From Bosea sp. 685 (lineage in GTDB: Bacteria > Pseudomonadota > Alphaproteobacteria > Rhizobiales > Beijerinckiaceae), in contig NZ_CP134779.1 in assembly GCF_031884435.1 (NCBI RefSeq), forward strand, positions 3,844,001 through 3,908,000: 64,000 nt of DNA, read 5' to 3'. The position numbers were made by a program, and so were the translations under genes. This document shows positions 1 through 64,000 of the stretch, piece after piece (within the stretch, counting starts at the first letter, position 1; every line of letters starts with the position of its first letter). The notes beneath the pieces are model-generated. The model ran no database searches. It was not told where the DNA came from and worked only from the letters and a program-made list of their open reading frames with translations.

Positions 1-861
1 GGCGATGATGGCGACTTTTGCGGCTGCGCTTCTTGCGCGGACGGCGTCGTAGAAGGTCTTGAAGCGCGCAGATGTCCGGATGGCAGCCAGCGCGGCCATG
101 TAGAGGGCTTTGCGGACGCGTCGCCTTCCGCCCCTGATCATGCGCTGTCCGCGCCTGCGCCCGCTGTCATTGTTGAAGGGCGCGAGACCGGCGAGCGCGG
201 CGATGGCCTTTGGCGAGACGTGGCCGAGTTCGGGCATCAGGGCGATGAGAGTGACGGCTGTGACGGGCCCGATGCCGGGCGCCGAGCGCAGCAGAGCTTG
301 CGTCCTGGCCAAGGTCTCATCTGCCCGCAAGGCCTCGCTGACGAGGTGCTCGAGCGTGGCGATCTCCGCATCGAGCCAGGCGAGATGGCGGGCGAGGCTG
401 CCGGTGGGATCTTGCCCCTCGCTGTCGCGGACGCGCTCGGCGGCGCGCATCTCGACGAGCTGATCGCGGCGTTTGTGCAGCTGTGCCAAGGCGTTGCGAG
501 CGGGATCGGAGGCTGCGTCGGGCATGAGCGCCAGCATGCGCGCCATCGCAGCCAGCATCTCGGCGTCGATCGCATCGGTCTTGGCCAGGCGGCCGGTGGC
601 GCGGGCGAAGTCGCGGGCGCGCGCCGGATTGATCCGGGCGAAGCGGCAGCCGGCCTGCTCCAGGGTCTGGCGCAGCGTGTGGTCATAGGGGCCGGTTGCC
701 TCGAAGGCGACGAAGCTGGCCTGGCAGTCGAGCGACGACAGCCAGGTCGCGATCGCCTCGCTCGTATTGGCGATCCGAAGGCTCGTCCCGCTCGTCTCCT
801 CGAACAGGTCGAGATGGCTCTTGGCGATATCGCAACCGATGAAGCAGGGGTGTATGGTCAT
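1..861 (-). CDS. IS110-family transposase (DEDD recombinase), 3' end cut off
   Basis: The protein catalyses insertion and excision of its own IS. The 287 visible codons start at ATG 861 and run off the window. The N-terminal DEDD (RuvC-like) domain shows Asp11 in IGCDIAK, Glu54 in FEATGPY and Asp96/Asp99 in KTDAIDAEML. The C-terminal Transposase_20 domain shows APGIGPVTA near residue 194 and the GLAPFNNDSGRRRG block near 225, with the presumed nucleophile Ser233. Family members are usually 300-400 residues, so only the tail is missing. The reading frame is intact over the visible part, so the element may be functional. Known for the family: a structured RNA from the non-coding end guides target and donor recognition. 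Confidence 0.9.
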   Translation of the reverse strand, partial: MTIHPCFIGCDIAKSHLDLFEETSGTSLRIANTSEAIATWLSSLDCQASFVAFEATGPYDHTLRQTLEQAGCRFARINPARARDFARATGRLAKTDAIDAEMLAAMARMLALMPDAASDPARNALAQLHKRRDQLVEMRAAERVRDSEGQDPTGSLARHLAWLDAEIATLEHLVSEALRADETLARTQALLRSAPGIGPVTAVTLIALMPELGHVSPKAIAALAGLAPFNNDSGRRRGQRMIRGGRRRVRKALYMAALAAIRTSARFKTFYDAVRARSAAAKVAIIA

Positions 862-1024
862 GGTGCCTGTCCCTGTGCTGCGAGGTCCGGTGCAAGCGGC
901 CTCGGTCAACTGTTCAGGATGGGGTCTTCGAACGCGGGCGGGAACCGAGCCGGAACGCGGTGTTTGCCACCCGGGATCCAACGGCTTCCCGCCCGCACCA
1001 ATCATGACACCAATCAAACACACA
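862..1024 (-). ncRNA. candidate IS110 bridge RNA in the left end
   Basis: The non-coding left end upstream of the transposase has the layout expected of an IS110 bridge RNA. A perfect 11-bp stem pairs 986-996 with 934-944 around a 41-base loop. Inside the loop, read on the minus strand, lie TGGATCCCGGGT (980-969), then a small hairpin GGTG-GCAAA-CACC, then a second unpaired stretch. A separate hairpin lies at 881-904. The 12-base stretch is identical to 1064-1075 in the palindromic repeat next to the IS, as a target guide would be. The stems and the match are seen; the RNA itself is inferred. Confidence 0.45.
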
Positions 1025-1103
1025 GGGATCCATGCCGGAGCCTAACCAGGCAACGCTCCGGCATGGATCCCGGGTCTCCTTGCAGTCGCCCGGGATGACG
1101 GCG
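1025..1103. repeat. palindromic intergenic repeat (type A), truncated at the IS junction
   Basis: GGGATCCATGCCGGAGC (1025-1041) pairs with GCTCCGGCATGGATCCC (1055-1071), followed by an outer arm ending in GGGATGACGGCG. An intact relative at 45725-45831 has both outer arms (CGTCATCC and GGATGACG). Here the left outer arm is replaced by the IS110 end, which suggests that the IS inserted into the repeat. Confidence 0.65.
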
Positions 1104-1163
1104 CGTTTCAAGAGAAAATTCCAACCGACTGAAATCCTTGCTGACGTTATCGACCAGGCTCTG

Positions 1164-1190
1164 AGGACCCCCCGGTTCATCGGGGGGCCT
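1164..1190 (-). terminator. GC-rich hairpin downstream of the hydrolase gene
   Basis: CCCCCC (1168-1173) pairs with GGGGGG (1182-1187), extended by AGG/CCT with one bulged base; the loop is about 8 bases. It lies 25 bases past the stop of the hydrolase gene, in the right place for a transcription terminator. There is no T-run, so it may only help stop transcription or protect the 3' end. Confidence 0.4.
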
Positions 1191-1214
1191 GGCGCGGCTG
1201 AGAGCAGCTGCCGA

Positions 1215-1889
1215 CTACTGCAAGGCCTCGAGCCTGGTCAGGATCGCCAGGAACTGGTCAGGCGCCGCGGCGATGATGTTGTGCCTGGTCGGCATCTCCT
1301 CGATCCGCCAGTCCGGGAGCTTTCTGAGGCGCTCGACCGTTGGAGGAAACGGGCTGTCGGCCCAGCCGGTGGCGTAGACAAAGAGCTTCTCGCGAACCGC
1401 TTTCCAGCGCCCGGCCAATCGGATCTTCTGGAGAAACGACGCCATGGGATGCGGCCGGCAACGCGGATCCATATGCGCGGGCGGTCGAACACTGAGACCG
1501 TCCTCGCCGGCCCCCTCAATCGCGGTCGCCCGGAAATGGTCGTTGACCAGGTCCCACCAGGACTGGCCATCCTCGGGCACGAGCGCGTCGATATAGACGA
1601 GCGCGGCTATGCGCTCGGGCATGCGATCCGCCACCCCTGTTATCACCATCCCGCCATAGCTATGCGCGCACAAAACGACATCGGAGAGATCCTCGAATTC
1701 GAGCAGATTGGCCACGTCGAGAATATGCGTGTCGAGGTTGGGGCGCACTGCTGCGAGGTGCACCCGTTCGCCCAATCCGGTGAGTGTCGGCGTGAAGACC
1801 TCATGTCCAAGCGCACGCAGCCTGCGCGCGAAAGGCGTGAGCTCGCAGCCGCCATGCCAGCCGCCCGCCACGATAACGACGTTCGCCAT
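1215..1889 (-). CDS. alpha/beta-fold hydrolase (salicylate esterase / MenH-like)
   Basis: A 224-residue cytoplasmic alpha/beta hydrolase without signal peptide. The oxyanion-side motif GGWHGG is at residues 9-14, the nucleophile elbow AHSYGG places Ser77, and the probable catalytic His203 lies in TRHNIIAAAPDQF near the C-terminus. Length and the GGWHGG start fit the small esterase / hydroxynitrile-lyase-like group that hydrolyses small esters. The substrate cannot be read from the sequence. It is divergent from an AraC regulator 167 bases away, the usual layout for a regulator and its target. Confidence 0.8.
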   Translation of the reverse strand: MANVVIVAGGWHGGCELTPFARRLRALGHEVFTPTLTGLGERVHLAAVRPNLDTHILDVANLLEFEDLSDVVLCAHSYGGMVITGVADRMPERIAALVYIDALVPEDGQSWWDLVNDHFRATAIEGAGEDGLSVRPPAHMDPRCRPHPMASFLQKIRLAGRWKAVREKLFVYATGWADSPFPPTVERLRKLPDWRIEEMPTRHNIIAAAPDQFLAILTRLEALQ

Positions 1890-1917
1890 CCGTCAACTCC
1901 TCCTCAATGCCCGGCTC

Positions 1918-1961
1918 GATCACGCCGCATTTGGACGGAAGCCTCCGAATGCGGCGTGATC
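1918..1961. promoter_or_regulatory. perfect 13-bp inverted repeat between divergent hydrolase and AraC genes
   Basis: GATCACGCCGCAT (1918-1930) and ATGCGGCGTGATC (1949-1961) are exact reverse complements with an 18-base spacer. The position in the 167-base divergent promoter region would suit an operator. However, a related element (GATCACGT-CGCATTCGGACGGA core) lies at 46893-46940, so it may be a dispersed intergenic repeat instead. Confidence 0.4.
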
Positions 1962-2056
1962 GCTTCCAGAAGTTCAGCGCGTCAGGGAGGTTTAGCGCTT
2001 TTTGCCATGCAGGAATTTAGATATTCTGCCAATTGATTATTAAAATCGGTCAATCC

Positions 2057-2869
2057 ATGCGGCAGCCGCTTCACTATCCCTGGCCGGATTTCGATGTGGA
2101 CGCAGCCGCCGCTCCGGCGATTTCGGTGCGCGTCGACGTCCTCGAAAACGGAGCTGAGGTCGCCGCCCACCAGCACCGCAAGGGCCAGCTCGTTTTCGCG
2201 CTGACCGGGGGCGTAAGCTGTCGCGTTCCCAGCGGCTTATGGATGGTGCCGACGCATTGCGCAGTCTGGATTCCAGGAGGCATGGAGCACAGCAATATCG
2301 CGACCGCCAATGCGAAGCTTTTCTTCGTGTACATCGAACCTGACGCTGCCGATCTCCCAGTGCGATGCTGCACCGTTTCCATCTCGCCATTGCTACGCGA
2401 ACTGATCGTCGCGCTGTCCGAACGTCCGGGTACGGATGACGCCGACGCGCTTCTGGCCAAGCTGCTGCTCGCCGAATTGCCGCGCATGCCTGTCCAGCAG
2501 CTCTATCTGCCGATCTCATCGGAGCCGCGCCTGCGGCGGATCGCCGATGCCCTGGCTGCAAACCCGGCCGACCGGACCAGGCTTGGCGCATGGGCCAGCC
2601 GCGTCGCGCTCAGCGAGAGCAGCCTCAGCCGCCTGGTGATCAAGGAAACCGGGTTGAGCTTCGGGCGCTGGCGACAACAGCTGCACCTGATCGTCGCCAT
2701 CAGGGAATTGTCCAATGGCGCGACAGTCCAGCAGGTTTCGGCCGAGCTGGGCTATGAATCCGTCGCGGCCTTCATCACCATGTTCAAGAAGGCACTCGGC
2801 AAGCCGCCGGCGAAATATCTTGCCAGTGTGAAATATCCGGCGAGCGTCATGCACGACAACCGCACATAG
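2057..2869 (+). CDS. AraC-family transcriptional regulator with cupin-type N-terminal domain
   Basis: A 270-residue regulator. The N-terminal half has a cupin-like sensor core (AAHQHRKGQLVFALTGGV, then VWIPGGMEHS). The C-terminal half has the two helix-turn-helix units of AraC proteins (LGAWASRVALSESSLSRLVIKETG, then VQQVSAELGYESVAAFITMFKKALGKPP). The ATG at 2057 is chosen over an upstream in-frame TTG at 2033 because homology to the family begins after it. It is divergent from the hydrolase gene and probably controls that gene and itself; the ligand is unknown. Confidence 0.85.
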   Translation: MRQPLHYPWPDFDVDAAAAPAISVRVDVLENGAEVAAHQHRKGQLVFALTGGVSCRVPSGLWMVPTHCAVWIPGGMEHSNIATANAKLFFVYIEPDAADLPVRCCTVSISPLLRELIVALSERPGTDDADALLAKLLLAELPRMPVQQLYLPISSEPRLRRIADALAANPADRTRLGAWASRVALSESSLSRLVIKETGLSFGRWRQQLHLIVAIRELSNGATVQQVSAELGYESVAAFITMFKKALGKPPAKYLASVKYPASVMHDNRT

Positions 2870-2890
2870 GTGGTCGATGCGGTACAGCCT

Positions 2891-5800
2891 CTAAGGGCTT
2901 CGACAGCTAGTCGAACCAGCCGGCAGCATGGCGCGCATCGCTGCGTCGAGCTGGGGGTCCTGGCCTTTGGACCAGGCCGTCGGGTTCGACAGAACCGGGA
3001 TATCGGGCGTGATATCCTCGTTCTCGATGAACTTGCCGTTGAGCTTGCGGATCGGAAGCTGCGGGAGGCCGTAGACGAGCCCCGGGATGATGTTGGATTC
3101 GGCCCACCAGACGAATGTGCCGGTCCCGGCGACGGAATCGCCGACGAGCGGCCCGAGCTTCAGGTCACGATAGGCTTGCGGGAAGACCGACGCATCGGAA
3201 TAGCTCACCGCATTCATGATGACGGCAGAGGGTTTGGACCAGCGGTCGCGCGGCTCCTGCTGCGTCGGGCCGCCACGCGGTGGAACATAGGTCATGTAGT
3301 TCTTGCCCGAGAGCAGGGTCAGCAACTGATTATGGAGATTGCCGCCGCCATTATAGCGCACGTCGACGATAAGGGCGTCGGCCTGCTGGAAGCGCCCGAA
3401 AATCTCCGAGAACACCCAGCGATAGGATTTCTCGTCCATATCGGCGACATAGACATAGCCCAGATGCCCGCAGGATTTGGCGATGACATAGTCGCGCTTG
3501 CGCTTGAGCCAGCGGGCCGCCGCGAGCTCCTGCTCCTTGCCGAGGCTGACGGGGACATGCTTTTCGGTGAAGCGCTGCCCGCCGGGATGTTCCGCGGTGA
3601 TCGCCAGCACCTGCTTGGCGCGCCCCCGTAGAGCGCGGCGGATGCCGCCTTCATTCGGCACCGGCTCGCCATCGATTTCCAGAATGACGTCGCCCGGCGC
3701 GAGAGCAGAATCGGCGCTGTCGAAGGGGCCGTTCGCCAGGATCTCCGCAACCTTCATTCCCGGGCCGGAATAGCGCTCGTCATAATAGAGGCCGAGCGAC
3801 GCCGTCTGTTCGGCCGGTGGAACGCTGCTGCGCAGCCTGCCGCCCGTGTGAGACGCGTTCAATTCGCCGGCCATCTCGGACAGGAGCTCGGCCAGATCCC
3901 GCGTGTCGACGATGGACGGCAGGAGCTTGCTGTATTTGAGCTGAACCGCCTCCCAGTCGACGCCGTTGAAATTGGGGTCGTAGAATTTCTTCTTCGTCAG
4001 CATCCAGAACTGGTTGAACGCCGCCTGCCGGGTTTCCGCGGCGTCGCGCGTCGTGTCCGCGGTGATCTTGATGACACGCGAGCTGCCTTTGCCCGTATCG
4101 ACCTCGGTGACGCCGTCCGGGGAGAGGAAATAGAGCTTCTTCTGATCCCGGCTCATCCGAACGGGACTGGAGCGGACATAGCTCAAGCCGGAGAACAGCG
4201 TCCTGCGCCGCTCCCGGCGGAGATCGCGCACGACGCCGGTGACGGTAAAGCCATCGCCTTGCGGGGTGGGATAGCGTTCGACGGACAAAACGCTGACGCC
4301 ATCGGCCAGGAGGCCGAAATAGACCAGGCTCGCTGGCTGTTGGGTCAGCCTGATCGTCCTGTCCTCAACGCCGGCTGGCTCAAATGTGAACGCCTCGCGC
4401 GGCTTGGAGGCTCGTGGCCTGGCGCCGTCCTTTGGCGGGGCCATCGCCTCTTTCTCGTCCGGCGTGCCGGGGCGGCGTTCCTCTTCCTCCGATCCGGAGG
4501 GCGCATCGCCGATCACGGGCACGCGCAGTTTCTGCTCGAAGGCATCGCGAGCCTTGCGCGAAACATAGACGCCTTCGATATCGGCGCTCCAGGTACGGCC
4601 ATTGATGTAACGCAGGCCTTCCGCGTCGGAAGCCCAGAGCAGGAAGCTGCCGTCCTGGCTCCATTCGGCCGGGGACTGGTCTTCTCCCGACGGAGCAACC
4701 CGCATCGCGGGTGCATGGCCATCGGCCGGCGCGACGGCGACATTGTCGATCTGCTGACTTGGCTGGATCGGGAAAGCGAGCCATTTCGAATCCGGCGACC
4801 AGGACAACCACCACGACCAGTCGCCGTAGAAATAATTCATCCCCTTGGGCAGGATCTCGATATCGGCCTTGGTCGCGACATCCAGAACCCGCACGGAGTC
4901 GCGGTTGGCGATATAGGCGACATGCTTGCCGTCGGGCGCGAAGACCGGCGTCATCGCGTCCTCCTTGCCGGCCTGGAGCAGCCTCTCTTCAATGCGCGTC
5001 GCTTCGAAGAAGCTCTTCTCCTCGGGGTCGACGATACCGGCCTCATAGAGGCTCCAGCGCCCGTCGCGTTCCGCCGCGTAGACGAGTTTGCGGCCATCCG
5101 GCGAAAAGCTCGGATTGCGCTCTTCTCCCGGCGTCCTGGTAATCCGCTTGACATAGCGGCCGTTGAGCGAGGCGACGAAGATATCGCCACGCGTCACCAG
5201 CGCGATCTCCTTGCCGGTCGGCGACGGAACGATGTCGTTGAAGCTGGATGTCTGGCTTGGGCTTTCGCCACTCAGGGCCGATTGCGCGACATTGACCGCG
5301 ATCCGTTCGGGGTCTTTCGCACCAGGCCGGAGCAGATAAAGTTCGCCGCCCCGCGAGAAGGCCAATATGCCGGAGCGCGACATCGATAGCGACCGGACGG
5401 GATCGCCGGTGAGATGCGTGACCTGCTCGGGCTTCCGCTCTGTCAAAGACAGGCGCCAGATGTTCAGCGAGCCCGATGCCTCGCCAAGATAGTAGACGGT
5501 GCCATCGGGCGACCACACGGCATCGCGGCTCTCATGCGTGTCGTCGGTCAAACGCTCATGCCGGCCGCTGCCGGCCTCATAGAGCCAGACCTGGCGGGCC
5601 GCGCTCGATGTCTGTCCCTTGCGGAAGGACTGCTCGATGCTCGGCGCGGTATAAAGCAGGCGTTTGCCGTCTGCGTCCCAGCGCGCATCGAAAGCCGCGT
5701 TCGGCAGAACGATCGTGTCGCGCCCGCCGGAGATGGGAACCTGATAAAGCTGGCTGCCCTGCTCGAAGCGGTTTGGAATGGCGAATGTCTCAGTGGCATC

Positions 5801-6202
5801 GCCAAGGCGTCGCGCCGAAAACAGCACCGCCTTGCCATCCGGAGTGAAGCTCGACGGCTTTTCATCAACGGAATACCAGGTCAGCCGCTTCGCCTCTCCG
5901 CCCCCTGCCGGCACCGCAAAGATGTTCATCGCGCCGAAACGATCGGCGGCAAAAGCGATGCTGTTGCCGTCAGGCGACCAGATCGGCGTGGCGGCATGAG
6001 AGCCGGCCGGCGTCAGCGGCTGCGCGTCACCTCCCGAAATCAACACGGTCCAGATCTGGCCTTGATACCGAAAAGCCAGCCGGGTTCCGTCGGGCGAAAT
6101 CGCGGGCTCGCGCAGCCATAGCGGCCTGTTTGCCGCTTGAGCCGATGAGAACAGAGCGCTCAAGGCAAAGGCCATCAGAATTCTGAGCACATGCGCAATC
6201 AT
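2891..6202 (-). CDS. secreted tricorn-like S41 serine protease with beta-propeller domains
   Basis: A very large protease of 1103 residues. A Sec signal peptide (hydrophobic stretch, cleavage near AQAANRP) sends it to the periplasm. Residues about 25-420 carry TolB/PD40-type propeller repeats (SPDG motifs), followed by a second propeller region. The C-terminal third is the peptidase: Ser784-His785 in ASHTGG, a PDZ domain near 800-870, the nucleophile Ser1005 in SDASVF, and Glu1060/1062 in ENEDITPD. This order is that of tricorn protease, which degrades peptides. The start at 6202 is preferred over 6238 because it places the signal peptide at the N-terminus. It converges on the AraC gene, 21 bases away. 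A separate S41 activity with different specificity is possible. Confidence 0.88.
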   Translation of the reverse strand: MIAHVLRILMAFALSALFSSAQAANRPLWLREPAISPDGTRLAFRYQGQIWTVLISGGDAQPLTPAGSHAATPIWSPDGNSIAFAADRFGAMNIFAVPAGGGEAKRLTWYSVDEKPSSFTPDGKAVLFSARRLGDATETFAIPNRFEQGSQLYQVPISGGRDTIVLPNAAFDARWDADGKRLLYTAPSIEQSFRKGQTSSAARQVWLYEAGSGRHERLTDDTHESRDAVWSPDGTVYYLGEASGSLNIWRLSLTERKPEQVTHLTGDPVRSLSMSRSGILAFSRGGELYLLRPGAKDPERIAVNVAQSALSGESPSQTSSFNDIVPSPTGKEIALVTRGDIFVASLNGRYVKRITRTPGEERNPSFSPDGRKLVYAAERDGRWSLYEAGIVDPEEKSFFEATRIEERLLQAGKEDAMTPVFAPDGKHVAYIANRDSVRVLDVATKADIEILPKGMNYFYGDWSWWLSWSPDSKWLAFPIQPSQQIDNVAVAPADGHAPAMRVAPSGEDQSPAEWSQDGSFLLWASDAEGLRYINGRTWSADIEGVYVSRKARDAFEQKLRVPVIGDAPSGSEEEERRPGTPDEKEAMAPPKDGARPRASKPREAFTFEPAGVEDRTIRLTQQPASLVYFGLLADGVSVLSVERYPTPQGDGFTVTGVVRDLRRERRRTLFSGLSYVRSSPVRMSRDQKKLYFLSPDGVTEVDTGKGSSRVIKITADTTRDAAETRQAAFNQFWMLTKKKFYDPNFNGVDWEAVQLKYSKLLPSIVDTRDLAELLSEMAGELNASHTGGRLRSSVPPAEQTASLGLYYDERYSGPGMKVAEILANGPFDSADSALAPGDVILEIDGEPVPNEGGIRRALRGRAKQVLAITAEHPGGQRFTEKHVPVSLGKEQELAAARWLKRKRDYVIAKSCGHLGYVYVADMDEKSYRWVFSEIFGRFQQADALIVDVRYNGGGNLHNQLLTLLSGKNYMTYVPPRGGPTQQEPRDRWSKPSAVIMNAVSYSDASVFPQAYRDLKLGPLVGDSVAGTGTFVWWAESNIIPGLVYGLPQLPIRKLNGKFIENEDITPDIPVLSNPTAWSKGQDPQLDAAMRAMLPAGSTSCRSP

Positions 6203-6416
6203 GAAACGATGACCTGCATGAAATGATGACCTGACCAAATGGGGCGCCCGCGCAATTCGTAGCGGCGGCCTCAGATCGGGTAAAGCACGCTTGGTTCGGA
6301 TAAAGCACGCTTGGCGCGCGAAAGAAGCCAGCTAGGGGCGCTTGAATGCAGCTGCATATCAGGGGAAAGCGCTGCGCAAGCTTCACCGTCGGCCGCAGCC
6401 TTGGATTCAAGCGGCC

Positions 6417-7319
6417 TTAGCTTCGACCAGCGGCGGCGGAACCGCGCATGGTCCGGCGCCAGACGGCCGGCGTCTCGCCGGTCACGCGACGGAAGGCGCG
6501 CGTGAAATGCGCCTGGTCGGAGAAACCCGCCTCGATCGCAATCTCGGTCAGGGACCGTTGTCCGGCGAGCAGCATCTCCTGCCCTTTTCGGATGCGCGCC
6601 TGAATTTGCCATTGGTGCGGCGGCACGCCGGTCGAGGCCTTGAAGGCATGGCTGAAATAGGATTGCGACAGCCCGACCAGCTTTGCCAGATCCTGCAGCC
6701 TGATCGAACCATTGCAATGCTCGCTGATGTAGTCGGTCACGCGCCGCAATTGCCAGCTGGACAAGGTGCTGCCGCGGCTCGGCTCGCGCCGCTCGACGCC
6801 GAACAGATCGATCAGCAAAGCGAGGATCAGGCTGTCGCCATAGAGGTCGTGTCGCGCATCGGGTTCGGCCACCTCGCGCGCGATCAGCCCGGCAAGCGCG
6901 AAGAGATGCGGATCGTCGAACATCAGCCGCGGCTTGGCCATCTGGCGCGACGAAAGCCTCTCGCAAATCTGCTCGCAAAGAGCCTCGGGATCGAAATGCA
7001 GATCGAGATGGCGCAGGCGCATCGGCGCCTCCACCCGTCCCCAGAGCGGCAAATGGGCGGGTACGAAATTGATCGAGCCTCTGCCGCCAAACCCGCGCAG
7101 ATCGTCGCCATGCGGCTTCAACCGGGTCTCGAACGACCCGCCTTCCGCCTCCAGCACGATGAACAGGCGCGGATGCGCCGAGACATAGTGGCCGCGCGCC
7201 TGGGGTCCGCAGGCGGCATACCAGAGATCCACCACCACGCCGTTCCAGCGGCGCCAGCGCAACGGTTCCAGAACCGTCACGCCCTCATGGGTCGAGGTCA
7301 TCGAGGGCTGGAAGGTCAT
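6417..7319 (-). CDS. AraC-family transcriptional regulator next to the fhu operon
   Basis: A 300-residue AraC protein. The N-terminal domain (about 1-190) resembles the cupin-type sensor of AraC proteins. The C-terminal domain (about 200-295) has both helix-turn-helix motifs: IRLQDLAKLVGLSQSYFSHAFK, and LTEIAIEAGFSDQAHFTRAFRR followed by TGETPAVWR. It is divergent from the TonB receptor gene across a 278-base region. Many siderophore receptors are controlled by a neighbouring AraC regulator that binds the imported chelate, so this is its likely job; that is inferred from position only. Confidence 0.85.
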   Translation of the reverse strand: MTFQPSMTSTHEGVTVLEPLRWRRWNGVVVDLWYAACGPQARGHYVSAHPRLFIVLEAEGGSFETRLKPHGDDLRGFGGRGSINFVPAHLPLWGRVEAPMRLRHLDLHFDPEALCEQICERLSSRQMAKPRLMFDDPHLFALAGLIAREVAEPDARHDLYGDSLILALLIDLFGVERREPSRGSTLSSWQLRRVTDYISEHCNGSIRLQDLAKLVGLSQSYFSHAFKASTGVPPHQWQIQARIRKGQEMLLAGQRSLTEIAIEAGFSDQAHFTRAFRRVTGETPAVWRRTMRGSAAAGRS

Positions 7320-7380
7320 GAGGCCTCAGCTTCGCGTCAACGCGCATTGTTGGCAGGCGCTCGATCGCTTCCAAAAATTG

Positions 7381-7431
7381 AGAGCATTGCTCACGCGAAA
7401 AACCGGTACCCATTTTTTCGCGCAATGCTCT
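7381..7431. repeat. dispersed palindromic repeat (type B, short form)
   Basis: AGAGCATTGC at one end and GCAATGCTCT at the other pair across a core containing AAAAACCGG and TTTTTCGCG. A nearly identical copy lies at 46955-47005. It sits between the AraC gene and the fhuA promoter region. Confidence 0.75.
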
Positions 7432-7493
7432 AGCATGATATTTCCATGAGCAAGAACGTTCAACGCAAAGCATGAACGATCAATCAAAATACC

Positions 7494-7508
7494 AATATCG
7501 CTGATATT
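7494..7508. promoter_or_regulatory. 15-bp palindrome upstream of the TonB receptor gene
   Basis: AATATC-GCT-GATATT is a perfect inverted repeat about 90 bases before the receptor start, in an AT-rich stretch. It is a plausible operator for the AraC regulator or for an iron regulator (Fur, RirA or Irr class). The binding protein cannot be named from sequence. Confidence 0.35.
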
Positions 7509-7597
7509 CGCAACTCTATCAGGATTGCCTCGCCTTTGAATGATTCTAAATTTGAATAATTCCGAGATGGCGGGCGAATATCAGCTCGGAACCGAAT

Positions 7598-9814
7598 ATG
7601 CGCTGCGGCAGACAGATCATTACTCGCCTTATCCTTGCGTCGACAGTGTCTCTGGCTGGGTTTCATCTTCCCGGGGCGGCGCTGGCGCAGCAGCCCGACG
7701 CCACGGTCCAGCTTGACACGGTCGTCGTCGAGGGACGCGGCGAGACCCCGGTCGCGCCGGTCAATGGCTATGTCGCCACGCGCTCGGCCACGGGTTCGAA
7801 AAGCGATACGCCGATCGCCGCTATCCCGCAGAGCGTCTCGGTGGTCGGCCGCGAGGAAATCGACGATCGCAAGGCCCTGAAGGTCGACGAGGCGCTACGC
7901 TACACTTCGGGCGTCACGGCTCAGCCCTTCGGGCCGGATCCGGATACGGACTGGTTCTTCATCCGCGGTTTCCAGGCAACGCAGACCGGCGTCTTCCTCG
8001 ATGGCATGCCGCTCTACGCCTATGGCTTCGGCGGCTTCCAGATCGACCCGTTCCTGCTCGAGCGTGTCGAGGTGCTTAAAGGTCCGGCCTCGGTGCTCTA
8101 TGGCGGCGCCAATCCCGGCGGCATCGTCAGCCTGGTCGGCAAGCGCCCGAACTTCAAGAATTTCGGCTTCACTGAGGTCGGCATCAATAATTTCGGCAAT
8201 GCCTATGTCGCGATCGATATGGGGCTGACCGATAAGCAAGGCATCTGGAGCACGCGCCTGACCGGCCGGCTCGCCGGCGGCGACCAATATACCGACGTCT
8301 CCAAGGATTTCCGCGGGGTCATCCTGCCGCAGATCACCTATCAGCCGTCAGGCGCGACCCGTTTCACCGCCTATGCGATGTATGAGGCGCTCGACCAGGT
8401 TCGCGCCGGCGGCGGCTTCCTGCCCTATGTCGGCACGGTGGTCGATGCCCCCTTCGGCAAGATCGCGCGCAAGGCCTTCCTGGGCGAACCCTCGATCGAC
8501 AATCAGGATCGCACCCAGGCGCTTGTCGGCTACGAGTTCCAGCATCAGTTCGACAATGGCTGGACCTTCAGCCAGAACGCGCGCTACGGCCATATGACGG
8601 GCTCGCAGATCGGCCCCTATGGCTACGGCTATTCCGCCGCCGATTCGCCCTTCGGAAACCGCTACCTGCCGGTCGGACCCGACTATCAGCTCTATCGCAT
8701 CGGCTTCCAGGAACGCACGCGCGTCGAGACCTTCACCATCGACAACCGGCTGGAGCGCAAATTCGCGACGGGCTTCCTCGACCATGCGCTGATGCTCGGG
8801 GTCGACTACAAATACTTCAACATCGACCACGTCCAGGCCTCGGGCGGAGCGACGACGATCAGCGTCACCAACCCGGTCAATGGGGCGCCGCAAGGGTCGA
8901 CCTTCACCTATCTCGACCAGAACCTGAAGCAGCACCAGCTCGGCTTCTACCTGCAAGACCAGATCCGCTTCGGCGGCGGCTGGCTGCTGACGCTGAACAG
9001 CCGCTACGACTATGTCGACAAAAAATCCGTCAGCCCCGCCTCGCTCGCCTTCTCCCCGAGCTTCGAGAAGACGGAAGCCGCCTGGAGCGGCCGCGCCGGC
9101 CTGGCCTATGAATTCGCCAACGGGCTGACGCCCTATGTCAGCGCCGCGACCTTCTTCAACCCCGTGTTCGACGCCAACGGAACCAACGTACCGGGCGTGT
9201 TCGTCCCCTTCCAGCCCGAGAAGGGCTATCAGCTCGAGGCGGGCGTGAAGTACAAGCCGGCCTTCATGGATGCGCTGATCACGGCTTCCGTGTTCCATCT
9301 CGTCAAGCAGAACGTGCTGACCCCGGCGCCGACCTCCTACAACGCCTTCGCCCAGCAGCAGCTCGGCGAGGTGACCTCGACCGGCGTCGAGCTCGAGGCC
9401 AAGGCAAACCTGACCGAGAACCTCAAGCTCATTGCCGCCTTCACCGCCTTCGATCTCGAAACCACCAAGGACACCCGCCCGGCCTATGTCGGCAAGACGC
9501 CGCAGATCGTGCCTGAGATCACGGCCTCCGGCTGGGTCGACTACAGCTTCAACGAGGGCATGCTGAAGGGCGTGAGCCTGGGCGCCGGCGTGCGCTATGT
9601 CGGCAGTTCCTGGGCCGACAACGAGAACACCTTGAAGGTGCCGGGCGCGACGCTGGTCGATGCCGCGCTGCGCTACAAGATCGGCAATTGGGGGCTGGCG
9701 TTGAACGTCACCAATCTCTTCGACAAGGTGTATGTGAAGAGCTGCCAGGGCTATTCCAGCTGCGCCTATGGCGATGCCCGCACGGTCACCGTCTCCGCCA
9801 ATTACAAGTGGTAG
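7598..9814 (+). CDS. fhuA: TonB-dependent ferric-hydroxamate siderophore receptor
   Basis: A 738-residue outer-membrane receptor. It has a signal peptide ending near ALAQQ, then a TonB-box-like segment TVVVEG, a plug domain at about 55-170 (PQSVSVVGREEI, VEVLKGPASVLYGGANPGG) and a 22-strand barrel ending in an aromatic residue (ANYKW). The late CQGYSSC pair is typical of the FhuA/FoxA siderophore group. It heads a cluster with fhuC, fhuD and fhuB in the order of the E. coli fhu operon, so hydroxamate chelates such as ferrichrome are the likely ligands. Expression is probably iron-repressed and regulated by the divergent AraC gene. The specific siderophore is inferred from context. Confidence 0.9.
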   Translation: MRCGRQIITRLILASTVSLAGFHLPGAALAQQPDATVQLDTVVVEGRGETPVAPVNGYVATRSATGSKSDTPIAAIPQSVSVVGREEIDDRKALKVDEALRYTSGVTAQPFGPDPDTDWFFIRGFQATQTGVFLDGMPLYAYGFGGFQIDPFLLERVEVLKGPASVLYGGANPGGIVSLVGKRPNFKNFGFTEVGINNFGNAYVAIDMGLTDKQGIWSTRLTGRLAGGDQYTDVSKDFRGVILPQITYQPSGATRFTAYAMYEALDQVRAGGGFLPYVGTVVDAPFGKIARKAFLGEPSIDNQDRTQALVGYEFQHQFDNGWTFSQNARYGHMTGSQIGPYGYGYSAADSPFGNRYLPVGPDYQLYRIGFQERTRVETFTIDNRLERKFATGFLDHALMLGVDYKYFNIDHVQASGGATTISVTNPVNGAPQGSTFTYLDQNLKQHQLGFYLQDQIRFGGGWLLTLNSRYDYVDKKSVSPASLAFSPSFEKTEAAWSGRAGLAYEFANGLTPYVSAATFFNPVFDANGTNVPGVFVPFQPEKGYQLEAGVKYKPAFMDALITASVFHLVKQNVLTPAPTSYNAFAQQQLGEVTSTGVELEAKANLTENLKLIAAFTAFDLETTKDTRPAYVGKTPQIVPEITASGWVDYSFNEGMLKGVSLGAGVRYVGSSWADNENTLKVPGATLVDAALRYKIGNWGLALNVTNLFDKVYVKSCQGYSSCAYGDARTVTVSANYKW

Positions 9815-9851
9815 GCCATTATAGCGGGTAGGAATAAGGATCGGCCGGAGC

Positions 9852-9880
9852 GGGGCGCGACGGTCGCGTCCCGTTTCCGC
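9852..9880 (+). terminator. possible attenuating hairpin between fhuA and fhuC
   Basis: GGGGCGC (9852-9858) pairs with GCGTCCC (9866-9872), one G-T wobble, 7-base loop, followed by GTTTCC. It lies in the 101-base gap between the receptor and the ABC genes, so it could lower transporter expression relative to the receptor. There is no real T-run. Confidence 0.3.
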
Positions 9881-9915
9881 AGCACAGCAAGACCTGCAGC
9901 ACAGCAAGAGCAGAC

Positions 9916-10695
9916 GTGACCGCGCCACGCTTCGACCTCGCCGACATCGCCTTCGCGGTACCCGGCCGCGATATCCTGAAGCCGCTTTCGCTCGCGCTCG
10001 AGCCCGGCCGGATCCACGGCCTGATCGGGCCCAACGGCTCGGGCAAGAGCACGCTGGTCAAGCTCCTGGCGCGCCAGCTCGCGCCAAGCGCCGGCAGTGC
10101 ACGCTTTGCCGATGTTCCGCTCGGGCAATGGCGCGACCGCGCCTTCGCGCGCCGCGTCGCCTATATGCCGCAATTCACCCCGGCCACTGACGGCATGAGC
10201 GTGCGCGAGCTCGTCGCGCTCGGTCGCTTTCCCTGGCATGGCACGCTCGGCCGGTTCACGACGGAGGATGCCCAACATGTCGAGCAGGCTCTCGCCCGCA
10301 CCGACCTCCTCGGCATGGCCCAGCGCATGGTCGACACGCTCTCGGGCGGCGAACGGCAGCGGGCCTGGCTCGCGCTGATGTTCGCGCAGGCCGGCGACTG
10401 CATCCTCCTGGACGAGCCGACCTCGGCGCTCGACATCGCGCATGAGGCGCAGATGCTCAAGCTCGTGCGCGAGATCAGCCGCGAGCGCGCAGCCACCGTC
10501 ATCGTGGTGCTGCACGACATCAACCTCGCCGCGCGCAGCTGCGACGACATCCTGGCGCTGCGCGACGGCCGCCTTGTCGCCCATGGCCCGGTCGCCGGGA
10601 TCATGCAGCCCGACGTGCTCGGCGCGATCTATGGCGTGCCGATGGGTGTGATGGCGCACCCCAGCCGCAACGAGCCGATCGGCTACGTGCTGTGA
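9916..10695 (+). CDS. fhuC: iron-hydroxamate ABC importer, ATP-binding protein
   Basis: A 259-residue ATPase that powers uptake through FhuB. Walker A GPNGSGKST is at 38-46, the ABC signature LSGGERQR near 143, and Walker B CILLDEPTSALD near 158, with the switch His in VVLHDINLAA. Length and sequence fit the FepC/FhuC/BtuD group of type II importers. The start is GTG. The stop overlaps the GTG start of the next gene (GTGA), so translation is coupled. Confidence 0.93.
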   Translation: MTAPRFDLADIAFAVPGRDILKPLSLALEPGRIHGLIGPNGSGKSTLVKLLARQLAPSAGSARFADVPLGQWRDRAFARRVAYMPQFTPATDGMSVRELVALGRFPWHGTLGRFTTEDAQHVEQALARTDLLGMAQRMVDTLSGGERQRAWLALMFAQAGDCILLDEPTSALDIAHEAQMLKLVREISRERAATVIVVLHDINLAARSCDDILALRDGRLVAHGPVAGIMQPDVLGAIYGVPMGVMAHPSRNEPIGYVL

Positions 10696-11591
10696 CGAGG
10701 TCGCAGCCGTCCCGCCGCCAGGCGCTTGCCGGTGGCCTTGCCCTGACGCTCGCCTTACCCGGCACAGCGCGCGCCGCCCTGCCCCGCCGCATCGCAACGG
10801 TCGATTGGTCGGTGCTGGAGACGCTGCTGGCGCTCGGTGTCGCGCCGGTCGCGGCCACAGAACTCAGGCAGTTCGCCGAGATCGCGGTCGAGCCGATCGT
10901 CCCAGCCGCGACAGCCGATCTTGGCCTGCGCGGCACGGTCAATTTCGAGATGCTGCGGCTGGTCGAGCCCGAGCTGATCTACAGTTCGAGCTTTTATGCG
11001 GCTTCAGAACCCCAGCTTCGCACGATTGCGCCCGTCGAGACCTTCTCGATCTATACGCGCGGCGGCGAGCCCTTCGCCGCCTGCGAGGCGATGACACGCC
11101 GCATCGGCGCGCGCCTCGGGATCACTGAGCGGGCCGAGCTCTATCTTGCGGAGACGCAGGCCGAATTCGCGGCGCTGCGCGCTGGCTTGCCAAGAACTCA
11201 CCTGGCAGGGGATGGGCGGCCCGTCATCCCGATCAATCTCGGCGATGCCCGCCATTTCCGCGTCTTCGGCGCCGACAGCATGTTCGGCGAGGCGCTGGCC
11301 CGCCTCGGCATCGCCAATGCCTGGACGCAGGCGACAAGCTATTCGGCCATGGCGCCGGTCGGGCTGGAAGCGCTGGCGCGTGTGCCCGAGGCCTGGATCG
11401 CGCTGATCCCGCCGGTCCCGCCCGAAGCCATGCCGGTGCTCGCGCGCAGCGCCTTCTGGAACGCGCTGCCAAATATCCGCGCCGGCCGGCTCTTGATCTT
11501 GCCCTCGATCAATCCCTATGGCGCGCTGCCGGCGGCGCGCCGCTTCGCGCGACAGCTCGCGCAAGCCCTGAACGCGGCGGCGCGACGATGA
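10692..11591 (+). CDS. fhuD: iron-hydroxamate ABC importer, substrate-binding protein
   Basis: A 299-residue periplasmic binding protein of the FhuD/FepB class. The N-terminus has two arginines before a hydrophobic stretch (SRRQALAGGLALTLALPGTARA), a weak Tat-like or Sec signal. The mature part carries the type III fold features: N-lobe IATVDWSVLETLLALGV, LVEPELIYSS, and C-lobe PVIPINLGDARHFRVFGADSMFGEALARLG. It starts with GTG overlapping the fhuC stop and ends overlapping the fhuB start (ATGA). It delivers the siderophore from the periplasm to FhuB. Confidence 0.9.
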   Translation: MTRSQPSRRQALAGGLALTLALPGTARAALPRRIATVDWSVLETLLALGVAPVAATELRQFAEIAVEPIVPAATADLGLRGTVNFEMLRLVEPELIYSSSFYAASEPQLRTIAPVETFSIYTRGGEPFAACEAMTRRIGARLGITERAELYLAETQAEFAALRAGLPRTHLAGDGRPVIPINLGDARHFRVFGADSMFGEALARLGIANAWTQATSYSAMAPVGLEALARVPEAWIALIPPVPPEAMPVLARSAFWNALPNIRAGRLLILPSINPYGALPAARRFARQLAQALNAAARR

Positions 11592-13576
11592 GCCTGGCCG
11601 TCTCGACGCCCTTGCGCGGAGTGCTCGCCTGGAGTGGCCTCGCCTTAGTGAGCCTCGGGCTGTTCGCTGCCGTCATCGCGACGCGCCCGCTTGTGCCCGG
11701 CGATCCCGCCACGGCGCAGATCTTGGACGCCATCCTGCTCTGGCACAGCACCTTGCCGCGCTTCGTCACGGCCTTGCTCGCCGGGGCGGCGCTCGGCCTG
11801 TCCGGCGCGCTGCTGCAGCGTGTGCTGCGCAACCCTATCGCCGATCCCTCGACGCTCGGCATCGCGTCGGGCGCACAGCTGGCGCTGACGCTCGCCACCG
11901 TCTTCGCACCTTCGCTGCTGGCGATCTCGCGCGAGGCGGTCGCCTTCGCGGGCGGGCTTGCCGCCATTGCGATCATCCTGGGGCTGAGCTGGCGGCGCGG
12001 GCTCGATCCGGTCACCGTCGTCCTCTCCGGCATGGTGATCTCGCTCGTCACGGCAGCGCTTAGCGCCACGCTCATCCTGGCCAAGGGCGAATATGTCCTC
12101 TCGCTGTTCATCTGGGGAGCGGGCTCGCTCAACCAGCAGAGCTGGGATGTGGCCCTGACGCTGGCGCCGCGCATCCTGCTCGGCGGCCTGGCGGCGGCGC
12201 TGCTGCTGCGGCCGCTCGCCTTGCTCGGCCTCGACGACAGCGGCGCCCGCAGCCTTGGCCTTGCCCTGCACAGCGCCCGGTTTCTCGTCCTCGCCGTTGC
12301 CGTGTGGCTTGCCGCCAGCGTGACGGCCGAGCTTGGCGTCATCGGCTTCGTCGGGCTTGCGGCGCCGGCGCTCGCGCGCCTGAGCGGTGCACGCTCGGCG
12401 CGGCAGATCCTGCTCGCCGCCCCGCCGATCGGTGCGGTGCTGCTCGCCTTGACCGATGGCCTGGTCCAGCTTCTCGGCAGCGGCTTCGCCGATTTCGCGC
12501 CGACCGGCGCCGCGACCGCTCTGCTGGGCGGCCCCCTGCTCCTCTGGCTGCTGCCGCGCCTGCCCATGCTGGCCTCGGCACGCACCGGGCTGCCGCCCTC
12601 CCCGATGCGCGCCCTCGACCGGCCCTGGCGTGGCGCCATCATTCTGGCGGGGCTGGCTGCGGCCTTCCTGCTGATCGCGCTCGTGATCGGGCGCGGGCCG
12701 CAAGGCTGGAGCCTGGCAAGCGGCACGCTCTTCCTGGATCTCCTACCGTTTCGCGGGCCCCGCATCGTCGCAGCGGGCACGGCCGGCGCCATGCTCGGCG
12801 CCGCTGGCGTGCTGATGCAGCGCCTGACCGGCAATCCGCTGGCGGGGCCCGAGGTCCTTGGGGTCAGCGCCGGCGGCGGCGTCGGCCTCACAGTCGCGCT
12901 CTACCTCTCCCCGGCGATGACACCACTTGTCATGATGCTCGGCGCGGCGGGCGGCTCATTGTGCGTCATCGCGGTGATGGTTGCGCTCGCAGCCCGCGCC
13001 GGCTTCGGCTCGACGCGGCTGCTGCTCGCCGGCATCGCCATGGGCGCGCTGAGCATGGCCATCATCTCGACCGCGCTGGCGCAGGGCGATCTGCGCTCCT
13101 ACACGCTGCTGCTCTGGCTGTCGGGCTCGACCAACCGCACTGGGGCGCTCGAGGCCTGGACCGGTGTCGCAGCCAGCATCGTCCTGATTGCGCCGCTCTT
13201 CCTGGTGTCGCGCTGGCTCGACATCCTGCCGCTCGGCCCGGCGGCAAGCGCCGGGCTCGGCCTGGCGCGTCGCGGCGCCCCTGTGCTGCTTGCGGTGGTC
13301 GCGGCCCTGCTGACGGCGGTCGCCTCGCTGCTCGTCGGGCCGCTCAGCCTGATCGGGCTCGTCGCGCCGCATCTGGCGCGGCTGCTCGGTTTCGCACGCG
13401 GGCGCCATCAGCTCGCCGCGGCCGCGCTCTGCGGCCTGGCCATCATGATCGCCGCCGACTGGCTGTCGCGTATCGTCGCGTTTCCCTACCAGGTGCCGGT
13501 CGGGCTCTTCGCCTCGCTGATCGGCGGCCCCTATCTGATCTGGCTGCTGAGCCGGGGAGCCTCCCGCCAGACCTGA
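11588..13576 (+). CDS. fhuB: iron-hydroxamate ABC importer, double-length permease
   Basis: A 662-residue inner-membrane permease built from two fused FecCD-type halves (about 1-330 and 340-662), the hallmark of FhuB; other families use two separate proteins. Each half has about ten hydrophobic helices and the GL-x-AP-x-LAR loop that contacts the ATPase (IGFVGLAAPALAR in the first half, IGLVAPHLAR in the second). It is the last gene of the coupled cluster and is followed by a palindromic repeat. Confidence 0.93.
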   Translation: MSLAVSTPLRGVLAWSGLALVSLGLFAAVIATRPLVPGDPATAQILDAILLWHSTLPRFVTALLAGAALGLSGALLQRVLRNPIADPSTLGIASGAQLALTLATVFAPSLLAISREAVAFAGGLAAIAIILGLSWRRGLDPVTVVLSGMVISLVTAALSATLILAKGEYVLSLFIWGAGSLNQQSWDVALTLAPRILLGGLAAALLLRPLALLGLDDSGARSLGLALHSARFLVLAVAVWLAASVTAELGVIGFVGLAAPALARLSGARSARQILLAAPPIGAVLLALTDGLVQLLGSGFADFAPTGAATALLGGPLLLWLLPRLPMLASARTGLPPSPMRALDRPWRGAIILAGLAAAFLLIALVIGRGPQGWSLASGTLFLDLLPFRGPRIVAAGTAGAMLGAAGVLMQRLTGNPLAGPEVLGVSAGGGVGLTVALYLSPAMTPLVMMLGAAGGSLCVIAVMVALAARAGFGSTRLLLAGIAMGALSMAIISTALAQGDLRSYTLLLWLSGSTNRTGALEAWTGVAASIVLIAPLFLVSRWLDILPLGPAASAGLGLARRGAPVLLAVVAALLTAVASLLVGPLSLIGLVAPHLARLLGFARGRHQLAAAALCGLAIMIAADWLSRIVAFPYQVPVGLFASLIGGPYLIWLLSRGASRQT

Positions 13577-13648
13577 CGAAAGCGTGGCGTGCGCCCTGCG
13601 CCTTTCGGCTCGCAATAGCGTCACGTTTCTCCGGGACCAAACAGCTGG

Positions 13649-13695
13649 AGCAGGATGCGACAAAGTGGGAACCGGCTTTCGCATTGATCCTGCTC
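13649..13695. repeat. dispersed palindromic repeat (type B variant) after fhuB
   Basis: GAGCAGGAT (13649-13657) pairs with ATCCTGCTC (13687-13695) around a core with AAAGTGGGAACCGGCTTTCGC, which resembles the AACCGG...TTTCGC core of the copies at 7381 and 46955. It lies between convergent genes and could also act as a bidirectional transcription stop. Confidence 0.6.
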
Positions 13696-13708
13696 AAACT
13701 TCCGGTCT

Positions 13709-15271
13709 TCAGCGCTTGCGGACACCCCAGGTGATCGGGCGGTTGGCCGGCCAGGAGACATAGCCCTCGACGCGCGGATGCACCGCCTCGATGATCGGCG
13801 AGAAGTAGAGCCCGACGATCGGCACATCGGCCTGGACCTTGGCGTGGAGCGCGGCGAAGAGCTTGCCGCGCACAGCCGGGTCGTCGGTCGTATCGAGCTG
13901 CCCGAGCAGGGCGACCGCGTCGGGATCGCCATATTGCGCGGTCTTGAACCGGGTCTTGTCGCCGACGAAGGCGGCATACATCAGAGCGGGATCGAAGCGA
14001 CCGGAATAGCCGAAGGACTGCATCTGGAAACGGCCGTTGAGATAGTTCGACAGCTGTGTCGCCCAGTCGATGACCTCGAGCTTCACGGCAAAGCCAGCGC
14101 CCGCCAGCATCTGCTCGATCATCACCGAATTCTGATACATGGCCTGATACTGCTTGTTGGTCTGGAGGCGCAGCGGCTCGCCCTTGTAGCCGGCCTCTTT
14201 CAGGAGGGCCCGGGCGCGCGCCGGGTCATAGGCCGGCCAGGCCGCGAAGCCTGCATTGTAGAAGGCGGTCGAGCTGCTCACCGCCGAGGCGTTGGCCGGG
14301 GCCATGCCGAGCGTCTGGGCTTCGGCGATCTGCTTCAGGTCGATCGCATGCGCGATCGCCTGCCGGATTTTGACGTTCGACAGAAGCGGATCGTCGGTCT
14401 GCAGCAAAAGCGCCGACCAGCCGAGCCCCGGCGTACTGAGGACGCGCATGCCGCGCTGCTTCATCGTCTCGATCTGGTCGGGCTCGATGTCGTGCAGGAT
14501 ATCGACGGCGCCGGTCAGCAGCGCCGCTTCTCGCGCGCTCGGATCGGGGATCACCTGGAACAGGACCTGCTCGACCAGCATGTCGCGGGCGCCGGAAAAG
14601 CCGTTGGCGGGTGCGGTGCTGCCGCGATACTCCGCGAATTTGTCGAGCAGGACATATTCGGCGCGCCGCCATTCCCGCAGCTTGAGCGGGCCGGAGCCGA
14701 TCGGCTTGGACCATTTGCCCTCGGCATCGAGGCTGTCGGGATGCATCGCCAGCACATGGCATTGGATGTTGGCGAGCTGCTTCAGGAAGATCGCGCTCGC
14801 GCGATCGAGCTTGAACACGACGGTCTGCGGGTCGGGTGTCTCGACCGCCACCACCTTGGCACCCGACTGGCCGTTGAAGACTGGCTTGCAGGTCCAGGCG
14901 GAGGACTGGTTGAGCCGATCCCAGGACCATTTCAGCTCGGCCGAGGTCACCGGCTTGCCATTGTGGAAGGTCGCCGGGCGCAGTTTGAAAGAGTAGGTCC
15001 GGCCCTCGTCAGAGAGCGTCCAGCTTTCGGCCAGCGCCGGCCCGACATCGAGGTCGGTCTTGTAGGCGACGAGCCCCTCGAAGAGCTGGTGGATCACCGT
15101 GTCGGTGTTGGTGTCGCGGTTGACCCCCGGCTCCAGGCTGCGGATATCGGCGTTGAGCGCGACGACGAGCCGGCTGGTCGTCGGGGCCGACTGGGCGAAG
15201 GCCGCTCCCGTGGCCAATGCGCCGACAAGGGCCAATGCGACGAAAAGGACTTGGCAAAAGCTGCGTCGCAT
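13709..15271 (-). CDS. ABC transporter substrate-binding protein, dipeptide/nickel (SBP_bac_5) family
   Basis: A 520-residue periplasmic binding protein. A Sec signal peptide ends near AFAQSAP. The mature part has the SBP_bac_5 hallmarks: LVVALNADIRSLEP, LFEGLVAYKTD, LAESWTLSDEGRTYSFKLR, and late DWATQLSNYLNGRF. The family binds peptides, nickel chelates, opines or sugars. It is the third gene after the amidase and the hydrolase (38-base gap), which suggests that it captures an amide- or ester-containing substrate that those enzymes process. No permease or ATPase partner is found nearby, so it must use components encoded elsewhere. Confidence 0.85.
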   Translation of the reverse strand: MRRSFCQVLFVALALVGALATGAAFAQSAPTTSRLVVALNADIRSLEPGVNRDTNTDTVIHQLFEGLVAYKTDLDVGPALAESWTLSDEGRTYSFKLRPATFHNGKPVTSAELKWSWDRLNQSSAWTCKPVFNGQSGAKVVAVETPDPQTVVFKLDRASAIFLKQLANIQCHVLAMHPDSLDAEGKWSKPIGSGPLKLREWRRAEYVLLDKFAEYRGSTAPANGFSGARDMLVEQVLFQVIPDPSAREAALLTGAVDILHDIEPDQIETMKQRGMRVLSTPGLGWSALLLQTDDPLLSNVKIRQAIAHAIDLKQIAEAQTLGMAPANASAVSSSTAFYNAGFAAWPAYDPARARALLKEAGYKGEPLRLQTNKQYQAMYQNSVMIEQMLAGAGFAVKLEVIDWATQLSNYLNGRFQMQSFGYSGRFDPALMYAAFVGDKTRFKTAQYGDPDAVALLGQLDTTDDPAVRGKLFAALHAKVQADVPIVGLYFSPIIEAVHPRVEGYVSWPANRPITWGVRKR

Positions 15272-15309
15272 GGCCGGTCTCTTTCAAACGTTCGAGTGAA
15301 AATTACGCA

Positions 15310-16149
15310 TCATGGCTGCGGCATCGCCTGGGCCAGGAAATCGGTCACCGCCGGGAGCAGCCCGGTATGGCGATGGGCAACGCCCTGCACGATGTCGTGG
15401 CGCACCGCGACGCCGTGGTTCTCGAAGCTCGCTTTGAGGGCGCGCATGCGCTCGGGCCGGTTCAGGCCGGCGATCTCGCCGTCGGGGCGCCATAGGGCTG
15501 AGCCTTTGGCCAGGGTGATCTCCCAGGTCTCGGTATCGTCGCCGCCGATGACCATCTGGACCGCGACCTGGCGCATCGCCTCGAGATCGATCGGACGGCC
15601 CATCACGGCCTCGAAATCGCGCACGCCGACCCAGAAATCATGCTCGAAATCGAGCAGCGTCACGATGCCGGGCGCGCCGATCGACACCGCCGAGAGGCGC
15701 TTGGGATGCAGATAGAGGAAGCGGTGGGCGAAATGGCCGCCGCCGGAAAAGCCGAACAGCGCGAAACGATCGCCGGCGATCCGGTAGCGCGCCTGCACCT
15801 CCTCGACCATGGCGAGCAGGACCGCGTCGTAGCGCACTGAGGACGGTGTCATCAGCTTGTAGGAGGAGAGCTCGCCAGGGCTCGTGATGCCGGCAGGAAA
15901 CAGCGGCGCCAGCACGATGCAGCGGCTGCGTTCGGCGAAGGGGATGAAATCGTCGCGATAGGCGACCATGTCGCGCATCGTGCCGTGGACCGAGACCAGG
16001 AGCTGGTAGCGCTCCGTGCCGGCCTCGTCGTAATCCTCCGGCACATAGGCGCACCAGCTGAAGCGCGGATCGGCCTGGCAGGCATGGATCGTGGTACGGC
16101 CGAAATCATAGGCCGAGAGCTTGACGCCGTGGCGCCGGACGAAGGCCAT
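15310..16149 (-). CDS. alpha/beta hydrolase (esterase-like) in the amidase cluster
   Basis: A 279-residue hydrolase with no signal peptide. It has the pattern of poly-ester/feruloyl-type esterases: WCAYVPEDYDEAG, LLVSVHGTMRDM (oxyanion side), and the nucleophile elbow GFSGGGHFAHRF with its Ser. A probable catalytic His lies in QGVAHRHTG near the C-terminus. The start at 16149 shares one base with the amidase stop (TGATG), so the two are translationally coupled. Substrate unknown; context suggests a breakdown step for a compound imported with the help of the downstream binding protein. Confidence 0.8.
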   Translation of the reverse strand: MAFVRRHGVKLSAYDFGRTTIHACQADPRFSWCAYVPEDYDEAGTERYQLLVSVHGTMRDMVAYRDDFIPFAERSRCIVLAPLFPAGITSPGELSSYKLMTPSSVRYDAVLLAMVEEVQARYRIAGDRFALFGFSGGGHFAHRFLYLHPKRLSAVSIGAPGIVTLLDFEHDFWVGVRDFEAVMGRPIDLEAMRQVAVQMVIGGDDTETWEITLAKGSALWRPDGEIAGLNRPERMRALKASFENHGVAVRHDIVQGVAHRHTGLLPAVTDFLAQAMPQP

Positions 16150-17615
16150 CAGAATGTTCCTGTCGGGTTTGGATCGCGCGGCGTTGCCCGGGGCAGATGC
16201 GCCTCGATGATGGCACCGACGCGGAAGCAGAGATCCTCGCGGAAGCGCCCGGCGACGATCTGGACGCCTGCGGGGATCCCGCCTTGCGGAGCAGTCGGCA
16301 CCGCAAGCCCGGGCAGGCCGAGCACCGAAATCGCCATCAGCGGGCTCTGCGCCGCCAGCACGCGGGTGGTTTCCGCAACATCCCTGAGGTCGAAGCCGAC
16401 CGGGAGGGGCGGCGCATAGGAGCACGGCATCACCACGACCGGATAATCTTCGAAGAAGAGCTGCCAGTTGCGCAAAGCGAGCGAGCGCTCACCGAGCGCC
16501 GCCAGCGTGTCGGCCGCGCTGTAGCGCGGAAAGGCTTCGTCCCAGAGCGCCAGCGCGCGGCGGATGCCCGCATCGCCGTTCTGTTCGATCAGCGGCTGCA
16601 GGTTCGCCATCACATCGGCCGTGGCGAGCTTGCCCCAGAGCTCACCGATGCCGGCCAGATCCGGCGGCTCGATCTCCTCGACGATGATGCCGGCGGCTTC
16701 GAGCGCGCGGCCGGCGCTGAGCACCGCATCGGTCACGCTTGGATCGACCACGGCGCCTTTTGGCCTGGCCACCAAGGCGACGCGTAAGGGTCCGCGCAGG
16801 GGCGCAAACGGTGCCGGCACGACGCAGCGCGGATCGAGCGGGCTCGGCTGCGCCATCGCCTCGAAGGCGATCTCGCAATCGCGCACGCTGCGCGTCAGCG
16901 GGCCCTGAACCGCCATGAGCTGCGAGGAGATCGCGGCCGCTCCTTTGGCGGTCGCGTTGCTCGACGGCACCCGGCCGAAGCTTGGCCGCAGGCCGACGAG
17001 CCCGCAGCAATAGGCGGGATAGCGCACCGATCCGGCGATGTCGTTGCCATGGGCGATCGGCCCGATGCCCGCCGCCACCGCCGCGGCCGCGCCGCCGCTC
17101 GATCCGCCGGGCGTGATGCCGGCATGCCATGGGTTGAGCGTCGCGCCATGCAGCGCGTTCTCGGTGTGCCAGCGCATCGAATAGCAGGGCGTGTTGGTGC
17201 GCCCGATGATCACGGCGCCCGCATTGCGCAGATTGGCGACGACCGGGTTGTCGCTCTCGGCGACGAGATCGCGATAAGCCTCGACGCCGCCATCGGTCGG
17301 GTGGCCCTTCTGGTCGATATTGCATTTGACCGTGACGGGAATGCCGTGGAGCGGCGCGAGTGTCTCGCCGCGCGCCCGCATCGCATCGGCGGCGTCGGCG
17401 TCAGCGAGCGCCTCGGCATCGAAGCGCCGGATGACGGCGTTGAGCCTGCCGTTGACCGCATCCATGCGGGCAAGACAGGAGACGACCGCCTCGCGGCTCG
17501 ACACCAGGCCGAGAGCGATCAATCGCGCGAGCTCGTGAGCCTCGATCCGCCATAGGGCGTCCGCGTCGATCCGGTCTGCGGGCGATACCGCTGGGGGCTG
17601 ATCTGGCGGCATCAC
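16149..17615 (-). CDS. amidase (amidase-signature family)
   Basis: A 488-residue amidase-signature enzyme that hydrolyses a C-N amide bond. The Ser-cisSer-Lys triad is visible: the Lys in PVTVKCNID, the cis-Ser in the GGSSGG loop, and the nucleophile Ser in GNDIAGSVRYPAYCCG. Length is typical of the GatA/AtzF group, but there is no GatB or GatC beside it, so it is a catabolic amidase rather than the tRNA amidotransferase. It is first in a three-gene unit with the hydrolase and the binding protein, and is divergent from the GntR regulator 55 bases away. Confidence 0.88.
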   Translation of the reverse strand: MMPPDQPPAVSPADRIDADALWRIEAHELARLIALGLVSSREAVVSCLARMDAVNGRLNAVIRRFDAEALADADAADAMRARGETLAPLHGIPVTVKCNIDQKGHPTDGGVEAYRDLVAESDNPVVANLRNAGAVIIGRTNTPCYSMRWHTENALHGATLNPWHAGITPGGSSGGAAAAVAAGIGPIAHGNDIAGSVRYPAYCCGLVGLRPSFGRVPSSNATAKGAAAISSQLMAVQGPLTRSVRDCEIAFEAMAQPSPLDPRCVVPAPFAPLRGPLRVALVARPKGAVVDPSVTDAVLSAGRALEAAGIIVEEIEPPDLAGIGELWGKLATADVMANLQPLIEQNGDAGIRRALALWDEAFPRYSAADTLAALGERSLALRNWQLFFEDYPVVVMPCSYAPPLPVGFDLRDVAETTRVLAAQSPLMAISVLGLPGLAVPTAPQGGIPAGVQIVAGRFREDLCFRVGAIIEAHLPRATPRDPNPTGTF

Positions 17616-17670
17616 AGGCTCCGGCTGCAGAGCTTCCTATGGAGGCGAGAAATATGTATTTTGTCAAACC

Positions 17671-18600
17671 ATGAGACATAAAAAAATCGCGCCACCCGCC
17701 GCGACCTCCGAGCCTCCGAGCAAGCTGCAGCGTGACCTGCTGCCGCGCATCCTCGAGATGATCCGGCAAGACGCGCTTGTACCGGGCCAGCGCTTGCCGG
17801 AGGCCGCCTTCGCGCGGCGCCTCCAGGTCTCGCGCACACCGGTGCGCGCTGCGCTGCGCCATCTCGCCGAGCGCGGCGTCATTGCCGCCTTGCCCAATGG
17901 TGGCTATGCCCTGGCGCGGCCTGCCAGCGAAATCGCCGAGAGCGAATACGCCGCGGCTTCCGCCGATCTCGACGCCTATTGCGTCGCGATCGCCAGGGAT
18001 CGTGTCGCCGGCGCGCTGCCGTCGCTGGCCTCCGAAGCCGATATGATGCGACGCTACGATATCGGCCGGCCGCTGCTGCTGCGTGTTCTGAACAAGCTGG
18101 CCGGGGTCGGGCTGGTCGAGCGCCGGCCGGGCCATGGTTGGCATTTCTCGCCATTGAACGACGATGCGGCGATCGTCGAAAGCTATGCCTTCCGCCGCAT
18201 CATCGAGCCGGCGGCACTGCTCGAAGCCAGCTTTGCGCCCGATCCCGCCTGGCTCGCAGAGATGCGCCGGCGCCATGAGGCGATGCTGGCGCAGCCCTGG
18301 AGCGAAACCGCGAGCGTCGCGCTTTTCGAGATGAATTGCGAATTCCACGAAGGGCTCATCGCCGCCTGCGGCAACCGCTTTCTCCTGCTGGCCTTGCAGC
18401 AGCAGAGCCGGTTGCGGCGTTACGCGAATTATTCCTGGCGCTACGGGCCGCAGCGCGTCGCGGTCTCCTGCCGCGAGCATCTCGAGATCATCGCCCGGCT
18501 GGAGGCCGGCGAGCGCGAGATCGCGGCCGTCCTGCTGCGCCGCCATCTCGACCGCGCCCGCGAGGTCAGCCTCTCCCCACGCGTCTCCAGCCTGGCTTAG
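17671..18600 (+). CDS. GntR-family regulator with FCD domain and an apparent second winged helix
   Basis: A 309-residue regulator. Residues about 16-75 form the GntR winged helix (LLPRILEMIRQDALVPGQRL, FARRLQVSRTPVRAALRHLAERG). Residues about 85-155 look like a second winged helix (ASEADMMRRYDIGRPLLLRVL, NKLAGVGLVERRPGHGW). The FCD ligand-binding domain follows (YAFRRIIEPAALLEA, FHEGLIAACGNRFLL, REHLEIIARLEAGE, LRRHLDRA). A usual FadR-type protein has one winged helix and about 230 residues, so this one is about 70 residues longer. It is divergent from the amidase cluster, which it most likely controls. Confidence 0.85.
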   Translation: MRHKKIAPPAATSEPPSKLQRDLLPRILEMIRQDALVPGQRLPEAAFARRLQVSRTPVRAALRHLAERGVIAALPNGGYALARPASEIAESEYAAASADLDAYCVAIARDRVAGALPSLASEADMMRRYDIGRPLLLRVLNKLAGVGLVERRPGHGWHFSPLNDDAAIVESYAFRRIIEPAALLEASFAPDPAWLAEMRRRHEAMLAQPWSETASVALFEMNCEFHEGLIAACGNRFLLLALQQQSRLRRYANYSWRYGPQRVAVSCREHLEIIARLEAGEREIAAVLLRRHLDRAREVSLSPRVSSLA

Positions 18601-19191
18601 CGGCTTCCTGCCTTGATCGGCCTTTGCCTGTTTTTTATGACGCAGAAATGCCGAAGCACATTCAAACCGTTCCGTGCGGCGACCGGCCACTCCCGATCAT
18701 CCCCGGCGAAGCAGATCAGGATCGCAGGCCTTGCTCCCTGGACAGCCTTGCTCCCTGGACAGCCTTGCGCCCTGAAATTCTCCGGCTGTCCCCCCGTCCT
18801 GTCGCCAACCCTGTCGTCGGGATCTCGGCGCGTACCGGGAACGCGGATCAGCCTTCCCGGAACCGGGCCTTCCGGGCGTCTGTAAGGAGTGGCAAGCGGG
18901 AGTTCGGCGGCAAGGTAAGGATGCCGGCGAGCTTACGTGCAAACGCGCTTGATCAATTGAGAACCCGTTTGGGAATTTCCTGAGCCCTCATCCTGAGGAG
19001 CCATTCCGGCAGGAATGGCGTCTCGAAGGGTGCTCCAGAAGGCTCCCTTTGCAAGCTGGAGCATCCTTCGAGACGCCGCTTCGCGGCTCCTCAGGATGAG
19101 GGCTGGAGTTTCCAAACGGGCTCTGAGAACCCGCATCTGACGGCGACCATTCGAGGTTGCCATGGCGGCGCCATAGCAATCATAAGGAACG
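18601..19191. other. 591-base intergenic region with repeats only
   Basis: No convincing gene. It holds a 17-bp tandem repeat (CCTTGCTCCCTGGACAG at 18729-18745 and 18746-18762, then a partial copy), and the long palindrome at 18983-19104. A short open frame at 18613-18885 has no recognisable protein features. Confidence 0.6.
18983..19104. repeat. long intergenic palindrome (CCTCATCCTGAGGAG type)
   Basis: AGCCCTCATCCTGAGGAG (18983-19000) and CTCCTCAGGATGAGGGCT (19087-19104) are perfect 18-bp reverse complements. The inner arms GGCGTCTCGAAGG and CCTTCGAGACGCC pair as well. Elements of this type are widespread between genes in Hyphomicrobiales. Confidence 0.8.
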
Positions 19192-21042
19192 ATGTTCAGC
19201 TTCTTCGATTCACTTGTTGATTCGACAGCATCGCCTCCGGGCGAGCCTCCCAGCGGACTACGAACATTCTATTGGCATTTCGTCCGCCAGGCGAAGGGCC
19301 TGTTCGCGGCGCTGTTCATGCTCGGCTTTGCGCTTGCCGTCGTTGACGCCGTGGTACCTTATCTGATCGGGCGCCTCGTCTCTGCCTTGTCGTCGGTACC
19401 GCGCGAGCGCGTTTTCGACGCGGCTGGCCATCTGCTTTTGATCATGGCGGCGATCGTGCTCCTGGTGCGGCCGCTGGGCACGATCCTGTTTCGCCTGCTC
19501 GTGAACCACTCGATCGCCGTCTCTTTCACGACGCTGATTAACTGGCAGAATTACTGGCACGTCGTCCGCCAGCCGCTCGCCTTCTTTCATGACGACTTCG
19601 CCGGGCGGTTGGCCAACCGGGTCATGCAGACGGGCCGGCCGCTGCGGGATACGATCGTCTCCTTCGTGCGCGCGGTCTGGCAGATCCTCATTTTCGGTGC
19701 GACCGCGATCGGCCTTCTCGGCACGCAGGACATTCGGCTCGCCGCGCCGATGATGGTCTGGTTTCTGCTCTACGGCGCACTCCTCGCCTACACGCTGCCG
19801 AAGGTGCAGGTCCGGTCGCGCGAGACCTCGGAGACGCGCTCGGCCATCTCCGGCAAGATCGTCGACACCTTCACCAATATGATGACCGTCAAGCTGTTCG
19901 GGCGCCGGAGCGATGATGACGCCTATATGCGCGACGGCTTCCAGCGCTTCCAGGCCGCTTTCGCCCGCCAGCAGCGACTCAATACCGTCTATGCGTTCTG
20001 CCTGGTCTGCCTCAACGCGATCCTGCTGGCGACGACGGGCGGTATCGGCGTCTGGCTGTTCTCGCAGGGACGCGTCGATGCGGGCACGCTGACGACCGCC
20101 GTTCTTCTGACAACCCAGATCATCGCCATGTCAAATTGGGTGGCGTTTGAAATCGCAGGCATTTTCGAGAATATCGGTGTCGTGCAGGAAGGCATGAAAA
20201 CGATCGCGCAGCCGCTGAGCCAGCTCGACCGGCCTGACGCGCGCCCGCTCGATGCCCCCCATGGCGAGATCCGGTTCGAGGATCTGCATTTTCACTACCT
20301 GAAGCCGCAGCGCGTGGTGGACGGGCTCTCCTTGACCGTCGGCGCCGGTGAAAAGGTCGGTCTGGTCGGGCGCTCGGGCGCGGGCAAGTCCACGCTCGTC
20401 AATCTGCTGCTGCGCTTCTACGAACCGCAATCGGGCCGAATCCTGATCGACGGCCAGGACATCGCCGGTGTCACCGAGGAGTCGCTGCGCGCGCGGATCG
20501 CGGTGGTGGCACAGGATTCGTCGCTCTTGCATCGCTCCGTCGGCGAGAACATCCGCTATGCCCGCCACGACGCCGATGAGCAGATGATGCGTGACGCCGC
20601 CCGGAAGGCGCAAGCCGACGGCTTCATCGACAAGCTGGTGGACGGCAAGGGGCGCCATGGTTTCGAAGCCTTCGTCGGCGAGCGCGGCGTCAAACTCTCC
20701 GGCGGACAGCGCCAGCGCATCGCCATCGCGCGGGTGATCCTGAAGGACGCCCCGATTCTCCTGCTCGACGAGGCGACGTCATCCCTCGACTCGCAGGTCG
20801 AAGCCGCGATCCAGGATGCGCTCTCGGATCTCATGCAGGGCAAGACCGTCATCGCCATCGCGCATCGCCTCTCCACGCTGCAACTCATGGACCGGCTTGT
20901 GGTGCTGGATGGCGGGCGCATTATCGAGCAAGGCTCCCATGCGGACTTGCTTGATCTTGGCGGGCTCTACGCCGATCTGTGGGCCCATCAATCCGGAGGC
21001 TTTATCGTGCCACAGCGCCCGCAGGTTTCCCGGAAGCGGTAA
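19192..21042 (+). CDS. ABC-type exporter (fused membrane and ATPase half-transporter)
   Basis: A 616-residue half-transporter that works as a dimer. Residues about 30-340 hold six membrane helices; the ATPase follows with Walker A GRSGAGKST near 392, signature LSGGQRQR near 502, Walker B ILLLDEATSSLD near 522 and switch His in AIAHRLSTL. It belongs to the MsbA/lipid-multidrug exporter group; the substrate is not evident. AAGGA shortly before the ATG supports the start. It stands alone, so context does not help. Confidence 0.88.
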   Translation: MFSFFDSLVDSTASPPGEPPSGLRTFYWHFVRQAKGLFAALFMLGFALAVVDAVVPYLIGRLVSALSSVPRERVFDAAGHLLLIMAAIVLLVRPLGTILFRLLVNHSIAVSFTTLINWQNYWHVVRQPLAFFHDDFAGRLANRVMQTGRPLRDTIVSFVRAVWQILIFGATAIGLLGTQDIRLAAPMMVWFLLYGALLAYTLPKVQVRSRETSETRSAISGKIVDTFTNMMTVKLFGRRSDDDAYMRDGFQRFQAAFARQQRLNTVYAFCLVCLNAILLATTGGIGVWLFSQGRVDAGTLTTAVLLTTQIIAMSNWVAFEIAGIFENIGVVQEGMKTIAQPLSQLDRPDARPLDAPHGEIRFEDLHFHYLKPQRVVDGLSLTVGAGEKVGLVGRSGAGKSTLVNLLLRFYEPQSGRILIDGQDIAGVTEESLRARIAVVAQDSSLLHRSVGENIRYARHDADEQMMRDAARKAQADGFIDKLVDGKGRHGFEAFVGERGVKLSGGQRQRIAIARVILKDAPILLLDEATSSLDSQVEAAIQDALSDLMQGKTVIAIAHRLSTLQLMDRLVVLDGGRIIEQGSHADLLDLGGLYADLWAHQSGGFIVPQRPQVSRKR

Positions 21043-21416
21043 GCCTCCCAGCGGGCGCAACTCCTGCTGGCTTGCAGGCGCGCCTGTCTGAGAGCCGGCT
21101 TTCGTGTAGTCCACAAGAGGCCAACCTTGGCCTCGACGCCGCGTCCGCCGTCCGATCGTCCCGCTCGATCGATGACTTGCCTATGCCGGCGAAGCGCCAT
21201 GGACGGACACTGGACGATTGCCCGAAAACGGAGGTTGCCAAGGGGCTGTCCTGACTTCGGCTCCCGACCCGATCCAGTCAGAGGTGCATCGCTCGACATC
21301 ACCGGTCACGATCGTTGCATGTGAAGCCTAAATTGTTGCAGCTATAACAGTCTGCGAACCTTCGCGCTGGCTGCTTCGCAGCAGCTCAACAACGGACAGA
21401 GGTCTCGCGGAGCAGG
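21043..21416. other. 374-base intergenic region without a recognisable gene
   Basis: Between the ABC exporter and the RNB gene. Short open frames on both strands have no domain features. The last 100 bases are less GC-rich (around TTGTTGCAGCTATAAC) and could hold the promoter of the RNB gene. Confidence 0.45.
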
Positions 21417-22802
21417 ATGAAGACCCTCATTGATTCCACCAATGCGCTGATCGGCGGAATGGCGGCGATACGCCGGCAATTCGGCGTGCCCGCGCAGTTT
21501 CCGCCCGCGGTCCTTGCGGCTGCGGAAACGGCTGCCCATCGCGCGCCGACCGCGCATGTCGATCGCACGGACCGGCCTTTCGTCACGCTCGACCCCGCGA
21601 CCTCAACCGATCTCGACCAGGCCTTCACGATCGAGCGCAGCGGCAGCGATCTGCTGCTGCATTACGCCATCGCCGATGTCGCCTGGTTCGTCGACGATGG
21701 CGACGTGGTCGACCGGGAATCCTGGCAGCGCGGCGCGACGCTCTATCTGCCGGACGGCAAGGCTGGGCTGTATCCGCCGGTTCTCGCCGAGGGCGCAGCG
21801 AGCCTCCTGCCCGCTGTCCTGCGGCCGGCCGTGATCTTCACCACCCGGATCGACGCCGATGGTAATGCCCATCTCGACGGTGCCGAACGGGCCGTCATCC
21901 GCAGCAGCGCCAAGCTCGCCTATGACGGGGTCAAGGCGGCCGATCTGCCTGTTGATTTCGATGAGTTCGCCCGCCGTATCGAGGCTGCCGAGAGCCGGCG
22001 CGGCGCAGCGCGCGTGGACCCGCCGGAACAGGAGGTCGACGCTCTCGGCGACGGCCGCTACCAATTGCTCTTCCGCCCGCGCCTGCGCGCCGAGGAGCAG
22101 AACGCCGCCCTGTCTCTGGCCAGCAATGTTGCAATCGCGGCTGCGCTGCTGGCGGCTCGGACCGGCCTGTTCCGGGTCATGCCGGAACCGGATCAAAAGG
22201 CCGTCCAGCGCCTGCGCCAGACCGCGCGTGCCCTGGGATTGTCATGGCCGGACATGCAGCCTCTCGTCCAGTTCGAGAAGACGCTGAATCCCACCGACAG
22301 CAGCCACGCCGCCTTCATGCTGGCGGTGCGGAGGGCCAGCGGCGGTGCAAGCTATGTTCCTTATCGCGACGGCATCGTGCCCTGGCATGCGCCGATGGCG
22401 GCGACCTATGCGCACGCCTCGGCACCGCTGCGCCGCCTCGCAGATAGCTATGTGGTGCGCGCCGCGCTCGCTGTCGCGAACGGCCAGCCGGTACCACCGG
22501 CGGTATCGGCCGCATTCGAGCAATTGCCCGCGGTGATGGCGAGGGCCGATGCGCGCGACGGGCAAATCGACCGAAACGTGATCGACCTTGCCGAAGCCCT
22601 GATGCTTCAGGGCAGCGAAGGAACCACATTCGAGGCAGTGGTGACCGATGCGGACGAGCACGGCCTGCGCATCCAGCTCTGCGAGTTGCCCGTGGTCGCG
22701 CGGGTTCACGGGCAAGGCGGCAAGCCGGGCGATCGGATCCGGGTCAAGCTGACATCCGCCGATCCCCTGCAGCACACGGTCACTTTCGAGCGAGCAGGGT
22801 GA
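21417..22802 (+). CDS. stand-alone RNB-domain (RNase II/R-like) ribonuclease
   Basis: A 461-residue protein made almost only of the RNB exonuclease domain. The metal-binding motif is TLDPATSTDLDQAF, giving Asp59, Asp65 and Asp67; the fourth acidic position of RNase II is Gln68. Further RNB blocks are HYAIADVAWFVDDGDVVD and, near residue 333, HASAPLRRLADSYVVRAAL. RNase II and R are 640-800 residues because they carry cold-shock and S1 domains; here the N-terminal domains are missing and only a short tail of about 65 residues follows. It probably trims RNA 3' to 5'. Related short RNB proteins with a DLDQA motif are known in other bacteria, so the Gln need not mean loss of activity. Confidence 0.82.
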   Translation: MKTLIDSTNALIGGMAAIRRQFGVPAQFPPAVLAAAETAAHRAPTAHVDRTDRPFVTLDPATSTDLDQAFTIERSGSDLLLHYAIADVAWFVDDGDVVDRESWQRGATLYLPDGKAGLYPPVLAEGAASLLPAVLRPAVIFTTRIDADGNAHLDGAERAVIRSSAKLAYDGVKAADLPVDFDEFARRIEAAESRRGAARVDPPEQEVDALGDGRYQLLFRPRLRAEEQNAALSLASNVAIAAALLAARTGLFRVMPEPDQKAVQRLRQTARALGLSWPDMQPLVQFEKTLNPTDSSHAAFMLAVRRASGGASYVPYRDGIVPWHAPMAATYAHASAPLRRLADSYVVRAALAVANGQPVPPAVSAAFEQLPAVMARADARDGQIDRNVIDLAEALMLQGSEGTTFEAVVTDADEHGLRIQLCELPVVARVHGQGGKPGDRIRVKLTSADPLQHTVTFERAG

Positions 22803-22923
22803 GCCACTCTCGCCCGTTGGCCGGCGGGTACATCGGAATGCCTGACAGCAGACGTTGTCAGAGCCTGGAACGGGTCGGAAGCGGACCTGACATTTGGACT
22901 TCGATCAGGCTAGGATTGGGTCC

Positions 22924-23685
22924 ATGGCCCCCGCGAATTCTACATCAGCCGACCAAAATCCCGATGCGATCACGCTACCGCGTGCAATCCTATTCGATCT
23001 CGACGACACGATCTTGGCCTGCGGCCAGAGGCTGGAGGTGCTGCGCCATATTGCTCGCGCGTTCGAGCCTGAGTTGGCACCATTGCAGCCCGATGACGTA
23101 GCCGAACGGCTGGATGCCGCGCTCGCAGAATTCTGGTCGGATTCAGCGCGTCACAAGATAGCCCGCTTCGGAATATCCCAAGCTCGCCGGCAGGTGATCG
23201 CCAACGCGTTTATCGCCACCGGTTTGGAGCACATGACCGAGGAACTGGCAGAGCGCTTTGCAGCTAGGTTCACGGCCTATCGTGACCAATTGACTGATTT
23301 CTTTCCAGGCGCGCGCGAAACGATCGAGATATTGAAGGCACGCGGCGTGCTGCTGGCGCTTGTCACCAATGGCGGAGCCGAAGGTCAACGCGCCAAGATC
23401 GAGCGGTTTTCGATCGCTCCACTGTTCAATCATATTCAGATCGAAGGTGAGCACGAATTCGGCAAACCCGATGAGCGCGCTTATCTCCATGCGATGAACG
23501 CTTTAGGCGTGGAGCCTCACGAAACTTGGATGGTGGGCGACAATCTGGAGTGGGAAGTGGCCGCTCCGCAGAGGCTTGGCATCTTCGCCATCTGGCATGA
23601 TGGCTTCGGGAAGGGCTTGCCCGAAGGCAGTAGCGTGCGGCCTGACAGGATCATTCGGGCGATATCCGAGCTACTTAAATCCTAG
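22924..23685 (+). CDS. HAD-superfamily hydrolase (subfamily IA)
   Basis: A 253-residue phosphatase-like protein. The four HAD motifs are clear: motif I FDLDDTI with the nucleophile Asp, motif II LVTNGG, motif III KPDERAY with Lys, and motif IV MVGDNLEWEV. The cap between motifs I and II is mainly helical, as in subfamily IA (phosphoglycolate phosphatase/haloacid dehalogenase-like). The ATG at 22924 is preferred over the upstream TTG at 22894. Substrate unknown. Confidence 0.88.
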   Translation: MAPANSTSADQNPDAITLPRAILFDLDDTILACGQRLEVLRHIARAFEPELAPLQPDDVAERLDAALAEFWSDSARHKIARFGISQARRQVIANAFIATGLEHMTEELAERFAARFTAYRDQLTDFFPGARETIEILKARGVLLALVTNGGAEGQRAKIERFSIAPLFNHIQIEGEHEFGKPDERAYLHAMNALGVEPHETWMVGDNLEWEVAAPQRLGIFAIWHDGFGKGLPEGSSVRPDRIIRAISELLKS

Positions 23686-23744
23686 ATGTCGATCTTCCGC
23701 GCTAGCAGGGCTTCCCGAAGTCAGCAACGGGCCGAACTCGGCCG

Positions 23745-24188
23745 TCAACGGCTCGCATTCCCTGGAACTGACGCGCCCGCTCCTCGCAGCAGACGGTCAG
23801 CCCCCCAGCCCAGCCCTATCCCCGCGCCATAGGTCACGAGATTCCATGGCGAGAAGACCCGCCCGAGCAAGAGCGCGCCCGGCGTCGTCAGCCTGAAGGC
23901 GTCGAGCCAGGGCGTGTGGTAGAGGCGAAACAGCTCGACACTGAGCGCGATCGCGGCGGCAAGCGCCGCCAGCTGCACAGCCGGCCGCCGCAGGGCCAGA
24001 ATGGCCAGCAGCGCATAGACCATCGCGCCCCAGAGCAGCGAGCCGCCATATTTCACGACGATGAAGGGCAGGCCGAGACCGGGGCCGAAACGCCGCAGCA
24101 GCAGGCCCGAGATGATGATCGCGAGGCAAAGCGCGAGCGCGACCCAGCGCGAGCGCGGGTTCGTTTCTGGAGAGCTCATTTCAGCCAT
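23745..24188 (-). CDS. DUF2809-family integral membrane protein
   Basis: A protein of about 147 residues with four predicted membrane helices. The segments KYGGSLLWGAMVYALL and ELFRLYHTPWLDAFRLTTPGALLLG match the conserved pattern of DUF2809, a family of unknown function. Its start (24188, or 24179 at the fourth codon) lies at or inside the end of the histidine kinase gene, so it is the last gene of the two-component operon and translationally coupled to it. Confidence 0.75.
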   Translation of the reverse strand: MAEMSSPETNPRSRWVALALCLAIIISGLLLRRFGPGLGLPFIVVKYGGSLLWGAMVYALLAILALRRPAVQLAALAAAIALSVELFRLYHTPWLDAFRLTTPGALLLGRVFSPWNLVTYGAGIGLGWGADRLLRGAGASVPGNASR

Positions 24189-25809
24189 GCATCTCGCCTT
24201 CGGCGGCGCGTTGGAAGGCCAGGCTGAAGGCCGCACCTGCCGCGGGGTCGAGAAGTTCGATCGACCCGCTGTGCGCGTTGAGCATCGCGCGGACGATGGC
24301 AAGCCCCATGCCGGTTCCGCCGCTGTCGCGGCGGGTGGTGAAGAAGCTGTCGAAGATCCGCGCCCGGTTGTTCGGGGAGACGCCGCTACCATTGTCGGAG
24401 ATGGTGAGGTGGAGCCGGTCCGCCTCGACTGCGGCGACGATGGCGAGCCCGGTCGCGCCATGGCGCAGCGCATTGTCGGCGAGATGGAACAGGATGATGC
24501 GCAAATTCTCGGCGGAGATGCGGATCAAGCCATCGAGATCGCCCTCGGCCCGGATGGCGAGCTCCGGGACATCCCTCTGGAGAGCGGCGATGGCGGGCGA
24601 GAGGCTGGTCGCACCCCCGGTCGGGGTGCTTTCGGCGCGAGCAAGCTCGCGCAGGCGGTTGGTGATCGCGGTCAGGCGATGCGTGTCGGTGATGATGTTG
24701 CCGAGGAAGCGGCGGCGTTCCGCATCGCTCATCGCCCGCCCCTCGCCGGCGATGTCGTCGCGCAGCAATTCGGCCGCGCCCTCGATCGAGGTCAGGGGCG
24801 ATTTCAGCTCATGCGAGACATGCGCCGCGAAGGTCGCGATGAAGTCGGAGCGGTTGTTCAGATTACCGGCCATGTCGAGGAAGCTCTGCGACAGTTTTGC
24901 GAACTCGGCGGTGCCGTGATGGCGCAAGGGGCGCATGGCGGCGCGGTCGCCATGGCCGATCGCGACCGTTCGGGCGATCAGTTCATGCACCGGGCGGGTG
25001 ATGGTGCGGTGAAAGGCAAGGCCGATCAGCAGGGTCAGCGCGGCGACGGATAGCCCCGCAAGCACCACCTTGCCGCGCTCCTCGTAGAGATGGCGGAAGA
25101 CGTTGCTGGGCGTGCGCGAGGCGTAGAGCACGCCGGCGACGCGGCCGCGCAGGATGATCGGCGTCGCCGCGAAGATGCGGATGCTGGTGCCGCGGCTGAG
25201 CGAATAGAGCGGCGGCGGCGCATTCTTCGAGACACGCTGGCGCAGCGTCGTGGTGAAGCGCCCGCTTAGTGCTGTCGCGACCTCCTCGACATGGGCCAGC
25301 GACAGGCCGGTCTCGTCGCGACCGGCGATCACCACCCCTTGCGGATCGAGCAGGCGGAAGCCCGCCAGCGTGACGCTCTGGGTTTCCGTAAGCAGCGGCG
25401 ACAAACGCTCACCCGCCGCCCTGAAGGCCGCGCTGGCGGGCCGGGCTGCGGGCTCAGCCTCAGGCCTGCGGCCCAGCATGCCGTCGCGCGTCAGGTCGAG
25501 CCTGGGCAGGATCGGCCTGAAGGGCTCCTCGCGAGCCGATGCCGGCTCGGCTGGAACCTGCGCGCCCAGCACGGTGTCGGCAGGCAGGTTACTCTCGAAA
25601 TCCTGCCGGATCACGGCGGCGAGGACCACGCTTTGCGCGATCAGCTCGGCCTCGGTCTGATGAACCAGCTGGTTCTCGTAGATCCGGAAGAAGAACAGGC
25701 CGATGAATGGCAGCGCCAGCACCGCCGTCAGCATCAGGAAGACGATCAGGCTGAGATTGGGCCGCCATTTCGAGGCGACCCGGACCGCAGGAGAGGCCGG
25801 CGTTTTCAC
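24181..25809 (-). CDS. membrane sensor histidine kinase
   Basis: A 542-residue sensor kinase. Membrane helix 1 is at about 20-42, a periplasmic sensing domain of about 200 residues follows, then membrane helix 2 (VVLAGLSVAALTLLIGLAF), HAMP, and the HisKA domain with phospho-acceptor His333 in SHELKSPLTS. The ATPase domain has the N box DNALRHGA, G1 DNGSGV, F box FDSFFTT and G2 GTGMGLAIV. It passes phosphate to the response regulator encoded just upstream (ATGA overlap). The signal is unknown. Confidence 0.92.
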   Translation of the reverse strand: MKTPASPAVRVASKWRPNLSLIVFLMLTAVLALPFIGLFFFRIYENQLVHQTEAELIAQSVVLAAVIRQDFESNLPADTVLGAQVPAEPASAREEPFRPILPRLDLTRDGMLGRRPEAEPAARPASAAFRAAGERLSPLLTETQSVTLAGFRLLDPQGVVIAGRDETGLSLAHVEEVATALSGRFTTTLRQRVSKNAPPPLYSLSRGTSIRIFAATPIILRGRVAGVLYASRTPSNVFRHLYEERGKVVLAGLSVAALTLLIGLAFHRTITRPVHELIARTVAIGHGDRAAMRPLRHHGTAEFAKLSQSFLDMAGNLNNRSDFIATFAAHVSHELKSPLTSIEGAAELLRDDIAGEGRAMSDAERRRFLGNIITDTHRLTAITNRLRELARAESTPTGGATSLSPAIAALQRDVPELAIRAEGDLDGLIRISAENLRIILFHLADNALRHGATGLAIVAAVEADRLHLTISDNGSGVSPNNRARIFDSFFTTRRDSGGTGMGLAIVRAMLNAHSGSIELLDPAAGAAFSLAFQRAAEGEMHG

Positions 25810-26510
25810 GGCCCCGCCTCGCAGGGCCCGAGCCGGAAGCCGACCCCGTGCACGGTGTCGATCGCGCTGTCGCAGCCCAGGGCGGCGAGCTTGGCGCGGA
25901 TGTTGCGGATATGGCTGTCGATCGTCCGGTCGGCGACATGGACGGCCCCGGCATAGGCGCTTTCCAGGATCTGCTCGCGGCTGAAGACCTGGCGGGGACG
26001 CGCGGCAAAGGCCTTCAGGATCGCAAACTCGATGCCGGTCAGCGCCAGGGCCTTGCCCGCGAAGCTCGCCAGATGGGCTTCCGGGTCAAGCTGCAGCGCG
26101 CCGCGCGACAGCGGCTCGACCGGCGCCGCAACGACGGCCCTGCCGGGGCGCGTGCGCTTCAGGATCACGCTGACGCGCGCCACCAGCTCGCGCGGGCTGA
26201 ACGGCTTGGTGACATAGTCGTCGCCGCCGATTTCGAGACCCAGGACCCGGTCGATCTCCTCGTCCCGCGCCGACAAAAACAGGATCGGCGCGTCCGAGGA
26301 TCTGCGCAATTGCCGGCAGACCTCGAGCCCGTCCATTTCGGGCATGCCGATGTCGAGAATGACGAGGTCGGCAGGCTGCCGTCTGAAGCTCTCCAGCGCT
26401 TGGGCTCCATCGCGCGCGATCACCGTCGCCATGCCGGCCTTCTCGAGCGCGAAACAGATGACCTCGCGGATATGGCTGTCGTCATCGACCACAAGTATGC
26501 GGGGCGCCAT
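25806..26510 (-). CDS. OmpR-type response regulator
   Basis: A 234-residue response regulator. The receiver domain has the acidic pair DDD at 9-11, phospho-acceptor Asp53 in LDIGMPEMDG and Lys102 in DDYVTKPF. The C-terminal winged helix (about 135-230) has LTGIEFAILKAFAARPRQVFSREQIL and DRTIDSHIRNIRAKL. The start at 26510 gives the usual N-terminus (MAPRILVVDDD). It lies 13 bases after the DUF4173 gene and overlaps the kinase start; it probably controls its own operon. Confidence 0.92.
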   Translation of the reverse strand: MAPRILVVDDDSHIREVICFALEKAGMATVIARDGAQALESFRRQPADLVILDIGMPEMDGLEVCRQLRRSSDAPILFLSARDEEIDRVLGLEIGGDDYVTKPFSPRELVARVSVILKRTRPGRAVVAAPVEPLSRGALQLDPEAHLASFAGKALALTGIEFAILKAFAARPRQVFSREQILESAYAGAVHVADRTIDSHIRNIRAKLAALGCDSAIDTVHGVGFRLGPCEAGP

Positions 26511-26523
26511 TGTCGCGTGCCTG

Positions 26524-28158
26524 TCACTGGCCGGGCGTGGCCGGGCTGCGGTTGACCCCGAATGGGGCATCGGGAGTGTTAGCCAAGTAGCGCGACAGGC
26601 GCCACGCGCGAAAGCCCCAGGCTCGCCAATCCGCCTGTTCCAGGCGCTGCCCGTCCGCCATGCGGTCGCGAGCTGTCGGGAGCCTGTTCACGTTCCAGCT
26701 CCAGGACGAGCCCGCAACGGTGCGCCCGACGGCTGCGATGCGCGGCGCGTAGCGGTCGATCGCGGGGATGGCCTGGGGGCCGAGTGAGGTCAGATAGTGG
26801 AAATCGAGACGCGGGCCGGTGCCGCGCAATTCCTGGGAATGGCGGAAATTATAGTTCGCGATCACGGCTGGCGTGTTGACGAAGCAGAAGCCGTAGAGGG
26901 TCAGCGCCAGCGTGGCGGCATTGGCCGAGACGAGCCAGTTCGTCGATTTGCGGCCGCTGATCTGGATGACGATCAGCACCAGGCCGATGGCGACGAGCAG
27001 CATCCAGATGAAGGCGACAAGACGCAGCCAGGTCAGCGAATAGACGGCGACATAGAGGTCCAGCCGCAGCAGCGACGAGACCATCAGCATGATGTTCTGG
27101 CCGACCCAGGCGAGCACCAGCGGCCGGATCGCAGCTTTGCGCTCGGAGGGGCCGGCCGGGCGCATCGCGATCATCACGAAAACCGCCGCCAGCAGCGCGG
27201 TGACGACAAGCGGATAGGCGCCGCGATGGGCATAAGTCGCGTAGCTCATGCCGTTGGGCAGCGCCACGCCACCCCAGAGATAGGCGATGTCGAGGCAGGT
27301 CTGCACCGCAAACAGCGCGTTGAACAGGACCAGCGACCGCAGGATCGCCGCGTCGCCGAACAGCCCGTAGGGATCGAGCGTCGACGCCTTGGCGGCTGGC
27401 GCCGCCAGCTCTTGCGTCGTCTGCTCTTGCGCCGCCATTTGCTGCGCCTTGCGCTTGCGGGCCGCCCGGACATGCAGCATCGGCCAGACCAGGCACAGGA
27501 TCAGGAGCCAGAACAGGGCCCGCCATGGCGAGAGCAGGTTGAAGAGCAGGCGCAGGTCGATCCGCCTCAGCCAGCTTTCCAGGAGCGGATTGGCGGAGGC
27601 AAACAGCGTCGCGAAGACGCTGAGGAAGGCGAGCGGGATGATCCAGCTCGTCACCCAGCCGAGCCCGCCCGGGGCTTTCCCGCGCCGCGCTGAGAGGCGG
27701 CTGACGCGTCCGATATCGCCGAGCAGCCTGAAGGCGCCGGCAAGCAGGATCCGCCTCGCCTCCCGCATCTGCTCCTGCCAGCGGGCCTGCCGTTGCTGGC
27801 TGATCATCACGGCAAAGATCATTGTCGAGAGGATCGCCAGCGATGCGGAGAGCAGATCGACCGCCTCGACGATGGCTAGCAGCCCAGCGCCCAGCAACAG
27901 CAGCGCCAGCGCGCGGCTGCGACCGCGGGCCCTGACCGGGTTCGCCCAGAGCGAGGCCGCGGCTAGCACTGCAAGAAAATAGGCGAGCGAGATGCCCAGC
28001 GCATGGCCGTAGAACAGGAGATCGGCCAGGAGCACGAGACTGGCTGCGAGCCCGAGCCGGGCCTGCAGCCAGCGCCTTGGCCGGGCTGTGGGCGGGCGCG
28101 CCGTCATCTCTGCCGGGACCGGGGTGGAGTTTGAGATCGGGATGGATGGGACTGGCAT
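26524..28158 (-). CDS. DUF4173-family polytopic membrane protein
   Basis: A protein of about 544 residues with roughly a dozen membrane helices. The block YATYAHRGAYPLVVTALLAAVFV is characteristic of DUF4173, a family of unknown function often linked to regulators. A hydrophilic Ala/Gln-rich loop (KAQQMAAQEQTTQELAAPA) separates two membrane halves, and a C-terminal soluble part of about 120 residues begins after NYNFRHSQELRG. It is the first gene of the operon with the response regulator and kinase. ATG 28158 is preferred to 28266 because the extra N-terminus would be Arg-rich and unlike a membrane protein. Confidence 0.75.
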   Translation of the reverse strand: MPVPSIPISNSTPVPAEMTARPPTARPRRWLQARLGLAASLVLLADLLFYGHALGISLAYFLAVLAAASLWANPVRARGRSRALALLLLGAGLLAIVEAVDLLSASLAILSTMIFAVMISQQRQARWQEQMREARRILLAGAFRLLGDIGRVSRLSARRGKAPGGLGWVTSWIIPLAFLSVFATLFASANPLLESWLRRIDLRLLFNLLSPWRALFWLLILCLVWPMLHVRAARKRKAQQMAAQEQTTQELAAPAAKASTLDPYGLFGDAAILRSLVLFNALFAVQTCLDIAYLWGGVALPNGMSYATYAHRGAYPLVVTALLAAVFVMIAMRPAGPSERKAAIRPLVLAWVGQNIMLMVSSLLRLDLYVAVYSLTWLRLVAFIWMLLVAIGLVLIVIQISGRKSTNWLVSANAATLALTLYGFCFVNTPAVIANYNFRHSQELRGTGPRLDFHYLTSLGPQAIPAIDRYAPRIAAVGRTVAGSSWSWNVNRLPTARDRMADGQRLEQADWRAWGFRAWRLSRYLANTPDAPFGVNRSPATPGQ

Positions 28159-28555
28159 GAGTCTTGGGCCTCGCTGAGGGCGGTTTGCGGCGCGCGGGAG
28201 CGGCGCGGCAGAGCGGGAAAAACGGACATGGTGGCGTCGGCAGAGGGCGCGCTTGCCACGAGCCACCAGCCATCCCGGGCCAGCCGCCGGGGCAAGGATG
28301 ATGTGAAAGCGCGGGGAGCGATGATCTCGGCCATGCCGCAGTCATGCGCCCGCCGCTTGCAGCGCCGGTCGGGGCCAGGATCAGGATTTCAGGATTATTG
28401 TGCAGATTTCGTGCAAGCGCCGCGCGGCGCAAGCCATTGCGCGCGCATCCCGGGAGCATCAACCCGGCAGCGAAGCGGCCACCGGTCCGCCTGAAGACAA
28501 CGCGTCAAAACAAGGAGCAGGAGCAATCGAACGGTCCGATTGGATCAATCCCGCT
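28159..28555. other. 397-base intergenic region between DUF4173 and autotransporter genes
   Basis: Holds the presumed promoter of the DUF4173-kinase operon on the right of 28158 and a type-B repeat at its far end (28521-28559). The stretch around 28385-28410 is comparatively AT-rich. No gene is evident. Confidence 0.5.
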
Positions 28556-28559
28556 CTAG
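28521..28559. repeat. type-B repeat fragment supplying the autotransporter stop codon
   Basis: GAGCAATCGAACGGTCCGATTGG...CGCTCTAG resembles the first half of the long copies at 43866 and 49927 (GAGCAATTTCCGATCC...). Its end (CTCTAG) contains the TAG stop of the autotransporter gene on the minus strand. Confidence 0.5.
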
Positions 28560-31500
28560 AAGCTGACCCTCAACTGCGCTGTGCCGCCGACGCGGCGCGT
28601 GTTTGCCGAGAGTTCGGAATCGACGCGCAGGCCGAGGCTGACGCTTTGGCTCAGCCTGATATCCGCGCCGGCGGCAAGCAGGGCGGCGTTACGGTCGGGC
28701 CGGGCGCCGGCGGCGGTGAAGCTCGCGCCGGGCAGGCCGTTGAGCGAGGCGGCGAAGTCGGCGTCGCGCTGGTAGTAGTGGGCCCAGGCGGCGCGGACGA
28801 AGCCCGTGACCGGTGTCGCGGCCACCATCAGCTTCGCGTCGATCTGCAAGCCGAGTTCGCTGCGGCTGGTGATGTCGGAGCGGCGGGCAAGCGTCAGCGT
28901 GCCGGGGGCCGCACCCGATCCGTCGCTCTCGATCGCGGCCGGGCTCGTCGCGCGCACCGCCTGGAAGGCGGCGAGCGGCGAGAGCGTGAGGCCAGCCCGG
29001 TTCGCGACTGCCCAGTTCGCCACCGGCAGGCTCGCCTCGATCCGCCCGCTCCAGGCCTGCGTTGCGTAGGAGGCGGTGACGCCGCTGCGGGCGAGCGCGG
29101 GAATGGCGCGTGTGGTGTCCGTGTCGAGCCGGGCATAGCCGAGCGCTGCGGCCAGATTGACGGCTGCAAGCGTGGTGCGCCCGTACAGCCCGGCCTGAAA
29201 GACATCGGCCTGTGCCTTGCCGAGCCCGCCCGAGAGCGAGGCGCGCGACTGGCCGCCGGCGACCGCGACGCCCGCCACCGTGTTGGAGCCGAGCCGGATG
29301 TCGGCACCGACCGCGGCATGACCGTCGGAGAGATTGCGGCGCGCGGAGCCCACTGCCCGGTCGCCATCGCTGCGGCCGGTCGAGCCGAAGCTCGCGCCCC
29401 AGACCGAAAAGCGCGCGGGGTCGAAGCTCGCCCGGCCCGGCCCGTCCTGTCTGGAGGGCCGGTCGGCGGTGAAGCCGGCGGCGCCGCCCGGCCCTCCAGG
29501 CTGGCCCGAGAGCCGCCCAGCGCCGGAGCCGTCGAGCATGGTGGCGAGGAACTGGCCCGCCGCGCTGTTGGCCATGGCGGGCGCGGCGGCATGGACCTCG
29601 CCCGAGAGCTGGTTCACGGCTGCGGGGATCGTGGCGGCCGGCAGGTTGTAGATCGCAAACAGCGCCGATGGATCAGCCCCATTGGCCACCGCCGCGTCGA
29701 TGCCCGTCGCCACCGCAAGCGCATTGGCCGGGCGGCCCAGCCCGAGGCGGGGCGCGGGGGCGGGCGTCGGATTGGGCGAGACAACCGGCGGCGGCGTGGG
29801 GTCGGCGACGATCGGCGCCAGCGGCTTCGGCGCCAGGGTCAGCGTGACGTCGGTTCCGCTATAGGCGATGCTCGTGCTGACGCCGTCGCCGAAGGAGCCG
29901 GCCGTGTCGAGGGTTCCAAAGCTCGTGCCGCTAAGCCCGCCCGCCGCCGAGAGCAGCGTATAGGGCGCGGAGAAGAGATAGGCCCCGCCGAGCGGCACCA
30001 GCCGCAAAGTACCCGCGAGCGCGGCCGTCCCCGTGACATTGACCCTGTCCGATACCGCGCCCTGAACCTCGGCGAGATAAAGCGAGCCCGCCCCCAGCAC
30101 GAGGTTGCCGTTGACCGTCAGCGTGCCCGGCGAATTGCCCGGTGCGAGCGTGCCGTTGACCGTGGTCGAGGGCAGTTGGCCGGAGCCGCCCAGCGTTGCA
30201 CCGGCTGCCACGGTGAGACCCGAGGACGATGCGATCGAGCTGTTCACCACCAGCTTGCCGGCATCGACGCTGGTGGCTCCGGTATAGGTGATCGTACCGG
30301 TCAGAACCGTCGTCCCGGTGCCCGACTGGATCAGTGCTCCCGTGCCGGAGATGTCATTATTCACCGTCAGCACATCCGAGCGCTTGAAGGCCAGGGTGCT
30401 CGTGTTGACGACGGCACCCGTGCCGAGCGTCCCGGAGGTGCCGCCGTTCCCGATCTGCAGCGGGCCGCCGAAAATCTCCGTCGTGCCGGTATAGCTGTTG
30501 CTTCCTGTCAGGATCGTCGTTCCTGCCCCGTCCCGGGACAGCCGACCCGTTCCTGAAATGTCATTGCCGATGACAACATCATCGGAGCGCTGGATGTGCA
30601 GGAGACCGTTGTTGACGACGGCACCCGTGCCCAGCGTCCCGGAAGGGCCGCCGCCCCCGACATTCAGCACACCACTGCTGATCGTCGTTGTCCCCGTGTA
30701 AGTGTTGGCTCCTGTCAAGATCGTCATTCCGCTGCTGGACTGGACCAGAGAGCCGGTTCCGGAAATCGGGTTGCTGACGACATGCGCATCCGAGCGGGCG
30801 AACGTCAGGACGCCATTGTTGATGACCGCACCGGTGCCCAGGGTCCCGGAGGTGGCACCGCTCCCGATTTGCAGCGTGCCGGCGCTGATCGTCGTCGTGC
30901 CGGTGTAAGCATTGGTGCCCGTCAGCGTCAGGGTTCCAGTGCCCGCCTTGACCAGCGAGCCGGCGCCGGAGAGCACACCAGAGAAGGTCGTGCTGCCGCC
31001 GTCCGCGCCCGCGCTCAGGGTTGCCGCCCCCAGCGTCACTGCGCCTGCGCCCGCAAGCGAGCCAATTGCCTGGTTGAAGCCGTTGAGGTCGAGCGTCGCA
31101 CCGGTCGCGACGGTGAAGGCCGAGTTCGGTGCGAAGCTGCCTGCCGCCCCCGCGCGCAAGGTGCCGGCATCGACCAAGGTCGTGCCGGTATAGGTGTTCA
31201 GTCCCGACAGTGTCAGCACGTCCCCGCCGACCTTGGTCAGCGATGTCTGCCCGGTGCCGTCGCGGATCACTCCGGAGAAGGTCGAGGCGAAGGCGCTATT
31301 GTCGGCCGTCAGCGTCGCCGCCGCGCCGCTGTCATTGGTGACGGTGCCGCCACCTGCCAGGCCATGCACTGTCGCTGGGCCGTTGATGTCCAGCGTTCCG
31401 CCGGCGGCGATTTCGGTGCTGGTCGCTGCGTCGGTGATGAGCGCGCCGTTGCTCCCCAGTCTCACGATGCCGCCATCGACGAAGAAGAAGATATCCGACA

Positions 31501-32833
31501 TGGTCACGGATGACGGGCTGAGGATGACCGTGCCGTTGTCCGTGGCATGCCCGGTGCGGAAAGAGGCGCCGCCCCCGACGAACGCGCCGGTCATGGTCAA
31601 GGTTTGGCCCGTCGAGGCGGAAAGCCAGGCCTGACTCGCGCTTATGACCAGGAAGTTGTTCGCGAGCGTGCCGGTCAATGTCGCGTTGAGGCGGCCGCCG
31701 CCCATCGAGACCTGTCCGGAGCCCAACGCCGCCATATTGGCGAGATTGACGACCCCGCTGCCAGAGATGCTCGTTCCGCCGGAATAGGTGTTGGTGCCCG
31801 AGAGGGTGAACGTGCCGCTGCCGCTCTTGGCGACAGTGCCCGAGCCCGAGATGACGCCGCTGATCGTGCCGTTTCCTGCGCCTTCGAGGCTGAGCGCATT
31901 GCCGCCCGTAGCGATCGTGCCGCTGAAGATCGCGGTCGTGTCCAGCACATTGATCGCGCTGGAGCCGGTCAGCGTGACGTTGTTGCCGATGGCGCGCGCA
32001 CCCGTGGTCGCCAGCGTGCCGCCATTCAGCGTGACTAAACCGGTGCTGAAGGCCGAATCGCTGCCTGCGATGATTGAGCCGGCATTGATCGTCGTCCCGC
32101 CATTATAGAGATTGGTGCCCGACAGAGTAAGCGCGCCGTTACCGACCTTGGTGAGGGCAACGAATTCCTGGATCGTGCCGGCATAGGTCGTGCTCGAACC
32201 TAGGCCGCCCACCGACAGAGTTTGTGCCACCCCGACGGCTCGTATTATCCCGGCGCCCTCGATCGAACCGATCGACAGCGAGTCACCGGCGCCCATGGTC
32301 AGATTCAGGAACCCACTCTGGCCGATAAATCGCGAGCCCGCAGCCGAGGCCCCGGCGCTAAACTGGATCGAGCCGCTGCCTGGTCCAGCAACAAGTGCCG
32401 TCGCGCCGGCAACCGTGCCAGAGATGACGAACCCGCCCCCCGCTCCTGCAAACAGCGTCTGCTCGAAGGCCGAATTATTGGTGATGCTGCCGATATACAG
32501 AACGTTGCCGGGGGCCGTCGACAGCGTGTAACCGAGCGCGTTGTTGTTGTACTCGAGCAGCGTGAGTGTACCGCCGCTGGACGTAACGGTGACATTTTGC
32601 ACCGCCGTGGGGCTGTTCGTGAAGGTCGCCGTTGTCGGCACCCCTCCGCCAACCCAGTTCGAACCGAGGTTGAAGTCCCCGGTGGCGCCTAGCCAGTCCG
32701 CCCCACGCGCGGTGCCGGGCATCATCGCAGCAACGGCGATGGCGACACCGGTCATCAGCGTTGTGCCCAACAGCGCACCGCGCCACCGCGAAAACGTCAT
32801 GGCGGCGAGGTCAGGGCCTATCAAAAGTGTCAT
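28556..32833 (-). CDS. type V autotransporter with beta-helix passenger
   Basis: A 1425-residue cell-surface protein. The N-terminus has an extended signal peptide (MTFSRWRGALLGTTLMTGV...GTARGAD). The passenger (to about residue 1020) is built of beta-helix repeats of the type LTLSGTNTYSGGTSISGG (PATR-type). A Pro-rich linker (PTPPPVVSPNPTPAPAP) precedes a C-terminal autotransporter barrel of about 280 residues that ends in Phe (LRVSF), as outer-membrane insertion requires. The passenger is exposed outside the cell, probably for adhesion or aggregation. ATG 32833 is preferred to 32899 since it puts the signal peptide first. It is divergent from an AraC regulator 467 bases away. Confidence 0.9.
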   Translation of the reverse strand: MTLLIGPDLAAMTFSRWRGALLGTTLMTGVAIAVAAMMPGTARGADWLGATGDFNLGSNWVGGGVPTTATFTNSPTAVQNVTVTSSGGTLTLLEYNNNALGYTLSTAPGNVLYIGSITNNSAFEQTLFAGAGGGFVISGTVAGATALVAGPGSGSIQFSAGASAAGSRFIGQSGFLNLTMGAGDSLSIGSIEGAGIIRAVGVAQTLSVGGLGSSTTYAGTIQEFVALTKVGNGALTLSGTNLYNGGTTINAGSIIAGSDSAFSTGLVTLNGGTLATTGARAIGNNVTLTGSSAINVLDTTAIFSGTIATGGNALSLEGAGNGTISGVISGSGTVAKSGSGTFTLSGTNTYSGGTSISGSGVVNLANMAALGSGQVSMGGGRLNATLTGTLANNFLVISASQAWLSASTGQTLTMTGAFVGGGASFRTGHATDNGTVILSPSSVTMSDIFFFVDGGIVRLGSNGALITDAATSTEIAAGGTLDINGPATVHGLAGGGTVTNDSGAAATLTADNSAFASTFSGVIRDGTGQTSLTKVGGDVLTLSGLNTYTGTTLVDAGTLRAGAAGSFAPNSAFTVATGATLDLNGFNQAIGSLAGAGAVTLGAATLSAGADGGSTTFSGVLSGAGSLVKAGTGTLTLTGTNAYTGTTTISAGTLQIGSGATSGTLGTGAVINNGVLTFARSDAHVVSNPISGTGSLVQSSSGMTILTGANTYTGTTTISSGVLNVGGGGPSGTLGTGAVVNNGLLHIQRSDDVVIGNDISGTGRLSRDGAGTTILTGSNSYTGTTEIFGGPLQIGNGGTSGTLGTGAVVNTSTLAFKRSDVLTVNNDISGTGALIQSGTGTTVLTGTITYTGATSVDAGKLVVNSSIASSSGLTVAAGATLGGSGQLPSTTVNGTLAPGNSPGTLTVNGNLVLGAGSLYLAEVQGAVSDRVNVTGTAALAGTLRLVPLGGAYLFSAPYTLLSAAGGLSGTSFGTLDTAGSFGDGVSTSIAYSGTDVTLTLAPKPLAPIVADPTPPPVVSPNPTPAPAPRLGLGRPANALAVATGIDAAVANGADPSALFAIYNLPAATIPAAVNQLSGEVHAAAPAMANSAAGQFLATMLDGSGAGRLSGQPGGPGGAAGFTADRPSRQDGPGRASFDPARFSVWGASFGSTGRSDGDRAVGSARRNLSDGHAAVGADIRLGSNTVAGVAVAGGQSRASLSGGLGKAQADVFQAGLYGRTTLAAVNLAAALGYARLDTDTTRAIPALARSGVTASYATQAWSGRIEASLPVANWAVANRAGLTLSPLAAFQAVRATSPAAIESDGSGAAPGTLTLARRSDITSRSELGLQIDAKLMVAATPVTGFVRAAWAHYYQRDADFAASLNGLPGASFTAAGARPDRNAALLAAGADIRLSQSVSLGLRVDSELSANTRRVGGTAQLRVSF
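30229..30855 (-). repeat. three tandem 69-residue (207-bp) repeats inside the autotransporter passenger
   Basis: The unit begins SGTLGTGAV(I/V)N, continues with RSD, then DISGTG/PISGTG, then T(I/V)LTG and YTGTT. Three successive copies begin at about 30855, 30648 and 30441 on the minus strand, exactly 207 bases apart. The regular spacing points to recent duplication and makes copy-number change by recombination possible. Confidence 0.8.
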
Positions 32834-33300
32834 TTTATGCCAGCCCCCAGAGCATCGAATTATTGGCAGAGGCAGGCCCAACCCTGTCACATTGCCCAAA
32901 AAGGCCTACGGACGTCAGGTCAGCGTCAGGAGCCATTGTTATGCACCTCGTAGCGCCGGCCGTAGTTTGGCCGGCAGAGCCGGGGGTCCCTGTCGCGGCG
33001 ATAGCCGGAGCCCACCGCCACACAGCCATGAACACCGCCGGTGCCGCCTCGGGCACCAGCAAGCGAAAGCGACATTGGAAGTGACGGCACGACGAAAGCT
33101 GTCGTCCTGCGCAGAGCGCGGCACAAATCGTAGCCCATCAATCCCCCAGCCATCGCCATCGCAGCGATCCCCTGCGCGATACGTTCAGCAATGTAACTCA
33201 GGGCGGCCGGACCTACTTGACGCTGCGTCCGCTATCTTTTGATATTCCGTTCCGGGAATGAGGCGTTGCGGATTTGCAACGGGCGCGGGGGAGACGGTTG
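32834..33300. other. 467-base divergent intergenic region, autotransporter/AraC
   Basis: Holds the promoters of both genes. A minus-strand open frame at 32926-33159 (77 codons, with GYRRDRDPRLCRPNYGRRYE near its end) might be a small protein, but it has no clear start signal or known domain, so it is not called. Confidence 0.4.
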
Positions 33301-34386
33301 ATGACGGACGAGAATCGGCAACCGAGCGACTCAGGCGACAGCGAGTCCGCGGCCGAGCAGGCCCTCGGCGGCCCGCAGATCGCCATCGTGCTGCCGCCGA
33401 CGGCGGACGGCGCCTCGTTCAAGGCCTGGCAGCACCATCTCACCTTCGCCTGCAGCGCCGAGCTCGTCACACCGAGCGATGCCCCGGCGTTCCACGCCTC
33501 GACCAGCCTCTACATGCTCGACCGCTTCATCCTCAGCTTGTCGACCAGCTCGCATGCGAACCACCTCGTCCGCACCGCCAAGGATGCGGCGCGCACCGGC
33601 GTCGACCACGTCAACATCTCGCTGCATCTCGAAGGCAGCTATGAAGGCACCTGCGGCAGCCGCGCCTTCCACACCAGGCCCGGCGATGTCAGCTTCATCG
33701 ATTTCGGCCTGCCCTTCGACTTCGAAACCGCGCCCTATCGCACGCTGGCGCTGACGGTGCCGCGCAGCGCCATGCCCGAGGCCCTGCGCCAGCGCGCGAT
33801 CCATGGCCTCGTGCCGGATGCGAAGTTGCCGGCCACGCGCCTCCTGTCGCAATTGATGCGGGATGTTTACGCGGCCCTGCCGGGCCTGACATTGGGCCAG
33901 GGCATCGCCTCTGCCAGCGCCATCGTCGAGCTGGCGATCGCGGCCTCGCAGGGCGACCATGGCCCGCGCGAGGAACTCACGCCCGCCGATCTCGACCTGT
34001 TCAGCCGGGCTCAGATGCATATCGAACGTTCGCTGGGCGATTTCGGCCTGACCGTCACGTCACTCACGCGCACGCTCAACGCCACGCGCGGCGCACTCTA
34101 CCGCGCCTTCGGCGAGCATGGCGGCGTGCAGGCCTATATCAGCGAGCGCCGGCTCCAGCGCTGCTACGAGGTCATCAACGGCGACGACCGCACCAGCGAG
34201 ACGCTCAGCGCCATCGCCTTCTCCTACGGCTTCCGCAGCGAGGCGCATTTCAGCCGCGTCTTCAAGGAGCGCTTCGGCATGGCCCCGCGCGAGCTGCGCG
34301 CCGTGGCCCGCCAGCGCGGCGTCGACATGCTGCCGCCGACCACGGTCGGCGTGGCGCCGGACCGTCTCCAGAAGCTTGGGCGCTGA
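33301..34386 (+). CDS. AraC-family regulator next to the autotransporter
   Basis: A 361-residue AraC protein. The N-terminal part (about 40-230) resembles the AraC_binding_2 sensor domain (HVNISLHLEGSYEG, FHTRPGDVSFIDFG). The C-terminal HTH domain (about 245-345) has VTSLTRTLNATRGALYRAFG and LSAIAFSYGFRSEAHFSRVFKERFGMAPRELR. ATG 33301 follows a strong ribosome site (GGGGGAG, 7-base spacing) and is preferred to an upstream TTG at 33274. It is divergent from the autotransporter, its likely target. Confidence 0.85.
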   Translation: MTDENRQPSDSGDSESAAEQALGGPQIAIVLPPTADGASFKAWQHHLTFACSAELVTPSDAPAFHASTSLYMLDRFILSLSTSSHANHLVRTAKDAARTGVDHVNISLHLEGSYEGTCGSRAFHTRPGDVSFIDFGLPFDFETAPYRTLALTVPRSAMPEALRQRAIHGLVPDAKLPATRLLSQLMRDVYAALPGLTLGQGIASASAIVELAIAASQGDHGPREELTPADLDLFSRAQMHIERSLGDFGLTVTSLTRTLNATRGALYRAFGEHGGVQAYISERRLQRCYEVINGDDRTSETLSAIAFSYGFRSEAHFSRVFKERFGMAPRELRAVARQRGVDMLPPTTVGVAPDRLQKLGR

Positions 34387-34422
34387 TAGGTTTGGGCGCT
34401 GATAGTTCTTGGGCGCTGATAG
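34376..34422. repeat. three direct copies of a 14-mer at the end of the AraC gene
   Basis: TTGGGCGCTGATAG occurs at 34376-34389, 34392-34405 and 34409-34422. The first copy is the 3' end of the AraC gene (Leu-Gly-Arg-stop). The other two repeat that end in non-coding DNA, as slipped replication would produce. Confidence 0.85.
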
Positions 34423-34440
34423 GCACAGCCTGCGAACCGC

Positions 34441-35541
34441 TCATGCAAGCCGCGAAGACGGGACGAGGGACGCGTTGTGCTTCGACGATATCTTGCGCCC
34501 GAGCGTGATCATCGGGCGTTCGACCGTTCGGTAGACCAGCCAGGATACCATCAAGGTCGCGCCGGTGCAGAGCAGCATCGTGGCGATGTCGCCGAACTCA
34601 CCGGTCAAGGGCAGGACGCGATAGACGAGCGCATTGACCGGCCCGTGGAACAGATACATCGAATAGCTGATCAGCCCGATCCGCGCGAGCAGGGCCGAAC
34701 GCGGCCGACCCAGCCCGACCGCGGCGAGGAAGACCGCGAAGGCGAGCATATAGGCGCTCAGGACAGGCGTGAGCCCCTCCATGATGAAATTGTCGCCGCG
34801 CGCCAGGGAAAATTGCGAGACCGAGAGCAGCGCAGCGAGCTGCACGAGACCGAGAACCAGCACTGAGAGGCGCGCTCCCGGCATTCTTTCGGCGAGCCAT
34901 AGCCGCAGGAGCAGGCCCAGGAACAGGAACGACAGATGCATGCCGAGATACTGGATCGGCAGATTGACGAGACCGTGCATGCGCAGCTGGACGGGCAGGA
35001 CCGTCGCGGCAACCAGGGCCAGGCTCAAGATGAGCAGAACAGCGATATCTCTCAACCTCCCGGCCCAGAACAACAGCGCGGCGAGTGCATAGAACAGCAG
35101 CTCGATGAACAAGGTCCAATAGATCGGGGAGAGCCAGGTCTGGCCGAAGAGCGACGGCGCCATGGTCATGTTGGCCAGCACGGTCGCCGCCCGTGGCGTC
35201 TCCCCGGAGAACCAGCCGATCGTCACGAGCACCAGCAGCGCCAACCACAGCGCGGGATAGAGCCGAAACAGCCGCGAGACGGCAAAATGGCGGAGCGGCC
35301 GCTCGCCGTCGATGCTGAACGGCACGACGAAACCGCTGATCAGGAAGAACAGCGCCACACCGAACCGGCCCAGGCTCAGATTCTGGACGACCCACCCGGC
35401 GAGCGTGCTCACCGGGCCCGAGGCGGACGGGACTTGCCTGATGAGATCGCCGAACATGTGCTCGACCATGACGCCAAGCGCCGCGATGGCCCGCAACGCG
35501 TCGAGATTGGCGTAGCGCTGTCGGGGCATGCCGGGGCTCAT
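34441..35541 (-). CDS. acyltransferase 3 family membrane protein (polysaccharide O-acylation)
   Basis: A 366-residue OafA/ExoZ-like protein with about ten membrane helices. The family signature is at the N-terminus (NLDALRAIAALGVMVEHMF, with the conserved His), followed by GVALFFLISGFV and RLFRLYPALWLAL. Such proteins move an acyl group, usually acetyl, onto an exported sugar. It is the last gene of the exopolysaccharide operon and its ATG overlaps the stop of the methyltransferase-GH5 gene (ATGA). It probably decorates the polymer made by this locus. Confidence 0.88.
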   Translation of the reverse strand: MSPGMPRQRYANLDALRAIAALGVMVEHMFGDLIRQVPSASGPVSTLAGWVVQNLSLGRFGVALFFLISGFVVPFSIDGERPLRHFAVSRLFRLYPALWLALLVLVTIGWFSGETPRAATVLANMTMAPSLFGQTWLSPIYWTLFIELLFYALAALLFWAGRLRDIAVLLILSLALVAATVLPVQLRMHGLVNLPIQYLGMHLSFLFLGLLLRLWLAERMPGARLSVLVLGLVQLAALLSVSQFSLARGDNFIMEGLTPVLSAYMLAFAVFLAAVGLGRPRSALLARIGLISYSMYLFHGPVNALVYRVLPLTGEFGDIATMLLCTGATLMVSWLVYRTVERPMITLGRKISSKHNASLVPSSRLA

Positions 35542-37685
35542 AGCGGGGGGAGGCCCAGCGCGCGGCGGGTCGCCGCGTCGAAGCCCGGACCGATCTCGTC
35601 TTCGGCGAGCGCAAACCCGCCCGTCGCCACATAGGTCCAGCACGCCCAGGCGAAGCCCTGCGCCTCGGCAAGCTCGCGCATGTCGCGCAGCCAGGTCTCG
35701 CGTGCGGCGGCTCCCTCGGGGGTAGCCTGATAGGGTGTCTTGTGGACGCCGAACTCGCCCATCAGGACGGCATGGGCGGGCAGGTTCTGCGCGATGCGCC
35801 AGGCGCTCACCACCTGAAAATTTCGTTCGAGCGCCGATCGATCGAAGCCGGCATAGCCTGGGAGCGTCCGCTTCGCCTCCCGCGCCAGTGCCAACTCGGC
35901 GCCCTCGAGACCAAGCGCGGTCATGCGTCGCCGGGTCGCCGCGATCATCGCGTCGGCCGATGGCGGCGCCGGATAGGCGATCTCGTCCAGCGCATAAGCT
36001 GGACTGCCGCGCACACCTTGATGGGTGAACTGCCAGGGCGAGTAGTCGTGGTAGGTGTAGATCAGGCGCGCATCGCCCGCGAACGGGCGCATATCGATCG
36101 CAGGCAGCGCCCACGGGGAATTCATCGAGCCGCCGCCGAGCACGAGCGGCAGCTGCGCCGAGCCGCTGCGAGCGGCCCTGTAAGAGGCCTCGAGCATCGG
36201 TTGCCAGGTCTCCTGCGGCACCTCCGGCTCGTTCATCAGCTCGAAGGCGAGCTTTGGGGCTCCCGCCCTGCCCTGCACGAGCTGCCACAGACGGGCGGCC
36301 AGACGCTGCTGCAGGGCGAGCACGGCCTGGAAATTCGGTGTATCGACGCCTGCGGTCAACGCGGCGGGCCGGTAAGCCGGGTTCATCGCGCTGGGATGCA
36401 GGTCGACGATCACGCCCAGATCGGCATCGAGCAAATCGCCGACAATGCCGATGAGACGCTCGTCGAGCTGGTCGCGAGCCGCGCCAACGAAGGCAAGGTA
36501 CGGACCGGCATCGACCGCCAGGCGCACGAAATCGAAACCCGCGGCGCGGATCGCCAGCCGCTGCGCCTGATCGAAGCTAAAGCGCGGCGCCGAGAAAGGC
36601 GCAGCCCCATAGGAGCCGTCGGCTTCGACGTCGGCCCATCCCAAGGCATGCGAGACGCCGATGCCGCGGCGAAACAGCGGGATGTCGGTGCCCTGTCCGT
36701 TTGCGGCCTGCTTTCTCCCGAAGGAGGCGAGCGTCGCGATGCCGGCAAGGCCACCGAGAACGGCGCGGCGGGTCGTCACGAGGCGCTTCTTCCGGTCGCC
36801 ACCTCGTTCTGGATAACCTGCCCGCAAGGCGCCATCGAGGACGGTCATGTCGGCTTGGCCCGCGAAGCGGGCGGACAGGCCCCGCAGGGATGCGTCGCGC
36901 AGAGCGGGATCGACCGTTCGCGACGGCACGAAGCTGACATCGCTCCAGCCCTCGGCCTTGAAGCTCCCGACATAATCGGAGGGACGTTGTCGGTTCGGCT
37001 GCCCGGGAAAGCGGAAGAGCCGGTAGATCGCCTCGGGATAGCGATAGATGTTGTTTGGATCCTGCTCGCGGATCCAGCGGGAATGCGTCTGCAGATCGAT
37101 GATGTGAACCGTTTCGCAGCCGGGCCTCGCCACCTGCGTCAAGCCGGCAATGGCGGTCGCTGGACTATCATAGTGCTCGAATGCGGCGCAGCTGACGATC
37201 AGGTCGAAGCGGCGCCCCTCGGCCAGGCGCGGGATGTCGAAATCCCGCCCGACGGCATAGCCGAACTCGCGCGCGCCCGGCGTGCTAGCGATGGCCAAGG
37301 CGCGCTCCCGGTCGGCCTTGCCACCTTCGGGGAAGCGCTCGAGCAGCTTTTCATAGAAGGCGACATTCTCGCTCTCGGCGAGGGGGAATATATCGATGGC
37401 ATGATAGGATCGCGCTCCGAGCGCGAGAAAGAGCACGCCGTTCCCGCGCGACCCGCCGGGGCTCAGCTCCAGCACATCCCGGTCGCGCAGGTCGAATTGC
37501 GGCGGCATGAAGCGGCGGAACGAGCCGAAAATGTCGATGAGATAGTCGATCTGCCCGGCGACATCCGATTTCGCCGTGCCGTTGGGCGTGGCGTAGCCGT
37601 GCAGCTTGTTCTTGCCCCAGGCCAGGCCGAGAAAGCCGAGGCCCAGGATCGCCATTTCGAGGTTTCGCAGGATAAGTTTCATCAT
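35538..37685 (-). CDS. fusion of SAM-methyltransferase-like domain and GH5 glycanase with an internal Tat signal
   Basis: One open frame of 715 codons with two parts. Residues 1-280 are a class I methyltransferase-like domain (VLELSPGGSRGNGVLFLALG at 71-90, FDLIVSCAAFEHY near 160). Residues about 335-715 are a glycoside hydrolase family 5 domain with the acid/base Glu486 in ELMNEPEV and nucleophile Glu644 in LMGEFGVH, plus TYHDYSPWQF. Between them lies TTRRAVLGGLAGIATL, a typical Tat signal peptide. An in-frame GTG at 36779 (codon 303) with GGAAG upstream would start a 413-residue exported GH5 protein on its own. So the cell may make a separate glycanase from the internal start, or the two genes were joined by loss of a stop. 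The overlaps at both ends (ATGA) place it inside the polysaccharide operon. Confidence 0.8.
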   Translation of the reverse strand: MMKLILRNLEMAILGLGFLGLAWGKNKLHGYATPNGTAKSDVAGQIDYLIDIFGSFRRFMPPQFDLRDRDVLELSPGGSRGNGVLFLALGARSYHAIDIFPLAESENVAFYEKLLERFPEGGKADRERALAIASTPGAREFGYAVGRDFDIPRLAEGRRFDLIVSCAAFEHYDSPATAIAGLTQVARPGCETVHIIDLQTHSRWIREQDPNNIYRYPEAIYRLFRFPGQPNRQRPSDYVGSFKAEGWSDVSFVPSRTVDPALRDASLRGLSARFAGQADMTVLDGALRAGYPERGGDRKKRLVTTRRAVLGGLAGIATLASFGRKQAANGQGTDIPLFRRGIGVSHALGWADVEADGSYGAAPFSAPRFSFDQAQRLAIRAAGFDFVRLAVDAGPYLAFVGAARDQLDERLIGIVGDLLDADLGVIVDLHPSAMNPAYRPAALTAGVDTPNFQAVLALQQRLAARLWQLVQGRAGAPKLAFELMNEPEVPQETWQPMLEASYRAARSGSAQLPLVLGGGSMNSPWALPAIDMRPFAGDARLIYTYHDYSPWQFTHQGVRGSPAYALDEIAYPAPPSADAMIAATRRRMTALGLEGAELALAREAKRTLPGYAGFDRSALERNFQVVSAWRIAQNLPAHAVLMGEFGVHKTPYQATPEGAAARETWLRDMRELAEAQGFAWACWTYVATGGFALAEDEIGPGFDAATRRALGLPPL

Positions 37686-38896
37686 CGGCCTCCAAGTTCA
37701 GCTTGCTTTGCGGAGCCGGCGCCATCGCGACGCACGCTGCCTGGTTTCCAGTCGAGAAGCGTATTCTCGTAGACGTCCATGGTGCGGTCGACGATCGTTC
37801 CCCATCCGAAGGAATCGATGGTCCTGGCGGCGCGCTCCGCGCCTTGCGCGGTGTCGCGCGCGGCGAGTTTCGCCCGCATCGCGTCCGCAAGCGCATCGAC
37901 CGCGCCCAGCGGGAAATAGTTTTCTGTCCCGAGATCGAGCGCGAGATTCGCATCGATATCGCTCGCCAGGCAGGGCACCCCGTAGCTGAGCGCCTCGAGC
38001 AGCACCATCGGCATGCCTTCATGGCTTGAGGGGAGAACAAACAGAGCCGCGTGCCGATAAAGCTGGAACAGGGCTTGTCCACGCTGGAAGCCCGTCATCA
38101 CCACATTGGGCGTCCCCGCGGCCGCAGCCTCGACCTCGCGCTGATAGCTCCCCGCATGGTCGGCCGCGCCGGCGATGACGAGCTTGAGGCTGGGGTCGTT
38201 CAGCCGCGCGAAGGCATTGATCAGGTCAAGATGGCGTTTCTCTTCGACGATCCTGCCGACGCTCAGGATATAGCGCTGCGGCGTGACCTGAATACGGTCG
38301 AGGTAAGAGGTGCCCGGTTTCGGCAGGGGATTTTCGACGCCGTTGGGGATGAAAATCGCGCCGACGCTGAATTTGCGGCGAACGCTGTCGACGATCGCTT
38401 TGGACACGCCGATATTGGCATGGGAAAACAGCATTCCCATCGCCTCGCCGGCCCGCAGAATGGATTTGGCGACGCGGCCCCATTTCTGGCGGTCGTAATC
38501 GAAGCCATGATGCGTCACGACGACGTGAAGGCCGAGCAGGCGCGCGAGCGGGGTCAGCAAGGCCGGCCCGATCGCATGGATATGCACGAGATCGGGGTGT
38601 CGCCGCGCCGCGACGATGAGGCCCAATGCGGTATGCGCCAGCGCCTCGAAGCGCTTCGAGCGGGGCGCCCAGACCGGCGTCACGGTGACGCCTTTCCAGA
38701 TATAGGGCTGTTGCGACGCGAGATAGGGCGCGCGACCGAGCACTTCGACCTGCCAGCCGCGCTCCGCGAGCCGCGCCGATATCGCGGCGACGTGGGTTTC
38801 AACGCCTCCTTGAATTTCGGGGACGCCGCGCAGGCCGACGAAGATGACTTTTCTTTCGGGCGGGTCTGCGCCGATGGGCGGGATCAAGGTGTACAT
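37682..38896 (-). CDS. glycosyltransferase family 4
   Basis: A 404-residue GT-B enzyme without signal peptide. The N-terminal acceptor domain starts with IFVGLRGVPEIQGGVETH; the C-terminal donor domain has ILSVGRIVEEKRHLDLI and the E-x7-E motif in SSHEGMPMVLLEALSYGVP. It adds a sugar from a nucleotide donor to the growing repeat unit at the inner membrane. Its start shares one base with the stop of the upstream GT (TGATG), and its stop overlaps the next start (ATGA). Confidence 0.9.
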   Translation of the reverse strand: MYTLIPPIGADPPERKVIFVGLRGVPEIQGGVETHVAAISARLAERGWQVEVLGRAPYLASQQPYIWKGVTVTPVWAPRSKRFEALAHTALGLIVAARRHPDLVHIHAIGPALLTPLARLLGLHVVVTHHGFDYDRQKWGRVAKSILRAGEAMGMLFSHANIGVSKAIVDSVRRKFSVGAIFIPNGVENPLPKPGTSYLDRIQVTPQRYILSVGRIVEEKRHLDLINAFARLNDPSLKLVIAGAADHAGSYQREVEAAAAGTPNVVMTGFQRGQALFQLYRHAALFVLPSSHEGMPMVLLEALSYGVPCLASDIDANLALDLGTENYFPLGAVDALADAMRAKLAARDTAQGAERAARTIDSFGWGTIVDRTMDVYENTLLDWKPGSVRRDGAGSAKQAELGGR

Positions 38897-40122
38897 CAGC
38901 CGAGCCCCTCGTACAGGTCCATGGTGCGTTCGCGATATTGGTCGGGCGAGAACTCCCGGCGCACCCAGTCGCGGCCAGCGGTCCCCAGCCCGGCGCGCGC
39001 GCTGGGGGACAGGCTCGCAACGCTGACGAGCGCGTCGGCCAGCATCGAGGGGTTGCCCGGCTCCACCAGGAAGCCGGTCTGGTTATGGGCGACCAGTTCG
39101 GGAATGCCGCCGATCCGCGTGCCGATGACCGGGCGCCCAAGCGCGTAAGCCTCGAGGATGCTGACGGGCGCGTTCTCGTACCATTCGGAGGGGAGAACCA
39201 GCGCGCGCGCTTCGCCGATCAGCCGCTTCAGCTCCGGCTTGTCCAGATGTCCGGCGAAGGCGACATCGGCGCCAAGATCCTGCACGAGGCGGCGCAAGGC
39301 CGGCTCCTCGGGACCACCGCCGGCCAGGACCAGTCGCTGACGCGACAGCGCGGCGGCGTGCACGAGCGTCGCAAGCCCCTTCTCCGGGGCGAGCCGCCCC
39401 GCATAGACGAAGTAGTCGCCTTCGTCGGACGGGGGCGTGAACTGGCTCGCATCGATGCAATTCGGAATATAGGCGATCCGGCTTGCGTCCCATCCCCACG
39501 CGACCAGCTTGTCGCGGTAGAAGCGGCTCGGGGCAATGAGACGGTCGATCGTGTCGCTGTAGAGGCCGAGGCTGCGGTGAACCAGGGTCTCCATCAAGAC
39601 GAGCCCGCTGACCACGGCGGAATCCTTGACGCAGCGGTGGAGCAGGACATTGTGAATTTTGCCGCCATGGCAGCGCTCGCAGACGCGCCCCCCGCTCAGC
39701 ATCTTGTAGGCCGGGCAGGCGATCTTCAGATCGTGAGCCGTCATCACCAGCGGCACCCCCTCGGCCTTGAGGGCGCCAAAAATCGACGGCGATATGTGAT
39801 GGTAGACGTTGTGGGCGTGCGCCACGGTTGGCGGTGCGCGCCTGATCAGGTCGCGGATCTTCCGGCGAGCCTCCAGCGAAAAGATGACCTTGGCGGCCTG
39901 CATCGCTTTCGTGACCGGTCCGCCGGACCCGCCATATTCGATCTCGGAGACGAAATAGTCGGACCAGGCGCTCGGCAGGTTGGCGGGATGCTGCATCGCG
40001 AAGGGCACCACGTCCCAGCCGGCCGCCGTGAACAGCTCGATATGGTCGAGGAAAACGCTCTCCGCGCCGCCGCGTCGATAGAAATAATTGTTGATGGCCA
40101 GGAGCCGCCGGGAGCGCGTCAT
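38896..40122 (-). CDS. glycosyltransferase family 4
   Basis: A 408-residue GT-B enzyme. The N-terminus (NNYFYRRGGAESVFLDHI) carries the Gly-rich loop. A Cys-rich insert (CPAYKMLSGGRVCERCHGGK) is like the one in other GT4 proteins of polysaccharide loci. The donor domain has YFVYAGRLAPEKGLATLV and the E-x7-E motif in SEWYENAPVSILEAYALGRP. It overlaps the deacetylase gene by four bases. Sugar and linkage are not predictable. Confidence 0.9.
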   Translation of the reverse strand: MTRSRRLLAINNYFYRRGGAESVFLDHIELFTAAGWDVVPFAMQHPANLPSAWSDYFVSEIEYGGSGGPVTKAMQAAKVIFSLEARRKIRDLIRRAPPTVAHAHNVYHHISPSIFGALKAEGVPLVMTAHDLKIACPAYKMLSGGRVCERCHGGKIHNVLLHRCVKDSAVVSGLVLMETLVHRSLGLYSDTIDRLIAPSRFYRDKLVAWGWDASRIAYIPNCIDASQFTPPSDEGDYFVYAGRLAPEKGLATLVHAAALSRQRLVLAGGGPEEPALRRLVQDLGADVAFAGHLDKPELKRLIGEARALVLPSEWYENAPVSILEAYALGRPVIGTRIGGIPELVAHNQTGFLVEPGNPSMLADALVSVASLSPSARAGLGTAGRDWVRREFSPDQYRERTMDLYEGLG

Positions 40123-40814
40123 CTCGCCTGCTCCCGGAAGCCCATATGGTCGAGCGCCGCGTCGACGGGCAGCACCCGGCAGCCGCGAGCGAGCGCATAT
40201 CCGAGCAGAAACCGGAAGCCAGTGGCCGTGCAGCCATAAGGGGTCGGCGTCGGCGAGATGTCATGCGTGAAGAAGATCAGCCAGCCCGGATCGGCGGCCA
40301 GCGCGTCGATCCAGCGGGCCAGCCCCAGCACGGATTGCTGCGGCTGCCGGATTTCGACCGCCCGCAGGAAGGTCGGGTCCGTCGGGCCGCGATTGATCCC
40401 CTCGCCTCCGGCGCGGCAGGTGCGGAAGGCGCTGGCCAGCGCATCGCGTTTCCCGAAGGAGCCGCTGTTGTAGGGATAGGCGAAATTGCGCCGTCCCTGC
40501 CGCGGATCGGCCGCGTCGAGGTAGCGCGCATTGCGATCGAGGTCTTCCAGCAGGGAGGCGCGGTCGACATGTCGCAGATCCCGATGCGCATAGGTATGGC
40601 AGCCGATCTCGTGACCGCGCGCCGCGAGCTCCTTGCAGCCCGCCAGGTCGATCAGGGTGCGGTCGGCCTCGATCCGCCCCTCCAGGCCTCCGGAAATATA
40701 GAACGTGCCGCGCGCGCCCTCGGCTTCGAGGATCGTCGCGCCCACCCGCAGCGCGGAATCGGGCACGTCGTCGAAGGTGAAGGACACGATCGGCTCTTGT
40801 GTCGGAACCTGCAT
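40119..40814 (-). CDS. polysaccharide deacetylase (NodB-like), N-terminus apparently frameshifted
   Basis: The readable frame from ATG 40814 gives 231 residues with the NodB fold: SFTFDDVP (catalytic and metal Asp), the zinc motif HEIGCHTYAH, FAYPYNSG and FFTHDISP. Enzymes of this family remove N-acetyl groups from polysaccharides. The frame stays open upstream of 40814 to 40925 with protein-like sequence (LLPGLLDRFAGRLENRLIR) but has no ATG, GTG or TTG. An ATG at 40933 with a perfect ribosome site (GGAGG, 6-base spacing) overlaps the ligase end and reads MRSAVTVSAPLERAP in another frame. Adding one base in the run of five G at 40889-40893 joins both parts into one protein of about 271 residues. 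The full gene is probably 40119-40933, with a 1-nt deletion or a sequence error. Confidence 0.75.
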   Translation of the reverse strand: MQVPTQEPIVSFTFDDVPDSALRVGATILEAEGARGTFYISGGLEGRIEADRTLIDLAGCKELAARGHEIGCHTYAHRDLRHVDRASLLEDLDRNARYLDAADPRQGRRNFAYPYNSGSFGKRDALASAFRTCRAGGEGINRGPTDPTFLRAVEIRQPQQSVLGLARWIDALAADPGWLIFFTHDISPTPTPYGCTATGFRFLLGYALARGCRVLPVDAALDHMGFREQAR

Positions 40815-40925
40815 GACCTGCCATGGCGCGGCCCGGATCAGCCTGTTCTCCAGGCGGCCGGCGAACCGGTCGAGCAGTCCGGGCAGAAGGGGGCGCGTTC
40901 CAGCGGGGCGGAAACCGTGACAGCG

Positions 40926-42266
40926 CTACGCATGGACCGCCTCCATGCCGCGCGAATGATGGGCCGCCCCCCGGATTTCGTGCGCGCGAGCCTGGAGGTG
41001 GAGGCCGAAGATCGCAACGACCAGCATGAACCAGAGGCTGCCTGACTGGAAAAACAGGCTCTCGACGCAAGCCATCAAGATCCCATAGAGCCAGATCCGC
41101 ACGAAGAGGCGCGTCAATGCGGGATCGTTTGCCGAGGCCTCCGCCAGGGCGACATCGCGCAGCGGCACCCAGACGACCCAGATCAGGGTCAGGACGAGAC
41201 CGGGAATGCCCGTGGTGACCGCCGCGTCGAGATAGGCATTGTGACCATTGAAGGCAGCGTATGCCCAGCTTGCGGCCGAGCCGCCCTTATGGACCATGTC
41301 GTCGGTCTGCCAGAACATCTGGAAGCCGTAGCCGGTCAGCGGGTTGTCCATGACGGCCGTGGCGCCGATCTTCCAGATGTCGATACGGTTGGTGAAGGTC
41401 GGGTCGACGCCGAGATGCGCGACCAGGTCACGCATAGTGGGCGAGACCGCGCAGCCGATCGTGACGATGTTGAAGGCCGCGATCGCCAGAATCACCATAG
41501 GGGCCCGAACGGCGCGCCAGCGCTCGAAGATCCAGGCGAAGACGAGAATGCCGGGCAGTGCCGCGATGGCGGATTTTCCGCCTGTTTGAGCCAGGAAAAC
41601 CACCGCCAGCAGCGTCATCGCAGTGCCGACGAGCCTGCGGCCGGTGCTGAACAGATAGAGTCCGACGAAGCTGATGAGCACCATGGCCGCGGCCGCGACA
41701 TTCTTATGCGCGAAATGGCCCCGCCAGAGGCCGGCATTCATCGCCTCGCGGACCTCGCTGGCCTGATGGATCGCAAAATGGGGCAGCAGGGCGACGCCGA
41801 GATAGGCAAGCCCCAGCGTGCCGAGACAGCAGAACGTGAGCATGCTGGCGAACTGGCGCTCGGAGCGCGGCAGCAGCAGCAGGACGCTGCCATTCGCGAT
41901 CGTGAGCGTTGCCAGGAAGACGCGCTTGAGCGCCAGGTCGGGATGCAGCGAGAGCGCCGAAACGATCGCGAACCAGACGAGCAGCGCGACCAGGATGGTG
42001 CGCGGGCGCCCGACCAGCTGGCGAGCGGGCGAATTCAGGACGGTCCACCACAGGGACGCCGTCAGCCCGAGATAGACGAGCTGATTGATCATGTTCGACT
42101 TGCCGGTGGCGGCGGCGCCTGCATCGGCGGCCGACAGGTCGATGAACGGTGTCAGCGTGACCAGGTAGAACAGCAGCGTCGCCGTGAAGAGCAGCGCCCC
42201 TGCGAAACCCTCGCTCGACCGCGCGTGCTTATGACTGGACTGGGTCATGTGATTGGTCTGGGTCAT
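40926..42266 (-). CDS. O-antigen ligase/polymerase family membrane protein
   Basis: A 446-residue inner-membrane protein with about twelve helices. The periplasmic loop and following helix carry AFNGHNAYLDAAVTTGIPGLVL, the conserved His motif of the Wzy_C/WaaL family, and TNRIDIWKIGATAVMDNPLTGYGF. In a locus with a chain-length protein and a flippase it most likely polymerises or ligates the repeat units. It overlaps the chain-length gene (ATGA) upstream. A second ATG at 42248 is an alternative start. Confidence 0.88.
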   Translation of the reverse strand: MTQTNHMTQSSHKHARSSEGFAGALLFTATLLFYLVTLTPFIDLSAADAGAAATGKSNMINQLVYLGLTASLWWTVLNSPARQLVGRPRTILVALLVWFAIVSALSLHPDLALKRVFLATLTIANGSVLLLLPRSERQFASMLTFCCLGTLGLAYLGVALLPHFAIHQASEVREAMNAGLWRGHFAHKNVAAAAMVLISFVGLYLFSTGRRLVGTAMTLLAVVFLAQTGGKSAIAALPGILVFAWIFERWRAVRAPMVILAIAAFNIVTIGCAVSPTMRDLVAHLGVDPTFTNRIDIWKIGATAVMDNPLTGYGFQMFWQTDDMVHKGGSAASWAYAAFNGHNAYLDAAVTTGIPGLVLTLIWVVWVPLRDVALAEASANDPALTRLFVRIWLYGILMACVESLFFQSGSLWFMLVVAIFGLHLQARAHEIRGAAHHSRGMEAVHA

Positions 42267-43702
42267 GTCGCTGCGCTCCCGCCGGACCGAAATTCGCGGA
42301 GATAGCCGAGGCCCAGGAGCAGGCCCGCAGCGAGCAGGAGGCCCAGCGCCATGCCCGCGGCGGCCGCGATGATGGGGCGGGGCGGCCAGCGCGGCCGCAA
42401 CGGAGCGGTCGCAAGCGTGATCACGCGGACATCCGTCGCGTCGATCTGCTGTCGCTGGGCGGCCTCGCCTGCCCGCGTCAGAAAGGTCTGGTAGAGCGCG
42501 GTCTTGGCGCTTGCCTCGCGCTCGAGTTCCCGCAGTTTCACCTGGGCCTGGTCGTCGACGGAGACGCTTCCGCGCAAGGTGCGCGTCTCCCCGTTCAGCG
42601 CAGTGAGCGCCGCCCTGGCTTGATCGACCTCGCTGCGGGCGGCGCGCCGAAGCCGCTCGATCTCCGACCTGATCGCCTTGCTCATGGCATCGGCTTCGGC
42701 CAGCAGGTTTCCGAGCGAGGGATGGCGCGGCCCCAGGGTCTTGGACAGCGCCGCAATCTGCCGACGCAAGCTGGCCTCTTCAGCGAATAATCCGCTCAGC
42801 GCCTGCGACTGGACGGCGCCTGCCTGCGCGCCATGCTCCGAGAGCGCGCGTGAGACCTCGTTGTTGCGCGCCTCCGCCTCGGCCAGCCGCGCCTTGGCAT
42901 CGACCAGCTTGGCGCTCATCCGCTCCAGGGCTTCCGCACCGAGCGGTTGCTTGGAGGCGCCCTGCTGCAGGCCATGGGCGAGGCGGAAGGCTTCGACCCG
43001 ATCTTCCGCCTCCGCCGCCGCGGCCTTGATTTCGCCAACCCGAGCGGTCAGCCCTTGCGCCGCTCGCCCGACGCGCTCGGCATCGGCCCGCACGACCTCT
43101 TCGCGGAAGGCTTCGGCAATGGCGTTGGCGAGCCGCGCCGACATGGCCGCTTCACTCGCCCAGACCGACAGGGACACGACATAGGAACGCTCCTGCCGGA
43201 CAATGGTCATGCGCCTGGCCAGGGTGCCGGCGAGGTCGGACGCCTCGGTGGATGGCGAAGCTGAATCGAACACTTCCCAGAAGCGGAGCAGTGATGGCTT
43301 GCTCGCGAATTCAGGATCGTTCCTCAGCCCGAGTTGATCGATGACCCGGCGCAAGACGTTTCCCGAGACAATCATCCTCATCTTGCTCTCGACATCCAGA
43401 ATCTGGGCGTCGCTTTGAATATTCGTTGCGTAGAGATCGTTGGGAGCGATCAGCAGATTGGATGGCGCGATCGTCAGCTCCGTCGTCGCCGTAAAGCGGG
43501 GTGTCAGGAGCTGTGCGCCGCCGACGGCCGCGATGGCGCCGAGCAGCGCTGCAATCACCAGCCAAAGCCAGCCGCGCAGCAGCCAGCCCAGAATCTGGGC
43601 AGCGCTGATCACGCGGATGGGCGCCGGCACCAATTCGACAGTCCGTCGATAAGGAGCCCCACCCTCGCGCCGCATCTTGCCATCGTCAGCTGAGAAATAC
43701 AT
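42263..43702 (-). CDS. Wzz/GumC-type polysaccharide chain-length and export protein
   Basis: A protein of about 479 residues. An N-terminal membrane helix (LWLVIAALLGAIAAVGG) is followed by the Wzz domain (PRFTATTELTIAPS), a long coiled coil (about 185-390, Ala/Glu-rich), a GNVR-type segment (LRELEREASAKTALYQTFLTRAGEA), and a second helix near the C-terminus. There is no tyrosine-kinase domain. ATG 43702 is chosen; a longer frame to 43894 begins inside a dispersed repeat and would translate a 9-bp tandem repeat as Leu-Gln-Glu/Lys copies. It is the first gene of the seven-gene operon. Confidence 0.85.
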   Translation of the reverse strand: MYFSADDGKMRREGGAPYRRTVELVPAPIRVISAAQILGWLLRGWLWLVIAALLGAIAAVGGAQLLTPRFTATTELTIAPSNLLIAPNDLYATNIQSDAQILDVESKMRMIVSGNVLRRVIDQLGLRNDPEFASKPSLLRFWEVFDSASPSTEASDLAGTLARRMTIVRQERSYVVSLSVWASEAAMSARLANAIAEAFREEVVRADAERVGRAAQGLTARVGEIKAAAAEAEDRVEAFRLAHGLQQGASKQPLGAEALERMSAKLVDAKARLAEAEARNNEVSRALSEHGAQAGAVQSQALSGLFAEEASLRRQIAALSKTLGPRHPSLGNLLAEADAMSKAIRSEIERLRRAARSEVDQARAALTALNGETRTLRGSVSVDDQAQVKLRELEREASAKTALYQTFLTRAGEAAQRQQIDATDVRVITLATAPLRPRWPPRPIIAAAAGMALGLLLAAGLLLGLGYLREFRSGGSAAT

Positions 43703-43743
43703 ATCGACCCGCGTCAGTGAGAGGGTACGCTTGGCTTGGAGAC

Positions 43744-43804
43744 ACTGGAGTTCTTGGAAATCTTGGAGTTCTTGGAGTTCTTGGAGTTTTTGGAGTTTTT
43801 GGAG
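43744..43804. repeat. 9-bp tandem repeat in the leader of the polysaccharide operon
   Basis: Units of CTTGGAGTT, three of them perfect (43762-43770, 43771-43779, 43780-43788), flanked by variants on both sides, about seven units in all. The array lies 42-102 bases upstream of the chain-length gene start, in its leader. Confidence 0.9.
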
Positions 43805-43865
43805 CCCGGTTCGCGCCGCGCGGACCGGGTCGCGAGGCCTGGAAAGATAGGCCGGCCTCGCCAGG

Positions 43866-43966
43866 GCAATTTTCGATCCGATTGGATCGTTCAATTGCTC
43901 TAAGTCTTTGTTTTAACGTGCTTTCTTCGTGCGACCCGGTATCCGCTTCGCTCGGAAACGCTCTAG
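43866..43966. repeat. dispersed palindromic repeat (type B, long form)
   Basis: GCAATTTTCGATCCGATTGG...CAATTGCTCTAA, then TTTGTTTTAACG and GAAACGCTCTAG. It aligns over its whole length with the copy at 49927-50030. Confidence 0.75.
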
Positions 43967-44370
43967 AGGCGATGGGAGCCGCCGACGACACGCGTCTTGC
44001 CCCGCGAACTCGCCTCGCCTCTCGCACCAAGGGGCAGAACAAGGCATGCGGCCGCGATCGCGGCCCTATGCCCCCCCGGATCCGCAGATTTTTTGTGATC
44101 TCACCCATGGGTTGATGTAACCTCCGGTAGGCAAAGTTATGCAACCTATGATATCTATGGTAACTAAAAATTAACCTTAACGAGCAGGCGCAATGCAGCG
44201 TATAAGATCGAATCACGAATTCTAAACTAAGTACTGCCATAATACATCGTTATAGAAACAGCCCGTTTCTCGAACGCGACCATTCGAACAAGTATCTGCG
44301 CGCAAGGCGTTCTACTCGACTCTTGATTGTAAAACTCAACCCATGCTTTCAGCGTCAACAGGGGTTCTTC
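43967..44370. other. AT-richer divergent promoter region of the polysaccharide locus
   Basis: From about 44100 to 44340 the sequence is clearly less GC-rich than its surroundings (for example ATGATATCTATGGTAACTAA and AACTAAGTACTGCCATAATA). It separates the chain-length operon (left) from the flippase gene (right) and must hold at least the flippase promoter. No gene is seen. Confidence 0.5.
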
Positions 44371-45696
44371 TTGGCAAAAGGCCTGAAAGATGCCGGCCGG
44401 CGCATCCGGCTCGCCCGTCCAGTCCTCGTCAGCTATTTGCTGTCGAGCGGATCCTTGGCATCGGCCGCCCTGTCACAGCTTGTGACCTTCGCCATCCTGG
44501 CGCGCTCGCTGGGGCCGATCGAGTTCGGGCTCTTCGTGCAGATTTCGGCCGTAACCGCCGTTGCGGTTCAGATTTGCGGCCTCGGCGCCTCCGACTGCCT
44601 GCTTCGCAGGGTCTCGCGCGAGCCCGCAAGCTATAGGAGCCTGCTCGGTCACAACCTTGTTCTGATCGGCCTGAGCGGAGCCGTGCTCGTCATCGGCGGC
44701 GTTGCGGCGATGTCGTCTTGGGCCCGCATCAGTTCCTGGGCCCATATGAGTTCGGGCCCCTCTCTGGACACGCCGACCCTGGCGCTGCTGTTCCTGGGCA
44801 ATGTCGTTGTCGTAAGGGTGATCCTTCTCGTCGAGACCGTATTCCTCGGCCTCGGCAAGGTTGATGCGGCCAATCGCGCGGTCGTCGGCTTCGCTGTTGC
44901 GCGCATGGCCACCGCGGCTCTGGCCTGCATGCTGTTCCAGGTCTCGAGCCTGTCGGAATGGGCGCTCTGGCAGTGCGGCGGGAATCTTCTCTTCGCCCTG
45001 GTCGGAGCCGCATGGCTGCGCCCCCTTGGCCGGCCTCGATTCACGATCCTGCGCGAGGAGCTGCGAGCCGGCATCCTGTTCAGCTCGCAATTCGTGATGC
45101 GCGCCGTGCGCTCGAATGTCGACCTGCTCGTGATCGGCCTCTTCACCCCGATCGAGACGGTGGGAAGCTACGGCGTGGCCAGGCGGATCATAGACAGCAG
45201 CTATCTCTCGATCGATGCCCTGAACCGGCTGCTCTACCCGCGCCTTGCCAGGGAGAGCCGCGATGGCCTGCATCTCGCCTGGCCCATGGCAAAACGGGCT
45301 CTGATCGCGGCGCTTGCGCTCAGCGTGACGACATTCCTCATCCTGTTCATGCTGGCGCCCAAGCTTCCGGCGCTGTTTGGCCGCGACTATCACGATCTTT
45401 CGTTCTTCGTGCGCTGCCTTTCCGGCACCATCGTCCTCATCGGCGCCTGGGCGGCCGCGATCGACCTGCTCGGCGCGTCGGGGCGGCAGGGCGCGCGGGC
45501 CTGGATCCTGAACGGAGCCAACCTGCTGGGCAGCGCCCTCCTCGCGGTGGCGACCTGGCTCGCCGCACCGATCGGCACCTTCATTGCGCTTTACGTGATC
45601 GACGGCGCCATCGTTGTGGCCGCCTGGCTCGTGCTGCTCCGGCTCGTGCGGCGCAGCCGCTTGCAAGCGCAGGAGCTCGGCCGGGCAAGTCCCTAG
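44371..45696 (+). CDS. polysaccharide flippase (MATE/MOP-type Wzx-like)
   Basis: A protein of about 441 residues with 12-14 membrane helices of the polysaccharide transport family (SYLLSSGSLASAALSQLVTFAILARSLGPIEFGLFVQ at the N-terminus, then RSNVDLLVIGLFTPIETVGSYGVARRI). It moves lipid-linked repeat units across the inner membrane. No ATG fits; a TTG at 44371 preceded by AGGGG at 6 bases looks best, and another TTG at 44323 would add 16 residues. It is divergent from the operon with the ligase and glycosyltransferases. Confidence 0.82.
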   Translation: MAKGLKDAGRRIRLARPVLVSYLLSSGSLASAALSQLVTFAILARSLGPIEFGLFVQISAVTAVAVQICGLGASDCLLRRVSREPASYRSLLGHNLVLIGLSGAVLVIGGVAAMSSWARISSWAHMSSGPSLDTPTLALLFLGNVVVVRVILLVETVFLGLGKVDAANRAVVGFAVARMATAALACMLFQVSSLSEWALWQCGGNLLFALVGAAWLRPLGRPRFTILREELRAGILFSSQFVMRAVRSNVDLLVIGLFTPIETVGSYGVARRIIDSSYLSIDALNRLLYPRLARESRDGLHLAWPMAKRALIAALALSVTTFLILFMLAPKLPALFGRDYHDLSFFVRCLSGTIVLIGAWAAAIDLLGASGRQGARAWILNGANLLGSALLAVATWLAAPIGTFIALYVIDGAIVVAAWLVLLRLVRRSRLQAQELGRASP

Positions 45697-45724
45697 AGCT
45701 AGGTGCTCATTCTCGCAAACGCCG

Positions 45725-45831
45725 CGTCATCCTGGACAAGCGGCGAAGCCGCGCAGCTCCGGGATCCATCGGAGGGCTCCGCAGCCCTCCGATGGATCCC
45801 GGGCCTCCGCTTCGCTACGCCCAGGATGACG
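45725..45831. repeat. intact palindromic intergenic repeat (type A)
   Basis: Outer arms CGTCATCCTGG (45725-45735) and CCAGGATGACG (45821-45831); inner 20-bp perfect arms 45759-45778 and 45783-45802, containing GGGATCC and GGATCCC. It is the intact counterpart of the truncated copy next to the IS110 element. It lies between convergent genes. Confidence 0.8.
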
Positions 45832-45883
45832 GCGCGGTTCCGAGCATAAACAGCGTGCTGGCGCATGCTGCTGCAGAAGCCTG

Positions 45884-46879
45884 CTAAATATCCTTGACGA
45901 TCCGGCTCTCGATCCAGGCTTCCGGGGCTTTGCGCGCCTGGAAGAAACCGAGCGGCAATGCGGCGGCGTGGAACAGCCAGGCGACGACAGCATAGAGGCC
46001 CAATGACAGGCTCCGCTGCCGGAGGCTCATCACGCCGACGATACCGGCTGTCAGGACAGCGTCGATCGCAAGTCCTAAGGTCAGGCTCGGCAGCACGAGC
46101 GGCAGCGCGATCATGGCGGCCAGCCAGAGATAGACGATGACCCAGAGCTTCAGCTCGGGCAGGTCCTGGACCAGTTGCCGCCAGTGCGGCTTGCCGAGCG
46201 CCCCGCGCAGCAACTCTCCGATCCCGCGCAGATAGCCTGACTTCCAGCGCCGCACGAGCAGCGTGTAGGCGTTGAGCGCATGTCCGAAATGACGGACGAA
46301 ACGGCGGTCGAGACGATGCAGGGTCCAGCCCCGCGCCCGCAATCTCATGCCCAGGTCGAATTCCTCATAGCCGTGCAGATTGCGATCCGAGAGATAGCCG
46401 GCCTGCTCGACCGCCTCCCTGCGATAAAGGCCGCCGCCATTCATGCGGTCGATCGGCCCAATCCGATTCTCCGGCGACGCCCTGCGCTCGCGCCGCACAT
46501 ATTCGAGGCTGGTCTGGTTCATCTCCTCGACATGGCCCGTCACGCCGGCGGCACGGGGATTGGCCGAGAGGTAGGCAAGAGCCTCGGGCAGGAAGCCGGG
46601 ATCGAGCAGCATGTCGCCGTCCATCAGGCAGATGAACGGCTCGCGGCTGTGCTGGAAGCCGAGTTGGGGACCGATTCCGCAGCTCGGGGAGATGGTCGGT
46701 TCGAGCTGGACGACACGGACGGGATAGTTTTCGGCAATAGCGAGCGTGCGATCGCGCGAGCCGCCATCGGCCACGGTGATCTCGCCGCCGATCCCTTCGA
46801 GCGCCGCCAATACGCTCTCAACGGCGGCGCCAATTCTCGCCTCCTCGTTCAGTGTCTTAAGAATAACCGATACCGTCAT
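45884..46879 (-). CDS. glycosyltransferase family 2, membrane-associated
   Basis: A 331-residue GT-A enzyme. SVILKTLNEEARIG starts the fold, VADGGSRDRT is the first Asp motif, LMDGDM the metal-binding DxD-like motif, and GYEEFDLGMRLRARGW the ED motif. Two or three membrane helices lie at about 240-320, so it works at the inner membrane with the exopolysaccharide locus. It converges on the flippase gene. Confidence 0.88.
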   Translation of the reverse strand: MTVSVILKTLNEEARIGAAVESVLAALEGIGGEITVADGGSRDRTLAIAENYPVRVVQLEPTISPSCGIGPQLGFQHSREPFICLMDGDMLLDPGFLPEALAYLSANPRAAGVTGHVEEMNQTSLEYVRRERRASPENRIGPIDRMNGGGLYRREAVEQAGYLSDRNLHGYEEFDLGMRLRARGWTLHRLDRRFVRHFGHALNAYTLLVRRWKSGYLRGIGELLRGALGKPHWRQLVQDLPELKLWVIVYLWLAAMIALPLVLPSLTLGLAIDAVLTAGIVGVMSLRQRSLSLGLYAVVAWLFHAAALPLGFFQARKAPEAWIESRIVKDI

Positions 46880-46892
46880 CGCGTCCGCCCTA

Positions 46893-46940
46893 GATCACGT
46901 CGCATTCGGACGGAATCGTCCGAATGCGAAAAACGTGATC
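46893..46940. repeat. dispersed inverted repeat related to 1918-1961
   Basis: GATCACGT (46893-46900) pairs with ACGTGATC (46933-46940) around TTCGGACGG and CGTCCGAA. The copy at 1918-1961 has the same outline (GATCACG-CCGCAT...TGGACGGA...TCCGAATGCG). Confidence 0.55.
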
Positions 46941-46954
46941 GATTCCTAAAGTCT

Positions 46955-47005
46955 AGAGCATTGCTCACGCGAAAAACCGGCATCCACTTTTTCGCGCAAT
47001 GCTCT
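46955..47005. repeat. dispersed palindromic repeat (type B, short form)
   Basis: AGAGCATTGC and GCAATGCTCT arms around the AAAAACCGG core, nearly identical to 7381-7431. Its right end overlaps the TAG stop of the acetyltransferase-like gene. Confidence 0.8.
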
Positions 47006-48176
47006 AATCGAAATCGGTGAGAAGCCGGCTCCAGTCCTCGCCGGCGAGGCCGCCGATATAGATCTCGCCGCGCGCGACGGCCTCGTTGATCTCGGGAATC
47101 TTCGTCAGCGCAAAGGTGAAGGCCCGATGCCGGAAGATGAGCCAGCGCTGCAGGGAGAGCCCGATCATCAAGGCGGACTGCGCCCGGCCGCGCGCTTCGA
47201 CATGGCCGGTGTCGTCGAGATGGCGAAACATCGCGTCCAGGACGGTGGGCTCCTGACCGGGCAGCGACAGGACATTGAGGACATGCGCGGTTCGACCCGG
47301 CGCCGCGTAATAAACGAAGCAGCCGATGATCGCGTCGGTGCGGTCGAGGACGGCGCGGATCGTGAACGCTCCGAGCCGGGTGTTCTGCGCAGCCAGTGAA
47401 ACCACCCAGGAGAGCTCCTCCTCTGTCCAGAGGGGCCGCACCGCGTAGTGGGCGACGAGCAGCGGCGCCTGCAAGAGGAAGCTTGGAACAGGCATCTCAA
47501 CGACGCGCGCAGCGCCGGCTTGCTCAGCCTCCCGTCTCGGCAGCAGGCGACGCAGCAGGCTGTCGAAAGGGCGCGCGAAAGCGGATAGGCCAAGAACAAG
47601 CTTGCTGCCAAAAACCTTACTGCCAAGCACTTTGCCGCGCAGAACGCGCTCGCCGAAGCGCAGCGCCAGGGACCTGAAAGGACGGAAGCTGCGCGCCCAT
47701 TCAAGGTTCTGCAAGGGAATCGGCTTGCCCCGGATGGCGAGGAGATGGCTGCTGCTCGTCGGCGAGGCGCTGTCGCAAAAGGCGAAATCGTTGTGCCTGG
47801 GCCGCAAGGCGAGGATGAGTTGCGCGGCTCCGGCGGCGTCTTTGCTGCCGTCAGTCATGAAGACGCCGAGAAGCCTCCCGGGCACGATGTTCCCGCAGGC
47901 GACGAAACGCATCGGCACGGCCAGGAGCGCGCTCCGGATTTGACCGTCCTGCTGCTCGTAGACCTGTGTGCCCGTCGCCTCACTGTAGGAAGGAGACGTC
48001 AGCAACATCGTTCGAAGATAGTCCAGAAGGTCCTCGTCCGGCGGCTTATCGGCTCCTCTGAAGATCTTCAGAAACAACTGAGCGACCGCAGCTATGTCTG
48101 CAGTCCTCATCGGCCTGACTGCGCCCTTGTGCAAAGGGCGCGCTGCGGCGAACGCTTGCGGCTCGAGCTGGTTCAT
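47004..48176 (-). CDS. GNAT-like acetyltransferase protein in the polysaccharide locus
   Basis: A protein of about 390 residues without signal peptide. The start region (VRPMRTADIAAVAQLFLKIFRG) resembles a GNAT fold, and the C-terminal half (HYAVRPLWTEEELSWVV, FTIRAVLDRTDAIIGCFVYY, LSLPGQEPTVLDAMFRHL) looks like a second GNAT-type module. Double-GNAT proteins of this kind occur beside exopolysaccharide genes and may acylate a sugar. ATG 48176 is chosen because sequence upstream of it is Arg-rich and unlike the family. The function is an inference from fold and neighbours. Confidence 0.6.
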   Translation of the reverse strand: MNQLEPQAFAAARPLHKGAVRPMRTADIAAVAQLFLKIFRGADKPPDEDLLDYLRTMLLTSPSYSEATGTQVYEQQDGQIRSALLAVPMRFVACGNIVPGRLLGVFMTDGSKDAAGAAQLILALRPRHNDFAFCDSASPTSSSHLLAIRGKPIPLQNLEWARSFRPFRSLALRFGERVLRGKVLGSKVFGSKLVLGLSAFARPFDSLLRRLLPRREAEQAGAARVVEMPVPSFLLQAPLLVAHYAVRPLWTEEELSWVVSLAAQNTRLGAFTIRAVLDRTDAIIGCFVYYAAPGRTAHVLNVLSLPGQEPTVLDAMFRHLDDTGHVEARGRAQSALMIGLSLQRWLIFRHRAFTFALTKIPEINEAVARGEIYIGGLAGEDWSRLLTDFD

Positions 48177-48407
48177 AACAGCCTCTAGGACCCGATCGTC
48201 AGAATCGGGCCGCGAAACAGGGGCGATGCGAGAGCGCGGCGACCGGACATCGTAGCCTACCTCATCGTGGAGCCGGTGCTTCTGCACTCGGACGAACCGG
48301 AGAAGCCATCTCCGATTGAGAGAGCCATCCCGCACGTTTCAACTTATGCGCTCAAAATCGTAAGCGACGCGTAAAGCGAGAATGAGGGTGCTTGGGCTTT
48401 GAACCAC

Positions 48408-48478
48408 GCCGTCATCCCGGGCTTGACCCCAAGAATCCCGACGAGGAGATGCTCGGGTCAAGCCCGAGCATGACGGCG
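48408..48478. repeat. palindromic intergenic repeat (type A, short form)
   Basis: CGCCGTCAT (48408-48416) and ATGACGGCG (48470-48478) are exact reverse complements; inner arms GGGCTTGACCC and GGGTCAAGCCC pair as well. Confidence 0.75.
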
Positions 48479-48482
48479 CGGG

Positions 48483-48658
48483 CGCGCGCTTTCCCTTCTC
48501 CCCTGGCGGGAGAAGGTGGCTCGGCGCAGCCGAGACGGATGAGGGGGCGCTGTGAGCTTTCCACCTGGCCGAACACGACGCTAACCGGATAGGGCACGGC
48601 GCCCCCTCATCCGGCGCTGCGCGCCACCTTCTCCCGCCAGGGGAGAAGGGAAGCGCGC
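48483..48658. repeat. long inverted repeat with CTCCCCTGGCGGGAGAAGG arms
   Basis: The left arm (48483-48520, CCCTTCTCCCCTGGCGGGAG) pairs with the right arm (48623-48658, CTCCCGCCAGGGGAGAAGGG). A second inner pairing joins GGATGAGGGGGCGC and GCGCCCCCTCATCC. The 100-base centre is non-coding. Confidence 0.8.
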
Positions 48659-48879
48659 GTCATTCTCGGGCGGAGCTCTCGGGTCCGGCCTTTGGCCGGC
48701 CAAAAGACAGGCTCCGCGAAGACCCGAAAATCTCAGGCGCGAGAAAGCTCTGGCAAAGGGAGGCTCGCTCGGCACGTCATGCTTCATGGGTTCCGGGCCC
48801 ATAGTCTCTCGCGTCATTGGCTGCGCCACGTCCCGGAATGACGGCAGCGAACAACGCCGTCGCTCAGCGCTGAACGCCG

Positions 48880-49878
48880 TCAGTAACGCTGGAACATCCC
48901 CTCGATCTCGTTGACGTCATTCGATCGCGTCAGCGCGAGCGCCAGCAGGATTCGCGCCTTCTGCGGGGTCAGGTCATCGGCACTGAGGAAGCCGCTTTTT
49001 GCAAGCGTGCTGGTCCCGGGGACACGCCCGCTGCCTGATCGCGTCGATTGGACGATGATGATGCCGTTCGCGGCAGCCTCGCCTAGCGCGGCCTTCTCCG
49101 CCTGAGTGGTTGCTCCGGGCGCGAAACCCGCCGAGACGATGCCTCTGGCTCCGGCCGCGATCGCGGCACGGGCCAGTACATCGTCCCCGCCGACATAGGC
49201 ATAGAGGATGTCGACGCGCGGCAAGGCCTCGATATGCTCGACGTCAAATTCCGCATCGGGCGCGTGTGCGCGCAAGGGGCGGCGGTAAAATACGATCCGG
49301 TCCGAATCCACCTGCCCCAGAAGTCCATGGACGGGGGACTGGAAGGCTTGCACGCGGGAGGTCGCGCATTTCGTCACGTCCCTGGCCGAATGGATCTCCT
49401 CGTTCAGGACGACGAGGACGCCGAGACCGATAGCGTCCGGGCAGGCCGCGACGCGGATGCCATTTCGCAGGTTCAGCGCGCCATCGCTCGACAGGCCGTT
49501 CGACGGGCGCATGGACCCGACGAGGACGACCGGGATCCTCACTTTGACAGTGAGATTGAGGACATACGCCGTCTCTTCCAGGGTCGAGGTGCCATGCGTG
49601 ATCACGATCCCCGACAGCTCCGGATCGTCCGCGACAAGCCTGGCGCAGAGCTGGGCAAGCTCGCGCCATTCCGCGAAGCCGATGCGCGTGCTCGGCACGG
49701 CGCTGAACGGAACCGCATAACAGACGGGGTCATCGTCCCGGCGGGGCAAGGCTTCCAGCAATTGCCCGGCATCGAGGATGACGCCGTTGGCATCGTAATC
49801 ATGGAGGTCGAAGACATCCCGTCCGACCGCACCGATCGTGCCCCCCGTGCCGATAACCGCGACCCGCCCGCTGCCCAT
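48880..49878 (-). CDS. L-asparaginase-family amidohydrolase with an altered active-site residue
   Basis: A 332-residue asparaginase/glutaminase-family enzyme that would release ammonia from L-asparagine. The nucleophile Thr14 is in GTGGTIG, the second Thr97 in HGTSTLEETA, and Lys170 in DVTKCATSRVQAF. In the E. coli type II enzyme the residue after the second Thr is the catalytic Asp90; here it is Ser98. There is no signal peptide, so it is cytoplasmic unlike AnsB. It stands alone between repeats. It could be an asparaginase with changed kinetics or act on a related amide. Confidence 0.82.
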   Translation of the reverse strand: MGSGRVAVIGTGGTIGAVGRDVFDLHDYDANGVILDAGQLLEALPRRDDDPVCYAVPFSAVPSTRIGFAEWRELAQLCARLVADDPELSGIVITHGTSTLEETAYVLNLTVKVRIPVVLVGSMRPSNGLSSDGALNLRNGIRVAACPDAIGLGVLVVLNEEIHSARDVTKCATSRVQAFQSPVHGLLGQVDSDRIVFYRRPLRAHAPDAEFDVEHIEALPRVDILYAYVGGDDVLARAAIAAGARGIVSAGFAPGATTQAEKAALGEAAANGIIIVQSTRSGSGRVPGTSTLAKSGFLSADDLTPQKARILLALALTRSNDVNEIEGMFQRY

Positions 49879-49926
49879 GCGCTTATCCCACTCCGCTCAA
49901 TTGCCGAATCTTCGATCGCTGAATCT

Positions 49927-50030
49927 AGAGCAATTTCCGATCCAGTTGGATCGTTCAATTGCTCTAGCTCTTTGTTCTAACGCGCTTTCCTGGCGCGAAC
50001 CGATATCCACTTCGCTCGAAAACGCTCTAG
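49927..50030. repeat. dispersed palindromic repeat (type B, long form)
   Basis: AGAGCAATTTCCGATCC...CAATTGCTCTAG, then TTTGTTCTAACGCGC and GAAAACGCTCTAG. It is full-length similar to 43866-43966, and its end supplies the TAG stop (50027-50029) of the small gene on the minus strand. Confidence 0.75.
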
Positions 50031-50206
50031 CGAAGCTTGGCGATCCCGATGCCGTCGAGTTTGGCGCGGTCCTTGATGGATTCCTCGCTGCGGGTCATCG
50101 CCTTCGAAATCGCCTTCAGCGCCATGCCCTTCCCTGCGAGCAATTTCAGCTTCTGGAGTTCCTCTTGGGTCCAGGGTTGGCGATGCCGTTCAAATCGCTC
50201 GGCCAT
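50027..50206 (-). CDS. small helical protein with SANT/Myb-like pattern
   Basis: A 59-residue protein. The segment PWTQEELQKLKLLAGKGMALKAISKAMTRSEESIKDRAKLDGI has the helix-turn pattern of a Myb/SANT-like DNA-binding domain (WT-EE-L, KAISKAMTRSEESI). The ATG at 50206 follows AGGAG by 7 bases, a strong start. Such small proteins are common and uncharacterised in Hyphomicrobiales. It could be a nucleoid or regulatory protein; function unknown. Confidence 0.7.
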   Translation of the reverse strand: MAERFERHRQPWTQEELQKLKLLAGKGMALKAISKAMTRSEESIKDRAKLDGIGIAKLR

Positions 50207-50362
50207 GATCTGCTCCTGCTCCGCCGGGACATCGCCGGCATTCGCGCTGTCTATAGCAGTGCTGGCGCCGCATGAGGCCGCAGATTTCGGTGGCTGCCGG
50301 CCCATCCGGGCGCTCAGTGACATGAACTGCCACCGGCTCAACTCCGGCAAGCTGAGATTCGT

Positions 50363-50821
50363 TCACCGCGATAGCAGAACCAGATCCGAACGCAGATGGG
50401 CCGGATCTGACAATTCGGCTTCGATCGCCGCGTGGTGCTCCTTCCAGATCGGCACGGCCTCGGTCAGCACGGCTCTGCCGGCCGGCGTCAGAGACAGCAG
50501 GCGGATCCGCCGGTCCGCTCCATCATGGCTGGTCGCGACGAGCTCGCGGCGCTCCAGCGGCTTGAGGTTTGCGGTCAGCGTCGTCCGGTCCATCGCCAGC
50601 AAGCTGGCGACAGTGCCGAGGCTCGGCGGCTTGGGACGGTTCAGCGACATCAGGAGCGAGAATTGGCCGCTGCTGATGCTGACAGGCTTCAGCGCCAGAT
50701 CGAAGCGCCGCGCCAGCGCACGGGCCGCCCGTTGTGCGTGAAGGCACAGGCAGGCATCGCGCACCAGGAGCGTCGTTGCGAAGGAGGGTTCGGTTTCGGG
50801 CTGCATCAGGCGGGTTGACAT
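50363..50821 (-). CDS. MarR-family transcriptional regulator
   Basis: A 152-residue winged-helix regulator. The DNA-binding part is about residues 55-120 (SLGTVASLLAMDRTTLTANLKPLERRELVATSHDGADRRIRLLSLTPAG), with dimerisation helices at both ends. ATG 50821 is preferred to 50953. It is divergent from the VOC-MFS-VOC genes and 16 bases from a perfect palindrome, which is probably its operator. It is clearly paralogous to the MarR gene at 54680-55117. Ligand unknown. Confidence 0.88.
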   Translation of the reverse strand: MSTRLMQPETEPSFATTLLVRDACLCLHAQRAARALARRFDLALKPVSISSGQFSLLMSLNRPKPPSLGTVASLLAMDRTTLTANLKPLERRELVATSHDGADRRIRLLSLTPAGRAVLTEAVPIWKEHHAAIEAELSDPAHLRSDLVLLSR

Positions 50822-50836
50822 CGGGATACCATATAG

Positions 50837-50848
50837 GTTGATATCAAC
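50837..50848. promoter_or_regulatory. 12-bp palindrome GTTGATATCAAC, probable MarR operator
   Basis: A perfect palindrome 16 bases upstream of the MarR start and about 120 bases before the VOC gene, in a locally AT-rich segment (ATATAGGTTGATATCAACTA). Size and position fit MarR-family sites that repress both the regulator and the divergent genes. Confidence 0.6.
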
Positions 50849-50967
50849 TAAATAAAGTGAGCATCGATCGATGCCCGTGCCGATCCGCAGCAACGCTCGG
50901 ATTGAACCGGGCTCGATCGGACCAGGCCTCGGATCGAACAGGGGCTGGATCAAACAGGGAGAAGACC

Positions 50968-51411
50968 ATGAAGATCGTGACCAGCTTGAGCTTTCAGGGA
51001 CAATGCCGCGAGGCCTTCGAATTCTACGCGACGGTTCTCGGCGGCAAGATCACCGCCGCATTTCCTTATGGCGACGCACCTCCCGGCATGCCGATCACCG
51101 ACGAGAGGTATAAGAGCTGGCTGATGCATTGCTGGCTGGAGGTCGGCGATCAGGCGCTGATGGGGGCCGATATGGATGCCGCCTGGGCGCCCAACATCGA
51201 AAAGCCGAAGAACGGCTTCGACGTCACCCTGCACAGCACGGACAGGGCCCAAGGCCAGCGCTGGTTCGAGCAGCTCTCGGCGGGCGGCAAGGCGGTCATG
51301 CCTTTCGGCGAGACCTTCTGGTCACCGGGCTTCGGCTCGCTGATCGACAAGTTCGGCATCCCATGGATGGTCAACACCATTCCGTCCGCCGATTGGAAGC
51401 CGCAGGGCTGA
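50968..51411 (+). CDS. VOC-superfamily protein (PhnB / glyoxalase-like)
   Basis: A 147-residue protein. The N-terminal segment (SFQGQCREAFEFYATVLGGKI) and the end (WSPGFGSLIDKFGIPWMVN) are typical of the PhnB/YjdN group of the vicinal oxygen chelate fold. GGAGA 6 bases before the ATG supports the start at 50968. It is the first gene after the divergent MarR. Members can be resistance or dioxygenase-like proteins; the activity is unknown. Confidence 0.85.
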   Translation: MKIVTSLSFQGQCREAFEFYATVLGGKITAAFPYGDAPPGMPITDERYKSWLMHCWLEVGDQALMGADMDAAWAPNIEKPKNGFDVTLHSTDRAQGQRWFEQLSAGGKAVMPFGETFWSPGFGSLIDKFGIPWMVNTIPSADWKPQG

Positions 51412-51492
51412 CGCATGCGGCAGGCGCGGCTCGGCCAGGGCCGACGCTTGCCGCCAGGGGCGATCCGTTATCGCTCTAGCCAGGAGATCAGC

Positions 51493-52704
51493 ATGGACCG
51501 TCCTTATCGATGGGTGATCGTTGCCGCCGGCGGCTTGCTCGGCTGCGTCGCGGTCGGGGCCATGTTCTCGCTGCCCGTCTTCCTGCGGCCGATGGCGCAG
51601 GACACGGGCTGGTCGGTGACCGGCATTTCCACCGCCATGACGATCGGCTTTCTCGCCATGGCAGCCGCCAGCATGGTCTGGGGCGGCCTCTCCGACAGGT
51701 TCGGGCCGCGCCCCGTGGTGCTGACCGGATCGATCGTGCTCGCAGCGAGCCTTGCCCTCGCCAGCCGGGCGGAGTCGCTCATCGAATTCCAGCTGCTGTT
51801 TGGCCTGCTGGTCGGGGCGGCGACGGCGGCGGTCTTCGCACCGATGATGGCCTGCGTCACCGGCTGGTTCGATACGCAGCGCGGCCTGGCGGTCTCGCTG
51901 GTTTCCGCGGGCATGGGCATGGCCCCGATGACCATGGCCCCGCTCGCAGCCTGGCTGGTCACGATCCACAACTGGCGCGGCGCCATGCTGATCATCGCCG
52001 GCATCGCGGCTGCGCTGATGATCCCGGCTGCGCTGCTGGTGCGCCGGCCGCCAGTGCAGGACGATGAGCCAGCCCAGGCCTCCAACGACGCGGCGGAGCC
52101 TGGCATGACAGTCGGCCAGGCGGTGCGCACGCCGCAATTCATCACCCTGATGCTGGCGAATTTCTTCTGTTGCGCCACGCATTCCGGGCCGATCTTCCAT
52201 ACGGTGGCCTATGCCGTGACCTGCGGCATCCCGATGGTCGCGGCCGTCTCGATCTATAGCGTCGAAGGCCTGGCCGGCATGTTCGGTCGCATCGGCTTCG
52301 GCCTTGCAGGCGATCGGCTCGGCGCGCAGCGCGTCCTTGTCGCCGGGCTGCTGGCCCAGGCCTTCGGCGTGCTCGCCTATGCCTTCGCAGGCCAGCTCGG
52401 CAGCTTCTATGCGGTGGCCGTCCTGGTCGGCTTCATCTACGCCGGCACGATGCCGCTCTACGCCGTGATCATCCGCGAGAATTTCCCGCAGAGGATGATG
52501 GGCACGATCATCGGGGGAACCGCGATGGCCGGCAGCCTCGGCATGTCGACGGGGCCTGTGCTCGGCGGCTTGATCTACGACAATTTCGGGAGCTATGCGC
52601 CGCTCTACGTCGCGTCCTGGGGCCTGGGTCTGGCGGCAACGCTGGTGCTGGCGACCTTCAGGCCGTTCCCGGCAAAATCGCCGCTGCAACTCGCCACGGC
52701 GTAA
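51493..52704 (+). CDS. MFS transporter (OFA/monocarboxylate-like)
   Basis: A 403-residue, 12-helix major facilitator. The loop between helices 2 and 3 carries GGLSDRFGPRPVV, the MFS signature. The first helices (VAVGAMFSLPVFLRPMAQDTGWS) and GWFDTQRGLAVSLVSAGMGM resemble OFA/MCT-type carriers of organic acids. ATG 51493 after AGGAGAT is preferred to 51415. Co-orientation with two VOC genes and a MarR suggests a small-molecule response, export or uptake. Confidence 0.85.
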   Translation: MDRPYRWVIVAAGGLLGCVAVGAMFSLPVFLRPMAQDTGWSVTGISTAMTIGFLAMAAASMVWGGLSDRFGPRPVVLTGSIVLAASLALASRAESLIEFQLLFGLLVGAATAAVFAPMMACVTGWFDTQRGLAVSLVSAGMGMAPMTMAPLAAWLVTIHNWRGAMLIIAGIAAALMIPAALLVRRPPVQDDEPAQASNDAAEPGMTVGQAVRTPQFITLMLANFFCCATHSGPIFHTVAYAVTCGIPMVAAVSIYSVEGLAGMFGRIGFGLAGDRLGAQRVLVAGLLAQAFGVLAYAFAGQLGSFYAVAVLVGFIYAGTMPLYAVIIRENFPQRMMGTIIGGTAMAGSLGMSTGPVLGGLIYDNFGSYAPLYVASWGLGLAATLVLATFRPFPAKSPLQLATA

Positions 52705-52823
52705 CGGAGTTGCCCGGACAAGACGGGCGCCTGGGTGGAGAGATGCGCCTGGCGACCTGACTCAAGAAGACGGCTGATGGGGATACAGGGCCGGAATTTA
52801 CCTTCAAAACGAAAGGACGCGTC

Positions 52824-53297
52824 ATGGCAAAGAACACGATTTGTCTCTGGTTCGACAAGGACGCCGAGGCTGCTGCCCGCTTCTACGCGCAGACCTTTCC
52901 CGATAGTGCTGTAAGCGCCGTCCACCGTGCCCCCAGCGACTACCCTTCCGGCAAGGCGGGCGACGTGCTGACGGTCGAATTCACGGTTGCCGGCGTCGCG
53001 TGTCTGGGCCTCAATGGCGGTCCCGCGTTCAAGCATGACGAAGCCTTCTCGTTCCAGATCGCCACCGACGATCAGGAGGAGACCGACCGCTACTGGAATG
53101 CCATCGTCGGCAATGGCGGTCAGGAGAGCGCCTGCGGCTGGTGCAAGGACAAATGGGGGCTTTCCTGGCAAATCACGCCGCGCGTCCTGACTGACGCCAT
53201 GGCGGCTGGCGGCGATGAGGCCAAGCGCGCTTTTGAGGCCATGATGACCATGGGGAAAATCGATGTCGCCGCGATCGAGGCGGCGCGGCGCGGTTGA
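52824..53297 (+). CDS. VOC-superfamily protein (3-demethylubiquinone methyltransferase-like/PhnB)
   Basis: A 157-residue protein with two beta-alpha-beta-beta-beta modules. NTICLWFDKDAEAAARFYAQTFPDS and the end WGLSWQITPRVLTDAM are the signature of the '3-demethylubiquinone-9 3-methyltransferase' annotated VOC group, which is not a methyltransferase. AAAGGA before the ATG supports the start. It belongs with the upstream MFS gene (119-base gap). Confidence 0.85.
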   Translation: MAKNTICLWFDKDAEAAARFYAQTFPDSAVSAVHRAPSDYPSGKAGDVLTVEFTVAGVACLGLNGGPAFKHDEAFSFQIATDDQEETDRYWNAIVGNGGQESACGWCKDKWGLSWQITPRVLTDAMAAGGDEAKRAFEAMMTMGKIDVAAIEAARRG

Positions 53298-53334
53298 GGC
53301 TCCGTCGCGTCTGGCGGCCCAATTGCTGCCATGT

Positions 53335-53362
53335 GGCCGGCGGTCACAACCGCCGGCCTTTC
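53335..53362 (+). terminator. hairpin terminator between convergent VOC and ATP-grasp-like genes
   Basis: GGCCGGCGGT (53335-53344), loop CACA, ACCGCCGGCC (53349-53358), then TTTCCC. A perfect 10-bp stem 38 bases after the VOC stop; the T-run is short and suits the plus strand. Confidence 0.75.
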
Positions 53363-53366
53363 CCTG

Positions 53367-54422
53367 TCAGAGCTTCGATCGTAGCCGATCGGCGACGCGG
53401 CTTGCGATCTCAGCCGGCGCCTCGTCGGGGATCGGGAACACCGAGCTGACATTGATCTCGCCAAGCACGTAAGCATCGGTGCCGTCCTCCCCGGGCGGCC
53501 CGAGCATGAAGTCTGCGTCCCAGATCATCGGCAGGTCGCACTGCTGGATGCCCAGCACAGTGGCGAGCTGTGGCGTCCACTCGTCTTCCATCAACCGGCG
53601 CAGACGCTGAAAGCGCGGCTCGGCCTTGGATGTGTAGAGCCGCGGCCCGGCCTGCGCACGCGCCGCCGGCGCCTCCACCAAAGCCTTGACCTTCTGATGC
53701 CCGAAGCCCGCGCAGCGATCGCCCGCCATATAACAACGCACCACGCCTTCGCTCAGCCGCGCCTGGAAAACCTGATCGATCACACAGCCGTCTTCGAAAT
53801 ACGCGACGCAGCGTTCCAGAAACGCATCCAGCGCCAGCTCCTCCGGCACATCCTTGGTGGCGTCCAGCACGCGCACCATCGGCCGATTGGCGGGACTTGC
53901 CGGCATCTCAACACTCGCCAGCATCTCGACCTTCCAGACGCCCTGGCCGCCATTGCCGCGATTGCGCTTGATCACGCGCGGTCCAGCGGCAAGCCGCGCC
54001 GGAAATTCGGCGCGCATCGCCTCGGCTGTTCGATAAAGCGCCGTGTCGCCGCCCCAGCTCATCATCCGGGTTCGATGGAGAACCTCCTTGACGCCCATCT
54101 TGAGGATGACATCGGGATGAGCGCTCACCCAGACGCCACGCGCCGCGACCTCGCGCAGCAGTGCGTCGAGGTTCGAGCGGTTTCGCCCTTCATGGATCGG
54201 ATTGACCCAGACGAGCACGCCATCGAACCTGGCGAGCTCTGCGCGAACGGCGTCCACAACCTCGTCCTCGTAGACGACGGGTTTTGCCTTGACGCCGACA
54301 TCCGCGAGCGCCGCGAATACGGCCTTGAACCGGCTGGTCGCCAGCGTGGCGCTGCGGCGTTCCGCTTCATCACCGCGCCACAGAAGGGCGACGCGGCCAA
54401 GGTGGGTTCTGGATTCGGACAT
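53367..54422 (-). CDS. ATP-grasp-like protein of the Cj0069 family
   Basis: A 351-residue protein. RVALLWRGDEAERRSATLATSRFKAVFAAL at the start, GVLVWVNPIHEGRNRSNLDALLREVA, GPRVIKRNRGNGGQGVWKVE (ATP-grasp-like glycine loop) and DADFMLGPPGEDGTDAYVLGEINVSSVFP (late acidic metal site) are typical of the Cj0069 family. The reaction is unknown; the fold suggests ATP-dependent ligation. ATG 54422 after GGGAG is chosen over 54569. It stands alone, convergent with the VOC gene. Confidence 0.72.
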   Translation of the reverse strand: MSESRTHLGRVALLWRGDEAERRSATLATSRFKAVFAALADVGVKAKPVVYEDEVVDAVRAELARFDGVLVWVNPIHEGRNRSNLDALLREVAARGVWVSAHPDVILKMGVKEVLHRTRMMSWGGDTALYRTAEAMRAEFPARLAAGPRVIKRNRGNGGQGVWKVEMLASVEMPASPANRPMVRVLDATKDVPEELALDAFLERCVAYFEDGCVIDQVFQARLSEGVVRCYMAGDRCAGFGHQKVKALVEAPAARAQAGPRLYTSKAEPRFQRLRRLMEDEWTPQLATVLGIQQCDLPMIWDADFMLGPPGEDGTDAYVLGEINVSSVFPIPDEAPAEIASRVADRLRSKL

Positions 54423-54679
54423 GAAAAAACGGCTCCCATTCAATCGTGCTCCGGCGGCGCGCGAACACGCCAACCGCGAGCAGGACTTGGACGGGGAACC
54501 GTCTTGAGGCGCCGGGAGCCTGCGACGCCCCGACACTCGATCAATAGATCCGGCACGCCGCGCGATCAAGCTTCAGCGCCAGATGGGAACGGGCGACTTG
54601 TCGATCTGACCTAGTCCCGGATTATCGGCGTCGCCGTATCGCGGCGACCAATGAAATGCCGACGCGTCGGATCGCACGA

Positions 54680-55117
54680 TCATTCAGACAACAAGCTCAA
54701 ATCTGCCTTCAAACGCATGGGCTCTGCCAAGCGGGCTTCGATCGCGGAATGCAGTCGAAGCCATATCGGCAAGGCTTCGGCAAGCAGCGCGCGGCCTTCT
54801 GGCGTCAACGCTAAAATGCGGACTCGCCCGTCCCTCTCGTCGATGGTCGTCCTGACCAGCTTGCGGCGCTCCAGCGGCTTGATGTTTGCCGTCAGTGTCG
54901 TTCTGTCCATCGCCAACAGAGCGGCGATGGTGCCGAGGCTCGGTGATTTTGCCTGATCGATCGACATCAACAGCGAGACCTGCCCGCTGCTGATCCCGAC
55001 GGGCTGCAAGGCGCTGTCGAAGCGCCGCGTCAGGACGCGAGCCGCACGCTGCGCCTGCACCAACACGCCCGAGCTCCACTCAGCTCCAATCGACGTCGTG
55101 GCAGACCAGGCCTTCAT
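54680..55117 (-). CDS. MarR-family regulator at the end of the RND efflux operon
   Basis: A 145-residue winged-helix regulator. The DNA-binding segment SLGTIAALLAMDRTTLTANIKPLERRKLVRTTIDERDGRVRILALTPEG is nearly the same as in the MarR at 50363-50821 (for example LLAMDRTTLTAN). Its start overlaps the RND stop (ATGA). It probably senses a substrate of the pump or controls a second target, since the operon already has a divergent TetR. Confidence 0.87.
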   Translation of the reverse strand: MKAWSATTSIGAEWSSGVLVQAQRAARVLTRRFDSALQPVGISSGQVSLLMSIDQAKSPSLGTIAALLAMDRTTLTANIKPLERRKLVRTTIDERDGRVRILALTPEGRALLAEALPIWLRLHSAIEARLAEPMRLKADLSLLSE

Positions 55118-58100
55118 CGGGCAGGTTCCGCAGCGCCTTCAGCCCCTGCCTCCAATGCCGCGTGCGATTCCGGCCTGACCGACGAACCCCGGCTTTCGTG
55201 ATCGGTCGTCGGCTTGATGCGGAACCAGGCGGTATAGAGCGCGGGAAGGAACAGCAGGATCAGAACGGTGCCGACGGCGGTGCCGCCGATCAGCGTGTAG
55301 GCCATCGATCCCCAGAAGACGGAGTGCGTGAGCGGTATGAAGGCGAGCACGGCCGCAAGCGCCGTCAGGATCACCGGCCGTGTCCGCTGCACCGTCGCTT
55401 CGATGACGGCGTGATAGTCGTCGAGGCCGGCGGCGCGGTTTTCCTCGATCTGCTCGGTCAGGATCAAGGTGTTGCGCATCAGGATGCCGGCGAGCCCGAT
55501 GAGACCGAGGATGGCGTTGAATCCGAAGGGCTGGTTGAAGAGGAGCAATGTCGGGACGACGCCGATCACGCCCAACGGCGCCGTGAGCAGCACCATCGCC
55601 ATCATCGAGAACGAGCGCACCTGGAGCATGATGACGATCAGCGTGGCGGCGATCATCACCGGGAAGACCTTCCCCAAGGCGGTATTGGCTTTGGTCGCCT
55701 CCTCCATCGATCCTCCGGTCTCGATGCGATAGCCCGCCGGGAGTGAAGCGATCAGCGGCTGGAGGGCCGTGATGATCTGCTTGGAGACCTCCGGAGGCTG
55801 GGTGGCCTCATTGATATCTGCGCGAATCGTGATGACGGGCGTGCGGTCGCGCCGTTTCAGGATCGGCTCCTCCAGACGCATTTCGGAGTGGCCGATCTGG
55901 TCGAGCGGGATCTGGCGACCGTCGCGGCTCATCAGCGAGAAGTCCGCGAGACGCGCCGGGTCGAGCCGCTCACTGCCGGCGCTGCGCGCCACCACCGGCA
56001 CGTTGCGGATATCCTCGCGAACCTGCGTGACGGTGACGCCGGTCAGCAGGAATTGCAGCTGCTGGCCAACCGCCGCGGGCGACAGGCCGATGAGGTTAAG
56101 CCGGTCCTGGTCGGGCACGAAGCGCAGCACGGGCGTGCGATTGCCCCAGTCGCGGTTGGCCTGACGGACGTCGGCCACGCCCCGCATCACCTCCAGCGCC
56201 TGTGCGGAAATCGCATAGAGCTGCGCCGGATCGGGGCCCATCACGCGGAACTCGACCGGGAACGGCGTATAGGGGCCGAAGACGAGCTGGGTGACGCGCA
56301 CGAAGGCTTCAGGGACAAGGCCATGGGATACGGCCTCGCGCAGCCTGCGCTTCAGGACTTCACGCGCCCCGGCATCAGCTGTCAGGACAACGATCTTGGC
56401 GAAGGCGGGATCAGGCAGTTCGGGCGCCATCGCGAAGAAGAAGCGCGGCGCGCCCTGGCCGACATAGCTGGTGACGATGGTCGCCTCGGGCTGGCCGCCC
56501 AGCCAGCTTTCCAGCTTCTGGACCGCTGCCGTCGTCGTCTCAACGCTGGTCCCTTCCGGCAAGCGCACCTCGACCAGCACTTCCGGGCGGTCCGATGTCG
56601 GGAAGAACTGCTGTTTGACGCCGGCCATGCCGATGCCCGACAGCGCGAACGCCACGACGACGATCGCGCATGTCATGAATTTGTGGCGCACGGCAAAGGT
56701 GATGAGCCCCCTCAGCCGCCGATAATTCGGTGTGTCGTAGATCGCGTGCACGCCGCCGGGAATCGGCTTGATGTCGGGCAGCATTTTCACGCCGAGATAG
56801 GGCGTGAAGACCACCGCCACGATCCAGGAGACGATCAGGGCGAAGCCCACGACCCAGAAGATGTTGCCGGCATATTCGCCGGCAGTCGAACGCGCGAAAC
56901 CGACGGGCAGGAAGCCGGCGATCGTCACCAGCGTGCCCGACAGCATGGGGGCCGCCGTATGGCTCCAGGCATAGGCAGCCGCCTTGATGCGGTCCATGCC
57001 CTCTTCCATCTTCACCACCATGACCTCAATGGCGATGATGGCGTCATCGACCAGGAGGCCGAGCGCCAGGATGAGGGCGCCGAGCGTGATGCGGTCGAAG
57101 AACCGGCCGGTCTCCAGCATGATCAGGAACACCACGGCAAGCGTCAGCGGCACGGCCGCGGCCACGACGATGCCGACGCGCCAGCCGAGGCTGAGCAGGC
57201 TCACCAGCAGCACGACGCCCAGCGCCATCGCGAACTTCATCATGAACTCGTCGACCGCCGAGGTGATGTTGACGGCCTGGTCGGTCACCTTGTCGAGCGT
57301 CATGCCGAGCGGCAGCGTCTGCGCGATTGCCGCCGTCTTTTCTTCCAGCGCCTTGCCAAGGGCCAGCCCGTCCCAGCCCGCCTGCATGACGGCGGCAACC
57401 AGGATCGTGGCCTCGCCCTGACGGCGGATCAGATAGGTCGGGGGATCCTGGTAGCCGCGGCGTATATCGGCGATATCGGAGAGCTTCAGCGTCCGTCCCG
57501 CGGCGACGATGGGCGTGTCGGCGATCGCCTTCAGGCCTTGATAGGCACCGTCGACACGAATGAACATCTGCGGACCGCTCGTATCGATCGAGCCTGCGGG
57601 CGTGACGGTGTTCTGCCGCTGCAGGGCCGTGATGATGTCCTGCGCCGATACGCCCAGCGTCGCGAGCTTCGAATAGGAGAACTCGACGAAGATCTGCTCG
57701 GGCCGCTCGCCGAGGATGTTGATCTTCTTGACGCCCGGAACATGCAGCAGATCCTGACGGATGGTCTCCGCCTGCCGCGCCAATTCGCGCATCGGCATCC
57801 CCCTCGCCTTCAAGGCATAGAGGGCGAAACTCACATCCGAGTATTCGTCATTGACGAAGGGGCCGAGAACGCCAGGCGGCAGGTTGCGGGCCTCGTCGCC
57901 AAGCTTCTTGCGGGCCTGATAGAACTCGCCCTCGACCGCGGCAGGCGGCGTGCTGTCCTTCAGCGTGACGGTCATATAGGCGTAACCCGGCCGGGTCGTC
58001 GTCTCGACGCGGTCGTACCAGGTCAGCTCCTGGATCCGTTTCTCCAGCGGCTCGGCGACCAGGTCCTGCATCTCGCGCGCGGTCGCACCCGGCCATACGG

Positions 58101-58251
58101 TCGTGACGGTCAGCGTCTTGATGGTGAAGCTCGGATCCTCCGCCCGGCCGAGCATGAAGAAGGCGTAGATGCCGGCGGCAACCAGCAGGATGATCGAAAA
58201 CAGGGTGACAGCCCGTTCGCGAACCGCGATCGCTGAAAGATTGAGGCTCAT
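55114..58251 (-). CDS. RND efflux pump, inner-membrane transporter
   Basis: A 1045-residue HAE1/AcrB-type pump with 12 membrane helices in two repeats. The N-terminal periplasmic part starts with RAEDPSFTIKTLTVTTVWPGA. The proton-relay helix carries LVDDAII near residues 397-403. It drives export of toxic compounds from the periplasm or membrane. It needs the adaptor encoded just upstream (ATGA overlap) and an outer-membrane channel, which is not encoded here. Confidence 0.93.
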   Translation of the reverse strand: MSLNLSAIAVRERAVTLFSIILLVAAGIYAFFMLGRAEDPSFTIKTLTVTTVWPGATAREMQDLVAEPLEKRIQELTWYDRVETTTRPGYAYMTVTLKDSTPPAAVEGEFYQARKKLGDEARNLPPGVLGPFVNDEYSDVSFALYALKARGMPMRELARQAETIRQDLLHVPGVKKINILGERPEQIFVEFSYSKLATLGVSAQDIITALQRQNTVTPAGSIDTSGPQMFIRVDGAYQGLKAIADTPIVAAGRTLKLSDIADIRRGYQDPPTYLIRRQGEATILVAAVMQAGWDGLALGKALEEKTAAIAQTLPLGMTLDKVTDQAVNITSAVDEFMMKFAMALGVVLLVSLLSLGWRVGIVVAAAVPLTLAVVFLIMLETGRFFDRITLGALILALGLLVDDAIIAIEVMVVKMEEGMDRIKAAAYAWSHTAAPMLSGTLVTIAGFLPVGFARSTAGEYAGNIFWVVGFALIVSWIVAVVFTPYLGVKMLPDIKPIPGGVHAIYDTPNYRRLRGLITFAVRHKFMTCAIVVVAFALSGIGMAGVKQQFFPTSDRPEVLVEVRLPEGTSVETTTAAVQKLESWLGGQPEATIVTSYVGQGAPRFFFAMAPELPDPAFAKIVVLTADAGAREVLKRRLREAVSHGLVPEAFVRVTQLVFGPYTPFPVEFRVMGPDPAQLYAISAQALEVMRGVADVRQANRDWGNRTPVLRFVPDQDRLNLIGLSPAAVGQQLQFLLTGVTVTQVREDIRNVPVVARSAGSERLDPARLADFSLMSRDGRQIPLDQIGHSEMRLEEPILKRRDRTPVITIRADINEATQPPEVSKQIITALQPLIASLPAGYRIETGGSMEEATKANTALGKVFPVMIAATLIVIMLQVRSFSMMAMVLLTAPLGVIGVVPTLLLFNQPFGFNAILGLIGLAGILMRNTLILTEQIEENRAAGLDDYHAVIEATVQRTRPVILTALAAVLAFIPLTHSVFWGSMAYTLIGGTAVGTVLILLFLPALYTAWFRIKPTTDHESRGSSVRPESHAALEAGAEGAAEPAR

Positions 58252-59369
58252 TTGGTGCCCCCGTTTTGGGACACGGTCCTGACGCGCGCACCGTCCTGCA
58301 GCAGGTGAGCCCCGAGAGACACCACCGGCTCGGTCGCGCTCAGCCCGGATATGATCGCAGTCTCGCTGGTCACCCGGACCAAGGTGATCGGGCGGAATTT
58401 CACGGTCGAGGAGGCAGCGTCCAGCAGCCAGACACCCGTCTTCTGGCCATCGTCCAGCACCGCACCGAGCGGCACTTCCATCTCGGGCTGGCTTGCCTGA
58501 TGGGCCAACCGGATCGTCACGGTTGCGCCGAGCGGCGCTGAGGCGGCCTCGCCGTCGAGCACATAGCGCGCTTCATAGGTGCGGGTCTGAGGATCCGCCG
58601 AATCCGAGAGCTGCCGGAGGGTGGCCGAGTAGCGGCGCGCCTCCGCGCCATAGAGATTGGCCACGGCCGGAGAACCAATGGCCGGCCTGATCGTCTCGGG
58701 GAGCGCAACGACCGCCTCGCGCGGGCCGGCCTGGGCCAGCCGGATGACGGTCTGCCCGGCGGTTACGACCTGGCCCGGCTCGCCAAGGGTCTCGACGACG
58801 ATTCCGTCGGCGTCGGCAACCAGGACCGAATAGCTCGATCCGTTCTCAGCCACTTTCTCGTCGGCCTCGGCGGCCGCAAGCTGGGCGGCGGCGGTGTCGA
58901 GGGCAGCCTTTGCCTGTTCATAGCGCTGTGGGCTGGCCGCGAAACCGTCCTTGACCAGAACGGCATAACGCTTCTCGTCGGCACGGGCCTGAACCAGGAC
59001 AGCGCGAGCCGCAGCAACCGCGTTGCGTTTGGCCGCGAGGGCGAGCTGCAAATCCGTCTCGTCGATCCGCAGCAACGGCTGACCGGCCGCGACGGCATGG
59101 CCGACATTCACCAGGCGTTCGACGATCTTGCCGGGAACGCGGAAGCCCAGATTGCTCTGCACCCGGGCCGCGACAGCACCCGTGAAACGGCGTTCGGCGT
59201 CCACGACCGGCGTTGGCGTCACCAGCCTGACGATCGGAGCATTCTGCCTGGGATCGCTGATCGCCGACGCGTTCTGCGGCCTCGCCGATAAGGTGACGAA
59301 TGCCGCCACTGCCGCCACGGCGAGCACGACGCCCCCGGCGGCGATCACCGACTTCTTTTTCTTGCTCAT
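58248..59369 (-). CDS. RND efflux periplasmic adaptor (membrane-fusion protein)
   Basis: A 373-residue adaptor. An N-terminal anchor helix (SVIAAGGVVLAVAAVAAFV) is followed by a lipoyl half (LGFRVPGKIVERLVNVGHAVAAGQPLLRID), a helical hairpin (about 90-150), the second lipoyl half (ADGIVVETLGEPGQVVTAGQTVIRLA) and a beta-barrel. ATG 59369 is preferred to 59393, because the upstream ATG lies in one arm of the operator palindrome. It links the RND pump to an outer-membrane channel. Confidence 0.9.
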   Translation of the reverse strand: MSKKKKSVIAAGGVVLAVAAVAAFVTLSARPQNASAISDPRQNAPIVRLVTPTPVVDAERRFTGAVAARVQSNLGFRVPGKIVERLVNVGHAVAAGQPLLRIDETDLQLALAAKRNAVAAARAVLVQARADEKRYAVLVKDGFAASPQRYEQAKAALDTAAAQLAAAEADEKVAENGSSYSVLVADADGIVVETLGEPGQVVTAGQTVIRLAQAGPREAVVALPETIRPAIGSPAVANLYGAEARRYSATLRQLSDSADPQTRTYEARYVLDGEAASAPLGATVTIRLAHQASQPEMEVPLGAVLDDGQKTGVWLLDAASSTVKFRPITLVRVTSETAIISGLSATEPVVSLGAHLLQDGARVRTVSQNGGTK

Positions 59370-59380
59370 CGTCCCGAACC

Positions 59381-59435
59381 AATTAGATTGCATTCGACCG
59401 CTATACTGAATATAGATGTCGAACGCAATCTAATT
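59381..59435. promoter_or_regulatory. 55-bp palindromic operator between RND operon and TetR gene
   Basis: AATTAGATTGCATTCGAC (59381-59398) and GTCGAACGCAATCTAATT (59418-59435) are inverted copies (17 of 18 match). The 19-base spacer contains a second inverted repeat, CTATA-CTGAA-TATAG (59401-59415). The right arm ends 13 bases before the TetR start, so one protein could repress both directions. TATACT and TATAGA inside could serve as -10 elements. Confidence 0.75.
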
Positions 59436-59448
59436 ATGGAGGGTCCCG

Positions 59449-60051
59449 ATGCGTGTCACGCGCCAGCAGGCCGAGGAAAACCGGGCAACGGTCATCGACG
59501 TGGCCAGCCGTCTCTTCCGGGAACACGGGTTCGACGGCATTGGGCTGAAAGATCTGATGGCTGGCGCGGGGCTGACGCAGGGCGCCTTCTACAAGCAGTT
59601 CGAATCCAAGGACGACCTGGCGGCGCAAGCATCCAGGCGCGCGCTGGAGAGCGCCACGGGCCGTTGGTCGGCAGCCGCCCAGTCCCATCCTGAGGCGCCG
59701 CTGGCGGCAGTGGTCGATTTCTATCTCAGCATGGGTCACTGCGCCGAGAAAACCGATGGTTGTCCCATCGTCGCGCTGGGTTCGGATGCCGCCAGGCAAG
59801 GCCCGAACGTGAAGGCGGCGTTCGAAGCGGGGATCGCAGACCATCTTGAGATGCTGAGCGGCTGGGTCGGCAAGGCCGATGGTGATGTGCCCGATGGCAA
59901 GGCCATGGCCATTCTCTCGACGATGGTCGGCGCCGTTCTGCTCGCGCGCTCTGTCAACGACGAGCGCCTGTCGAAGCAGTTTCTGCAGGCGGCGGCCGCT
60001 AGCGTCGCGGCGCAGTCTGCTGACGATGCACAGCCGAGCCGGCGCCAATGA
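59449..60051 (+). CDS. TetR/AcrR-family repressor of the RND efflux operon
   Basis: A 200-residue regulator. The N-terminal HTH is at about 10-56 (ATVIDVASRLFREHGFDGIGLKDLMAGAGLTQGAFYKQFESKDDL). The C-terminal ligand domain has DGCPIVALGSDAARQ, common in TetR proteins next to RND or oxidoreductase genes. GGAGGG before the ATG supports the start. It is divergent from the adaptor gene across a long palindrome and most likely represses that operon until a pump substrate binds. Confidence 0.9.
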   Translation: MRVTRQQAEENRATVIDVASRLFREHGFDGIGLKDLMAGAGLTQGAFYKQFESKDDLAAQASRRALESATGRWSAAAQSHPEAPLAAVVDFYLSMGHCAEKTDGCPIVALGSDAARQGPNVKAAFEAGIADHLEMLSGWVGKADGDVPDGKAMAILSTMVGAVLLARSVNDERLSKQFLQAAAASVAAQSADDAQPSRRQ

Positions 60052-60212
60052 CGATCTCCGCGACCGAGGCCCCCAGCGCAGGTTTTACGGACACTGAGCT
60101 CGTGCGGGATGCACCAACGAGCGCGCTCTCCGGCTGACGGGTGACCCGGGGGGATCCTGGCCCTGCTCGCCGGCCTGTCTGCGTTTGTCGAACCACGGCA
60201 GCGCGGCCAGGC

Positions 60213-60989
60213 TCAGGCCGCGCGCCCTACGGCCCCTTCGACGACGACATAAGGCTGTTCGCCTTCCAGCATCTCGACGCGGGCGCGCACGCCATAGACA
60301 TCGGCAAGCAGCGCCGGTGTCACGATCTCCCGCGGCGCGCCCAGCGCCACCAGCCGCGAACGGGCCAGCACCATGATGCGGTCGGCGAAGCGCAGCGCCT
60401 GATTGAGGTCGTGGATCGAGATCAGCACCAGCATGCCGCGCTCGCGGGCCAGCCGCTGGACCAGGGAGAGAACCTCGAACTGGCGGTGGAGATCGAGCGC
60501 GCTGGTCGGCTCGTCGAGCAGCAGGATATCGGGCTCGCGCGCCAGCGTCTGGGCAATCGAGACGAGCTGGCGCTGGCCGCCGGAGAGCTCGCCCAGCCCG
60601 CGAAAGGCCAGATCCTCGATCTCGAGTTCGCGCAGCACCGTGTCGATGCGCTTGAGCTCATCGTCGCTGACCGACCAGGAGCCACCCTGCTTGAAGGCGA
60701 GCAGGATCGACTCGTAGACGGTGAGCACGGCATTCACCGCCGTGTCCTGGGGCAGGTAGCAAGCGTTCGGCCGGCTGCGTCCCGCCACCGGGCTCTTGCC
60801 CTCGATCGCGACCTCGCCGGCGCCGGAGATCAACCCGGCGATGCGCCGGAACAGGCTCGACTTGCCGGCCGCGTTGGGCCCGACCACAGCGACGACTTCG
60901 CCGCCTGCGAGCACGGGCGTCGTGATGCCTTCCAGGACGCTGCGGCGGCCATAGGACACGCCGACGCCGTCGAGCTTGAGCGTCACCAT
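60213..60989 (-). CDS. iron-chelate ABC importer, ATP-binding protein
   Basis: A 258-residue ATPase of the FecE/BtuD class. Walker A GPNAAGKSS is near 37-45, signature LSGGQRQL near 134, Walker B ILLLDEPTSALD near 154, and the switch His in ISIHDLNQAL. It is the last gene of a permease/binding-protein operon and overlaps the permease stop by seven bases. It energises uptake of an iron chelate or related metal complex. Confidence 0.9.
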   Translation of the reverse strand: MVTLKLDGVGVSYGRRSVLEGITTPVLAGGEVVAVVGPNAAGKSSLFRRIAGLISGAGEVAIEGKSPVAGRSRPNACYLPQDTAVNAVLTVYESILLAFKQGGSWSVSDDELKRIDTVLRELEIEDLAFRGLGELSGGQRQLVSIAQTLAREPDILLLDEPTSALDLHRQFEVLSLVQRLARERGMLVLISIHDLNQALRFADRIMVLARSRLVALGAPREIVTPALLADVYGVRARVEMLEGEQPYVVVEGAVGRAA

Positions 60990-62047
60990 GACCGCTTCCT
61001 GCTCGTCATGATCAGGCTGAAGAAGAACGGCACGCCGATCAATGCGGTCACGATGCTGATCGGAAAGATCAGGCCCGGGATCAGCGATTTCGAGACGACC
61101 GAGGAGGCCGAGAGGATCGCAGCCCCCGCCAGCGCCGAGGCCGGCACGAAGAAGCGCTGGTCCTCGCCGATCACCATGCGCGCGATATGGGGGCCGACGA
61201 GGCCGATGAAGCCGATCGTGCCGACGAAGGAGACCGGGACGGCAGCGAGCAGGCTGACAAGCAGCATGATCTCGAGCCGCAGCCGCTTGACGTTGATGCC
61301 GAAGCTCGCCGCCTTGTCGTCACCGAGCCTGAGCGTCGTCAGGGCCCAGGCGCGGTGGAAGAAGAAGGGCAGGCTCAGGGCGAACACGCCGGTGGTGATG
61401 GCGAGCTTGTTCCAGCTCGCCTTTGTCAGCGAGCCCATCATCCAGAACACCACTGCGCCGAGCGCCTGCTCGGAGGCGAAGAATTGCAGCAGCGCGAGCA
61501 GCGCGTTGAAGGTGAAGACCAGCGCGATGCCGAGCAGGATCACGGTCTCGGTGGTGACGCCACGTGACTGGCTGAGAACGTGGATCAGCAGCGCCGCCGC
61601 CATCGCCACGATGAAGGCGTTGATCGAGACGATATAGTCAGCCGCGATCGGCAGCAGGCCGACGCCGAAGACGAGCGCGAGCGCCGCGCCAAAGCTCGCC
61701 GCCGCCGAGATGCCGAGCGTGAACGGGCTGGCGAGCGGGTTGTTCAGGATGGTCTGCATCTGCGCGCCCGCGACCGCGAGCGAAGCGCCGGTGACGACCG
61801 CCATCAGCGCAACCGGCAGCCGGATGTCCCAGATCACCACCCGCAGCGCAGCTGGCACGCCCGTGGGGTCGAACAGCGCCTGGAGCACCTGGCTCGCGCT
61901 GTAGCGGGCCGGGCCCAACATCAGGTCGACGACGAAGCTCGCCAGCAACAGCCCGAACAGCCCAAGCAGGATCAGGCGCCGGCGGAATGTCAGGGCGCGA
62001 TAGGCGAAGCGCGCCTGCACCGCGTCCCGGGCAGCGGTTACGGTCAT
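60983..62047 (-). CDS. iron-chelate ABC importer, FecCD-family permease
   Basis: A 354-residue permease with about ten helices. LNNPLASPFTLGISAAASFG and the coupling loop IGFIGLVGPHIARMVIGEDQRF are hallmarks of the FecCD family. It is single-length and so acts as a dimer, unlike FhuB in this window. It overlaps the binding-protein gene upstream (ATGA) and the ATPase gene downstream. Confidence 0.92.
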   Translation of the reverse strand: MTVTAARDAVQARFAYRALTFRRRLILLGLFGLLLASFVVDLMLGPARYSASQVLQALFDPTGVPAALRVVIWDIRLPVALMAVVTGASLAVAGAQMQTILNNPLASPFTLGISAAASFGAALALVFGVGLLPIAADYIVSINAFIVAMAAALLIHVLSQSRGVTTETVILLGIALVFTFNALLALLQFFASEQALGAVVFWMMGSLTKASWNKLAITTGVFALSLPFFFHRAWALTTLRLGDDKAASFGINVKRLRLEIMLLVSLLAAVPVSFVGTIGFIGLVGPHIARMVIGEDQRFFVPASALAGAAILSASSVVSKSLIPGLIFPISIVTALIGVPFFFSLIMTSRKRSW

Positions 62048-63192
62048 TGCCCCAGCCTGCTCTCGACCGTGACCCAGTAGCCGGGCTCATAAGGCAGCGG
62101 CAGGAAGCGCTCATGCAGCGTCTTCAGCGTCGCAGCCGCATCGATATCCTTGAACAGCTCCGGATGCAGCCATGTCGCGATCTCCTGGATCGCCACGAAC
62201 TGATAGGGGCTGTTGTAGAACTGGTGCCAGATCGCGTGGACGCGACCCTGTTTCACGGCTTGCGTCTGCGCGAAGGCCGGGCGTTTGGCGAGCGCGGCGA
62301 GCCGGCGGCGCGCCTCCACAAGATCGCTGCCCGGCCCGAGCCCGACCCAGGCGCCGTTGGGCACATAGGCGCTCCAATTGCCGCCGGTGACGATCACCAC
62401 CTCGGGATTGGCCGCGACGACCGCTTCCGGATTGACGGTGCCGAAGGTGCCGGGGATCAGGTCGGCGGCGAGATTCCGGCCGCCGGCGATCTCGACCATC
62501 TTGCCGAAATTCTCGTTGCCGAAGGACATGCAGCAATCATCGGAATAACCGCCGGCGCGCTCGATCATCACGACGGGCTTCTTCAGGTTCTGCACCTTGG
62601 CCAGCCGCTCGGTGACGCGGGCGATCTCGGCTGAGCGGAAGGAGACGAAGTCCTCGGCGATCGCCTCCTTGCCGAAGAGCTTGCCGATCAGCCGCATCGA
62701 GGGCTCGGTGTTCTGGAACGGCTTCTCGCGGAAATCGACATAAACCACCGGGATGCCGACCGCGGCGAGCTTCTCGACCAGGCTCGCCTCATCGCTGGCG
62801 ATCTTCGCCTCGACATTGAGGAAGAGCACGTCGGGCTTGAGGGCGATCGCCTGTTCGATGTCGAAGGCGCCCTCCTTCATGCCGCCGAAGGTCGGGAGTT
62901 TCGCGATCCCGGGATAGCGCGCGAGATAGGCCCTGTAGCTGTCGGGATCGGCCTTCGGCAGGTCGTCGCGCCAGCCGACGACGCGCTTGAACGGCTCGTC
63001 CCGATCCAGCGCGGCGACGAAATACATCTGCCGCCCCTCGCCCAGGATCACACGCTGGACCGGCGTCTCGACCTCGACCTTGCGGCCGAGCACGTCGGTG
63101 ACCGCGACCTTTTCGGCCCGCGCCGGCGAAACCGCGACCAGCAGCGACGCGGCAAGGCCGAATACACCAAGGATCCTGCTCGGAGACAACAT
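62044..63192 (-). CDS. iron-chelate ABC importer, periplasmic binding protein
   Basis: A 382-residue binding protein of the FepB/FecB class. A Sec signal peptide ends near ARAEKVA. VTDVLGRKVEVETPVQRVIL opens the domain; EQAIALKPDVLFLN and PEAVVAANPEVVIVTGG are typical. A Cys pair (DDCCMSFGNENFGKMVEIAGG) may form a disulphide. ATG 63192 is preferred to 63249, since the latter would put an Arg-rich stretch before the signal peptide. It is the first gene of the operon. Confidence 0.9.
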   Translation of the reverse strand: MLSPSRILGVFGLAASLLVAVSPARAEKVAVTDVLGRKVEVETPVQRVILGEGRQMYFVAALDRDEPFKRVVGWRDDLPKADPDSYRAYLARYPGIAKLPTFGGMKEGAFDIEQAIALKPDVLFLNVEAKIASDEASLVEKLAAVGIPVVYVDFREKPFQNTEPSMRLIGKLFGKEAIAEDFVSFRSAEIARVTERLAKVQNLKKPVVMIERAGGYSDDCCMSFGNENFGKMVEIAGGRNLAADLIPGTFGTVNPEAVVAANPEVVIVTGGNWSAYVPNGAWVGLGPGSDLVEARRRLAALAKRPAFAQTQAVKQGRVHAIWHQFYNSPYQFVAIQEIATWLHPELFKDIDAAATLKTLHERFLPLPYEPGYWVTVESRLGQ

Positions 63193-63253
63193 CAGAAAAG
63201 CCCTTCGGGAAAGTCTCGGGCTCCTATGTCTGGGCCTGTATAGGGTCAAGGTT

Positions 63254-63283
63254 TATCTTTTTTAATTGGTCTAAACAAAGATA
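63254..63283. promoter_or_regulatory. imperfect inverted repeat in the divergent iron-importer/methyltransferase promoter region
   Basis: TATCTTTTTT (63254-63263) and AACAAAGATA (63274-63283) are inverted copies with one mismatch and a 10-base spacer, in an AT-rich island about 60 bases upstream of the binding-protein gene. It is a candidate site for an iron regulator (Fur, RirA or Irr class). Confidence 0.4.
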
Positions 63284-63395
63284 TGACCGTGATCCGGACA
63301 GTAGAATTTCTGCATGTTCCGGCCGCATCCACGCTTGCCCGGCCCGCTGCTTTCGTGCTCTGCAAACCGTCATCGACGGGACGGGCGCTCCAGCC

Positions 63396-64000
63396 ATGAC
63401 GGCCTTGCATCATAATCTCAGCCTGAAAGACGAGATCCGCGACTATTGGTCGATGCGCTCGGAGAGCTTCGACAGCCAGCCCGGCCACGAGATCTTCTCG
63501 GCCGATGAGCGGCGGGCCTGGCTTGCACTGTTCGCGCGCCATCTCGGCAGCGCCCAGGACGGCGAGACGAAAGGCGGCAGGGCGCTCGATCTCGCCAGCG
63601 GCACAGGCGTGATTTCGCTGCTGCTGGCGGAGCTCGGCTATAGCGTGACGGGGCTCGACCTCTCCGAGGCGATGCTCGCCCGGGCCCGCGTCAAGACCGC
63701 GGGCAAGCCGATCCGCCTCTATGCCGGCGACGCCGAGGACACGCTCGAGGCAGACGGAAGCTATGACGTGGTGGCGACCCGCCATCTGGTCTGGACGCTG
63801 CCCGATCCGCCCGCCTCCTTCCGCGAGTGGTTCCGCGTCCTCAAGCCCGGCGGCAAGGTCGCGATCGTCGATGTCGACATGACCAATCCACGCCCGGGCA
63901 ATGGCCGGGCGCTGCGCCTGCTCGCAAGGCTCGCAAAGCGCTTCGCGAAGCTGCCGCCACCGGCGGCGCACGCCGCTGTCCACGCCGACATCGTCTCGCG
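63396..64000 (+). CDS. class I SAM-dependent methyltransferase, 3' end cut off
   Basis: 201 codons are visible. The SAM-binding motif I is ALDLASGTGVISLLLAELG at 63-81, then motif II GLDLSEAM (87-94), and FRVLKPGGKVAIVDVDM at 146-162. The N-terminus KDEIRDYWSMRSESFDSQPGHEI is of the type seen in methyltransferases next to metal-chelate importers. It is divergent from the iron importer operon and may share its control. The substrate (possibly a chelate or its breakdown product) is unknown. Confidence 0.85.
   Translation, partial: MTALHHNLSLKDEIRDYWSMRSESFDSQPGHEIFSADERRAWLALFARHLGSAQDGETKGGRALDLASGTGVISLLLAELGYSVTGLDLSEAMLARARVKTAGKPIRLYAGDAEDTLEADGSYDVVATRHLVWTLPDPPASFREWFRVLKPGGKVAIVDVDMTNPRPGNGRALRLLARLAKRFAKLPPPAAHAAVHADIVS

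Follow-up and report, generated by a model that had tools for sequence, protein, structure and literature searches.

How does an IS110-type insertion sequence (IS) of Bosea sp. 685 come to lie inside a palindrome that is dispersed through the host genome, and is the guide for that palindrome carried by the element itself? The window analysed here, a stretch of 64,000 nt (G000:C2:3844001-3908000, G000 being the Bosea sp. 685 genome itself), opens inside the transposase gene and contains the left end of the element together with the palindrome. The original prediction proposed that the non-coding left end has the architecture of a bridge RNA and holds a guide for the dispersed repeat. This proposal is supported, and where one guide had been seen earlier, all four can now be named. 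It is very probable that a bridge RNA from the left end, predicted to be about 130 nt long, guides the IS110 recombinase to join the circular element and the palindrome at the dinucleotide CC. Being present in several copies, the element lets bridge-RNA targeting be tested in nature beyond the branch of IS621.

Organization of the element

The anatomy of the element, its ends, its core, the uniformity of its target and the covariation of guides with flanks and within stems can be read from the DNA itself. The full recombinase is a 308 aa protein (G000:C2:3843938-3844861) with its start codon at 861-859 of the minus strand. It carries PF01548 and PF02371 in a Pfam search, is matched by ISCro4 (9t56) and IS621 (8wt6) in a PDB sequence search, and its residues D11, E54, D96, D99 and S233 (hand-counted) line up with the residues that the available text of PMC11208158 gives as catalytic in IS621; both domains and the D-E-D-D and Ser residues of an IS110 group recombinase are present. 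The non-coding sequence comprises 163 nt upstream of the transposase gene as against 20 nt past the stop codon. The longer region is upstream, as in the IS110 group, and the longer downstream region of the IS1111 group is absent, only the 20 nt being found there. Coordinates of all features are collected in Table 1.

Table 1. Features of the IS110-type element and its target, in window coordinates
Feature	Position	Strand	Remarks
IS110-type transposase/recombinase CDS	1..861	-	truncated by window edge; Pfam PF01548 and PF02371
Non-coding left end, 163 nt	862..1024	-	holds predicted bridge RNA; boundary common to six copies
Predicted bridge RNA, about 130 nt	866..996	-	target-binding then donor-binding loop; structure kept in 15 left ends; single folds
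Donor-binding stem-loop	866..918	-	outer stem 918-915 with 869-866
Right donor guide (RDG) CACAGG	872..877	-	reverse complement of core CC plus left IS end TGTG
Left donor guide (LDG) ACAGTTG	907..913	-	equals last 7 bases of right IS end, six copies
Target-binding stem-loop	934..996	-	996-988 with 942-934, bulged A 987, 986-983 with 946-943
Right target guide (RTG) GTTCCGG	950..956	-	pairs with right flanks CCGGAGC, CCGGGAC, CCGGATC
Small hairpin between LTG and RTG	959..971	-	971-968 with 962-959; paired in 91.4% of cells
Left target guide (LTG) TGGATCCC, core CC included	973..980	-	equals left flank in 6/6 copies
Possible -10 hexamer CATGAT	1001..1006	-	spaced 17 nt from TTGCCT across RE-core-LE circle junction
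Core dinucleotide CC	1025..1026	-	common to both junctions and vacant site
Left target TGGATC plus core CC	1025..1032	-
Dispersed palindrome interrupted by element	1026..1070		exactly reverse-complementary arms, 1026-1040 and 1056-1070
Vacant target half-site ATGGATCCCGG, other palindrome arm	1063..1073	+

The genome contains six full copies, all of them integrated and each 1,110 bp long, and one left-end remnant (L007), as well as eight further weak matches (L008-L015) that stand outside the scoring described below. In all six full copies the left junction reads ATGGATCCC followed by TGTGTGTTTG and the right junction ACACAGTTG followed by CCGG, while the flanks outside the palindrome differ from copy to copy and whole-locus alignment is uninformative outside the element. 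Three copies share 100% identity, as they might if the common palindrome stemmed from duplicated flanks rather than repeated targeting; such an origin is scarcely credible, however, as flanks past the palindrome differ, the palindromes themselves differ in most copies, and so do the right targets. Repeated targeting of one kind of site is thus the reading followed here. The remnant (G000:C2:4523268-4523367) is an element that breaks off behind the RTG strand and continues into the right flank, with about 3 bp (CCG) common to both sides of the joint, and could have originated by a microhomology deletion or a guided event.

Target palindrome and core

The fate of other copies had been named as a check on the prediction, and 6/6 full copies do share both the type of palindrome and the place within it, with insertion at ATGGATC-CC-GG and the other palindrome arm to the left of each copy (6/6). 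The natural target sequence of the element is ATGGATCCCGGAGC, and the left flank in IS orientation ends in CATGGATCCC. L007 has the same left junction as the full copies; a second arm was not seen alongside. Intact half-sites (ATGGATCCCGG) number 205 in the Bosea sp. 685 genome, compared with 0 for the reversed control. When the vacant site is compared with both junctions, exactly two bases, CC, are common to all three, and the core is therefore CC; as is typical of the IS110 group, the same short core is found at both junctions and in the target. Among the copies of this and related elements scored below, the core place is occupied by CC at 36/36 left and 29/29 right junctions, and at 7 further right junctions.

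The right flanks of the six copies vary, being CCGGAGC in three, CCGGGAC in two and CCGGATC in one. Right targets that the RTG can pair in full account for 5/6 insertions vs 9/30 half-sites (Fisher p 0.024), or 6/7 vs 9/30 with the remnant added (Fisher p 0.011), the 30 half-sites being the first listed rather than a random sample and including one that forms the second arm of a palindrome already occupied.

Guides in the left end

The prediction pointed to 12 loop bases, here placed at 969-980 of the minus strand, that equal 1064-1075 of the plus strand in the adjacent repeat. This identity (TGGATCCCGGGT) is exact, and a 12-base match of the loop to the adjacent 86 bases arose in 2 of 5,000 shuffled loops. 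As a guide, eight of the bases (TGGATCCC) hold; the remaining GGGT is a coincidental identity with the other palindrome arm, since the base right after the LTG differs among left ends (G, C, T or A) and GGT lies in the inner hairpin. The second loop strand, expected to pair with the far flank, does so: the RTG pairs at 7/7 positions (one G.U) in five of the six copies and at 6/7 in the sixth. As in IS110 bridge RNAs, LTG and RTG pair to opposite target strands, and LDG and RDG (ACAGTTG and CACAGG) match the RE-LE junction. In 5,000 shuffled left ends, ACAGTTG occurred in 83 and CACAGG in 283, so a single donor guide is modest evidence; the conservation of the donor guides along with the IS ends is stronger evidence.

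From these pairings a sequence of events can be proposed. Excision would yield a circle, and a promoter would arise at its RE-CC-LE junction, by analogy with IS621 as described in the available text of PMC11208160 and PMC11208158. In the first loop of the RNA, TGGATCCC and GTTCCGG would pair with opposite strands of ATGGATC-CC-GGRRC in the palindrome, and in the second, ACAGTTG and CACAGG would pair with ACAGTTG-CC-TGTG, the junction in the circle of the element itself. The recombinase would then exchange strands at CC, thereby joining circle to target. That the RNA is made and bound by the protein, that the circle forms and that exchange occurs at the core is expected by analogy with IS621.

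At base 972, directly behind the LTG core, the main variant has G, whereas L004 and L007 have C and other elements A, C or T. Self-avoidance by a non-G base after the LTG core was considered and is not supported, since one of 13 element types does have G there (binomial 0.13).

Covariation of guides and flanks among relatives

Relatives were gathered from a genus search (9 of 67 genomes matched), an order search (12 of 397; own genome in both) and one GTDB scan (27 loci). Protein searches of the class (385 genomes) and phylum (398 genomes) at E 1e-72, in which the best few candidates per genome were scored, matched none of the other genomes. Scored copies are those whose left ends match a strict donor-loop pattern, which gave 49 hits, many of them to one and the same copy, and resolved to 36 distinct copies of 13 elements in 13 genomes (own included), 29 with a right flank. 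Loci with a diverged or missing left end stand outside the scoring (L053, L056-L061, L064, L066-L068, L075, L084, L085, L088, L093, L094, L097, L099, L101, L103, L105, L106, L108, L109, L116-L120, L124, L125, L129 and L133), as do the Bosea right-end pieces L086, L087, L092, L098 and L102. L134, which has an apparent 52-bp duplication, is included in the count.

Across the 13 elements, the left and right guides change along with the flanks. LTG positions 2-7 equal the flank in 33/35 scorable copies; LTG mismatches number three in copy L122 and one in G212; position 1 agrees in just 2/35, so the guide is effectively 8 nt long. When flanks were shuffled among elements, the left match of the real arrangement was attained in 0 of 100,000 shuffles (positions 2-7 with 12 elements, positions 4-7 with 13) and its right pairing (11 elements) in 0 or 1 of 100,000, depending on the measure, a significance that is somewhat overstated as related elements are treated as independent. 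Right pairing is partial in G032 and G301 (5/7), G063 (6/7) and G187 (mixed). Seven added right junctions of the Bosea genomes G051 and G003, located on other contigs, examined afterwards and kept outside the shuffles, gave pairing at 6/7 positions, all with the mismatch at the sixth place.

These data also bear on whether the recombinase protein alone reads the palindrome, in which case the stem would be regulatory or DNA-binding and the loop identity a captured flank. Insertion into such repeats is described for elements of other IS families as well (PMC1525189, available text), and a protein preference could be reflected in the 28 of 29 scored right flanks that start with CCGG. The loop, however, mirrors flank changes on both sides and in opposite strand sense, the donor guides match the IS ends, and in L054, where the right flank is CCCGATC in place of CCGG, the RTG follows as its exact complement, GATCGGG. 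Recognition by protein alone is thus very unlikely, and guidance by the left-end RNA remains the preferred reading.

Two copies in G187 deserve separate mention. The target of L122, TTTGCCTCC, matches its guide, TGTGCACCC, poorly and is an apparent off-target insertion. In L134, the left junction appears to carry a second copy of the element's initial 52 bp, which end exactly at LTG and core; guide and target repeats may have slipped against each other, or the insertion may have hit the DNA that encodes the element's guide.

Fold and possible promoter of the predicted RNA

The perfect 11-bp stem of the original prediction is confirmed, 934-944 (GCGGGCGGGAA) being the exact reverse complement of 986-996 around a loop of 41 bases. 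Perfect 11-bp inverted repeats are by themselves not unusual, with 46 starts in the window and 1-11 in ten dinucleotide shuffles, and the folding energy is modestly low (z -1.90 for 163 nt and -2.3 for 131 nt; range -1.9 to -3.1). Conservation of the stem in close relatives had been put forward as a further check, and in 15 left ends from 13 genomes it is kept with compensatory changes. The nine outer pairs form in 129/135 cells across these left ends; beyond them, the plain 11-bp register forms in 18/30 cells, compared with 58/60 for a bulged A 987 followed by four pairs. The bulged register thus fits better across the left ends, though the Bosea sequence alone can form the plain stem.

The model used for scoring consists of 9 bp, the bulged A and 4 bp, the inner hairpin, and the donor stem with its hairpin, and as a whole pairs 97.0% of 433 cells (15 left ends, 13 genomes). 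Two-sided changes are seen at 7 pairs in 20 cells, whereas in slid controls the paired share is 35-46% and such cells number 0-5; further pair types number 11, below the shuffled mean of 12.7. Compensatory changes are present in the hairpin between LTG and RTG, while the donor-binding stem-loop is paired in 100% of cells in the 15 left ends and is mostly invariant. In its inner hairpin, 904-897 pair with 889-881, one base being bulged. The model has 10 G.U cells and 2 A.C cells, by which selection appears to act on the minus strand.

No local hairpin was found in the 28 nt before the stem, whether the complete left end or the consensus was folded. A promoter and terminator scan of the linear site (700-1200) found none. 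On the evidence of sequence comparison, we infer that CATGAT and TTGCCT may form a promoter at the circle junction. The second and sixth bases of the hexamer are invariant and the leader is gap-free up to it in the 15 left ends; the comparison covers 10 junctions.

The opposite strand and sX15

A scan of the window against Rfam at gathering level found no bridge-RNA family; the sole match was a chrB-b RNA at 54480-54533 (minus strand; 57 bits, above cut-off). A lax Rfam scan matched RF02234 (sX15) to 857-1013 of the plus strand over the whole model (33.4 bits, E 3e-4), below its gathering score of 55. The functional transcript might accordingly be an sX15-type sRNA of the opposite strand, with the minus-strand fold as its mirror. 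That full-length match is set against a score under the curated 55, a single match at E 0.01 (L054; 41.8 bits, on the strand opposite the guides) in eight related loci scanned, the excess of G.U over A.C cells that favours the minus strand, and a guide polarity that fits the minus strand as well, all of which make this reading highly improbable and leave the minus-strand bridge RNA as the transcript considered here.

A search of 398 genomes with sX15 found 13 matches, spread over 5 genomes and with a single one above cut-off, and its stricter filters left no match in the Bosea sp. 685 genome. The AACAGTTG motif is kept in 6/13 matches (L137, L139, L140, L141, L143 and L145), always on the opposite strand, and in five of these six loci an IS110 transposase frame follows directly after the motif, three of the frames being identical; the three distinct frames among them passed Pfam. 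The seven matches in G1153 are 91-base stretches near contig ends and are without the motif. The sX15 consensus also matches nine Xanthomonas plasmid records at 76%. In plasmid pXCV183 of Xanthomonas 85-10 (L150), a frame on the other strand after the sX15 place starts with MNGIGIDVCKAKLFVG and soon stops; by eye, it is probably the start of a broken IS110 transposase. An annotated hypothetical protein near this place has no Pfam family.

RF02234, labelled a Xanthomonadaceae sRNA, thus covers the same region as the Bosea left end on the opposite strand. The sX15 family thus seems to be complementary to left ends of IS110 elements, one of them decayed in Xanthomonas 85-10, and is either a true antisense RNA or a family filed on the wrong strand. 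Schmidtke and colleagues reportedly described sX15 first, in 2012. Antisense RNAs restrain transposition in some other insertion sequences. An antisense RNA of the sX15 type would cover nearly all of the bridge RNA and could pair with its guides and stems. That some IS110 left ends are transcribed on both strands, with sX15 as an antisense RNA restraining RNA-guided transposition, is a speculative and rather unlikely idea. The sX15 link ties a catalogued sRNA to IS110 left ends and makes antisense control directly testable. In the literature, sX15 is named in a list in PMC6337395 (available text), and the available text of PMC3771888 does not mention it.

Comparison with known systems

The mechanism is already known in kind, and the Bosea element belongs to a further branch of the family, with some variant features. 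IS621, as described in the available text of PMC11208160 and in the structural work of PMC11208158, is alike in having a recombinase with DEDD and Transposase_20 domains, a left-end bridge RNA, LTG/RTG and LDG/RDG that agree in order and strand sense (PMC11208160), a 2-bp core and a REP-type target. The two differ in the core, which is CC in the Bosea element and CT in IS621; the available text of PMC11208158 gives the core T as nearly invariant among IS621 and related orthologues, so the CC core departs from this IS621-like trait and is unexpected from the published structure. The left end measures 163 nt compared with 191 in IS621, and the stem-loop that precedes the target loop at the 5' end in IS621-like orthologues was not seen in folds of the Bosea left end; the Bosea RNA would therefore be shorter, at about 130 nt vs the 177 reported for IS621. 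The LTG also differs from that of IS621 in its effective length of 8 nt. In IS621 the core takes part in all four guide pairings (PMC11208160, available text); in the Bosea element it is not within the LDG pairing, the LDG tail being AC, AT, AA, CA or CG in 15 left ends and never CC.

In ISEc21, a seekRNA from the non-coding region upstream of the gene sets the target, and natural redirection, with guide and target changing together, is described for ISEc21/ISMch6 and ISEc11/ISXne4 (PMC11187229, available text); the present work differs in following 13 elements of one clade along with repeat counts of 12 host genomes. Reported copies of the IS110 family members ISPa11, ISPpu9, ISPpu10 and ISRm19 all interrupt REP sequences and so resemble the Bosea element in hitting a dispersed palindrome; their targets and hosts differ, and no RNA guide is described in the available text of PMC1525189. 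Searches of the open-licence literature on self-targeting, Bosea IS110 elements, Rhizobiales palindromic repeats and IS110 antisense RNAs brought up no title or abstract pertinent to them.

Guides and host repeats

Four candidate repeats were counted in 12 host genomes, of which G032 and G187 carry other guides that fall outside the four. Among the 10 genomes whose element carries one of the four guides, the repeat that matches the guide ranks first in 7 (G000, G063, G003, G014, G457, G297 and G268), with a slight lead in G014 (153 vs 147) and with a reversed control that also reaches 78 in G268, where the count is thus partly composition; it is second in G051 and G301 and third in G212. As the guide tracks the commonest of the four repeats in most sampled hosts, the clade offers a natural series of retargeted elements. 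The Bosea sp. 685 genome also has two matches to Y1_Tnp (PF01797), separated by about 3 kb (G000:C2:4058244-4058567 and 4061288-4061623), which are possible movers of dispersed palindromes.
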